Positions 1 through 40,835 of a stretch of 40,835 bases of DNA are shown here, one piece after another. Source of the DNA: Akkermansia muciniphila. Its GTDB lineage: Bacteria; Verrucomicrobiota; Verrucomicrobiia; Limisphaerales; UBA9464. The translations under genes and the position numbers were made by a program. The notes under the pieces are model-generated. The model was not told where the DNA came from. It made no database searches and saw only the letters and a list, made by a program, of their open reading frames with translations. Position 1 is the stretch's first letter. Each line of letters starts with the position of its first letter. The stretch covers positions 1 to 40,835 of the forward strand of contig CAMDGV010000038.1 of NCBI GenBank assembly GCA_945898055.1, in the 5' to 3' direction.

Positions 1-1
1 T

Positions 2-511
2 TACCTTGTCCAACAACACCACTACCTTGGGTTCAGCCGCCCGGTGGGCGAACACCTCAAGTATCTGGTTCTTGCCGGGGAACGGCCCGTCGCCTGCATG
101 GCCTGGAACAGCGGACCCCTGAAGCTCAAGCTGCGCGATAAGTTCGTGGAAGCTCCCCGAATCGCCTATGCCCACAACCTTCATCTCATTGCCTATAACA
201 GCCGCTATCTGATCGTTCCCTGGGTTCGTATTCCTCACCTGGCCAGCCACCTTCTGGGACGGATCGCCCGCCGGATCAGCGCCGACTGGCAGGAGCTTTA
301 TCACCATCCGATCCATCTGCTTGAAAGTTTCGTGGATACCGAACGGTTCAAGGGAACCTGCTATCAGGCGGCGAACTGGCAGTGTCTCGGACGCTCTCTT
401 GGCCTGGGAACCAAGTCCAAAGCGGGCGACCGGACCTCCATCAAGGAACTCTGGGCCTATCCCTTGGGCAAAGACTTCCGTCAAAAGCTGACCCAATGTT
501 CGACGAGGTAA
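2..511 (+). CDS. DUF4338 (DruA-family) protein, 5' end cut by window edge
   Basis: The frame is open from base 2, so the GTG at 44 is not a credible start and the true N-terminus lies outside. Visible family features are HHYLG near the left edge, then RPVGEHLKYLV, HNLHLIAYNSRYLIVPWV, LASHLLGRIARRI and FKGTCYQAANW. These are the conserved core of DUF4338, the family to which the Druantia phage-defence protein DruA belongs. Its biochemical activity is not inferable here. Many family members sit in transposons rather than defence islands, and this one does too: its TAA stop (509-511) overlaps the ATG of the downstream transposase (496) by 16 bases, which implies translational coupling. A defence role is not supported, since no helicase gene such as druE is nearby. 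The most likely role is as an accessory protein of the transposon. Confidence 0.75.
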   Translation, partial: YLVQQHHYLGFSRPVGEHLKYLVLAGERPVACMAWNSGPLKLKLRDKFVEAPRIAYAHNLHLIAYNSRYLIVPWVRIPHLASHLLGRIARRISADWQELYHHPIHLLESFVDTERFKGTCYQAANWQCLGRSLGLGTKSKAGDRTSIKELWAYPLGKDFRQKLTQCSTR

Positions 512-2067
512 AAGAGTGGCTGGGGCGGGCGGAGGAGCGAAAGGTTTTCCTGGGGGAAATCGGTCGGCGCCTGTCCCCCGAACATGCGGCGCGGATCACC
601 CGGTTGCTGGAGTTTCTGGACTGGCTGTTGTCCGTGCTGGAAAAGAAGAGGCTCTCCATCCGCAAACTGCTTGAACTTTGTTTCGGTTCCAAAACGGAAA
701 GCGCCCGCAATGTGTGCGGCAAAGCGCCGAAGACCAAACAACGGCAGAAGCGCAAGGGCCATGGACGCAACGGGCACCTCATCTACACCGGAGCCAGGCG
801 GGTGAAGGTGCCGAACCCGGTGCACAAAGACGGCGAGACCTGTCCCGGGTGCGGAAAAGGCAGACTTCGGCCGATGAAAAAGCCGGCTGTGGCTGTGAGC
901 GTGACCGCGCAGCCGCCTGTGGGGGCGGTGGTTCACGAAATGGAACAACTCCGATGCGACACGTGTGACAAGGTGTTCACGGCACCGACACCACCGGAAG
1001 CGGGGGTGGAAAAGTATGACGCCAGTGTTGGAGTGATGGTGGGGTTGTTGCGCTATGGGAGCGGAATGCCGTTCCACCGGCTGGAGCGATTGCAGAAAAG
1101 CCTCGGGGTGCCACTGCCCGCCTCGATTCAATGGGAACAAGTTCAACGGATCTTACAAAGCCTGGAGCCCATTCACAAACAAGCGGTGAAGCAGGCGGCA
1201 CAATCCTTGGTGGTGCACAGCGATGACACCAAGGCGCGGGTGACTGCGTTGTTCAAGGAGATCCGGAGCCAGGAGAAGCCCAAGAGGACGGGGATATTCA
1301 CGACGGGCATCGTGGGCAAAGTGGACGGACATACAGTGTGCCTGTTCTATACCGGACGCAAACACGCCGGGGAGAACCTGGCCGAACTGCTGGAACAAAG
1401 GGATGAAAATCTCTCGGCCCCCCTGCACATGTGCGACGGTCTGTCGCGCAACGAACCCAAGGGACACGAGACGGTGGAATGCCAGTGCAACGTTCATGGG
1501 CGGAGAAACTTTGTGGAATTGGAAAAGGACCATCCCGAGGAAAGCCGGAAGGTGGTGGAAAGTTATTCGGAAGTTTATCGGGTGGAGGCGGAGGTGAGGA
1601 AGAAGGGATTGAACGACGAAGAAAGGCTTCGAGTTCATCAGGAACAGAGCGGACCGGTGATGGAGGAACTGAGGCGGTGGTTTGCTGAATTGATGGACGG
1701 GAAAAAAGTGGAACCGAACTCCAACCTGGGAGGGGCCATCCGATACATGCAGAACCGGTGGACGGAACTGACGCAGTTCTTGAGAGTGCCCGGGGCACCG
1801 ATCGACAACAACGAAGTCGAGAGGGAGCTCAAGACGTCGATCCTGCACCGGAAGAACAGCCTGTTCTACATGACGGAGCGGGGAGCACATGCCGGGGATG
1901 TGTTTATGAGCATCATAGAGACCTGTCGCAGGAACGGGGCAAATCCGTTCGACTACCTGATGGCAGTGGTGAGGAATGAGTCGCGGATGGAAGCTGACCC
2001 CGGAGCCTGGATGCCCTGGAACTACCTGAAAACAGAGGCTGGGCTGAACACCCAGGGCGTCAGATGA
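496..2067 (+). CDS. tnpC: IS66 family transposase (TnpC)
   Basis: DDE transposase that would cut and move the element. The open frame runs back to 382, but the ATG at 496 gives a normal IS66 N-terminus (MFDEVKEWLG) of 523 residues and overlaps the upstream stop. Order of parts: an N-terminal helical segment with LFGSKTE-like CFGSKTESA; a basic linker; a zinc-finger region with CPGCGKG and CDTCDKVF; then the catalytic domain. The first Asp is in VHSDDTKAR, the second in MCDGLSRN, next to the family motif CNVHGRRNF, and the Glu is in IDNNEVERELK. A C-terminal segment ending in WMPWNYLK matches the IS66 C-terminal region. No stop or frameshift is seen. The partner gene is unusual: DUF4338 takes the place normally held by tnpA and tnpB. 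Confidence 0.93.
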   Translation: MFDEVKEWLGRAEERKVFLGEIGRRLSPEHAARITRLLEFLDWLLSVLEKKRLSIRKLLELCFGSKTESARNVCGKAPKTKQRQKRKGHGRNGHLIYTGARRVKVPNPVHKDGETCPGCGKGRLRPMKKPAVAVSVTAQPPVGAVVHEMEQLRCDTCDKVFTAPTPPEAGVEKYDASVGVMVGLLRYGSGMPFHRLERLQKSLGVPLPASIQWEQVQRILQSLEPIHKQAVKQAAQSLVVHSDDTKARVTALFKEIRSQEKPKRTGIFTTGIVGKVDGHTVCLFYTGRKHAGENLAELLEQRDENLSAPLHMCDGLSRNEPKGHETVECQCNVHGRRNFVELEKDHPEESRKVVESYSEVYRVEAEVRKKGLNDEERLRVHQEQSGPVMEELRRWFAELMDGKKVEPNSNLGGAIRYMQNRWTELTQFLRVPGAPIDNNEVERELKTSILHRKNSLFYMTERGAHAGDVFMSIIETCRRNGANPFDYLMAVVRNESRMEADPGAWMPWNYLKTEAGLNTQGVR

Positions 2068-2071
2068 ATCG

Positions 2072-2107
2072 GGGCGGGAGCCCGGAGGAACCCCGGGATT
2101 CCCGCCC
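2072..2107 (+). terminator. GC-rich stem-loop just after tnpC
   Basis: An outer stem GGGCGGGA (2072-2079) pairs with TCCCGCCC (2100-2107), and an inner stem CCCGG (2081-2085) pairs with CCGGG. It begins four bases after the tnpC stop. No T-run follows, so it is not a textbook intrinsic terminator. It may protect the mRNA 3' end, block read-through, or be a subterminal structure of the element. Confidence 0.45.
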
Positions 2108-2458
2108 AAGCCCACCTCCCTGGCGGGGCGACTGAGGAAAACAACCCCCCGGAAGAATCCACCGGCCCATGAGAGAGCCGAGCCTGACGGGGAAGAACAA
2201 CCCTGATCCTGGCAGAACCGGGAACAAGCCATAGCGTCAAGCCGGGGTTTGAATCCCAACCTTCCCTCGCTGAACGCAGTTCACGCCAAAACGGCCGTCA
2301 AAAACCTTCCCTACGGCCTGTTCCGCACCCGTGCCGAAAGGACACAGTCCATTGATTTTTTTCGTTTACCGAACACGCACTCGAAATTCGACCCCAGCAC
2401 CACAATGAACGACAACCGATCCACACCGGTGACATGGCTCGTTCGTGGGCTTGCCTAG
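2108..2458. other. Gene-free stretch downstream of IS66 element
   Basis: No convincing gene. Short frames here lack recognisable domains. The right end of the transposon must lie in or near this stretch, but I found no inverted-repeat partner because the left end is outside the window. Confidence 0.5.
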
Positions 2459-2668
2459 CTATTCCTGGTTCTTGGAGATCTGAAGCTGCTGGCAGTTGCG
2501 GGCGCAACGATCCTCATGACGAAGTAGAGCTCGCTTTTCGATTTTCTTACCTACCGCCAGATCAATTATATTGAGACTGAGGCCAGTCCGCTGCGCACCA
2601 CTCGCACATCGGGCGGCAGTTTGACGTTACACTTCATTCTCACCAATGATGTGGTTTGTAGTTTGTAA
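2459..2668 (+). pseudogene. Possible gene remnant with beta-barrel-like tail
   Basis: One frame, interrupted by a TAG at 2525-2527, reads through to a stop at 2666-2668. The second part includes DFLTYRQINYIETEASPLR and GGSLTLHFILTNDVV, an alternating pattern that would suit the end of an outer-membrane beta-barrel. No family is recognised. The fragment stops next to the AT-rich asparagine synthetase gene, so it may be the stump of a gene cut by that insertion. Very uncertain. Confidence 0.2.
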
Positions 2669-4576
2669 TCACTTCATCCATTTAGCATACCACATTTGGA
2701 ACATTAATAAATTCCACAACTCTTGACTGTACTCTTTTTTGCCACCAAAAAAATTAGTTTTTAATCTCTCAACAAATTCCCATCGAAAAACCCCTTGGTC
2801 TTTTATAATTTTTTCTTGCAAATGTTCCTCAACCAATTCTCTTAAACCATTCTGCAGCCAATTAGCTATTGGTACTGCAAAACCCATTTTTGGGCGGTTC
2901 ATCATTTGTCTTGGAACATATTGGTGTACTATCTCTTTTAGGATGTATTTTTTTTCATGATTATAGTATTTGAAACTATCAGGTAAAGTCGCTGCCCATT
3001 CTATCACACGATGATCTAAAAATGGCTCGCGACCCTCTAAACTAGCGGTCATCGTTGACCGGTCTACTTTTTGTAAAATATCATCTACCAGATAGGTTTC
3101 GTAATCAACAGCCATCATGTAAGCTAAAGGCGTATAGTATTCATTTTTTAATTCTGTTGAAAGATAGTTTGTCTCTAATCTGTCAAGGGATGTCTTTAAA
3201 AGCACATTGCTTAGTTGTTCGTCTGTATATTGTTGGCTTAAACTCAACATGAATTTTTGGCGGGAAGGATTTCTTAGAATATACTTCAACTTTGCATAGC
3301 GGTTATGAAAATTTGGCTTGTTTTTTAGAATTGGAATTTTTTTAGAAGGAATTTGCTCCATTATTTCGGTAATTAATTTGAGAATAAATGTTGGTATTGC
3401 TTCCAATTTTTTTCCGTAGCGCATCAAATAATTATACCGATTATATCCTGCAAAAACTTCATCACCTGCATCAGCACTTAAAGCAACAGTAACGTGTTTT
3501 CGTGCCATAATACTGACTAAAGTTGTTGGAATGGCGCTGGAATCGGCGAAGGGTTCATCGTAATAGTAAGGAAGATTTACAATTAAATTGAAGGCATCTT
3601 TTTCTGTGCATTCAATTTCTGTATGATCTGTTCCTAGATGTCTTGCAACTTCCTTTGCGTACGGAGCCTCATTTAGTCCAATATCCGGAACGGCAATTGT
3701 AAAAGTTTTTAATTTATTAATGCGGCTTTTCTGAAGTAAAGCAGTAACGCATGCACTGTCATATCCACCACTTAGAAAAACTCCGATCGGAACATCAGCA
3801 ACCATTCTGTATTCGCAAGCCGACGTTAATATCTTTTCAGTCTGAATTTTTGCATCATCAAATGAAAGTGATATTTTAGGTTGATTATAAGCATCGTAGA
3901 CATTCCAATACTGTTTTTTATTGAGGCTTTGATCTTTTAATGAAAAAGTCATCCAGTGACCAGGCTCTAGTTTAAAACAGTTTTCAAAAATACAGTGAGG
4001 CGATGGTACATTTCCATATTGCATAAATGCACCAACGGCCTGAAGATTTATCTTTTTTATAAAACCAGGATGTTCATGAAATGCTTTAAGTTCAGAAGCA
4101 AAAAGAAATAAACCATCTTTGAAATAATAAAACAGTGGTTTTATTCCAGCTCTATCTCGTGCGAAAAACACCTTATTCGTAACAGTGTCATGTATTACAA
4201 AAGCAAACATCCCAATAAATTTTTGAAGACAATCTTGTCCCCAATGAGCATAAGCATGCAAAATCATCTCGGTGTCTGATCCACCTGTAAAATGATGTCC
4301 AAGAATTAAAAGTTGCGCTTTTATTTCTTGGTAATTGTAAATTTCACCATTGAAACAAATTGTAAGATTTTCAAATTGCATGGGTTGTTTTCCATGCTCT
4401 GATAAATCGATGATTGAGAGTCTTCGATGTCCGAGCCCAATCTGAAGATTTTTTTCATTGAGCAACAAAGTACCACCATCATCTGGGCCTCGATGAATCA
4501 GAGTGTTCGACATTCTTTCAAGAATTAATCCTGAAGAAGACTTAGTGAAATCAAAAAATCCTGTAATACCACACAT
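2669..4576 (-). CDS. asnB: Asparagine synthetase (glutamine-hydrolysing), AT-rich, probably imported
   Basis: Makes asparagine, or amidates another carboxylate, from glutamine and ATP in the cytoplasm. The 635 residues are full length for AsnB. The N-terminal glutaminase domain starts MCGITGF with the nucleophile Cys2, then GHRRLSIIDLS, NGEIYNYQE and GGSDTEMILH. The C-terminal synthetase domain has the PP-loop FLSGGYDSACV, LSADAGDEVFAGYNRY, and the late motif LEGREPFLDHRVIEWAA. The PP-loop has Tyr where most relatives have Leu, Ile or Val. Base composition is the outstanding feature: the gene is far richer in A and T than anything else in the window, with many AAA/TTT codons, which points to recent transfer from a low-GC donor. 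Relatives are common in surface polysaccharide clusters, where they modify sugars, but no glycan genes flank it. A second AsnB is encoded at 21482. Confidence 0.93.
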   Translation of the reverse strand: MCGITGFFDFTKSSSGLILERMSNTLIHRGPDDGGTLLLNEKNLQIGLGHRRLSIIDLSEHGKQPMQFENLTICFNGEIYNYQEIKAQLLILGHHFTGGSDTEMILHAYAHWGQDCLQKFIGMFAFVIHDTVTNKVFFARDRAGIKPLFYYFKDGLFLFASELKAFHEHPGFIKKINLQAVGAFMQYGNVPSPHCIFENCFKLEPGHWMTFSLKDQSLNKKQYWNVYDAYNQPKISLSFDDAKIQTEKILTSACEYRMVADVPIGVFLSGGYDSACVTALLQKSRINKLKTFTIAVPDIGLNEAPYAKEVARHLGTDHTEIECTEKDAFNLIVNLPYYYDEPFADSSAIPTTLVSIMARKHVTVALSADAGDEVFAGYNRYNYLMRYGKKLEAIPTFILKLITEIMEQIPSKKIPILKNKPNFHNRYAKLKYILRNPSRQKFMLSLSQQYTDEQLSNVLLKTSLDRLETNYLSTELKNEYYTPLAYMMAVDYETYLVDDILQKVDRSTMTASLEGREPFLDHRVIEWAATLPDSFKYYNHEKKYILKEIVHQYVPRQMMNRPKMGFAVPIANWLQNGLRELVEEHLQEKIIKDQGVFRWEFVERLKTNFFGGKKEYSQELWNLLMFQMWYAKWMK

Positions 4577-4591
4577 AGTACAAATATATTA

Positions 4592-4628
4592 ATAGGAAAT
4601 TACTTTTTCTGACGCGGAGGGTAAAAGG
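4592..4628 (+). repeat. Solo copy of the left end of the 40196 repeat family
   Basis: ATAGGAAATT followed by CTTT, CTGACGCGGAGG and AAA-GG matches the first ~37 bases of the repeat units at 40196, 40436 and 40770, with small differences (an A for G, two added T, a short change after GCGGAGG). It lies 15 bases upstream of the asnB start codon, at the composition boundary between AT-rich gene and GC-richer flank. The palindromic remainder of the repeat is absent here. Confidence 0.7.
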
Positions 4629-4730
4629 TAAGTTCGGCGTGGATAGCCTCGACTGGGGAAGTTCAGGCACCAGATCAAACGGCCGCCCGACAGCTTCAAA
4701 GTCAGACCACGATGTCATTGTTATTCCATT

Positions 4731-4925
4731 GGGTCGTTCGACGGTTCTTGCTCAATTGTAGACTTCGCTGTTAGGCAGTAGAAGGGGTCCGTGGACCCGT
4801 CTACTATGATGTTGCCGTCGATGGCTGGCGTCGAGTTAAAATAGCCGCCCCGGTTCTTAAGCTAGGGCAGCATCAAGCTCTGTATGGGCAATGCGGGCCT
4901 GGCTAGGATTTGTTTGCCGCGCATA
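4731..4925 (-). pseudogene. Fragment of a PQQ-like beta-propeller protein
   Basis: On the minus strand one frame reads KQILARPALPIQSLMLP, a stop, then LKNRGGYFNSTPAIDGN, IIVDGSTDPFYCL and a tail to a stop at 4731-4733. The pattern of N-S-T-P-A-I-x-D-G followed by a short strand and YCL resembles the last blade of PQQ-binding-like beta-propeller proteins, which are numerous in Verrucomicrobiota. There is an in-frame stop, no start and no upstream body, so this is a relic. Within it (4778-4805) is a dyad centred on GGGTCC-GT-GGACCC, probably a by-product of coding sequence. Confidence 0.35.
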
Positions 4926-5010
4926 AGATTTCATGGGGTGACTTGACGTGTAGCGAGACGAATCGCCTTCCAGCGGTCGAATTGATTTTCCTCGGTCCAG
5001 CCCCTAAAAG

Positions 5011-5440
5011 GTAAGCGTGCGCCCAACCCTATGGTTTTTGATATTCTACCCAGATGCTGAGTTTTCTCTCCAACGCTCGGGTCTATCTCGCGGCCGGTCA
5101 GACCGATCTTCGCAAGTCCTTCGATCCACTGGCCGGGGTGGTGCGCAGTTCACCGCAATTGGATCCTCTTTCGGGTCACCTTTTTGTCCTCAGCCATCAG
5201 CGTTGTCATCGGGTCAAAACTCTTTTCTGGGATAAGTCGGGCTGATGGCTTTGCGCTCAGCGCCTAGAAGCAGGCACTCTGGCCTGGCCTGACTCAGCAG
5301 TGCGAGTGATCGAGCTCTCAAATGAACAACGGACGCTGCTCCTGAGTGGAATCGATTTGGGTCAAACGCGGGTACGTCCCTGGCTCAATCATCTCGGCAA
5401 AGAAGACTCGGAATCCCGCCTTAGACCGGCCTCTTTTTAA
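5011..5440 (+). mobile_element. Decayed IS66 element, left end and tnpB only
   Basis: GTAAGCG at 5011-5017 matches the characteristic terminal sequence of IS66 family inverted repeats. About 40 bases further on a tnpB-like frame begins. No tnpC and no matching right end (CGCTTAC) is visible before 5866, so the element has lost its transposase. It is a different IS66 lineage from the one at the left edge, which has no tnpB in view. Confidence 0.6.
5054..5440 (+). pseudogene. tnpB: IS66 tnpB pseudogene
   Basis: The first part (5054-5242) has the standard TnpB signature: VYLAAGQTDLRKSFDPLAG, DPLSGHLFV and RVKTLFWDKSG. A TGA at 5243-5245 interrupts the frame. The same frame continues with QRLEAGTLAWP and LLLSGIDLG, which are the C-terminal TnpB motifs. 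The segment between (expected to resemble GFALWYKRLEAGT) is scrambled, with DGFAL legible in another frame, so a small indel as well as the stop is likely. IS66 TnpB is a small protein needed for transposition. Without tnpC this copy can only be a relic. Confidence 0.8.
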
Positions 5441-5865
5441 GGTAAAATTCAGAGGCTTCACTAGGTTAAAAAGAAGCAAAAATCTCCAGCTATTAAGGGA
5501 GATTATGGCACTTTTATTGCCTAGTAATCAGTGTGGAAAAAGACCTTCAAAAATACCCGGCGCCCCTCGAGGAGGTCGTCGCTTTTTGGACTCGCCTCAC
5601 CGAGCAACTGCGCTCTGAAAGGGCGATCTTTCGGATTTGTTGGCTGCCATTGGCTGCGCCTTCCGTCTTCAACCGCTCAATGGTCCATCCCAGTAAGACA
5701 CTGGTGATTCCCTTGAGGCTGGCCGCCATCGCCGCGTTGCGGGGATCCGAGCCATCGAACGGGACTAATTTCTTCAGTCCCAGCGCAATCCGATCCGATT
5801 CCAAACATCCAAGAATTTTTGTCTGACCCCATAATCCTTGGACTCTCCCCAACCAGAACCGTCAT
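5441..5865. other. Gene-free stretch beyond the IS66 relic
   Basis: Short overlapping frames on both strands show no recognisable domain. A weak dyad, AATCTCC (5481-5487) with GGAGATT (5498-5504), is present. The GGGGTCAGACA-type sequence near 5822-5833 (minus strand) resembles sequences often seen beside small transposase genes, but no such gene is present. Confidence 0.4.
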
Positions 5866-6618
5866 TCACGGCTTCGTCTCGCGGACCATCGTCTCTGAAC
5901 GAATAACTTTTCCTTCCGAGTCGAGGACTAGTTCCACCGCCTGATTGGGCGCCTTGGCCTGGACTCGATAGACCGTGTTCCCGTCCTCAAACACTTCGGC
6001 AATCCGCCGAATAGGAATCTCACCAACGGCCTGCTGCACAGTCCGCTGCATGCCGTCCGACAACCCTCCAAGCGCCATATCGATTCGCCGCATCACCACC
6101 TGCCCCTTCTCGTCCAAGGCCAACTCCATTCCCCGACCCTCTTGCGTTTTGGATTCCAATGAATAGAAGACCTTGCCGTCGGATTGCTTGATGTGAGCTC
6201 CCTCCACAGGCACGTCTCCGAGTTGCAGCCGGAAACCTTCCAACACCACCTCGGGAATCCCGGACCGATCCACCCAACCATTCCGAATGTAATCGGGAAT
6301 GGAGGGCACTTTGGCGTTGGCGACCTGAACCGAGGCCGCGCGCGAAAGTGCTGGTACTGCACCCTCGACCGTTCGGAAGCGCTCTTCGATCAATCGTCGC
6401 AATGATTCGATCTCGGCGCGGATCGCGATCAGTTCTCCAGCATTTTGGGCTTCTAGGTTCTCTGCGATGAGAGACGTCGCCGGCACCGGCGCTTCCGCGG
6501 AGATTTCCCACTGCAATTCCTCGATTTGACTGCGAAGCCGACGCGCCTCCATTTGGTTCCAACCGCCCCAGACAGCAACCCCCAAAATCGCTGCCCATGC
6601 CACCCAGTGTCGTTGCAT
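5866..6618 (-). CDS. Membrane-anchored protein with coiled coil and PepSY-like repeats
   Basis: Function unknown. The 250-residue protein starts with an uncleaved-looking hydrophobic anchor (WVAWAAILGVAVWGGW, about residues 5-20). A charged segment likely to form a coiled coil follows (about 25-100, with EARRLRSQIEELQWEI and IRAEIESLRRLIEERFRTV). The C-terminal half appears to hold two similar modules, each ending in a strand pair of the PepSY-like type: GMELALDEKGQVVMRRID and AVELVLDSEGKVIRSE, the second preceded by VYRVQAKAP. Such modules occur in periplasmic proteins. The product is probably anchored in the inner membrane with its bulk outside the cytoplasm. It diverges from the prepilin-like gene at 6779 across 160 bases, and the two could share control. 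Start is the ATG at 6616-6618. Confidence 0.7.
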   Translation of the reverse strand: MQRHWVAWAAILGVAVWGGWNQMEARRLRSQIEELQWEISAEAPVPATSLIAENLEAQNAGELIAIRAEIESLRRLIEERFRTVEGAVPALSRAASVQVANAKVPSIPDYIRNGWVDRSGIPEVVLEGFRLQLGDVPVEGAHIKQSDGKVFYSLESKTQEGRGMELALDEKGQVVMRRIDMALGGLSDGMQRTVQQAVGEIPIRRIAEVFEDGNTVYRVQAKAPNQAVELVLDSEGKVIRSETMVRETKP

Positions 6619-6663
6619 CGCTCAGTTATTCCGCCCTGCTGCCGATTGGCAAACCTTTAATTG

Positions 6664-6703
6664 AACGTCAGCCATTGATGACAGTCGGGAGCATGCTGAC
6701 GTT
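6664..6703. promoter_or_regulatory. Inverted repeat between divergent genes
   Basis: AACGTCAGC (6664-6672) and GCTGACGTT (6695-6703) are perfect 9-base inverted complements separated by 22 bases. They lie midway between two divergent genes (starts at 6618 and 6779), where a regulator binding both promoters, or an mRNA leader hairpin, would be expected. No regulator gene is adjacent. Confidence 0.4.
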
Positions 6704-6778
6704 GACTATCAGACCGGAAGATCAGGCCGAAAGATCTTGCGCTCGTCTGGTTGACGCGAAATGTTGTCTAGGATTCCT

Positions 6779-7555
6779 ATGAAAATGAACCCTTGGCCCT
6801 GCCGTCACCGGACCCGCCCGGGCGGCTTTACGCTGATCGAGCTGCTGGTGGTTATCGCGATCATCGCCATCCTCGCCGGCATGCTGTTGCCGGCTTTGGC
6901 ACGAGCTAAGGAACAGGGCAAGCGAGCACGCTGCCTAAACAATCTCCGCCAAATCGGGATCGGCATGACGCTCTACGCCAACGACAATAAGGACGTGCTG
7001 CTCAAAGCCCGATTCGACAGCGGCCTCTGGGTCCAGATCTCCATCAACGAGCCCGAGGCGGGATCGGCGCGCCAACTGGGACTACCCGTGGACACCAATT
7101 CAACCGTGGCCAAGATATGGACCTGCCCCAATCGACCCGATTTCCCGACCTATGAGCCGGAATACAGGCAATTCAACATTGGCTACCAGTACTACGGGGG
7201 CATCCCTAAGTGGACCAATCCGGCGGGCATCTTCGATTCGAGGAGCCCGGTGAAGACGGCGACCTCCGAACCGGGATGGGTCTTGGCGGCCGATGCGGTG
7301 ATGAAGGTGGACGGCGTTTGGGGAGGCGGTCGTGATTCGGCATTCAAGGGCATGCCGCCGCACCAGGGTCCTGGGAAGAAGCCCCTCGGCAGCAATCACC
7401 TGACACTCGACGGCGCGGCCCGTTGGGTGCAGGCCCAGAAACTCCTGTTCCTGCACAGTTGGAACATCGGCGGAGCCCGCGATGCCTATATGTTCCAAGA
7501 CGACATCGGGCCAGAGTTGCAGGCCAAGGTCGCCCAGATCCGACTCAAACTTTGA
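6779..7555 (+). CDS. Prepilin-type N-terminal methylation domain protein
   Basis: Type II secretion/type IV pilus-like pseudopilin of the family expanded in Verrucomicrobiota and Planctomycetes. The leader is basic and short, then the prepilin peptidase site G^FTLIELLVV and a single hydrophobic helix ([17 protein letters not shown]) followed by [20 protein letters not shown], which is the usual continuation in these phyla. The rest is a globular domain with Trp- and Gly-rich loops, ending with a DGAARWV segment typical of the C-terminal end. An ATG at 6761 is in frame, but the one at 6779 follows AGGA at good spacing and gives a leader of normal length. The protein would be processed at the inner membrane. 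No assembly genes are near, which is typical of these orphans, so the substrate or surface role is unknown. Confidence 0.88.
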
Positions 7556-7791
7556 GCAGGGTTTTCCTCCACCGAAACGAGTCGATGCCCATCGAAACCG
7601 CGACCCGACCGTTTTCCAGAGTTCCCCTCCGGCCGGGACGAGGGAATCCTCAGCGCATGTCGATGCGGAGACTGTTGCGCGTCCTGGCCGTCATGTTGTC
7701 GATCACCCTGCCGACTTTTCAATCGGACTATGGCCCGCCACGTCCTCAATCGGGGTTTGCGCCTGGACGGCACGCACAAGGGCGGAGCGGT

Positions 7792-8943
7792 TCAGTATTT
7801 GGGGACAGTCGCGTCGATCTCGTCGGACCAAGCTCCGATTCCACCTTTGACGCTTTTCACATATTTGAAGCCCTGTTCGCGCAGAAAGCGGAGGGCTTTC
7901 ATCGATCGAACCCCGCTTTTGCAGTGGATGTAATACTGAACGTTGGGATCTAGTTCAGTGAAATGCTGAGGTAAGGTGCTCAGGGGGCAGAGCGGAACTC
8001 CCTTTATACCCGCGATTTGTTGCTCGTCAGGCTCGCGAACATCAATGACTCGAATCCCTAGAGAAGGCGTCTCTAGAGCCTTTTTCATTTCCTGAATACT
8101 GACCTCATCGGGATTGGATCCTGGGGAGGTCGGCTCAGGGAGAATCCCGCAAAACATTTCGTAATCGATCAGGGCGTTGATCGTTGGATTGGGGCCACAG
8201 AGCGGGCACTTAGGATCCTTCCGCAACTTCAGTTCGCGGAACTTCATATCCAGAGCATTGAAGAGCAGGAGACGTCCAATTAGAGAGGAACCTTTGTCGA
8301 GAGCGAGTTTTAGAATTTCGGTGGCTTGAATGCAGCCAATTATTCCAGGAAGAACTCCGAGAACGCCTCCTTCAGCGCAACTAGGGACCATCCCCGGGGG
8401 CGGCGGTTCTGGGTAGAGACAGCGGTAGCAGGGGCCACCCAAATGAGGCGCAAAGACACTAGCTTGCCCTTCAAAACGGAAGATGGATCCGTAGACATTT
8501 GGCTTCTTCAGGAGCACACAGGCGTCATTAGTCAGGTAACGCGTGGGGAAATTATCCGTGCCGTCGACAACAATGTCGTAGGGCCGGATCAGATCGAGTG
8601 CATTGTCTGCGGTGATGCGAGTCTTGTGTAACTCGACCTCGACGTTGGGATTTAATGCGTTGATAGAAATCTTCGCAGAATCCGCTTTAGACGTTCCTAC
8701 GTCGGCATCGGAGTGAAGAATCTGTCGTTGGAGGTTGGAGTGATCCACCGTGTCGAAGTCGACGATTCCCAGCCTACCGACCCCTGCTGCGGCTAGGTAC
8801 ATCGCAATCGGCGAACCGAGACCTCCAGCACCGATACATAGGACCGAGGTGTTTCGGATTTTGCGCTGACCGGCTAAGCCGACTTCCGGAAGAATTAAAT
8901 GGCGGGAGTAACGGCGAATCTCCTCATTGGTAAGCTCGAACAT
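7792..8943 (-). CDS. moeB: MoeB/ThiF-type adenylyltransferase with C-terminal rhodanese domain
   Basis: Adenylates the C-terminus of a small ubiquitin-like sulfur carrier (MoaD or ThiS type) and, through its rhodanese domain, can supply sulfur for thiocarboxylate formation in molybdopterin or thiamine synthesis. The N-terminal ThiF domain has RYSRHLILPEVG, the nucleotide loop GAGGLGSPIAMYLAAAGVG, IVDFDTVDHSNLQRQ and DGTDNFPTRY. Zinc ligands are CYRC and CPLC. The rhodanese domain (about 285-383) has VIDVREPDE and the active-site Cys in YIHCKSGVRS. The length of 383 suits the MoeZ/MoeBR class. It is the last gene of the leftward cluster. The sulfite oxidase at 14622 needs molybdopterin, so a use for the product lies close by, although MoaD is not in view. 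Confidence 0.92.
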   Translation of the reverse strand: MFELTNEEIRRYSRHLILPEVGLAGQRKIRNTSVLCIGAGGLGSPIAMYLAAAGVGRLGIVDFDTVDHSNLQRQILHSDADVGTSKADSAKISINALNPNVEVELHKTRITADNALDLIRPYDIVVDGTDNFPTRYLTNDACVLLKKPNVYGSIFRFEGQASVFAPHLGGPCYRCLYPEPPPPGMVPSCAEGGVLGVLPGIIGCIQATEILKLALDKGSSLIGRLLLFNALDMKFRELKLRKDPKCPLCGPNPTINALIDYEMFCGILPEPTSPGSNPDEVSIQEMKKALETPSLGIRVIDVREPDEQQIAGIKGVPLCPLSTLPQHFTELDPNVQYYIHCKSGVRSMKALRFLREQGFKYVKSVKGGIGAWSDEIDATVPKY

Positions 8944-9039
8944 ACGAAAGGTTTTAGGTTAGGCGGGTGTTGCCTTCGGAGAAAGAAAAGTTTCGGGTTA
9001 GAATCCTGTGGAGCGATGAGAGGGTCTTGAGGTGGGAAA

Positions 9040-10167
9040 TTACGTTAGAGATACGGCTGAGTGTGTTTGATGAGACTCTAAGGCAGCGGCAAATATTTGG
9101 TGGCTTCGGACGGCTTCATCCGGTGTGACACAGCCGAAACGATCTCCCAGAACGCCTGCTCGTTCGGCGGCATAAGCGGCCCACATCTGTAAAAAACAAT
9201 CTGGGAAACCGGGCTCAAATATACCACCAGTAATGGTTGGGAAAGGGGTTTGAAAACCCAATTCTGTTCGGTTCCACCACTGTTCTTTCTGCCGATCGAA
9301 GACCCAGAGAGTCTTGGGTTCGGCGGTTGAGTAGCGAATACCACCTTCGGTGCCTAAGACCTCGATCGACCAAGTATTGGTGGAGCCTGGCGCGAGGCGT
9401 TTTGTTTCCAAACGCATGGGGGTTTCTAAGCCGTCGATCACCACATCCGTATGCAGCATGGCATTGTCCCAAGTATCGCAGGGAGCCATTCCGCCGCGGC
9501 CATCGGGCCGTTCGGAATATATTTTTTGGAGCTGAGCATAGACGCGGATGGGGTTCCAACCCAGTCGGAGGGGGAGGTGGACCACATGCATACCGAGGTC
9601 GCCCATGACCCCAATTTCTCCACAAGACCGGACCTGCCGTTTCCAGTTAACCGGTTTTGAGGGGTCGAGATCGCTGGAGTGCCAGAAGCAGGAACGGATT
9701 TCCAGAGGTTTGCCGAGTCGACCAGATTGGACGAATTGAACGACTCGTTGGGGACCGGGGAGGAAGGGGAATTCAGAACTGCAGCGGACGAAACGACCAG
9801 AAACCGCCGCGGCATCACCGATACGACGAGCGGCGGCGAGATCGATGCCAAAAGGTTTCTCGGCGAGAAGGTCTTTTCCTGCTTTGAGCACGTCTAGATA
9901 GATAGATTCGTGCAGGTGATGAGGAACGGCGACGTAGACGACATCGACCTCGGGTGAGGCGAGGAGTTCATGATGACTTTGGGTAAGAAGCTTGACCGAA
10001 GGAATTTGGCGAAACCAGTCGAGGAGGGATTGCTGAAGGTCACAGACGGCGACTAATTCGACCTGAACAGGGAAATTATTGAGAACAAACCAGCGCGCAA
10101 AGGCGCTAGCAGCTTCGCGACCCATCAGGCCGCCGCCAATGATACCGACTCGCAAAATAGAGTTCAT
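9040..10167 (-). CDS. Gfo/Idh/MocA family oxidoreductase
   Basis: NAD(P)-dependent dehydrogenase of the glucose-fructose oxidoreductase family, cytoplasmic. The N-terminal Rossmann fold has VGIIGGGLMGREAASAF. VVYVAVPHHLHESI precedes the signature AEKPFGIDLAAARRI, whose Lys in EKP is the usual catalytic or substrate residue. The C-terminal alpha/beta domain has GDLGMHVVHLPLRLGW, where the His is often catalytic. The substrate cannot be read from sequence but is most often a sugar, inositol or sugar acid. The 375 residues are typical and there is no signal peptide, unlike many secreted relatives in this phylum. It sits 35 bases after an unknown gene and 96 before moeB. Confidence 0.9.
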   Translation of the reverse strand: MNSILRVGIIGGGLMGREAASAFARWFVLNNFPVQVELVAVCDLQQSLLDWFRQIPSVKLLTQSHHELLASPEVDVVYVAVPHHLHESIYLDVLKAGKDLLAEKPFGIDLAAARRIGDAAAVSGRFVRCSSEFPFLPGPQRVVQFVQSGRLGKPLEIRSCFWHSSDLDPSKPVNWKRQVRSCGEIGVMGDLGMHVVHLPLRLGWNPIRVYAQLQKIYSERPDGRGGMAPCDTWDNAMLHTDVVIDGLETPMRLETKRLAPGSTNTWSIEVLGTEGGIRYSTAEPKTLWVFDRQKEQWWNRTELGFQTPFPTITGGIFEPGFPDCFLQMWAAYAAERAGVLGDRFGCVTPDEAVRSHQIFAAALESHQTHSAVSLT

Positions 10168-10202
10168 TTTAGAAAGGGATAAAAAGGGATTTCAGAAGAA
10201 AG

Positions 10203-10940
10203 TTAAGCCGAAGGTGGTGGCGAGGGCACTCTGGCCCAGAGCGAGTCTTCCAGAGCCTTTAGCTTTTCTTTCAGAACCTCGTTCTCTTGATTGCGAAGGA
10301 GTTGTTCAGAAAGCCAAGTTAAGGCTGGGTTTCCATTCGTGTGTCGCGACAAAAGGTCGAAAAACTCCGTTTCGGTGAGTTGGGCATCTTCGAGCAGTTC
10401 GGTCAAAGGTTGACCTGTGGTAATTTCTCGATGCATTCGGAGCACTCTTTGCAGTTCCCTAGCGGGAGATTCCCGTTGACCAAACTGGGGTGCAGAACTT
10501 GGTTTACCCTCAGAATCGACGCCTAGCTTACGTGGGTTCAAGGCTAGGCCGGTTGGCACAATGGTGCCCAATCTGCCTTCCCTTTCTGGCACACGATCGA
10601 CGTGATCTTTAACGTGAAGCCATAAAGTAGTGAGACGCTGCCCGTTGGCTCGGAGACCGATACTTTTCCAGAAACTTCTTTCCACCCGACGCAATCCGCT
10701 AAGTTCAGAGATAGCCCGGGCGACGTGTCGACTGGATCGCGCACGACCCATCTGTTGAAGAATATCAATTTCCGAGGCGAACAACTCTGGATTTAGACGG
10801 TAAGTGAGGGCGGCGAGCGGGCGGAAAATCCAATGAACAGATTGAACAAGAGCGCGCGCGACAAATTGGTCTTCTGAGCACTCATAATAGGCACAGAAGG
10901 CCGCCTTAAAATTCGGATAATCAGGAGTGTTGGAAGCCAT
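10203..10940 (-). CDS. Conserved-looking protein of unknown function
   Basis: No family I can name with assurance. The 245 residues are soluble and mainly helical. The N-terminal part (YPNFKAAFCAYYECSEDQF, then LNPELFASEIDILQQMGRA) resembles small verrucomicrobial proteins of unknown role that share an N-P-x-x-F-x-x-D/E-x-x-x-I-x-x-x-G pattern. The middle is basic (RRVERSFWKSIGLRANGQR). The C-terminus is predicted coiled coil (LLRNQENEVLKEKLKALE), ending in a Pro/Ser tail. It lies in the middle of the leftward cluster with 33- and 35-base gaps, so co-expression with the LarA-like and Gfo/Idh/MocA genes is likely. Confidence 0.7.
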   Translation of the reverse strand: MASNTPDYPNFKAAFCAYYECSEDQFVARALVQSVHWIFRPLAALTYRLNPELFASEIDILQQMGRARSSRHVARAISELSGLRRVERSFWKSIGLRANGQRLTTLWLHVKDHVDRVPEREGRLGTIVPTGLALNPRKLGVDSEGKPSSAPQFGQRESPARELQRVLRMHREITTGQPLTELLEDAQLTETEFFDLLSRHTNGNPALTWLSEQLLRNQENEVLKEKLKALEDSLWARVPSPPPSA

Positions 10941-10973
10941 AGATTGCGCCGAGGATGAGGGCTAACCTCAGGA

Positions 10974-12230
10974 TTAGCTTGAACTGAGGGTCTCCTCGCT
11001 GGTGGGTTGAGGCAGTAGTCGGTATAAGGTTTCACCCGCCTTGGGTACATAAAGAATACCCTCCTCTTCGCGACCCTGATAGTCGCTCGCGGTGATAGTG
11101 CGCCAGTCGCGATACCCTAGATTAATCTCCTGACATATTTTCTCGGAAATACCGGTGGCTAGAGTGACCCGTGCCCGTTGAGTCTCGATGCCGTTTTCAT
11201 AAGTACCTAGCCCGAAAACATGGGTACTATGAGCCAGAGTTCCCCAAGGGAAGTGCTTGAACTGATCCCATTGTTTGAGGAAGTAATCTCGGCAGTGATA
11301 GCCGACCTGCCGAATAAGTTCACCGTGGACCACACTAATTTCGTGGAGGTGAGGTGCGTAGATGATGAGCTCACCGCCTGGGGCAAGGACCGGTTCTAGT
11401 TTGTACATGCACTTCGCACCGACCCAGAGTTCGTCGTACATGGATGGAGCACAGCTTAAGATCGTGTGGAAAGGGCGCGGTTTCCATTCGATATGGGTTT
11501 TTGCCGAAAGATCGGCCGCCTCGGTCCAAGCCTCTTCAGGGGTACCTGAGATCAGTCCACGCAGGCCGCCGCCAGGTTGAACTACCATGGCAAAGCAGAG
11601 TTTTGGAATGGGCACCATCGCCCCAGCTCGATCGACCACCCGGCGGACCGGCGTCCACTTGTGACCGATAACTCCCATCGTAGTAATCACCGCACCTAAC
11701 CAGTGGAAGAAATTGAGAATTTCTGGACCACCGACACCCGGGAATAAGTATTTATTGCCGCCGCTGAATCCGACCACTTCATGGGGAAAAACAGGGCCGA
11801 CGATAATGATCTGATCACACTCCAGTACTCGTTTATTGATCGACACCGGGACCTCCATGGCGAAGAGGCCATCGGAAAGCTCTCTGACGTCTTCCGAAGA
11901 CAATGTTCCCAAGCGATGCAAGGCGTCCGGATTGTCCCATTCGTGATTAAAAAATCGAACACCCGCATAGCGGGTTGATCTCTCGGTTGAGGTGATGTCT
12001 AGGCGTGCGCAAATTGCGTCGTCCGACATGGGTGGATGGGTGCCCAAGGCCACTAAAATATCAAAGGTGGCGACTGCGCTGCCGATTCGGTCAAATAATA
12101 TCTTGAAGAGAAGTCCCACTGGAGCGGTTCGTGTGCTATCGGGAATAATCAGTAGAATCCGTTTTCCTCGATAGGTCTCGATTGGGCAGCTTCGAGCAAC
12201 TTCGTTCACCACATCTTGTTCGGTCATCAT
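10974..12230 (-). CDS. LarA-like nickel-pincer racemase family protein (DUF2088)
   Basis: Homologue of lactate racemase LarA, which interconverts 2-hydroxyacid enantiomers using a nickel-pincer nucleotide bound to a lysine. Key motifs are DSTRTAP (D31, R34), ALGTHPPMS (H65), FPHEVVGFSGGNKYLFPGVG (H150 and K160) and NFFHWLG (H176). The spacing of H150, K160 and H176 is identical to that of H174, K184 and H200 in Lactiplantibacillus LarA, where they are catalytic base, cofactor lysine and nickel ligand. It is therefore probably an active pincer enzyme, though its substrate need not be lactate. LarB, LarC and LarE, which make the cofactor, are not in the window. This is one of few genes here with a clear ribosome site (AAGAGGAAACCT before the ATG). 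Third gene of the accD cluster. Confidence 0.87.
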   Translation of the reverse strand: MMTEQDVVNEVARSCPIETYRGKRILLIIPDSTRTAPVGLLFKILFDRIGSAVATFDILVALGTHPPMSDDAICARLDITSTERSTRYAGVRFFNHEWDNPDALHRLGTLSSEDVRELSDGLFAMEVPVSINKRVLECDQIIIVGPVFPHEVVGFSGGNKYLFPGVGGPEILNFFHWLGAVITTMGVIGHKWTPVRRVVDRAGAMVPIPKLCFAMVVQPGGGLRGLISGTPEEAWTEAADLSAKTHIEWKPRPFHTILSCAPSMYDELWVGAKCMYKLEPVLAPGGELIIYAPHLHEISVVHGELIRQVGYHCRDYFLKQWDQFKHFPWGTLAHSTHVFGLGTYENGIETQRARVTLATGISEKICQEINLGYRDWRTITASDYQGREEEGILYVPKAGETLYRLLPQPTSEETLSSS

Positions 12231-12279
12231 AGGTTTCCTCTTTCGACGAGCAGATTTTTAAAGGGCGTCTGGGTGTCGT

Positions 12280-12759
12280 TTATTCTCGAAGAGACGCTAG
12301 CACTTCCGCCGCGTGCCCTTCTGGTTTAACCGTGGTCCAAATACGGACAATCCGGCTGTCGGGTCCAATATGGAAGGTCACCCGGTAAGTGCCCATATAC
12401 TTGCGTCCCATAAACATTTTTTCGCCCCAGACACCGTAAGCACGGACGATGGATTGATCCACATCGGCGAGAAGCAGAAATGGGAGTTCAAACTTCGCGG
12501 TAAACTTGACGTGGGATTTAATTGGATCGGTACTTACTCCAAGCACAACGACTCCGGCGGCTTTGAATTCCGCATAGATATCCCGAAACTCGCAGGCTTC
12601 TCGAGTGCACCCAGGGGTGTTGTCTTTGGGATAAAAAAAGAGGACGAAGTTGCGCCCCTTAAATCCAGACAAGTTGAGGAGCGATCCATCGGTTGACGTG
12701 GCCGAAAATTCGGGGGCGAGATCGCCTGCCTTTAGCGAAAGCGTGAGTTCTTTGGCCAT
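12280..12759 (-). CDS. bcp: Thiol peroxidase, PrxQ/BCP type
   Basis: Reduces hydrogen peroxide and organic peroxides with thioredoxin as usual electron donor, in the cytoplasm. The 159 residues are typical. The peroxidatic motif is YPKDNTPGCTREACEF with T48, peroxidatic C51 and resolving C56, the four-residue spacing of the alpha-helical PrxQ subtype. The other conserved elements are present: GVSTDPIKSHVKF, LPFLLLADVDQSIVRAYGV and the late Arg in TYRVTFHIG. The gene lies 23 bases after accD and 49 before the LarA-like gene, so it is probably within one transcript. Confidence 0.94.
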   Translation of the reverse strand: MAKELTLSLKAGDLAPEFSATSTDGSLLNLSGFKGRNFVLFFYPKDNTPGCTREACEFRDIYAEFKAAGVVVLGVSTDPIKSHVKFTAKFELPFLLLADVDQSIVRAYGVWGEKMFMGRKYMGTYRVTFHIGPDSRIVRIWTTVKPEGHAAEVLASLRE

Positions 12760-12782
12760 ATTTAAAAAGAGGGTGAGGCGAC

Positions 12783-13724
12783 TTAGGAAGCAACCCGATT
12801 AGCCATCAAATAGTGGAGGTAGCTGATGAGGCGTTGCTTCATTTCCAATCGAGGAACAATAGCGTCAATGAGCCCGCGTTGTTTGAGGAATTCCGCGGTT
12901 TGAAAGTCGGGGGGTAACTCCGACTGGGTGGTGGCCTCGACGACACGACGTCCAGCAAAGCCAATCATCGCACAGGGTTCAGCAAGAATGAGATCACCAA
13001 CGCTGGCAAAACTGGCCATGACTCCGGCGGTGGTGGGATCGGTTAGGACGCTAATGTAGGGAAGATTTCGTCGAGCATGATAGGCTAAGGCACCACAGGT
13101 TTTAGCCATCTGCATCAGGCTGAACATCCCCTCGTACATCCGCGCCCCACCGCTGCTAGAAACAATCACTAAAGGTAGGCCGCGATCGGTCGCCGTCTCT
13201 ATCAGACGCGTCAACTTCTCCCCAACAACCGAGCCCATCGAGCCTCCAAGAAAGCTGAAATCCATCACCCCTAATGCAACGCGATGTGTCCCGATCAATC
13301 CGACTCCTGTCACGACCGCATCCTTTAGCATTGGCATTTTCTTGCGATAGGAGAGCAACTTCGACTCGTAACTAGAACTCCCAGTGAACTTGAGGATGTC
13401 CACGCTCTCCATCAGTGGATCGATTTCTTCAAAGGAGCAGGTCTCGACCATTGAGTGGATCCGCTCACGTGCTCCTAATTTGAAGTGATGAGTACAGTTG
13501 GGGCAAACCTTCAGGTTATCATCGAGTTCCTTATCGTAGATTAGGCCACTACACCTAGGGCATTTAATCCATAATCCCTCAGGAATATCGCGTTTTTTAG
13601 TTTTTGACGTCAGCTTGGGTCTGCTCGGAAACGAGTTGCTAGCTCCGTCCCGAGTGGGAGGTGTCACGGCGGGCGGAACTTGCTCAACGTCGATCTGTTT
13701 CCTTCGGATGCCTCGTGTAGCCAT
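12783..13724 (-). CDS. accD: Acetyl-CoA carboxylase carboxyltransferase subunit beta
   Basis: Beta subunit of the carboxyltransferase that moves the carboxyl from biotin to acetyl-CoA, making malonyl-CoA for fatty acid synthesis. After a basic N-terminal extension of about 50 residues that is longer than usual, the zinc ribbon has CPRC and CPNC (WIKCPRCSGLIYDKELDDN then LKVCPNCTHHF). The crotonase fold shows MDFSFLGGSMGSVVGEK, the oxyanion motif SSSGGARMYEG and LTDPTTAGVMASFA. The alpha subunit gene accA is not in the window. First gene of the six-gene leftward cluster. No Shine-Dalgarno sequence precedes the ATG at 13722-13724. Confidence 0.95.
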   Translation of the reverse strand: MATRGIRRKQIDVEQVPPAVTPPTRDGASNSFPSRPKLTSKTKKRDIPEGLWIKCPRCSGLIYDKELDDNLKVCPNCTHHFKLGARERIHSMVETCSFEEIDPLMESVDILKFTGSSSYESKLLSYRKKMPMLKDAVVTGVGLIGTHRVALGVMDFSFLGGSMGSVVGEKLTRLIETATDRGLPLVIVSSSGGARMYEGMFSLMQMAKTCGALAYHARRNLPYISVLTDPTTAGVMASFASVGDLILAEPCAMIGFAGRRVVEATTQSELPPDFQTAEFLKQRGLIDAIVPRLEMKQRLISYLHYLMANRVAS

Positions 13725-14049
13725 GTTGATTAACGCTTTAGTTCAGCGTCTTCTTTTTGGGAATTTAACCTCTCTACTTCCCGTTGACCAGCCTCCTTCT
13801 AGCCGATGTCGGTTTCCGGTCCCAACCCAGCCTCGGTGGAGACAAGAGATTGGAACTTGCGTCTTAGGGAGAGAGATAGATGTCAGGGCTGATTCATCTG
13901 CATCTGAATAGTTTTCTGTGACGGGGGCTCGTTTGCATTTTGACCGATTTATTTTTACGGCCCGTGTTCAAGATTTGCGTTTCGTAGCAACAATTTGCCC
14001 GCCGAAGCGGATCTGCTCAAGCGAGTCACGGTCCGTCTGATCGATCCCC
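13725..14049. other. Intergenic stretch upstream of accD
   Basis: No gene is seen. It should contain the promoter of the accD cluster on the minus strand, but no box pair is clear enough to name. The right-hand part (from about 13960) differs in character and probably belongs to the ISAs1 relic that follows. Confidence 0.4.
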
Positions 14050-14385
14050 ATGAACCCGGCCAAGCCGCCCGGCCCACCCGAGGTGGGATACCACGTGAGC
14101 AGTATCGCGCTGGAGGCCCTGAGCGATGAGGAAATATCCCAGTTGATCTGCGATCACTGGTCGGCCATCGAGAACGGGGTGCATTACCGGCGGGACGTGA
14201 GCTTTCAGGAGGACCAGTGCCGGGTGAAGGACCGAGTCGGGGCCGAGATGCTGGCGGCGATGCGAAACCTAGCGGTTGGGCTCTACGAACTGGAGTTGGA
14301 ACGAGGACGGACCCAAGCCGATTCGTTGAGGAACTGGATGAAGGGTCAGACGTTCAGCAACGCACACCAGATGCTCCGGCGTTGA
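14050..14385 (+). pseudogene. C-terminal relic of an ISAs1 family transposase
   Basis: Only the last quarter or so of a DDE transposase is left. GYHVSSIALEAL leads into ICDHWSAIENGVHYRRDVSF, with the Glu of the DDE triad in the family motif HW-x-IEN-x-LH, then QEDQCRVKDRVGAEMLAAMR, which matches the ISAs1 C-terminal pattern. A TGA at 14038-14040 precedes the ATG in the same frame and no upstream catalytic Asp motifs are present, so the protein cannot be functional. The following 236 bases to sorA contain no recognisable gene. Confidence 0.75.
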
Positions 14386-14621
14386 ACGGCAGCGGCGGTC
14401 TAGCAGAAAGAGGGTAGAACCCGCAGAGAGGAGCGTGTCAGACGCCGGGAAAGGGCTTCACCAAGCTCATCCGGCACGCCGACGAACCTCAGATGCTGCA
14501 ATCGACCGAAAACCCGGCCGATTCGTCTGCCTACCCAAATGCCGATGAATCCGCCTTGGGAAGTCGGAGGACTGTGAGCACAAGGGCTTCCCATTTGTTA
14601 ATTTCGGCCTAGGCTCATTTC

Positions 14622-15836
14622 ATGCTTAATCATCGCCCTATCTTGGACCGCCGTCGGTTCCTGCAGGCTGGATTGATCGGTATGACCGGGGTGGTGATGG
14701 GAGAGAGGGTGGAATTGCCCTTCGAGAATGGACATCGACCGCTGGTAAAATATCCGCAAAAACGTCCATTGATTCGTTTGACGGCAAGACCGCCCCAGCT
14801 TGAGACGCCATTTTCTGTTTTCAATGAAAGCTTGCTGACCCCTAACGACGCTTTTTTTGTTCGTTATCATTTGGGCGGTGCCCCGCCACCCGCCTCGGTC
14901 TTGGACACTACTGTCTTTCGTTTAACCGTTTCCGGTTCGGTTGGGCGATCTCTTACCTTTTCCTTGGATGAATTAAAGGCTCAGTTTGAAACGGTAGAAA
15001 TAGTAGCTGTGAACCAATGTTCCGGAAATAGTCGTGGCTATTTTACACCCCGAGTACCGGGAGGCCAATTGGGACATGGAGCAATGGGGTGCGCACGCTG
15101 GACCGGGGTACGATTAGCCGATCTTTTAAAAGCGGCCGAACTTTCTGTGGGTGCGAAGCAAGTGGTTTTTGATGGGATGGATCGACCGTTGCTTGCAGGA
15201 ATTCCTGATTTTGTAAAAGCCTTATCACTCGATCAGGCACTGAATTCGGATGTCCTGTTGGCTTGGGCAATGAATGGCGAGGCTTTACCGTGGTTAAATG
15301 GATTTCCATTGCGTCTCGTGCTTCCTGGTCATTACGGCACTTATTGGGTTAAACACTTGCATTCAATCCGGGTCGTTGATGAGGAGTTTAAAGGGTTTTG
15401 GATGAGTCCGGCCTATCGAATCCCTGAAGATCCCTGTGCCCATGTGTTACCGGGAACGCCGCCAGGGCGGACGATTCCTATTTCGCGTTTTAACGTTCGG
15501 TCCTTTCTGACCAGTCATTTGGAGGGGCAAACGATTCGGTCTGGTCACGACAGCATCTTGCGCGGAATAGCCTTTGACGGTGGGAGCGGTATTAGTGAGG
15601 TGCTGGTGTCGACGGATGAGGGAAGCAATTGGCGCGGGGCCGAGTTGGGGCGCGACTTCGGTCGGTTCGCCTTTCGTGAATGGACCCTAGCTTGGCGGCC
15701 GAAGGGCGTAAATTCTTGCAGTATCCGCGTCCGAGCTATGAATCGACTGGGTGAAAGTCAACCCCTAGAACCGCTTTGGAATCCGGCCGGATACATGCGC
15801 AATGTTGTCGAGAAAACTTCTTTAAAACTGATATGA
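14622..15836 (+). CDS. sorA: Sulfite:cytochrome c oxidoreductase, molybdopterin subunit
   Basis: Oxidises sulfite to sulfate in the periplasm and passes electrons to its cytochrome subunit. The N-terminus carries a twin-arginine signal (DRRRFLQAG at 9-17), consistent with export folded with molybdopterin. The cofactor-binding Cys is C133 in VNQCSGNSRG, exactly the SorA form of the motif. PGGQLGHGAMGCARWTGV, LPWLNGFPLRLVLPGHYG and YWVKHLHSIRV follow in the usual order. The C-terminal dimerisation domain includes IRGIAFDGG-like RGIAFDGGSGISEV and EWTLAWRPKG. The 404 residues match the SorA class. The stop overlaps the start of sorB (ATGA), so the two are translationally coupled. The role may be detoxification of sulfite from organosulfur breakdown or energy gain. 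Confidence 0.92.
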   Translation: MLNHRPILDRRRFLQAGLIGMTGVVMGERVELPFENGHRPLVKYPQKRPLIRLTARPPQLETPFSVFNESLLTPNDAFFVRYHLGGAPPPASVLDTTVFRLTVSGSVGRSLTFSLDELKAQFETVEIVAVNQCSGNSRGYFTPRVPGGQLGHGAMGCARWTGVRLADLLKAAELSVGAKQVVFDGMDRPLLAGIPDFVKALSLDQALNSDVLLAWAMNGEALPWLNGFPLRLVLPGHYGTYWVKHLHSIRVVDEEFKGFWMSPAYRIPEDPCAHVLPGTPPGRTIPISRFNVRSFLTSHLEGQTIRSGHDSILRGIAFDGGSGISEVLVSTDEGSNWRGAELGRDFGRFAFREWTLAWRPKGVNSCSIRVRAMNRLGESQPLEPLWNPAGYMRNVVEKTSLKLI

Positions 15837-16183
15837 AAGACCAAGTCATTGGATTTAAATTCGCCCTGTCGATTGCTTGGATTTTACTCGCCCCCTGCGT
15901 CGGAGACATCCCCTCGGAACCTCTTCGAAATCAGTTTGTGAAGGACGCCTGGAAATTGCCCGTTGGAGAACCTGTAGTGCCAGCCGACGAAGCCTCGATG
16001 CCTTTACGCAAACATTGTCTGGTCTGTCATTCTCCAGATTATATGACGACTCAACCTCAACTGAGTCGTAAGGTGTGGGAAGCGAATGTGGAGAAAATGC
16101 GTTCAAAGTATGCCGCCCCTATTCCCAGCAATGCTGTTCCAACAATCGTGGATTCTTTGATGAAACAACAGAGCGCCCGCTAG
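15833..16183 (+). CDS. sorB: Sulfite:cytochrome c oxidoreductase, c-type cytochrome subunit
   Basis: Small mono-haem cytochrome c that takes electrons from SorA and hands them to the respiratory chain. The start is the ATG at 15833 within the sorA stop (ATGA); this gives a Sec signal peptide (FALSIAWILLAPCVGD). A longer frame begins upstream but would lack the signal position. The haem site is CLVCH at residues 62-66. The downstream segment (DYMTTQPQLSRKVWEANVEK then MRSKYAAPIP) is the usual SorB pattern and should supply the distal Met ligand. At 116 residues it matches the family. The next gene converges from the other strand 23 bases on. Confidence 0.9.
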   Translation: MKDQVIGFKFALSIAWILLAPCVGDIPSEPLRNQFVKDAWKLPVGEPVVPADEASMPLRKHCLVCHSPDYMTTQPQLSRKVWEANVEKMRSKYAAPIPSNAVPTIVDSLMKQQSAR

Positions 16184-16206
16184 GCCCAAGAAGGACGTTC
16201 TTTTCC

Positions 16207-17562
16207 TTAGAGGCCGGCCAAACGCGTCTCGGCATCGCCGAAGCGCGGGAGAGTCACACCCATCCGGTCCATCAACGATAAATACAAACTGCACACCTTC
16301 CGGTTCTCATCGCCCTTATCAAGGTAGTTGAGGACCCGCCCGGTCTTTAAAGTTCCGGCCAAGCCTCCGACCGTGAGGAGGGGCAACCGGGTACTATCAT
16401 GGCGGTTGCCAGACCACATATTGGAAAGAAACAGGAGGCAGGAATTATCAAGGACTGTGCCGTCTCCCTCAGTCATGGCTTCGAGTCGGGTGGCAAGGTA
16501 AGCGACCTGACTACAGTAGTACCGGGCAATACGTTCGAAGTCGTCAGAAAGATCATCGTGCGAGGCGGAATGATGGGCCTTTCGGACGTCGAGGAAGGGG
16601 TAAAAAAGACCAGAAAGATCTCGGCAAAGGAGGAGTGATACCACGCGGGTTTTGTCGGTCTGAAAGGCCATCGCGGTGATATCGCACATGAGTCGCATGT
16701 GATCTCGAATATCCTCGGGGAGGCCATTGTCAGGGCGTTTCATTAGGGTGACCGACCGACCCTTACCTTGAGCCTTTTTCTCAGCTTTGGCTTGGTCGCC
16801 GCGCATTCGATCGATGCGCTTTTCGACTTCACGGACACTGGTCAGATATTCATCGAGTTTGGCTTTGTCCTGACCGCTGATTTTCCTCCCCAGACTCGAG
16901 GCATCGTCTTTCACTCGATCGAGAATACTTTGGGTACGGTGGGTGCCGCGATTCTCGAATAAGCTATCGAAAGCCAAAGAAGGATAAACCTCCATAGGCA
17001 CCGGCGAATCTGCGTTTTGCCATGAAATATGTGAACTATAGGCCATGGAGAAGTTGCTCTCGTGATAACCAGTAATGGGTTGTTCACAGCCTAGGACCAT
17101 ACTGGGTTGGATCGAGTCTTGGCCGATATGATTGGCCAGCACTTGATCGACGCTGATCCCTCCATGCAATACGGCGCCCTTCATTAGCGGCATACCCGAG
17201 AGCAGATTACCTGTTTGACCCGGATGAATTCCAACGCCAACGGCAGAGCGATTGAAGAGTCCGTCGATGAAGTTGATTTTTGTCTTTAACCGTTCCAACG
17301 GTTGAAGGCTCTTACTCAGTTCCATCGTGGCACCAGAGCCCTTGGCTGACCAGTGGTTGCCGTTGACTCCATTACCCCAAAAGAGCGCGGCAAAGCGTTT
17401 TGGTAGTGCAATCGAGGAGCCAGATTTCGGCTGTGCTTCACCCAAAGCCTGAATCGATTCCATCCATGGGAGGGCCATGGTGACACCGGCACCCCGTAAA
17501 AAAGTTCGCCTCGAGAGTCGGTGCCGGCGGGCGGCGGGAGAAATCTCCTTTGGATCACGCAT
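16207..17562 (-). CDS. DUF1552 exported protein
   Basis: Family of unknown biochemical function, common in Planctomycetes, Verrucomicrobiota and Myxococcota. The N-terminus has a twin-arginine signal, LSRRTFLRGAGVTMALP (twin Arg at 18-19). The body has family features such as RFAALFWGNGVNGNHW, LSGMPLMKGAVLHGGISVDQ and ITGYHESNFSMAYSSHISW, then a late HHSASHDD and a stretch around LDNSCLLFLSNMWSGNRHDS. The fold is thought to resemble the alkaline-phosphatase-like DUF1501 group, but no catalytic role is shown. The gene starts four bases after the DUF1592 gene ends, so the two are made from one mRNA and probably act together in the periplasm. Confidence 0.9.
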   Translation of the reverse strand: MRDPKEISPAARRHRLSRRTFLRGAGVTMALPWMESIQALGEAQPKSGSSIALPKRFAALFWGNGVNGNHWSAKGSGATMELSKSLQPLERLKTKINFIDGLFNRSAVGVGIHPGQTGNLLSGMPLMKGAVLHGGISVDQVLANHIGQDSIQPSMVLGCEQPITGYHESNFSMAYSSHISWQNADSPVPMEVYPSLAFDSLFENRGTHRTQSILDRVKDDASSLGRKISGQDKAKLDEYLTSVREVEKRIDRMRGDQAKAEKKAQGKGRSVTLMKRPDNGLPEDIRDHMRLMCDITAMAFQTDKTRVVSLLLCRDLSGLFYPFLDVRKAHHSASHDDLSDDFERIARYYCSQVAYLATRLEAMTEGDGTVLDNSCLLFLSNMWSGNRHDSTRLPLLTVGGLAGTLKTGRVLNYLDKGDENRKVCSLYLSLMDRMGVTLPRFGDAETRLAGL

Positions 17563-17566
17563 AGTT

Positions 17567-20500
17567 TTAGTCTTGGGCTGCGACGATGATGGGGCCTCTT
17601 TTGTTTAAGAACTGCGAACTGGTGATGATGGTTTCCACAAGGTTACCGAATTGGTGTCCATTCATCGAGAGCTTTGAACGCATTTTTTTGACCAAAACTT
17701 CATCTGAAAGAATGAGGCTTCGCCCTAATCCATAAGCCAGAAACTTGCGGCAGAGGGTATTGAGAAAGTCGTTTTCTCGCCGCTTTTTGAGGTAGAGACG
17801 TAATCCTGCAAGACCGTTGCCTTCGCTGCCGTCAGGAAACATGGCATGGGTATCGATCGGGCGACCTCCGAGGTCGAGGGTGCGTCGTTCACCCACTGGG
17901 CCAAAACCCTCAAAGACCAGTCCAAGGGAATCGAACCGCTGATGGCACGAGGCGCAGTTGGCGTCGGCCCGATGGATGGCCAGTGTCTCGCGTAGGGTTC
18001 GTTCGCCGAGTTTGGATTCATCGGCAGGAAGTTCGGGGACAGTCGGCGGCGGTGGCGGAATACGCTCGCCGAGAAGACGTCTTGCAACCCAGTAACCTCG
18101 TTTTACTGGGCTTGTCCTTAGGCCGGGCGAATTGGCGGTCAGAAAAACGGACATCGATAGAAGGCTTCCTCGCCCTACTTTGCCGAGGTTTTCTACCCGG
18201 ACCCAGTCATTAGAGTGAGAACTGGGGTGGGGGAGTCCATAGTGTTGGGCCAATACCGGATTAACAAAGGTATGATTCGCATAGAGAAAATCGAGGACCG
18301 ATCGATTTTTCTGCAGGCTATCCATCATAAAACGGATTGGTTCTTCAAACATCGCCTCGCGTAGAGCATCGGTGAAGAGGGGAAACCGAGTTCGGTCAAC
18401 CGCGTTGTGCTCTTCGAAACGCCGGAAATCTAACCATTGGCCAGCGAATTCAGTCACCATACCTCGAATCCGCTGATCCTTTAACATCCGACGCGCTTGC
18501 TCAGCCATCACCTCCGGTCGATGCAAATCACCCGCCGCCGCTCGGGCGAGCAAGGCGTCGTCGGGTGCTGTCGACCAGAGGAAATAACTCAACCGACTGG
18601 CGAGTGCGTCGTCGGATAAAGGGATTATTCCCAGCGCTTGACCCCGATCAATCGCGGCGAATTGGGGCAACGACGTGCTCTTTGCGAACTTTTCCTTGAC
18701 GGAAGCTTCCACCAGATCAATGCGGTAGCAGAACTTGGGCGATACCAACACCCGGGCAATACTGTCGCGGATGGCCTCGTCGTGGGTTAATCCGTCTTGA
18801 ACGCGTAAGGTTTGATAGAAATCAAGAAGTTCTGCACGCTCCGTCGAGTCAAGAGAACGTCGGAACGCTTTTTGCGCAAATTGAATGAGGGCTTCGAGAT
18901 GTTTCGGTTCTGAATCACGTTCTAGTTTTTCGATCCGACCGATTTCGAGTGGGACACGTTGAAAATGCTCCCGAATGGCGGCTAATGTTGAGGGGTTGGC
19001 TCCGACTCGGACGGCCTTTGCGTAGTAACGTTCGGCTAGTTTCTTTACCTTGGCCTCGGTTGTGCAGTCCTTGTCTTCCGCACGCGCAAAATCAAACTCG
19101 GCATCACTGAGAAAACGCGAATCTGTTCGCTCAAAATAAACCGTACTCTGATGCATCCGTTGCGGCACCGAGGCGATCATATTGAATTCGTCCCACAGTC
19201 GGTCGAGTTGGCTTTGGGCTGTTTTATCAAGGATCAAGTCATACAAGGGTCCGTCGTCGCGAAAGTAGCCCGTTTGATTGTGCAAACCGGCGCTGAGCAG
19301 ACGTCCGACATTGCCGTTGGCCTTTTCTTCTTCGGGATCCATGAAAGAGCGGCCGCGTTCCTTGACGTAAAAAGCGTCCGGAAAGAGTGCGGCAAACCGA
19401 GTAAATGCCGCCTCATACTGGGAACGTAATCTAGCGTCCGATGGGACGATCAATCGGGGGTCCATTGGAGGTTTCGAGGTCTTCCTTTTTTTTCGGTTGC
19501 CCGTTTCTGGCTTCAGATCGTTCTCCAAATTCTTCGGCACAGTTCCTTCGATTTGTAGCGTATTAGTGGCGTAGATTCTTCGATTAGCTGCCCATTGTCG
19601 ATTCTTCCAAAGAACCAGCGCCTGTGCGCTCGGGTTCATCTCGGGCCCCTCCAAGTTGGCGACTGTGGGGCGGATCGCCTCTCGCAAAGTTAGGACAAAT
19701 TCACGCATGGCTTCACAACCTAGACGCACTTCAGAGGGCATCTTTCGGTTTGTTGGCCCCGGGAGTTGATGCCACATCACTTGGAGTCGAGCCATTGGCC
19801 CCACGGTCTCGGCCGTTTTTAATGAATCCCAAATCAGTGACAGATATTTTAGACTTACTTGGGATTCGCGTGCGATATCGGAGAGTTGTGCGTGCGATTT
19901 CCCTAAACCCACCCGCTGCTTGTAGCGCCAGGCCGCGGCAAAATAGTCTGCGTAGTCGGTGGGTTGTCTCTGGTAGAATTCAACGATACGAAGTGTCCCG
20001 TATTTATCGCGGTCAGTATGAACCATCATCGGATGTGTCGCGAAAGCGATTCCGTCTAAGGTCAATACGGCGTGCTGACTTACCTCTCGGGCCGCCTCAA
20101 GGTATTTTCTGAGCAGAGCAGGAGACAGAGTGAGTGATTCGCCGGTGTTATCGAAACCAGCCTGATTGGCGGGATCGACAGGGAATTGTCGAGTCGGCCG
20201 CAAGTCGACCCCGATTAGGTCGCGGAGGGTTCGGTCATACTCGGTATTGCTCAGGCGTCGAGCTAAGATGAGACCTGGATCATTGGCATTCTTTGCGGCC
20301 TCATACTGCCACAAGTCTCGTAACCAAGAGGTGATCACCAAAGACTGAGTTGAGGTAGGACGATGGGCTATTTTCTTGGGTGGCATCTCACCCGCTTGAA
20401 GTCTTTCCAAGACGCTTTCCCACTGTTGTTGGTCCCGCAAAACCGTTGACACCTGGGTGTAGGGACTTAGGTCAAAATTGCCCTTGGGCTTCTCTTGACT

Positions 20501-20665
20501 GTGGCACTCAAGACAGTAGGTGGTGATGAGGGGCTGAACGGTGTTAAGAAAGCGTTTCTCTAAGTCGGCAAAAACACGGTCGGCACCGGATGCTGGAGAT
20601 ACCAATGCACCCCAGCAAAAAAGTGTCATCTGAAGAAGCGCTCTGATGGAGAGGGGCAGTTTCAT
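17567..20665 (-). CDS. DUF1592/DUF1588 family exported haem protein (PSD1-like)
   Basis: Large periplasmic protein of unknown role, with the DUF1587-DUF1595-DUF1592-DUF1588-DUF1585 order expected of the family. A frame opens earlier with a TTG at 20707, but the ATG at 20665 gives a proper Sec signal (LPLSIRALLQMTLFCWGALV, cut near ASGA). A planctomycete-type cytochrome c module follows, with the haem motif CLECH at about 51-55 and KPKGNFDLSPY. A second CxxCH, CASCH near residue 902, lies in the DUF1588 part (ADANCASCHQRFDSLGL). Other blocks: RRLSNTEYDRTLRDLIGVDL (DUF1587), ASRLSYFLWSTAPDDALL (DUF1592) and FLAYGLGRSLILSDE (DUF1585). A basic stretch near residues 385-400 (RKKRKTSKPP) is a likely linker. 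It forms an operon with the DUF1552 gene. Confidence 0.9.
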   Translation of the reverse strand: MKLPLSIRALLQMTLFCWGALVSPASGADRVFADLEKRFLNTVQPLITTYCLECHSQEKPKGNFDLSPYTQVSTVLRDQQQWESVLERLQAGEMPPKKIAHRPTSTQSLVITSWLRDLWQYEAAKNANDPGLILARRLSNTEYDRTLRDLIGVDLRPTRQFPVDPANQAGFDNTGESLTLSPALLRKYLEAAREVSQHAVLTLDGIAFATHPMMVHTDRDKYGTLRIVEFYQRQPTDYADYFAAAWRYKQRVGLGKSHAQLSDIARESQVSLKYLSLIWDSLKTAETVGPMARLQVMWHQLPGPTNRKMPSEVRLGCEAMREFVLTLREAIRPTVANLEGPEMNPSAQALVLWKNRQWAANRRIYATNTLQIEGTVPKNLENDLKPETGNRKKRKTSKPPMDPRLIVPSDARLRSQYEAAFTRFAALFPDAFYVKERGRSFMDPEEEKANGNVGRLLSAGLHNQTGYFRDDGPLYDLILDKTAQSQLDRLWDEFNMIASVPQRMHQSTVYFERTDSRFLSDAEFDFARAEDKDCTTEAKVKKLAERYYAKAVRVGANPSTLAAIREHFQRVPLEIGRIEKLERDSEPKHLEALIQFAQKAFRRSLDSTERAELLDFYQTLRVQDGLTHDEAIRDSIARVLVSPKFCYRIDLVEASVKEKFAKSTSLPQFAAIDRGQALGIIPLSDDALASRLSYFLWSTAPDDALLARAAAGDLHRPEVMAEQARRMLKDQRIRGMVTEFAGQWLDFRRFEEHNAVDRTRFPLFTDALREAMFEEPIRFMMDSLQKNRSVLDFLYANHTFVNPVLAQHYGLPHPSSHSNDWVRVENLGKVGRGSLLSMSVFLTANSPGLRTSPVKRGYWVARRLLGERIPPPPPTVPELPADESKLGERTLRETLAIHRADANCASCHQRFDSLGLVFEGFGPVGERRTLDLGGRPIDTHAMFPDGSEGNGLAGLRLYLKKRRENDFLNTLCRKFLAYGLGRSLILSDEVLVKKMRSKLSMNGHQFGNLVETIITSSQFLNKRGPIIVAAQD

Positions 20666-21481
20666 TAGTAAGTGGCGAAAAATTACCAACGTCCCAATTA
20701 AAGGCAACTCGGTGAGGAGAAAAAGGGGGATGATAGAGCGGAGAGGATTCTAGAGTGAGAGAACTTAGCGAGATTTCAAGCGGTGTTATTGGAGTCAATA
20801 CTCCATCGCTCGGATTCAGATCTTCGGATCTGAATACCGGAAAGAACCGAAGGAAATTCAAGAACCTCCGTCGTCTGAAAGTTCCACGACGTTGATGGAG
20901 AAAGGTGCCTGAGGTTGCCCCCTCGTTGCGCCTGCTTCTTCCCCCGATTTCTGACTGACCTGGGGCGGGCCTGTTGCTGCGGTAGGCGACACGGTTGTAA
21001 TCTGCTGCGGGAATCACCTGGTTGGAGCCCGAAGCAGTCCCGAGGGTGAACCACCGGTGCAGCGTTAGGATAGGCTCCGCACCCGTGCGAACACCGCCCA
21101 ACTTCAATTCCTCCCGCGGCGAGTGCCTTCAAATTCAGCTTTTTAAACCCTATGGAACTGCCCAACCCGGTGGGGAATATTTTCCGTCCAACCGGTAGAA
21201 CTCGCCGAAGGTGACGGCGTGCAGTTTACCGGCGCGAAGGTCGGACTTTTGGGAGGTAGTGGACTGGATTGGTTTTTTAAATAGTTGATCCGTAGCCAGC
21301 AATAAATCAAAAAAGATGAACTTGCAGTCTCTCAGCAAGTTTATGAATAAAAATGCTTTTTAGAAGTGAAGAGTAGTACGTTAAAGGCGACTAAGATCGA
21401 TCGTTCTACTGCTCATCCAAAGACCGTTTGTTTAAGATTTTCTCCTGCTATTTGGATAAGAAAACCAATATCGTTTTCTAA
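20666..21481. other. Long gene-free stretch with hairpins, between divergent genes
   Basis: About 800 bases separate the DUF1592 and asnB starts. Frames exist on the minus strand, for example one ending FYRLDGKYSPPGWAVP near 21150-21250, but none has a recognisable domain, start signal or continuous homology pattern, so none is called. The left part contains two perfect stem-loops (20790-20835). The right part (21340-21480) is AT-richer and should hold the asnB promoter. Confidence 0.45.
20790..20835 (+). promoter_or_regulatory. Tandem perfect stem-loops, one with a cUUCGg tetraloop
   Basis: First stem: TGGAGT (20790-20795), loop CAAT, ACTCCA (20800-20805). Second stem, eight bases on: ATTCAGATC (20814-20822), loop TTCG, GATCTGAAT (20827-20835), which on the plus strand is the very stable C(UUCG)G tetraloop. 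They lie 125-170 bases upstream of the DUF1592 start codon and 650 upstream of asnB. No T-run follows on either strand. They could be a leader structure or the edge of an unannotated RNA. Confidence 0.45.
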
Positions 21482-23437
21482 ATGTGTGGGATCACTGGTT
21501 TTATTGGAGACAGTAGACTTTCTCGAGAGGACGCGCGGATCGTTCTTCAACGGATGACAGATGCCATTCGGCATCGAGGTCCAGATGCGGATGGTTTTTG
21601 GCAAAGCAACGACGGGCAGGTGAACTTGGGCCATCGGCGCCTGAGTATTATTGATCTTTCGGCCGCAGGATCGCAGCCAATGAGCACCGCTGACGGTCGC
21701 TTTACGCTCATTTTTAACGGAGAAATTTACAATTTTCAGGAACTGCGCGCTCAACTGGAAGGTTTGGGATGTCGGTTTCGGGGTTCTTCGGACACCGAGG
21801 TGCTTTTGCTTGGTATCCAAGAGTGGGGCGTCAGGGCCCTGTTGCCTCGGCTCAACGGCATGTTCACTTTTGCCGTCTGGGACAAACGGGAGCTGACGTT
21901 GACGCTCGCACGTGATCGATTTGGAGAGAAACCACTTTATTATGCGTGTGATCGAGGGTTGTTGATCTTTGGCTCGGAATTAAAAGCTCTGTTCCCGCAT
22001 CCGTCCTTTTGTCGGGAGATTGATCCATCGGGGTTGACGCAACTTCTGACCTTCAGCTACATCGGCACGCCTCTGTCGATTTTTAAAGAGGTAAAGAAAC
22101 TGAACGCGGGATGTTTTTTGGAAACAAAGCTGGGTGCAGGGCCTAGGGCACAGGAGGCTTATTGGGATCCTCAACAGATGCTCGCCAAACGGGGTAGCCT
22201 AGACCCTAAGCTCAGTACCGGTGAGATCCTTGATAGACTCGATCAGAAACTCCGTCTGGCGGTGAAGCGAAGGATGGTATCGGACGTGCCGCTCGGAGCC
22301 TTCTTGTCGGGCGGGATCGACTCGTCCTTGGTTGTCTCACTGATGCAGGCCCAGAGTTCTCGATCAGTGAAGACTTTCACCATCGGTTTTCGGGAAGGCG
22401 GGTTTAATGAAGCACCCTTTGCCGCCGATGTCGCACGACATCTTCAGACCGAGCATCATGAGTTATTTCTTGGGACCCGAGAGTGCGTTGAAACGATCCA
22501 GCGCTTGCCGGAAATCTACGACGAACCCTTTGCTGACTCATCTCAAATACCCACTACACTCGTCTCTGAATTCGCCCGCCGCCACGTCACTGTCGCTTTG
22601 TCCGGAGATTCAGGTGACGAGTTTTTCGGTGGTTACAACCGCTATTTATGGGGAGGACGCTTGTGGCGGTCGCTTCAATTGATTCCGAGCTGTTTTAAAC
22701 TATTGGGGCGCGATCTCATCAATTCTGTAAGCGCTCGGACTTGGGAGCAGATCCTCGGGGCCGGCAATAAACTGATGCCGAGGCGTTATCGAGTGCAGGC
22801 CTCAGGTGACAAAATGCACAAATTAGCCAGAATTTTGGATGCAAGTTCAATCGGTAATCTCTACGAACAGTTGGTTTCAACTTCACAACTGACTGGGACC
22901 GTTACCCTTCGTCCAAGTAGCGCGCCGCCCCCTTTCGCCCACTGGTCTAGCAGGGGGAACCTGCTGGGAGATATCGAGGGGATGATGTTCATCGATCAGA
23001 TGACGTATATGACGGACGATATTCTCTGCAAAGTAGATCGGGCAAGTATGTCTGTGGGACTGGAGTCTCGGGTCCCGTTTCTGGACAATGATCTGACTGA
23101 GTTCGCTTGGTCGTTACCGATGGATTTTAAGATTCATGGAGGCGTTGGAAAGTGGCCCCTAAGGCAGATCCTAAAGCGTTATGTACCGGAAGCACTCTTT
23201 GAGCGACCCAAGATGGGTTTCGGCATTCCGGTTGGTGATTGGCTACGCGGACCACTTCGAGATTGGGCTGAAGATCTGTTGAGTGAGTTCAATTTAGCGG
23301 ATGGTGGATGGCTTAACGTCGCGGTCGTAAGAAAAGTCTGGATGAACCATTTGGAAGGGAAAAAAAACAGGGTCGATCAACTCTGGCCGATACTAATGTT
23401 TCTGTCGTGGAAACGTAAATGGATTGATCGCCGCTAA
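21482..23437 (+). CDS. asnB: Asparagine synthetase (glutamine-hydrolysing), native-type copy
   Basis: Same reaction as the protein encoded at 2669-4576 but from a gene whose composition matches its surroundings. The glutaminase domain starts MCGITGF with Cys2 as nucleophile, then IRHRGPDADGFW, GHRRLSIIDLSAAGSQPM, NGEIYNFQELR and GSSDTEVLLL. The synthetase domain has the PP-loop FLSGGIDSSLV, YDEPFADSSQIPTTLVS, LSGDSGDEFFGGYNRY, and LESRVPFLDNDLTEFAW. The 651 residues are full length. The start is fixed by the need for Cys2: the ATG at 21482, with no Shine-Dalgarno sequence before it. Such two-domain enzymes also work in surface polysaccharide amidation, but with no glycan genes around the general metabolic role is as likely. 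tmk follows 140 bases later. Confidence 0.94.
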   Translation: MCGITGFIGDSRLSREDARIVLQRMTDAIRHRGPDADGFWQSNDGQVNLGHRRLSIIDLSAAGSQPMSTADGRFTLIFNGEIYNFQELRAQLEGLGCRFRGSSDTEVLLLGIQEWGVRALLPRLNGMFTFAVWDKRELTLTLARDRFGEKPLYYACDRGLLIFGSELKALFPHPSFCREIDPSGLTQLLTFSYIGTPLSIFKEVKKLNAGCFLETKLGAGPRAQEAYWDPQQMLAKRGSLDPKLSTGEILDRLDQKLRLAVKRRMVSDVPLGAFLSGGIDSSLVVSLMQAQSSRSVKTFTIGFREGGFNEAPFAADVARHLQTEHHELFLGTRECVETIQRLPEIYDEPFADSSQIPTTLVSEFARRHVTVALSGDSGDEFFGGYNRYLWGGRLWRSLQLIPSCFKLLGRDLINSVSARTWEQILGAGNKLMPRRYRVQASGDKMHKLARILDASSIGNLYEQLVSTSQLTGTVTLRPSSAPPPFAHWSSRGNLLGDIEGMMFIDQMTYMTDDILCKVDRASMSVGLESRVPFLDNDLTEFAWSLPMDFKIHGGVGKWPLRQILKRYVPEALFERPKMGFGIPVGDWLRGPLRDWAEDLLSEFNLADGGWLNVAVVRKVWMNHLEGKKNRVDQLWPILMFLSWKRKWIDRR

Positions 23438-23577
23438 GCTTGATTTGAGAAATCGACGAAAAGGAGGATGCCGTAGAAACAGTCCCAGGATCCGTAAATT
23501 CGTCAGATGAGTGGGAATGACCACAAAAGAATGGACTCGCAGCGGTTGTCGTTTTTGCGGCAAGTTTAGAGTTCAAA

Positions 23578-24288
23578 ATGAAGCATTCGCATTTGGGTAT
23601 TTTGGTGGCCATTGAGGGCATTGATGGAGCGGGGAAATCGACTCAGGTGGGGCTGATTTCTCGCCGTTTGGCGGCCATTGGCTTGCCGGTCGTGTGCTCA
23701 AGGGAACCGACGGATGGACCGCACGGACGGCGTTTGAGGGAATCAGCCTTAACAGGGCGGTTGTCGGCTGCCGAGGAGTTGGAGACCTTTATTGCCGATC
23801 GCCGAGAGCATGTGATGAAGGTGATTCGGCCGGCGTTGATTGAGGGCAAAGTAGTGCTCTTAGATAGGTACTATTTTTCAACAGCCGCATATCAAGGAAT
23901 TCGGGGACTTGATTGGCGAGCGATTGTGGCGCAGAACGAAGAATTTGCACCAGAACCTGATATTTTGGTGATTTTAAAAGTAGCAGCGGCCGACGGATTT
24001 TCTCGGGTGAGGGTCCGAGATGGGCGCCCTAATCATTTTGAAGCTGAAGGTGATTTGCTGCGGTCGGATGCGATTTTTGACGAAGTTACAGCCCCTTATG
24101 TGCTCCGTTTAAATGGGGCGAGAGATCGGGAGATCATTTGTGCAGAGATTGTTGATCGGATTGTCCGAGTAGGTCTGGACCGTTTAATGGCGTGCAGTAC
24201 TGAGGATCGAGAATTGTTGCAGTCCCTGAAGAAGAGACTGACCGCTTGGGCGGCCAGTGGGCTCAGCACTGGAACTGGTGTGAGCTGA
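23578..24288 (+). CDS. tmk: Thymidylate kinase
   Basis: Phosphorylates dTMP to dTDP for DNA synthesis, in the cytoplasm. The P-loop is GIDGAGKST at residues 14-22. The dTMP-binding element is SREPTDGPHGRRLRE, and the motif DRYYFSTAAYQG gives the DR(Y/F) signature. The LID region lies near RVRDGRPNHFEAEG. At 236 residues it is longer than most Tmk (about 205-215); the extra length is a C-terminal tail rich in Leu and charged residues (LLQSLKKRLTAWAASG). It runs toward the lipoate ligase family gene, with only 10 bases between the stops. Confidence 0.93.
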   Translation: MKHSHLGILVAIEGIDGAGKSTQVGLISRRLAAIGLPVVCSREPTDGPHGRRLRESALTGRLSAAEELETFIADRREHVMKVIRPALIEGKVVLLDRYYFSTAAYQGIRGLDWRAIVAQNEEFAPEPDILVILKVAAADGFSRVRVRDGRPNHFEAEGDLLRSDAIFDEVTAPYVLRLNGARDREIICAEIVDRIVRVGLDRLMACSTEDRELLQSLKKRLTAWAASGLSTGTGVS

Positions 24289-24298
24289 AAGCAAAGAG

Positions 24299-25057
24299 CT
24301 AGAGACCTCTGTGCCACTCAGGGCGACTATAGCGACGTACCATGGCACTTTGGAACTCGGTCGTTGGCAGCGGAAAGTTGGATTGGGTGACAGCCCACTC
24401 CTCGCAAAGAGCCTGTTTTAGAACGGCAGAGTCTAGGCCCATATTGCAGACAAATGCGACGTGATCGCGCTGCTGGCGATAGTTGGGTTGGGCGGATGGG
24501 AATTTCAAATAAGTACCGATTTTTTCTAAGGGAAAATGGTGCAAAAGGGTGCCATGAAAAAGCAGCCAATGCCGTCGTCGACGTTGCGCATTTCCTGAAA
24601 TTTTTAGGCCGTCGATCGCCAGATCCGTGTGGCCTTCGATCCGGACATTTCTGCCGGTAGCCGTGGTGAGGGCTCGACATTGTCGCCCCATAATCCACGC
24701 GTTGGTACCGGTGATCGAGGCGAGGGGACCGGAATCGGTGCAGCGCAATAGAAGGGCGTAGTTCAGGCAACCGTGGCCTTGCAGGACCGTTCCGCCGCCG
24801 GTGCATCGGCGTAGAACTGGAACCTTGGCGTCGTCGCAGGCGTCCAGATGACACTCTATCGCTGCTTTTTGCCCACAACCGAGGACAACAAAGAAAGAGG
24901 GAGATTCCCAGAACCAGAGGCTTTCCTTGGCTCGGCCCACTTCTGCAGCATCTAAGAGGGCTTCATCCCAAGCGAGAAATTCGACCGTTTGGGTTGATTT
25001 GGGTAGTTCGATAAGATGCGGCACTGACTGAAAAAGTCTAGAAAGAGGGCGAGACAT
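24299..25057 (-). CDS. lplA: Lipoate-protein ligase A family protein
   Basis: Member of the BPL/LplA/LipB fold that attaches lipoate or octanoate to lysines of 2-oxoacid dehydrogenase E2 subunits or the glycine cleavage H protein. The substrate loop is RRCTGGGTVLQG (from residue 83), followed by GCLNYALLL, and the catalytic lysine is K152 in GLKISGNAQRRRRHWLLFHG. HGTLLHHFPLEKI follows as in relatives. At 252 residues it lacks the C-terminal accessory domain of E. coli LplA, so it could be an octanoyltransferase of LipM type instead. The start is placed at the ATG (25057) rather than the TTG before it. It diverges from the TPR gene at 25130. Confidence 0.85.
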   Translation of the reverse strand: MSRPLSRLFQSVPHLIELPKSTQTVEFLAWDEALLDAAEVGRAKESLWFWESPSFFVVLGCGQKAAIECHLDACDDAKVPVLRRCTGGGTVLQGHGCLNYALLLRCTDSGPLASITGTNAWIMGRQCRALTTATGRNVRIEGHTDLAIDGLKISGNAQRRRRHWLLFHGTLLHHFPLEKIGTYLKFPSAQPNYRQQRDHVAFVCNMGLDSAVLKQALCEEWAVTQSNFPLPTTEFQSAMVRRYSRPEWHRGL

Positions 25058-25129
25058 CAAGGAGGAATCGTTTAGTTCGTGGTTTGGTCTTTCCCAAACA
25101 GTTTCTTCCAGTGAGGCTTTGAGAATTCT

Positions 25130-26062
25130 ATGAACACCCTCGTCAAGGGCGCTTTGTGCCTCTTGTTGATTTTGAGTTCGGTATTTTGCCTCCAGCGTTT
25201 TCGTTCAGGCTACACGAAAGCGGAGGTGGCTCGCTCGGGAATGAGTGAACCGGATGCAGGCCACGGCGGGGGTGGCGAGAATGCACCGGAAGTCGTGGAA
25301 CCGACGTCAGTGCTTCCTGTCGCCGAGACCCTCATTGGAACCAATGGGGCACCCTCAGATATCGCTGTCGCGACCGCAAAAAACACTTCGCCTGCAACGC
25401 CGATGAGTAGTCAGGTTCCAGCTCAGTCTCCGGTAGGAGGGCAACTAGGAAAAGGAGAGAGGAAGTCGGGTGCCTTTATTTGGATGGGAGGATTTGTGGC
25501 GTCACTGTTGCTTTTAGCTGGGCTGCTGGCTTGGATTATTGGGCAATGGATGTCTAATCGCACCGGAGGCTTGATTTTTGCGGAGGATGCTCCACCAGAG
25601 GGTGACCCAGAATACGAGGCTGCAGAGGCGGAGTGGACCAATGGCAATCACTTGGAGGCGATAGGGCAGATGCGAGAGTATTTAAAAAAGAACCCGCGAG
25701 AACAGTTTGTGGCTATTCGCATTGCGGAGATTTACGAGAAAGATTTAAGAAACCCGGTGGCGGCCGTTCTTGAGTTACAAGAGGTGTTGACCCAGCGATT
25801 AGGTCGGGAGAAATGGGGTTGGACGGCGATTCATTTGGCTAATCTTTATTCAGGTCCACTGAATCAACCCGATCGAGCGATGGCTTTGTTGGGACGGATT
25901 ATTTCAGAGTACCCGGAAACCAGTGCGGCGAAGAAAGCAAAAGCGCGATTGGGGATCACCGAGGCGGCATTAGAAACGGTTGATTTACCGACTGAGGAAA
26001 CGCAGGCCCTCGAGAATCCGCCGACAGATATGCCGCGTGGTTTCACTGCTAAACAAAAGTGA
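25130..26062 (+). CDS. Membrane protein with TPR-like repeats
   Basis: No specific function can be assigned. An N-terminal signal or anchor (GALCLLLILSSVFCLQRF) is followed by a Pro/Ala/Ser-rich low-complexity region (about 35-110), then a transmembrane segment (FIWMGGFVASLLLLAGLLAWIIG, given here only as residues about 120-143). The C-terminal half has helix pairs of TPR type: EYEAAEAEWTNGNHLEAIGQ, REYLKKNPREQFVAIRIAEI and ALLGRIISEYPETSAAKKAK. With two membrane-spanning segments both termini probably lie in the cytoplasm, the TPR part serving for protein contacts. It begins the rightward run ending with the DUF5069-like gene; dinB starts 37 bases after it. Confidence 0.7.
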   Translation: MNTLVKGALCLLLILSSVFCLQRFRSGYTKAEVARSGMSEPDAGHGGGGENAPEVVEPTSVLPVAETLIGTNGAPSDIAVATAKNTSPATPMSSQVPAQSPVGGQLGKGERKSGAFIWMGGFVASLLLLAGLLAWIIGQWMSNRTGGLIFAEDAPPEGDPEYEAAEAEWTNGNHLEAIGQMREYLKKNPREQFVAIRIAEIYEKDLRNPVAAVLELQEVLTQRLGREKWGWTAIHLANLYSGPLNQPDRAMALLGRIISEYPETSAAKKAKARLGITEAALETVDLPTEETQALENPPTDMPRGFTAKQK

Positions 26063-26099
26063 TTTCCAGTTTTCTGTTCCCACAGGGGCTTTCTTTCCG

Positions 26100-27182
26100 G
26101 TGAGCAGCCATCGAGTTATTTTGCACCTCGACATGGACGCTTTCTTTGCCTCGATCGAGCAGAGGGATCGTCCGGAACTTGCGGGGCAACCGGTGATTGT
26201 CGGTGGATCACCTGAATCTCGAGGCGTCGTCTGCGCCGCAAGTTATGAGGCGCGCCAGTTTGGGGTCCGTTCAGCGATGCCGAGTCGAACGGCGCAAAGG
26301 ATGTGTCCGCGGGCCGTTTTTCTGTCACCGCGGATGGATCTTTATAAGGAAGAGTCGAGGGAGATTTTCAAGCGAGTCGCTGAGGCAGGGTTGATCCTTG
26401 AACAAGTTTCGGTGGACGAGGCCTATTTGGAGGCGACCGAGCGATTTGCTGGGGTAGAGATGGAGGAGGCCTTGCTTCAAGCGGTTCCCTTAGCTCGAAC
26501 ATTGAAGAGTCAAATTCGAAAGGAACGAAGTTTAACCGCCAGCGTGGGCATTGGAGGCAACAAGTTAATGGCTAAGTTAGCCAGTGATTATGGAAAACCG
26601 GATGGGCTCTGCCTGATTCCTCACCGAGATCGAACGGAGTTTCTGAGATTGATGCCAGTTCGAGTTCTGCATGGCGTTGGAATAGTTACTGAAGAGACCC
26701 TGGCTCGGGTGGGATTGCGCACCGTTGGAGATTTACAAGAGTATGCGGGTGATTTGCGGGCCCTCGTAGGGGCTTTGGGACCCGTCCTCAAGCGATTTGC
26801 TTTTGGCGAAGACGATCGTGCCTTATCGACGGATGAGACGATTAAAAGCATTTCCACTGAGTGCACCTTTGGGCAAGACACCGAGCATCGTCCGACGCTA
26901 CGGGCTACTTTGCGGGAGCAAGCCAAGGAAATTGCCGAGAAGCTACAGAGGAATCGGTTGGAAGCACGAACAGTTCAAGTGAAAGTCCGCTATAGTAATT
27001 TTACGACGTTAACGCGCCAATTTTCAGGTGATCAACCGGTAACTGGAGTTGCTGAAATCTACCGTTTGGCGTGTTGGTTACTAGGGCGAGAGCGTTTGGT
27101 CAGTCGACCTCTGCGGTTGCTCGGTCTTGGGGTGAGTGGGTTACGAGAGATCAGTGGGATCCAAATGGCTCTATCCTTGTGA
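26100..27182 (+). CDS. dinB: DNA polymerase IV, Y family
   Basis: Error-prone translesion polymerase. The open frame runs further upstream inside the TPR gene, but the GTG at 26100 gives the standard N-terminus SHRVILHLDMDAFFASIEQR and does not overlap. Metal-binding carboxylates are D11 in LDMDAFFAS and D106/E107 in SVDEAY. GGSPESRGVVCAASYEAR, ASVGIGGNKLMAKLASD, KPDGLCLI and the helix-hairpin-helix-like RVLHGVGIVTEETL are all in place, then the little-finger domain. The 361 residues are full length. A C-terminal beta-clamp binding motif is not obvious (the end reads GIQMALSL, where QMALSL could serve as one). No LexA-type box was recognised upstream. Confidence 0.94.
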   Translation: MSSHRVILHLDMDAFFASIEQRDRPELAGQPVIVGGSPESRGVVCAASYEARQFGVRSAMPSRTAQRMCPRAVFLSPRMDLYKEESREIFKRVAEAGLILEQVSVDEAYLEATERFAGVEMEEALLQAVPLARTLKSQIRKERSLTASVGIGGNKLMAKLASDYGKPDGLCLIPHRDRTEFLRLMPVRVLHGVGIVTEETLARVGLRTVGDLQEYAGDLRALVGALGPVLKRFAFGEDDRALSTDETIKSISTECTFGQDTEHRPTLRATLREQAKEIAEKLQRNRLEARTVQVKVRYSNFTTLTRQFSGDQPVTGVAEIYRLACWLLGRERLVSRPLRLLGLGVSGLREISGIQMALSL

Positions 27183-27356
27183 ACTGAGCTCGTGCCAAAG
27201 GCAAAATGGATTTGCGCGAGAGGGTTTGAGAGTGTTCTTTAGTAAAGAAGTTTGGGTCCGATGAACTAATTTGCCTCGAAGAACTTTTGACGTAGGCCGA
27301 AGCCGTCATCAGACTGAGGGGAGCAACGGCGGGGAAATCTTCCATCTATAAAATTA

Positions 27357-29885
27357 ATGAGCGACGAATCGATGAACAATTTTACGCCCCGTGCGCAACA
27401 GGTACTTGCCTTGGCGCGCAAAGAGGCGGATCGGTTAAAACACAACTATGTTGGGACTGAGCACCTTTTGTTGGGTTTAATCAAATTGGGCCAAGGTGTA
27501 GCAGTGAATGTGTTGCAGAAGATGGGACTCGACTTGGACACGGTGCGACAAGAGGTTGAAAAAGAGGTTGGTGGTGGTAAGGACCAGAAAGCGGGCGGCA
27601 ATATTCCTTACACACCGCGAGTCAAGAAGGTGTTATCTTTGTCCGCTAAAGAAGCCAAGGCATTGAACCACACTTACGTCGGTACCGAGCATATGCTATT
27701 GGGTTTATTGCGGGAAGGAGATGGGGTTGCGGCCAAAGTTCTACGCAATCTAGAAGTTGATCTTGAGCAGTGCCGCCAGGAAATCATCAAAGAATTGGAT
27801 CCTCAGTTCCAAAACAGCGAAGGGGAAGAGGCCCCGAAGGAACCGACCGGCGAACCGGTTGAAGCAGGCAAAGCAGGCCCGAAGCCAGATAGAAATAAGG
27901 ATACCAAGACTCCTGCGCTGAAAGCATTTGGACGGGATTTGACCGAAATTGCTCGTAAAGGGGAGATGGACCCGGTGATTGGGCGTGCGTCAGAGATTGA
28001 GCGAGCCATTCAGATATTGTGTCGTCGTACCAAGAACAACCCGGTGCTACTGGGCGAGGCTGGCGTCGGTAAGACGGCGATTGTAGAGGGCTTAGCTCAA
28101 GAGATTGCCAAGGGGAACGTGCCTGAATTGTTGCAAAACAAGCGGGTGGTGACCTTGGATTTGGCATTGATGGTTGCGGGAACAAAGTACCGTGGCCAAT
28201 TTGAAGAGCGAATCAAGGCGGTGATGGATGAGATTCGTAAGGCCAAAAATGTGATCCTCTTCATCGACGAATTGCATACCATTGTGGGAGCAGGATCTGC
28301 GGAAGGAACTATGGATGCTTCCAATATTTTCAAGCCCGCTTTGGGTCGTGGAGAATTACAGATTGTGGGAGCCACCACTCTGACCGAATACCGGAAGTAC
28401 ATTGAGAAAGACTCAGCCCTCGAGCGCCGGTTCCAGACGGTCAAGGTGGAACCGCCTTCGGTGGACGATGCGATCACGATTTTGGTGGGCTTAAAGAGCA
28501 AGTACGAGGACCATCATAAAGCTGAATTCACTCAATCGGCGGTGGAAGCCTGTGTGAAGTTATCTGATCGTTATATTACAGCTCGGTTTCTACCTGATAA
28601 AGCGATTGATGTCTTGGATGAAGCGGGGTCGAAGGCTCGGATTGGGGCGATGCAACGACCTCCGAACATTAAAGAGATTGAGTCAGAGATTGAGGTCTTA
28701 AAAACCACCAAGGAGCAGGCAATTAAGGATCAGGATTTTGAAGGGGCAGCTCAACTGCGCGATCGTGAGAAGGCGGCCAAAGAGCATCTTGAGAAGACAT
28801 TGACTGAGTGGAAAGTGGCTAAGGACGAACGTCGAGTCACGGTGACCGAGGATGATATTCTCCAGGTTGTTTCCAAGTGGACTGGGATTCCTTTAAATCG
28901 GATGGGGCAGAGTGACACCCAGAAGTTGTTGGCTGTCGAAGAGGAATTATCGAAGACGGTGATTGGGCAGCGGGATGCGGTTTCGGCTTTGGCCAAAGCT
29001 TTGAGACGTTCGCGGACGGACCTGAAGGATCCGAAGCGACCGATCGGCTGCTTTGGATTGCTGGGCCCGACGGGTGTGGGCAAAACCTTATTGGCTCGAA
29101 CTTTAGCGGAGCAAATGTTTGGGAGTATCCAAGCTTTGATCCAACTCGATATGTCCGAGTACATGGAGAAATTCACCGTCAGTCGTTTGATCGGTTCGCC
29201 CCCCGGTTACGTGGGCCACGAAGAGGGGGGGCAGTTGACTGAAAAAGTCCGGCGCCAACCGTATTCTGTAGTTTTATTTGACGAGATTGAAAAGGCGCAT
29301 CCGGACGTGATGAATATGCTTCTTCAGATCTTGGAAGAGGGTAAATTAACCGATTCGCATGGTCGGACTGTTGATTTTCGAAACACGATCATCTTGCTGA
29401 CCTCGAACGTCGGTTCGGACACTATTCGCAAACAGGCGTCGATGGGCTTTTCGAAAGCCACGGATGATTCCAGTTATGATGCGATGCGCGGTCGGATTCT
29501 GGATGAAGCCAAGAAGTTTTTCCGCCCTGAATTCTTGAATCGTTTTGACGATATTATTGTGTTCCGGACTTTGGGACGCCCTGAGCTCAATGTGATTCTG
29601 GATTTGGAAATTGCTAAAGTATTGGAACGTATCCGGCGCCGAAATATTACAGTCCTTTTAGATGAGTCAGCCCGCGCGTTCCTAATCGAAAAGGGCTTTG
29701 ATCCACAGTACGGAGCTCGGCCAATGCGTCGTGCCGTGGAACGTTATCTTGAGGATCCGCTGGCTGAGGAAATTTTGCGCGGGACTTTGATCGATGGCGA
29801 GCCTGTCACTGCGGTGGCCGAAGGCGACAAGTTGGTGTTCCAGCACAAAAAGGATCCGGCAGCTGAAGGGGCCTTAAGTTCCTAA
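27357..29885 (+). CDS. clpC: ATP-dependent Clp protease ATP-binding subunit ClpC
   Basis: AAA+ unfoldase that feeds proteins to ClpP and helps quality control. The N-domain has two Clp_N repeats ([20 protein letters not shown] and [20 protein letters not shown]). Nucleotide domain 1 has Walker A GEAGVGKT near residue 232 and Walker [15 protein letters not shown]-type coiled segment follows ([20 protein letters not shown], about 460-480). Domain 2 has Walker A GPTGVGKT near 570 and [20 protein letters not shown]. The 842 residues are full length. The ATG has no Shine-Dalgarno sequence; a 174-base gap from dinB presumably holds a promoter. A strong stem-loop follows the stop. Confidence 0.96.
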
Positions 29886-29891
29886 AGTTAT

Positions 29892-29931
29892 CGGCGCTGC
29901 CGTTCTGGGACTCCCCAAACGGCAACCGCCG
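29892..29931 (+). terminator. Long stem-loop between clpC and mlaE
   Basis: Starting seven bases after the clpC stop: outer stem CGGCG (29892-29896) with CGCCG (29927-29931), main stem TGCCGTT (29898-29904) with AACGGCA (29918-29924), then TGGG with CCCA across a four-base loop. In total 16 base pairs are interrupted only by small bulges. There is no T-run, so it may be a factor-dependent terminator, a barrier to 3' exonucleases, or a partial attenuator before the mla genes. Confidence 0.55.
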
Positions 29932-29959
29932 AGGAGAGATCGGGATTGGGGGTAACCGA

Positions 29960-30763
29960 GTGGCATTAGATGGTTTTTGCATTAAAGTAATGGCTCCAAT
30001 TCTACAGCGAATTTCTAGTTCCCTCCGCGAACTGGGCGATCTTTTCCTTTTGGTGGGTGATGTCTTTGCCTCCTTCCGGCACCGGCGACCTTCTTGGGGT
30101 GACTTTCTGTATCAACTGCATTTTATCGGAGTTAAAAGTCAAAGTGTGGTGATCACAACCGGTGCGGCGACGGGGATGGTCCTTTGTGCTCAGACTTATT
30201 TTCAATTTCACAAAGTTAAAATGGACACGGCCACTGGGGCGGTCGTGAGTGTGGGGATGAGCAGTGAACTCGGACCGGTGTTGGCGGCTTTGATGATTAC
30301 AGGCCGGGTTGGTGCAGCAATGGCAGCAGAGTTGGGAACCATGAAGGTAACCGAACAAATTGACGCCTTAAGGACCTTAGCGGCCCACCCAGTCGATACC
30401 TTGGTGATGCCTCGAGTTTTGGCTTCCCTCGTTTCGGCACCGTTACTCACCGCTGAAGCTGTGATCGTCGGGATTACCGCAAGTTGGATGATTGGGGTGA
30501 AGCTCTTAGGGATCGATAGCGCCTATTATCTAGTAAATATGAACCGGTACACCGATCCGGTAGACGTTATTTCTGGGTTAATTAAATCAATTTTTTTCGG
30601 GGCAATTATTGCCTTAATTAGTTGCTATAAAGGACTGAATTGTCGGGGTGGAGCCGAGGGAGTTGGTCGCGCGACCACCGAGGCGGTAGTGGCAGCTAGC
30701 ATCACCATTTTGGTGAGCAATTTCTTTTTGACTCTACTTTTGACCCGCTTTTTTAAGGGCTGA
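29960..30763 (+). CDS. mlaE: MlaE family ABC transporter permease
   Basis: Inner-membrane permease of the Mla/MCE system, which moves phospholipids between inner and outer membranes to keep outer-membrane asymmetry. The family core is visible: VVITTGAATGMVLCAQTYFQ, SSELGPVLAALMITGRVGAA, MAAELGTMKVTEQIDALRTL, then several hydrophobic spans and a Gly-rich loop CYKGLNCRGGAEGVGRATTE, ending in a final span. The 267 residues are typical. The GTG at 29960 is preceded by GGGGGT at good spacing; the ATG at 29990 is an alternative. The stop is three bases before the mlaF ATG. Confidence 0.93.
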   Translation: MALDGFCIKVMAPILQRISSSLRELGDLFLLVGDVFASFRHRRPSWGDFLYQLHFIGVKSQSVVITTGAATGMVLCAQTYFQFHKVKMDTATGAVVSVGMSSELGPVLAALMITGRVGAAMAAELGTMKVTEQIDALRTLAAHPVDTLVMPRVLASLVSAPLLTAEAVIVGITASWMIGVKLLGIDSAYYLVNMNRYTDPVDVISGLIKSIFFGAIIALISCYKGLNCRGGAEGVGRATTEAVVAASITILVSNFFLTLLLTRFFKG

Positions 30764-30766
30764 TCC

Positions 30767-31513
30767 ATGATTGAGGTCCGCGACGTTAGAAAATCCTTCG
30801 GTAGCCAAGCTGTTTTGAAGGGGGCCAGCCTTCAAATTAACGCCGGCGAAGCTGTGGTGATTATTGGTCGGAGCGGCGGAGGAAAAAGCGTTCTCCTCAA
30901 GCACCTCATTGGTCTACTGCCACCCGACCAAGGATCGGTCTTGGTGGGTGGAGCTGATTTAGCCCAAATGACCGAGCGCCAATTGCTGCAAGTTCGCCGC
31001 CGTTTTGGAATGCTTTTTCAGACGGCAGCACTTTTCGATTCGTTGAATGTTTTTGAGAATGTTAGTTTTGTCCTTCGACGCGAGGGAAATCATTCTGCTG
31101 CTGAAATTCGGAGTTTAGTTGCCGACGCATTGGCGCGCGTGGAACTTTCTGGAATTGAAGAAAAGCTGCCCTCAGAACTCTCTGGAGGGATGCGCAAACG
31201 GGTGGGATTGGCTCGCGCTATTATTTATAAACCAGAGATTTTGCTCTATGACGAACCAACCACCGGACTGGACCCGATCGCCGGTGACCGGATTGATCGA
31301 CTCATTCGCCGAGTTTGGGAGCAACTCAATGTAACGAGTATTGCGGTGACCCATGATATGAAAAGTGCTCGAACCATCAGTAATCGAATTCTTATGTTGC
31401 ACGAAGGAACTATTTACGCGGATGGAAAAACAGAGGAGATCTTAGATTCAAAAGATCCAATTTTGCACCGCTTTGTGAACGGAATTTCATCTGCCGGAAT
31501 TGGAAATATCTAA
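30767..31513 (+). CDS. mlaF: MlaF family ABC transporter ATP-binding protein
   Basis: ATPase of the same transporter, on the cytoplasmic face. Walker A is GRSGGGKSVLLKHLIGL (around residue 36), the Q-loop is GMLFQTAALFDSLNVFENV, the signature is LSGGMRKRVGLARAI, Walker B is ILLYDEPTTGLDPI and the switch His is in AVTHDMKSA. SGGMRKRV, rather than SGGQ, is the form usual in MCE-associated ATPases. The 248 residues are full length. Only short gaps separate it from mlaE and mlaD, so the three form an operon. Confidence 0.95.
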   Translation: MIEVRDVRKSFGSQAVLKGASLQINAGEAVVIIGRSGGGKSVLLKHLIGLLPPDQGSVLVGGADLAQMTERQLLQVRRRFGMLFQTAALFDSLNVFENVSFVLRREGNHSAAEIRSLVADALARVELSGIEEKLPSELSGGMRKRVGLARAIIYKPEILLYDEPTTGLDPIAGDRIDRLIRRVWEQLNVTSIAVTHDMKSARTISNRILMLHEGTIYADGKTEEILDSKDPILHRFVNGISSAGIGNI

Positions 31514-31515
31514 TC

Positions 31516-32511
31516 ATGCAATCTAAGTCGCTGCCCATCAAAGTCGGATGCTTCGTCGTGCTGGGAATTCTGATTATTGGTGCACTTATTCTCAACTTTA
31601 GTAAAGGTGCCTCGTTTTGGAAAGTAGGCCGGACGGTCATCGTCAAATCGGGTAATGTGGGAGGACTCCGATCCGGTGCGGTGGTGACTCTGTCCGGGGT
31701 GCGGATTGGTCTAGTCGAATCGGTCAATTTATCGAACGACGGACGCGATGTCTTGATCCAGTGCCGGATTGAAAGCCCGGTCGTCATTTATTCGGATGCC
31801 CGCTTTGATATTGAGCAAAGCGGTTTCCTTGGGGATCAGTTTGTTTCCATTCTACCCACGAAAAACCAAGGAACTCCCTTGGAAAATGGAGCATCGGTGC
31901 GCGCAGCCGATCCCTTTAACATCCAGGAAGCGGCGCGGGGCGCGGTCAGTTTAATGGGGCGATTAGATTCAGCCGTGAGTCGTATCGATTCAGCTTTGAG
32001 CCGTGTGGACCGTATCCTTCTCGCGGAATCTACCCTCAGCCAACTCACCAATACGATCGGGCATTTTCGTCAGATGTCGGAACGAGCAGACAAGACCCTG
32101 ATGGAGGTCGATGATTTGGTCCGAGAGAACCGGCCTGTTATCGGTTTGACCTTCAGTAATTTGAATGTTGCCGCGGGAAAAATGAGTGCGGTTGTGGAGC
32201 AAGTCTCGGCATTGACACTGCATGTTGATTCCGTGGTTTTAACCAATCGAGAGACTCTGCGTGAGACATTGCTGGCCCTGCGAGAGACATCGAGTGGACT
32301 TAAAGAGATCACTTCTGATCTTCAAACCGGGAAGGGGACCGCTGGCGCGTTGTTAAAAGATGCAGAATTAAGAAAGAATCTGATCTCGATGGCGGGCAAT
32401 TTGAGCACGGTTTCCAGTAATATGGCGAAGTACGGGCTTCTGTATAGCCCGCCTCGACTCACCCGTTTGACGAATGATGCTCGCTATACCGGCCGAGGCC
32501 CGATGCGTTGA
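31516..32511 (+). CDS. mlaD: MlaD family MCE-domain protein
   Basis: Substrate-binding MCE protein, held by one N-terminal helix (VGCFVVLGILIIGALIL) with its body in the periplasm, where such proteins form hexameric rings or tubes for lipid passage. The MCE domain spans about residues 40-120 (GNVGGLRSGAVVTLSGVRIG, DARFDIEQSGFLGDQFVSIL). The C-terminal part is helical with heptads, including a local duplication SAVSRIDSALSRVDRIL, and would form a coiled-coil needle. The typical late motif QTGKGTAGALLKDAELR is present. The 331 residues exceed E. coli MlaD (183), as usual outside the enterics. MlaA, MlaB and MlaC are not in the window. Confidence 0.92.
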   Translation: MQSKSLPIKVGCFVVLGILIIGALILNFSKGASFWKVGRTVIVKSGNVGGLRSGAVVTLSGVRIGLVESVNLSNDGRDVLIQCRIESPVVIYSDARFDIEQSGFLGDQFVSILPTKNQGTPLENGASVRAADPFNIQEAARGAVSLMGRLDSAVSRIDSALSRVDRILLAESTLSQLTNTIGHFRQMSERADKTLMEVDDLVRENRPVIGLTFSNLNVAAGKMSAVVEQVSALTLHVDSVVLTNRETLRETLLALRETSSGLKEITSDLQTGKGTAGALLKDAELRKNLISMAGNLSTVSSNMAKYGLLYSPPRLTRLTNDARYTGRGPMR

Positions 32512-32519
32512 CGCCGATT

Positions 32520-32546
32520 GAGAAGTGTGGGCTGCCTCAGCTTCTC
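32520..32546 (+). terminator. Stem-loop after mlaD
   Basis: GAGAAG (32520-32525) pairs with CTTCTC (32541-32546), with an inner GCTG-cct-CAGC stem and a five-base bulge. It starts nine bases after the mlaD stop. The following TTGCAAAATAACTCTTTTATC is T-rich but not a clean run, so only partial termination is plausible before the next gene. Confidence 0.35.
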
Positions 32547-32626
32547 TTGCAAAATAACTCTTTTATCGGCCCATGAGTCAGTGAGAAGAGTTGGCGTTGG
32601 GATCAATTTTGTCGCAGTCTAGCCAC

Positions 32627-33154
32627 ATGAGTTTGATTGCCGATTGGGAGAAAGAACTTGAGGCGATTTTTGTCCGAGGACTGGAGTCATGGTCGGCGGG
32701 GCATCGGACACCCGAAACCCTCTTCTCTGAAGCGGATCAATTTTTCTTGGGCCGAGTCGGTTGTTCGCCACGGGAACTCTTCGACTTTGTTGAAGACTGT
32801 CTGCTGTATGGGGAACCTCTTTTCCCCGAGATTTTAGAGATTCAACGATTGCGATATGAGTATTTTGTGACGGTGCAAGGAGGGGAAAATTCCGGTAAAC
32901 GAGCGACTATGGCTTCATTGCCGCCAAAATCGGAAGCGGTGGAGGGTATTTCGTGGCTGCCGCGTTTGATCGTTAAAGCACGCCTGAAATTGCGTGGAGA
33001 GATGCCGGACGACCTGATGTATGGGTGCGGTGGGGATCGTCCTTTTGTCCGCCAGATGAAGACGACCCTCTCAGGCTTTCTGAGACTAGTCCGTGACAGT
33101 GGCGAGGACAATCGACGGATCGTAGCGACGGTGAAAGAGGGCGCGCACCGTTGA
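32627..33154 (+). CDS. DUF5069-like protein
   Basis: Unknown function. The best clue is the segment ISWLPRLIVKARLKLRGEMP followed by DDLMYGCGGDRPFVRQM, which resembles the core of DUF5069 proteins (a Leu-x-Arg-x-Ile-x-Lys-x-Arg helix, then G-x-x-P-x-x-x-x-Y). The N-terminal half is an acidic helical region (IADWEKELEAIFVRGLESW, FDFVEDCLLYGEPLFPEILE) that I cannot place. There are no membrane segments. A TTG at 32591 is in frame, but the ATG at 32627 is preferred, giving 175 residues. It follows mlaD by 115 bases on the same strand. Confidence 0.65.
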   Translation: MSLIADWEKELEAIFVRGLESWSAGHRTPETLFSEADQFFLGRVGCSPRELFDFVEDCLLYGEPLFPEILEIQRLRYEYFVTVQGGENSGKRATMASLPPKSEAVEGISWLPRLIVKARLKLRGEMPDDLMYGCGGDRPFVRQMKTTLSGFLRLVRDSGEDNRRIVATVKEGAHR

Positions 33155-33218
33155 TCAATGAGTGTACGTCGCGCTCCGTGATCCCCATCCGTCATTGACT
33201 GATGATTCGATAAGGGCC

Positions 33219-33235
33219 AAGGCGAACATCGCCTT
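33219..33235 (+). terminator. Stem-loop after the DUF5069-like gene
   Basis: AAGGCGA (33219-33225), loop ACA, TCGCCTT (33229-33235): a perfect 7-bp stem, followed by AATTGAGCAATTTTATG. It lies 65 bases past the stop of the last rightward gene and 200 bases past the stop of the convergent WYL gene, so it could end transcription from the left. The rest of 33155-33438 shows no gene. Confidence 0.45.
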
Positions 33236-33438
33236 AATTGAGCAATTTTATGGGATCGAGAGAGCAGTCAGAGAAGTGAAGTAAACGGCGGAGGCACGTC
33301 ACCCATGGCGGCGACCAGGAGCACCGGCGATCCTCTGAGCTTATTTGGAAGAAGAAGGTGATCTTTATTGCAACCTGAGTGAGCGATGGCGGCCTGATCA
33401 AGGGCAGTGTCCACGGATCATCAGGCTGATTTGAGAGG

Positions 33439-34446
33439 TCAAGATCCAGTGCTAGGCCCGCATCGATCCAGAATCGCCTTAGCCGCAGTGCGCAGTCTTT
33501 CAATGAGTTCAAGAGGTTCTAGCACGGTGGCGGCGCCGCCCCATCCGAGGATCCATCGTTCAATTTCCACTAAACTCCCTAAGCGGAGTTGGAGTTCGAT
33601 TTCGCCGCTTGGTAAATCAATGAGTTCTTGTGAGGGATGCCAGCGTTTCTCACGAATGTAATCGGCCACAGTTCGATTAAAACGAATTCGAACCCTATGA
33701 TCATTATTCCCTGAATAGACCCCGAAACTATCCTTGAGATGCCGTTCAAGATCAAATTTTGAAGGTCGCTTGAAGATCGCTCCGGTGGCAGTCGCCGACA
33801 CAATCCGCGATGGCACAAAAGTACGGATCGCCTTTCGCAAATGGTCTTGGGCAAAAAGGAACCAGTCTCCATTCACATTTCCGATATGGTATGGATCGAC
33901 AATCCGTTCCTCGGGTTCGGCATCTCCCGGCTTTCGATAAATCAGCTTGAGGGTTCGACCAGAAGCCGCTGATTGAGCCAGGATATCGATAATCCCAATG
34001 TCCACATTGGGTTCAGCCGTTGTCCGGAAAGAGATGGTCTGAGTCCACTCGGCGAGGTTGAGTGAAACGGTGTCGGGCAGGGATTTCTCCAATTTCTTAA
34101 ACGCGGTAAAAAGGCGTTTTTCAAAGGGAGTTCCTCGGTACTGTTGCAGGGCTTTCTCAGCTACAACCAAGGCAACAAGTTCTCCTTCGGTGATCTGAAG
34201 CGTGGGAAAGGCCTCAACCGCTTCGGTATAATGAAAACCGTATTTCTGTTTGACGTATTCGATTGGCAATCCCATGCGATCCCGCATGAAATCAATATCC
34301 CGCTGAATAGTTTTAGTACTCACCTCCATTTCGTTGGCGAGGGCGGTCGTGTTGGGGTGTTTGCCCGAACTTAGAGCCTTATGGATGCGCATCATCCGTT
34401 CAAGCGGCGGACGGGACATCGGAGAGCATCGCTCCTGCTTCTTCAT
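33439..34446 (-). CDS. WYL-domain transcriptional regulator
   Basis: Helix-turn-helix regulator of the YafY/PafBC type, whose WYL domain senses a ligand, often nucleic acid or nucleotide. The N-terminal winged helix reads RMMRIHKALSSGKHPNTTAL, then STKTIQRDIDFMRDRMGLPI, the recognition region. The WYL part has IYRKPGDAEPEERIVDPYHI and NGDWFLFAQDHLRKAIRTFV, where the family's W-Y-L triad maps to DWFLFA-type residues. The C-terminal WCX extension ends with EIERWILGWGGAATVLEP. The ATG at 34446 is chosen; 34419 is also possible, with GGAG 12 bases upstream. It diverges from the isomerase-like gene at 34523 over about 75 bases, making that pair a candidate target. Confidence 0.88.
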   Translation of the reverse strand: MKKQERCSPMSRPPLERMMRIHKALSSGKHPNTTALANEMEVSTKTIQRDIDFMRDRMGLPIEYVKQKYGFHYTEAVEAFPTLQITEGELVALVVAEKALQQYRGTPFEKRLFTAFKKLEKSLPDTVSLNLAEWTQTISFRTTAEPNVDIGIIDILAQSAASGRTLKLIYRKPGDAEPEERIVDPYHIGNVNGDWFLFAQDHLRKAIRTFVPSRIVSATATGAIFKRPSKFDLERHLKDSFGVYSGNNDHRVRIRFNRTVADYIREKRWHPSQELIDLPSGEIELQLRLGSLVEIERWILGWGGAATVLEPLELIERLRTAAKAILDRCGPSTGS

Positions 34447-34522
34447 CGCCAAATCGTGCCATTGTCGAGCTGGCGAGGGAATGGGGCTTTTTCTTTGAGG
34501 CCAGAAAAGTCACTCTCCATCG

Positions 34523-35425
34523 ATGAAAAACAGTGAAGAAAACCGTCCTGACTTTTTCCCCTCGGCGTCAGCGGCAGTCACTTTGGGATTGCTCGTTACC
34601 TCGGGCGTCTTGGCTAGCCCGCTACCCGCTAAACGTATTCGTCAAAGCGCAAGTCTTTGGAATTTTGAACCCTTGACCTTGGAAGAACTGTGCGCTGCTT
34701 GTGTGCGCTTAGGATTAAAATCAGTCGAATTGGTTGGGCCGGAAACCTTTCCAGTACTGCGCCGGCACGGATTGACCTGTGCGATTTTTGGTCGCCACGG
34801 CTTTAGCAAAGGATTTGCCCATATCGAAGAGCATAACGAATGCGCAGCGGCTTGTTTCAAGGCCTTGGATGAAGCTTCGGAATTCGGTGCACCGAATGTA
34901 ATTACTTTTTCCGGCTTCACTCGTGGCATCGATCGTGAAACAGGATTCCGAAATATGGTTGAGGGTCTAAAAAAAGTAGCCGCGCACGCCGAAAAGCGGA
35001 AGGTAACTTTGTGTCTCGAAATGTTAAATTCCCGTGTGAATTTGCCGATGCGTGGGCACCCCGATTATTTCTGTGATGATATCGATATGAGCATGGAAAT
35101 TGTCAAAGCGGTGTCCTCGTCGCGAGTGAAAGTCTTGTTTGATATTTACCACGTGCAGATTATGCACGGGGATGTGATTCGCCGCATCAGGCAATATGCC
35201 CCGTGGATCGGACACGTTCATACCGCAGGTAATCCGGGTCGTAGTGATTTGGATGGTGCTGATCAAGAACTCAATTATCCCGTCATCATGAAGACTCTTT
35301 TAGAGGTGGGATATGCCGGATTTGTCGGACAAGAATTCATTCCACGCGGACCAAAAAAGGAAGACAAGATTCGGGCACTTGAAGCCGCAGTCCGGCTCTG
35401 TGATGTGCAACTGGGTACGCTATGA
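34523..35425 (+). CDS. Hydroxypyruvate isomerase-like sugar isomerase, TIM barrel
   Basis: Xylose-isomerase-like TIM-barrel enzyme of the hydroxypyruvate isomerase group. Metal-binding and signature parts: VTLCLEMLNSRVNLPMRGHP (Glu ligand), VLFDIYHVQIMHGDVIRRI (Asp and His), IGHVHTAGNPGRSDLDG (His) and GYAGFVGQEFIPRG (Glu), the last two matching Hyi closely. The true substrate may be another small ketose or 2-oxo compound. The N-terminus is hydrophobic (ASAAVTLGLLVTSGVLA), suggesting export, which is unusual for Hyi itself but common in verrucomicrobial relatives. The stop overlaps the next start (ATGA), so the two are coupled. Confidence 0.87.
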   Translation: MKNSEENRPDFFPSASAAVTLGLLVTSGVLASPLPAKRIRQSASLWNFEPLTLEELCAACVRLGLKSVELVGPETFPVLRRHGLTCAIFGRHGFSKGFAHIEEHNECAAACFKALDEASEFGAPNVITFSGFTRGIDRETGFRNMVEGLKKVAAHAEKRKVTLCLEMLNSRVNLPMRGHPDYFCDDIDMSMEIVKAVSSSRVKVLFDIYHVQIMHGDVIRRIRQYAPWIGHVHTAGNPGRSDLDGADQELNYPVIMKTLLEVGYAGFVGQEFIPRGPKKEDKIRALEAAVRLCDVQLGTL

Positions 35426-36339
35426 GTCGTCAAGGAACTGCGCCTGCGCTTGGACCTGTTTGGATTACTGGCGCTGGAGGTTTAATTGGCCATGCTCTAG
35501 TCCAAGTAGCTTCTGAAAGATCAGCGACGGACTGGGGAACTGGAGCGGGAGGACGTGGTTGTTCCATTCTGGCTTTAACGCGTGGCATCGTTGATTTGAC
35601 TCATTTTGCTGCTGTCGACCGATTATTTACCGAGGAACAACCCGTGGGCGTGATCCACTGTGCGGCGATGAGTAAAAGCCCAGATTGCCAGAAAGACCCA
35701 GCGAACGCCCGACTCAATAATGTGGAGGTGACCCGTCATTTGGCAGATCTTGCCTGCGAAATCCCCTTTTTATTTCTCTCTACGGATCTCGTTTTTGACG
35801 GTAGGCGTGGCGGTTATTCGGAGAGCGATCCGGTGAATCCCCTGAGTGTCTATGCGGAAACTAAGGCGGAGGCAGAGCAGATTATTCTGTCCAACCAGAG
35901 GCATTCAGTGATTCGGACCTCTTTGAATTGTGGGAAATCGCCTTCGGGTCACCGAGCCTTCAATGAAGAGATGAGAAATACCTGGCAGCTAGGGCGGACA
36001 CTCGACCTATTTGTGGATGAGTTTCGGACTCCAATTTCCGCACTGGAAACGGCGCGAAACATTTGGAAGCTCTTGACCGCTGGGCAGACCGGTCTTTTTC
36101 ATTTGGCGGGTGGAGAGAGGTTATCTCGCTATGAGATCGGGCTAAAAGTGGCCGAGGTTTGCCGAAAACAGGACCCTAGCTTGCTGACCTCCCTTCGACC
36201 TGCCTCACTGACGCACTATCAAGGGGCTCCACGTGCCCCGGATACCTGTCTGGATTGTCGCCGAATCGAAGAGACCTTAGGAATCAAGATGCCTCTCTTT
36301 TCCACTTGGATAATCGAGCAGTTGTCGCAATCCAAATAA
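35422..36339 (+). CDS. RmlD-like sugar nucleotide reductase family (extended SDR)
   Basis: NAD(P)-binding protein of the dTDP-4-dehydrorhamnose reductase-like group. The N-terminal Rossmann loop is VWITGAGGLIGHALV, followed by VDLTHFAAVDRLF, VIHCAAMSKSPDCQKDP, LFLSTDLVFDGRRGGYSESD and the catalytic Y-x-x-x-K in PLSVYAETKAEAEQII. The C-terminal part has FVDEFRTPISALETARNIW and GLFHLAGGERLSRYEIG. These are the SDR type found both in true RmlD and in stand-alone proteins of unknown substrate. No other dTDP-rhamnose genes are near, so a rhamnose role is not supported. Coupled to the isomerase-like gene by a 4-base overlap. Confidence 0.87.
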   Translation: MSRQGTAPALGPVWITGAGGLIGHALVQVASERSATDWGTGAGGRGCSILALTRGIVDLTHFAAVDRLFTEEQPVGVIHCAAMSKSPDCQKDPANARLNNVEVTRHLADLACEIPFLFLSTDLVFDGRRGGYSESDPVNPLSVYAETKAEAEQIILSNQRHSVIRTSLNCGKSPSGHRAFNEEMRNTWQLGRTLDLFVDEFRTPISALETARNIWKLLTAGQTGLFHLAGGERLSRYEIGLKVAEVCRKQDPSLLTSLRPASLTHYQGAPRAPDTCLDCRRIEETLGIKMPLFSTWIIEQLSQSK

Positions 36340-36355
36340 TTTGATTCAAAGACGC

Positions 36356-36375
36356 CTCTGCGAATGAGCGCAGAG
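36356..36375 (+). terminator. Stem-loop after the RmlD-like gene
   Basis: CTCTGCG (36356-36362), loop AATGAG, CGCAGAG (36369-36375): a perfect 7-bp stem starting 17 bases after the stop. There is no T-run after it. It may mark the 3' end of the isomerase-reductase mRNA. Confidence 0.45.
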
Positions 36376-36503
36376 CTAAGGAATCATCGGCTTGGAGCAA
36401 ATGGATGCGGTGAACCTTGGGCTAATACTGGATGCTGATTTCAGGTTTAGTCGATGGCATTTCAATTCGAGGTGACAACAGACGTCTCGTTTTTTGAACT
36501 ACC

Positions 36504-36638
36504 TGCGCCATTCTGGCGCATTGAGACCCTTTTTGAGGACTCAACTGAACAACCGAACGGAATCTCCCATTGTTTCAATCTTAAAAAGACTGAGATCCGA
36601 TTTGGCACTGCGCCTGCTTTGCGAAGGAGTCTCAGTCT
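36504..36638 (+). promoter_or_regulatory. Structured leader upstream of the sigma factor gene
   Basis: Two further perfect dyads lie in the gap before the sigma factor gene. TGCGCCA (36504-36510) pairs with TGGCGCA (36514-36520) over a 3-base loop, and AGACTGAGA (36587-36595) pairs with TCTCAGTCT (36630-36638) over a 34-base loop that contains AAGGAG. The 376 bases from 36340 to 36715 otherwise hold only a 74-codon frame (36454-36678) with no recognisable domain. The arrangement fits a long regulated leader, or separate terminators. Confidence 0.4.
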
Positions 36639-36715
36639 GAGAGTCTGTTACCGGCGATCGGTGGATGGAATCAACTGAACGAAATGGATGGCGTGGACTC
36701 CAAGGGTTAACGTTT

Positions 36716-37846
36716 ATGAAAGCAAACCAGAATAGAAAACTGCAGAGGGCTTCAACGCGTGGGTCGACTCAGGGCAGGGTTGGGCGAAACCGAAAAGTTG
36801 CCGTTTGCGGATCTCAAACCCCTAAACTCGTTGGCACTTTTGCTTCTCACGCCACCGCAATCAGGGTGTTTCCAGTTAAGAAATCAAATAAGCTAACTGA
36901 ATTGACTCTTTCTGCCGAGACGCTGCCTGCCTCGCGGGCAGTTTCGGTTCGGATTGAACAACCTCTTCTGCCTAAATCGATGCGGGTGCCGGAGCCTCCC
37001 ATTCGGGGAATTTGGGATGAACATTCCTCGCTACGACTTTATCTGAGGGATGCGATCGAGACCCCCTTATTGACGGCCCAACAGGAGATTGAGTTAGCGC
37101 ACCGGATTCGGAGCGGCGATGAGGCAGCGCGGGAGCATATGATTCGAGCTAATCTCCGCTTGGTGATCAAAATTGCACGCGAATACGAGGACTACGGGTT
37201 GCCGCTCTTAGATCTTATCAATGAGGGGAACATCGGCCTGATGAGATCGGTAGAGCGGTTTGATCCCAACCGAGGCGCCAAGTTGTCGACCTATGCGGCC
37301 TGGTGGATCAAGCAAGCCATTAAGAGAGCCTTATCCAATCAGTCCAAATCCATCCGTTTACCGATTCATATTGTGCAGGAACTGGCTCGGATGCGGAAGG
37401 CTGAGCACCGATTAGAATCCGAATTGGGGCGTCCGGCTTTGGATGTGGAGTTAGCTGCTGAATTGGAAGCGCAGGTCGAGGATATCGTACGATGGCGCGA
37501 GGCCGGCGCCATCGGTTCGACCTCGTTAGATGCACCGATGGGATCTGACCCTGACTCGAACCGAATTGCTGACGTTATTGCCGATGAGGCGGCGGTGATG
37601 CCTTGGGCGGGTGTGAGTGACGAGAGCAACGCTGAGCTCGTGCGGGAATTAGTCAGCACCTTAAATGAGCGTGAGCAGATTATTTTAAATCAACGTTTTG
37701 CTTTAGAAGGTGGAGAACCAAGGACCTTGGAGGAGATCGGGATTGATTTTGGGTTGACCCGTGAACGGATTCGTCAAGTGGAAGCTGCCGCACTCAAAAA
37801 ATTGAGAGAGCGTTATCTGACCCGTGAGGCCATGGCTGAGTCTTAA
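36716..37846 (+). CDS. RNA polymerase sigma-70 family factor (RpoD/RpoS-like)
   Basis: Directs RNA polymerase to a promoter set. Regions in order: 1.2 (SSLRLYLRDAIETPLLTAQQ), 2 (ANLRLVIKIAREYEDYGLPL, DLINEGNIGLMRSVERFDP, FDPNRGAKLSTYAAWWIKQA), 3 (IRLPIHIVQELARMRKAEHR) and 4 (LNEREQIILNQRF, LEEIGIDFGLTRERIRQVEA). Region 1.1 and the long non-conserved region of primary sigma factors are missing. In their place is about 90 residues of basic low-complexity sequence (NRKLQRASTRG, GRVGRNRKVAVCG). This fits a group 2 factor. The ATG at 36716 follows AAGGGTT; the ATG at 36665 is also in frame. The long hairpin-rich leader suggests post-transcriptional control. Confidence 0.9.
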   Translation: MKANQNRKLQRASTRGSTQGRVGRNRKVAVCGSQTPKLVGTFASHATAIRVFPVKKSNKLTELTLSAETLPASRAVSVRIEQPLLPKSMRVPEPPIRGIWDEHSSLRLYLRDAIETPLLTAQQEIELAHRIRSGDEAAREHMIRANLRLVIKIAREYEDYGLPLLDLINEGNIGLMRSVERFDPNRGAKLSTYAAWWIKQAIKRALSNQSKSIRLPIHIVQELARMRKAEHRLESELGRPALDVELAAELEAQVEDIVRWREAGAIGSTSLDAPMGSDPDSNRIADVIADEAAVMPWAGVSDESNAELVRELVSTLNEREQIILNQRFALEGGEPRTLEEIGIDFGLTRERIRQVEAAALKKLRERYLTREAMAES

Positions 37847-37928
37847 TAATTTTTTAGCTTTCGAGGCGTTGAATGGGAGAGTCTCGGATCGCATAAGGCC
37901 TATTTTACTCGTCCGAACGGGGGGTGGA

Positions 37929-37951
37929 GTTGAAAGGTTAGTTCCTTCAAC
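37929..37951 (+). terminator. Possible stem-loop between convergent genes
   Basis: GTTGAAAGG and CCTTCAAC pair with one bulged A over the loop TTAGTT. It lies in the 150-base gap between the convergent sigma factor and YyaL-like genes, where a bidirectional terminator is expected. A weaker GGCCCC/CGGGG dyad follows (37955-37970). No T-run is present. Confidence 0.3.
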
Positions 37952-37996
37952 TTCGGCCCCATTAACGGGGACTTGGCCTTGTAGAAAAAGGGGGGA

Positions 37997-40171
37997 TCAA
38001 TCCCATTGAGGGGTTTGTTTTAGGAACTCTTGAATAAGAGACCGATCTCGAGTGGGCGCTTGACACTCTGTCTCGGTGCAAAGGTAAGCGATGGCAAATT
38101 CCTCATTAGTCGGCAAGAGTTGTGCTGATCGAGCCACCGGGCCATGGTTCCCAAGGATGATGCGGTTCGGTTCAAAAACACGGTGAGCATGATTAAGTAG
38201 AGCGCGGGTGGAGCCGCAAAGCCAATCGCCAGCGATGACCACTCGTTTGGGTTCTTGCATGGCGAAGTCGAGAGCCATTAGTAGATGAGGAACAGATTGG
38301 GGAGTTTGGTGAAGTTTTTGAGCAAACAAGCGCAGAGTTTTCTCAGCGATACCACGCCAGTCGGCCCGGTCGCAGATGGACGCCAATCGAAGCAGCGCTA
38401 GGCAGGCCACCGAATTACCCGAAGGTTCCGCGCTGTCGTAGTCCTCTTTGACTCTCATTAAGAGATGAGGTGTTTCGCTGCCACTTTGCCAAAATCCTCC
38501 GGCATCGGTGTCGTAGAACCGGTGGATCATCGCTTCAGCAAGATCCACCGCAAACTCGAGGTGATTGGGGACTAAGGTGGCTTCGTAGAGGTCAATGACC
38601 CCTGCTAACAGGCTCGCATAGCTATCCAAGATTTGGACTGAATTACATTGGCCCTCTCGCCAACTATGGCCAAGCGTCCCACGTTGATCTTGGTTAGGTT
38701 CGGTCCAGAGTTTGGCGCGGATAAACTTGAGATTGCTTTCAGCGGTGGCGAGGAAACTTTCATCACCGAGAATAGCAAAGGCACGGGCAAAGGCGCCCAG
38801 CATCATTCCGTTCCACGAGGTTAGAATCTTGTCGTCGAGATGTGGGCGAGGTCGGGTTGCACGGACCTCGCGCATTTTAGTGATGGCAGATTTGAGCAAA
38901 GGAGCATCGGCTTCGGGCAGATCTGCTTGCGCGATTGAAAGGACATTTTGACCGAGGAGCGGATCAGGGTCGCTTGGGTCGATAAAGTTTCCCTCTTTGG
39001 TGATGCCAAAGTAGTGAGTGGTCACGTTAAATTCCTCGGGCGTGAGCAGTGAGGCGAGTTCAGCGTGAGTCCAGCAACAAAATTTCCCTTCCTTCCCCTC
39101 GCTATCGGCATCTTCGGCGGAGAAAAATCCACCCTCCGAATGAGTCATATCTGTGAGGACATAGCTGAGAACATCGCGCACCACTGTGGCGGGATGGTTT
39201 TCACCTGAAATGAGAAATGCCTCCAGGTAGAGTTGAACGAGTTGTGCATTGTCGTAGAGCATTTTTTCGAAGTGCGGTACGAGCCAACATTCGTCGACAC
39301 TGTACCGAGCAAATCCACCACGAAGATGATCATAGAGGCCGCCCGCAGCCATGCGCTGGCAGGTATAAAGGACTGCAGTGGTTGCCTCGTTTTCAGCGAA
39401 GCGGCGTCCGTAACGCAGGAGAAAGAGGGGTAGACTGGGGCGCGGGAATTTAGGAGCACCGCCGAAGCCACCGTAGATGGAGTCATATTCGGCGAGGAAC
39501 GATTGGCCACCGCCTTGGAGTTCACGAAAACCTGTAGGAAAAGCATTGTCAGGGTCTTGAGCGGAAAGAGATTTCATTTTCTCGGTAAGATCTGTGGCCG
39601 AGTCGACAATGTCATTTTGACGAGTGGACCAAAGTTCGACGATCCGCTTGAGGACCCCGAGAAAGCTGGGGTTGCCCTGCTTTTCTTGAGGGGCAAAATA
39701 GGTGCCAGCGTAGAAAGGTTGGAGATTGGGAGTTAGGAAGGCATTGAGAGGCCAACCACCTGCTCCGGTGGTCATTTGGAGGAAGGTCATGTGGATCTTG
39801 TCGATATCAGGACGTTCCTCGCGATCGACCTTAATACTTACAAAATGGAGACGCAGATAGTCACCCACGGATGAGTCTTCAAACGTTTCCCGCTCCATGA
39901 CATGACACCAGTGACAGGTTGAATACCCAATGCTGAGAAAGATCGGTTTGTTTTCGGCCTTAGCGAGAGCGAACGCCTCGTCGCTCCAAGGAAACCAGTC
40001 AACCGGATTGGTGGCGTGTTGGAGCAAATACGGAGACTTTTCGAGTGCTAACCGGTTGCGAACCGGAGCGGAATCGGTAGGGAGTGGAATCACTTCGTTA
40101 GGAAGGTACGTAGGACGAGCAGTGAAACACGAGCAGACGTTTATTTTTGGAGAAAAATTGTAGCCCTGCAT
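37997..40171 (-). CDS. YyaL/DUF255 thioredoxin-domain protein
   Basis: Homologue of bacterial YyaL and human SPATA20; precise function unknown. An N-terminal thioredoxin-like domain (DUF255) begins [20 protein letters not shown] and carries the redox motif [16 protein letters not shown] (C86 and C89). The rest is an (alpha/alpha)6 barrel like N-acylglucosamine 2-epimerases, with [50 protein letters not shown] and [20 protein letters not shown]. The frame opens with a TTG at 40189. The ATG at 40171 gives 724 residues, and a GTG at 40093 would suit the family N-terminus just as well. The repeat array begins 25 bases upstream, so its promoter must lie within or beside the repeats. Confidence 0.9.
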
Positions 40172-40195
40172 CAAGCTCAGTCTGAGCAACTACTA

Positions 40196-40835
40196 ATAGG
40201 AAATTGCTTTCTGACGCGGAGGAGAAAGGGCGGATGAGGTCTCACGCAAAGACGCAAAGACGCAAAGACGCAAAGGGTCCAGCACGCCGGACCTCGCCTG
40301 CAGGGTCAGCCTCTTCGCCTGTAACGCGCCGCTCTGTTTGGAAGCCGAGGCAAAACTATGGGGCAGGCTATCTATTTCTTTCCCTTAAATCCTTTGCGTC
40401 TTGGCGTCTTCAGCGAAGCGGGCGTGAGATAACTGATAGGAAATTGCTTTCTGACGCGGAGGGGAAAGGGCGGATGAGGTCTCACGCAAAGACGCAAAGG
40501 GTCCAGCACGCCGGACCTCGCCTGCAGGGTCGGCCTCTTCGCCTTTAACGCGCCGCTCTGTTTGGAAGCCGAGGCAAAACTATGGGGCAGGCAAAACTAT
40601 GGGGCAGGCTATCTATTTCTTTCCCTTAAATCCTTTGCGTCTTGGCGTCTTCAGCGAAGCGGGCGTGAGATAACTGATAGGAGGCAAAACTATGGGGCAG
40701 GCTATCTATTTCTTTCCGTTAAATCCTTTGCGTCTTGGCGTCTTGAGCGAAGCGGGCGTGAGATAACTGACAGGAAATTGCTTTCTGACGCGGAGGGGAA
40801 AGGGCGGATGAGGTCTCACGCAAAGATGCAAAGGG
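40196..40835 (+). repeat. Tandem array of ~240-bp palindromic repeats
   Basis: Units start at 40196, 40436, 40677 and 40770, each with A(T/C)AGGA. Units 1, 2 and 4 continue AATTGCTTTCTGACGCGGAG, then GGTCTCACGCAAAGACGC. Units 1-3 end CTTTGCGTCTTGGCGTCTT...GCGTGAGATAACTGA, the inverse of the left part, so a full unit can fold on itself. Unit 1 is 240 bp and unit 2 is 241 bp. Unit 3 is 93 bp because its left part is deleted, and unit 4 is cut by the window edge. Unit 1 has four copies of the 8-mer ACGCAAAG-type motif and units 2 and 4 have two; unit 2 has a 17-bp internal duplication around AACTATGGGGCAGG. Frames across it (such as HAKTQRRKDAK) are spurious; this is a well-known false protein from such repeats. 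Confidence 0.85.

Follow-up and report, generated by a model that had tools for sequence, protein, structure and literature searches.

A DruA-family gene coupled to an IS66-type transposase gene, and its predicted Mom-like product

Insertion sequences are usually thought of as a pair of ends and a transposase. Elements of the IS66 family, built on tnpA, tnpB and tnpC, have terminal inverted repeats (TIRs) that usually start GTAA, and a tnpC-only branch of the family is known as ISBst12-like. The Mom protein of phage Mu, whose residues were reportedly the subject of work by Karambelkar in 2020, modifies adenine and shields the phage DNA from restriction. DruA of the Druantia defence system (PADLOC DruA1) belongs to the same Pfam family, PF14236 (DUF4338), as the transposon proteins described here, its partner being DruE (confirmed in loci L175 and L176) and not a transposase. 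A DUF4338 domain is also described in PMC10853773 as fused to some DndF proteins and is there called a GNAT domain, its context being phosphorothioate restriction; neither "Mom" nor "IS66" occurs in the main text of that paper. The parts of the literature that we covered report no activity for any DUF4338 protein, and no publication linking DUF4338 with IS66 was found.

The stretch of DNA analysed here (the window, 40,835 b) starts inside a druA gene: its base 1 is the start of the contig, nothing lies to the left, and the druA frame is open from the contig edge, with its 5' end beyond it. The product, P0001, has 169 residues and covers positions 69-222 of the 297 in the PF14236 profile, and therefore lacks the N-terminal part. 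The 16-base overlap with the following frame that the first-pass annotation had recorded is present (Table 1), and this second frame encodes an IS66-type DDE transposase, as recognized by both PF03050 (DDE_Tnp_IS66) and the NCBIfam IS66 model. The annotation had further taken DUF4338 as standing in place of tnpA and tnpB, and had let the element end at 2110. Neither view can be kept, as druA comes as an additional, fourth gene after tnpB and before tnpC in most of the related loci examined, and the right inverted repeat ends only at 2345. The window contains the right-hand portion of an IS66-family element, the complete order of which, judged from its closest relatives, would be TIR-tnpA-tnpB-druA-tnpC-TIR.

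Table 1. Features of the truncated element in the window
Feature	Position	Strand	Basis
druA/DUF4338 gene, predicted Mom-like GNAT domain, without N-terminal helical domain	2..511	+	PF14236, E 1.2e-21; PHROG Mom-like, 5e-4; alignment
His-Tyr codons aligned to Mom H48-Y49	20..25	+	alignment; H 88/88, Y 86/88 in rows labelled IS66
Ser codon (PHLAS) aligned to Mom serine mutated in inactive crystal form	245..247	+	S 86/88
Asp codon (SFVD) aligned to Mom D139	335..337	+	D 85/88
Y-x-A-A-N motif aligned to Mom Y149-x-A151-x-N153	362..376	+	Y 88/88, A 88/88, N 87/88
druA 3' end / tnpC start overlap, 16 bases	496..511	+	coordinates of both frames
tnpC, IS66-family DDE transposase, 523 aa	496..2067	+	ATG start at 496; PF03050, 1.2e-50; NF033517, 1.4e-70
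Right TIR, GTGTCCTTTCGGCACGGGTGCG read inward; element end	2324..2345	-	14-mer core GTGTCCTTTCGGCA

The pairing recurs in other genomes. Directly 3' of druA, tnpC is found in 74 of 80 related loci, a fraction that is no frequency, as these loci were chosen as the top-ranking ones among at least 566 that matched an alignment built from one ISKra4-linked and seven IS66-linked DruA. In an unselected survey of 59 related genomes, 9 of 48 DruA rows have an IS66 match on the same strand no more than 2 kb downstream, counting the window and a second pair from its own genome, against about 0.015 expected by chance on a rough estimate. The order tnpA-tnpB-druA-tnpC is seen in 59 of 83 loci (L150, consisting of fragments, was left out), including L068, the sister of the window in both our trees; three further loci have tnpB-druA-tnpC, and 15 have druA-tnpC without tnpA or tnpB, some of them cut by a contig start. 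Both genes lie upstream in L068, L069-L072, L195/L042 and a relic in the genome of the window itself, where they precede a druA piece 94% identical to that of the window; TnpB (PF05717) was confirmed in L069 and L126. The two reading frames are closely coupled, with a 4-base overlap at 39 of 67 junctions and a start codon between -40 and +20 from the end of druA in 60 of 67 relatives, and DruA is under purifying selection (dN/dS 0.07-0.28 across 15 pairs chosen by hand). It is also common for IS66 elements to lack druA, and three loci (L117, L125, L142) have room 3' of DruA yet no tnpC, the downstream frames tested there belonging to metabolic families or matching nothing. No phage record matched the L069 DruA at E 0.01, and the only plasmid records matching DruA at E 1e-5 were two from Candidatus Thiodictyon.

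That DUF4338 travels as a transposon gene, as initially proposed, is borne out by the element ends. In the window the right TIR is present and the left end is missing, while relatives have both; the 14-mer core occurs once in the 40,835 b, even at two mismatches, and the right flank of the element is AGTCCATT. When 75 loci (L148 left out) were compared with 30 shuffles, 31 beat the shuffles, two or three of which could do so by chance; one of the 31, L084, was an artefact of N runs and was set aside. Twenty-five of the remaining 30 are flanked on both sides, and in five of these (L069, L072, L126, L147 and L151) druA lies between perfect 8-bp target duplications; for three the called boundary was exact, and for two it was moved to where GTGTCC or GTAACT begins. 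On one contig, two copies of 99.8% identity share sequence starting at the left TIR, and in G059 the common sequence of two copies ends at the right TIR. The druA-bearing relatives share with the IS66 family the DDE TnpC, TnpB, TIRs and 8-bp duplications, and differ from it by the fourth gene coupled to tnpC and by TIRs that, in the main druA group, begin GTGTCC or GTGAGC; the GTAA start is found in L151 and L077 and not in window-type TIRs. Contig C132, a candidate for the left half that the element in the window lacks, is not claimed as such, its flank CAGAGGTC not repeating that of the window.

Beyond IS66, 24 of the 26 strongest DUF4338 matches in the 59 genomes adjoin or join a transposase, the partners being IS66, ISAs1 (fused), IS4/Tn5 (fused) and an ISKra4-like group, all four frames of which score under the NCBIfam cut-off of 205 bits. 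The frame after DruA in L196 is transposase-like, with a weak DDE_Tnp_1 match (E 0.011), and was not counted as a further partner.

What might the DruA protein contribute to these elements? A sequence search of the PDB with a DruA profile gave no match up to E 10, and a fold comparison was therefore needed, for which a model of the L069 protein was used in place of the truncated window protein. The best match of this model is Mom of phage Mu (8bv8), at rank 1 of 350,542 chains in Foldseek (E 6e-7) and again at rank 1 by VIA-align, with a Z of 14.8 versus 13.7 for the next. Ordinary protein and small-molecule GNATs lie only about one Z unit below Mom in their likeness to the model. At the sequence level, hhalign of DruA with Mom yielded E 1.7e-5 and 5e-6 at probabilities of 78.5 and 85.9, all below 95, and the one PHROG match of each of two proteins searched is Mom-like (phrog_1384), for L044 at 6e-5 and for the DruA of the window. 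The residues of Mom are largely retained as well: the positions of H48, Y49, S114, D139, Y149 and N153 are kept in at least 85 of 88 rows labelled IS66 (Table 1), which include the window and six rows with no visible tnpC (L089, L116, L117, L118, L125 and L142, three of them at contig ends), L100 and L114 having been left out for low score and L148 as a near-copy of L149. The serine that is changed in the inactive crystal form (S124A) corresponds to S114 in AF083977. For Mom R101 the DruA alignment shows no clear counterpart. Outside the IS66 group there are deviations, with Gly at the N153 position in four of six ISAs1 fusions, Pro at Y49 in all three IS4/Tn5 fusions, and Glu at D139 in two of these three and in both ISKra4-linked rows.

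DruA resembles Mom in its predicted GNAT-like fold and in the H-Y, S, D, Y-x-A-x-N and G pattern, and differs in residing within insertion sequences, either coupled or fused to a transposase, and in an extra N-terminal domain. This domain is modelled as three helices (pLDDT 86.6); because it has no significant fold match in the PDB (best E 0.69), the DNA binding considered probable for it is guessed from its topology.

In a 57-row DruA tree, which holds three Druantia and four long rows and carries a long-branch warning, the transposon DUF4338 proteins split from Druantia DruA with 100 SH-aLRT, the separation that the first-pass annotation had thought worth checking. Both this tree and a second one of 49 rows are quick searches of thinned sets, unrooted and with long-branch warnings; in the latter, L180, one of 13 "noDruA" rows, has no sequence upstream of tnpC, and L188, a "withDruA" row, carries only a 73-residue DruA fragment at a contig end. 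As the trees are unrooted, they give no direction, such as transposon first and defence later. PADLOC models match the Druantia DruA proteins and match none of the transposon DruA of P0001, L069 and C51. Druantia models including DruE found nothing in P0001, P0002 or the 10 window frames scanned, out of 39 of at least 150 residues, on a contig that starts inside druA; the earlier remark that no druE-type helicase is in view agrees with this. With no DruE match in the frames scanned, no PADLOC match for the three transposon DruA tested and a separate tree group, an orphan Druantia was rejected as a reading. In the alignment, the three Druantia DruA rows are without the Mom-like H, S, D, A and N.

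Taken with about even odds, our reading is that the druA product works with DDE transposases as a Mom-like enzyme that modifies DNA. DruA would consist of a small N-terminal helical domain, probably DNA-binding, and a Mom-like GNAT domain; it would be translated together with the transposase and meet it, or in the ISAs1 and IS4/Tn5 relatives form one polypeptide with it. We infer that it is catalytic and acts on DNA, at adenine by analogy with Mom, on or beside the element during transposition. The mark could protect the element DNA or an intermediate against restriction, in the way that Mom protects phage Mu, or it could license or limit the use of the ends, the choice between the two being likewise a matter of inference. 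Somewhat more tentatively, a Mom-like enzyme may be a recurrent part of bacterial transposition machinery, taken up as a coupled gene or a fused domain by no fewer than four families of DDE transposase and modifying bases in the DNA of the element or of the target, and Druantia DruA may be a divergent relative whose catalytic residues were lost.

Alternatively, DruA might be a non-enzymatic architectural or targeting factor, its GNAT-like scaffold and helical domain binding element ends or target DNA as well as TnpC. Translational coupling, N-terminal fusion to DDE transposases, the three-helix domain, and the deviations of the Tn5-type fusions at Y49 and partly at D139, and of the ISAs1 fusions at N153, would all suit such a role; we nevertheless consider it rather unlikely, as a scaffold would not need H, Y, S, D, Y and N at the Mom positions to be so nearly invariant across 88 rows from many phyla. 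Acetylation of the transposase or a host protein, as a form of autoregulation, would be in keeping with the GNAT fold and with the frequency of protein acetyltransferases among the PDB matches, and is improbable in view of the DNA-modifying Mom leading both fold comparisons, the Mom-like PHROG matches and a residue pattern that is Mom's.

Still less is to be said for a passenger or guard gene, that is, a transposon-borne defence module related to Druantia. The Pfam family name invites this view, and Druantia and long DruA proteins do sit in the same family; against it stand the separate tree group, the PADLOC results for DruA and DruE given above, and the position of druA inside a transposition operon or fused to transposases. 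A chance neighbourhood or an assembly artefact, to which the contig edge cutting the window copy might point, has a negligible probability: the pair recurs in selected and unselected loci alike, and the target duplications enclosing druA refute it.

If DruA is a conserved Mom-like enzyme tied to transposases of four families, DNA modification would be part of the movement or self-protection of many insertion sequences, and the DUF4338/DruA family would gain a testable chemistry. In genomes such as these, proteins of transposons can make up most matches to the Pfam family "Druantia protein DruA", as with the 24 of 26 strongest here, and a single Pfam DruA match should therefore not count as defence.

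What is the place of the DUF4338 (DruA) gene, druA, in an IS66 element? The first base of the window is also the first of its contig, so the element enters the window within druA, and the 16-base overlap with the transposase gene tnpC that the first-pass annotation described is confirmed (table). The pairing recurs, as a search of further genomes established. Contig C51 of the same genome holds a second full-length pair, in which the end of a druA of 292 codons is overlapped by the tnpC frame. Counted from search tables, 9 of 48 DruA hit rows from 59 related genomes, the window's included, are followed on their own strand by an IS66 match no more than 2 kb away, against a roughly estimated chance expectation of about 0.015. 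A scan of named genomes gave at least 566 relatives, and among the best 80, which were kept, tnpC follows druA directly in 74; three of the other six (L089, L116, L118) stop at a contig edge and three (L117, L125, L142) do not. Measured from the start codon closest to the end of druA, from which true starts may differ, the junction is a four-base overlap in 39/67 cases, an overlap of any length in 44/67 and within -40 to +20 in 60/67. The dN/dS of DruA (0.07-0.28 in 15 hand-picked pairs, dS being saturated in some) is similar to that of TnpC (0.10-0.34).

The proposal that DUF4338 stands in place of tnpA and tnpB does not hold. Gene order was compared in 83 loci (the best 80 of at least 566 genome loci and three on viral contigs), using tnpA and tnpB profiles derived from five of these loci. 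The order tnpA-tnpB-druA-tnpC occurs in 59; the others read tnpB-druA-tnpC (3), druA-tnpC (15, several of them starting too near the contig start for tnpA/B to show), druA alone (5) and tnpB-druA (1). TnpB was confirmed by a Pfam match (PF05717) in L069 and L126, while the two tnpA frames tested gave no Pfam match, tnpA being named by position. The four-gene class includes L068, the window's sister in both the DruA and the TnpC tree, as well as L069-L072 and L195/L042 in a related genome. In the window's own genome, a relic on contig C13 carries frames for tnpB and a tnpA-like gene and, after these, the remains of a druA with 94% identity to bases 3-155 of the window; on contig C132 there is a left end comprising a terminal inverted repeat (TIR), tnpA and the first part of tnpB. 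Judged from these sequences, druA is a fourth gene of the IS66 element, not a replacement of tnpA/tnpB. In locus L053, the TnpB and DruA profiles both match a single open frame, an in-frame joining of tnpB and druA that may have arisen by deletion. Numerous incomplete or stop-containing matches to IS66, tnpB and DUF4338 on C13, C7, C105 and other contigs of the window's genome probably stem from past bursts of such elements; the window itself holds a degraded tnpB fragment, separate from its element.

Inverted repeats exceeding 30 shuffles were found in 30/74 loci (31/75 if one N-run artefact is included), where two or three are expected by chance, and 27 of these 30, from several phyla, have repeats of a common motif (GTGTCCyTTCGGCAAGCsTGCrTGA or variants). 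At five loci the element lies between perfect 8-bp duplications, four with four-gene elements and one, L151, with a druA-tnpC element with GTAACT ends; none was found in 20 further loci that had flanks. L148 and L149, on one viral contig, are 99.8% identical starting at the left TIR and differ in their left flanks, and the match between L126 and a second copy in its genome (91% identity) starts inside tnpB and runs as far as the right TIR. These copy comparisons agree with the duplications on ends that enclose druA; in these elements the defined repeats take in DUF4338, contrary to the case that the first-pass annotation named as refuting. L148 and L149 lie in inverted orientation near both ends of the 42.7-kb contig (IMGVR_UViG_3300048503_000080), possibly a composite element or an assembly effect. 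The end of the window element, previously placed at 2110, most likely lies at 2345, because the relatives' inverted repeat is matched there and its 14-base core occurs once in the window, even at two mismatches. The adjoining asparagine synthase gene, one of two in the window, appears by eye richer in A+T than its surroundings.

Features of the window and of related loci
Feature	Locus	Position	Strand	Evidence or remark
DUF4338 protein, C-terminal part	window	2-511	+	PF14236 (now named DruA), E 1.2e-21
TnpC, IS66 transposase	window	496-2067	+	PF03050 1.2e-50; NCBIfam 1.4e-70
Inverted repeat like that of relatives	window	2324-2345		sequence match; reads inward GTGTCCTTTCGGCACGGGTGCG
Asparagine synthase	window	2669-4576	-	
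Degraded IS66 tnpB fragment	window	5054-5245, on to about 5374	+	PF05717 5e-15; 39% identical to L069 TnpB over 5063-5374, one stop
Asparagine synthase	window	21482-23437	+	
MzaA match	window	36665-37846	+	PADLOC, 3e-44, C-terminal third of model only; defence system not apparent
Perfect 8-bp duplication	L069			GCTTCATC
Perfect 8-bp duplication	L072			TGTTGAGC
Perfect 8-bp duplication	L126			CACCGACC
Perfect 8-bp duplication	L147			CGATGTAC
Perfect 8-bp duplication	L151			TTAAATCA
Frame matching TnpB and DruA	L053 (G026 contig 350)	3-584	+	
DUF4338 gene to Tn5-type transposase	L066 (Ca. Thiodictyon syntrophicum pTs485)	5992-10764		

The 59 genomes give 26 DruA hits at E < 1e-15, and a transposase accompanies 24 of them: IS66 in 10 (the frame in genome G011, cut by a contig edge, was recognised by sequence comparison), ISAs1-type with DruA fused at the N-terminus in 7 (L046 assigned through similarity to L197, L048-L050 through Pfam matches to DDE_Tnp_1 and the domain associated with it), IS4/Tn5-type, also fused, in 3, and adjoining ISKra4-like frames, whose scores of 88-199 bits fall short of the NCBIfam cut-off of 205, in 4. 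The remaining two are L196, with a weak DDE match after DruA, and L047, a long DruA for which no transposase was found. In the DruA tree, IS66-linked rows form a larger group and a smaller one, the latter intermingled with ISKra4-linked rows (99 SH-aLRT), and in the TnpC tree DruA-linked proteins occupy at least three backgrounds. Of 13 TnpC labelled as lacking DruA, all but one sit in the classical clade, L180 among them with a label that cannot be assessed; the exception is L067 (Thiodictyon), which falls within the DruA clade. At L066, whose DUF4338 gene belongs to the Tn5-fusion group in the DruA tree, annotated integrase and IS91 transposase genes stand between it and the Tn5-type transposase, with DUF2235 genes on both sides.

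An AlphaFold2 model of the L069 protein (57 input rows, L069 first, window protein included; pLDDT 89.7, pTM 0.77) comprises a three-helix N-terminal domain, by its topology a putative DNA binder, and a GNAT-like domain. Among 350,542 PDB chains, Foldseek places first the inactive S124A mutant of phage Mu Mom (8bv8_B, E 6.2e-7; TM-score 0.43 when normalised by the query and 0.59 by the target length); VIA-align likewise ranks Mom first (Z 14.8 over 162 residues at 2.9 A, against 13.7 for the next match), and a Mom ranks eighth in BFVD. Profiles point the same way: phrog_1384, a Mom-like DNA modification protein in PHROG, is matched by DruA of L044 (6e-5), the window (5e-4) and, at only 0.041, C51; a DruA profile matches eight Mom proteins at E 1.7e-5 (probability 78.5, 162 columns), and a profile of 81 DruA matches Mom at 5.3e-6 (85.9, 48 columns). 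The serine mutated in the crystal, S114 in AF083977 numbering, aligns with the PHLAS serine of DruA. In 88 rows labelled IS66, six of them without visible tnpC, Mom positions are kept as H (88), Y (86), S (86, one T), D (85, two E), Y (88), A (88), N (87) and G (88). The six ISAs1 fusions all keep H, S, D, Y, A and G, with Y in five and G for N in four; E replaces D in both ISKra4-linked rows, and in the three IS4/Tn5 fusions P replaces the first Y in all and E replaces D in two.

Druantia DruA differs, although these distant rows align uncertainly: its three rows have none of H, S, D, A and N, Y149 in two and G in all, and four similarly distant long DruA rows lack H, A and N but have Y at the second position, and three of them carry S. 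Both split from every transposon row at 100 SH-aLRT, where the tool warns of long branches meeting, which supports a separate transposon clade. L175-L177 match the PADLOC DruA model, with a PADLOC DruE adjoining L175 and L176, while PADLOC searches of DruA from the window, L069 and C51 matched no model. The long proteins (L171-L174, about 660-1050 residues) group beside short Druantia DruA; genes for FtsK-like proteins or large helicases lie near some of them, and L173 is matched by the second, longer DruA model of PADLOC.

DUF4338 is termed a GNAT domain in PMC10853773, where it is fused to DndF; the main text of that paper mentions neither Mom nor IS66. Our literature search, with subscription papers and ISfinder outside its reach, found no paper joining DUF4338 with IS66, and among the matches listed for DruA with transposase no title or abstract start describes the pairing. 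We take the element as new, an IS66 variant with a Mom-like accessory gene. Mom, a methylcarbamoylase by its PDB name, is described in part of PMC7824862 as a GNAT-superfamily enzyme that places an acyl-type group onto N6 of adenine and shields phage DNA. By analogy, DruA would modify DNA, and since it is co-translated or fused with a transposase, its natural substrate would be element or target DNA within the transposition complex. Taken as a whole, the reading of DruA as a Mom-like DNA-modifying partner of the transposase has, in our estimate, a probability of about one half; such modification may serve, with about equal likelihood, to protect the element's DNA or to control the use of its ends.
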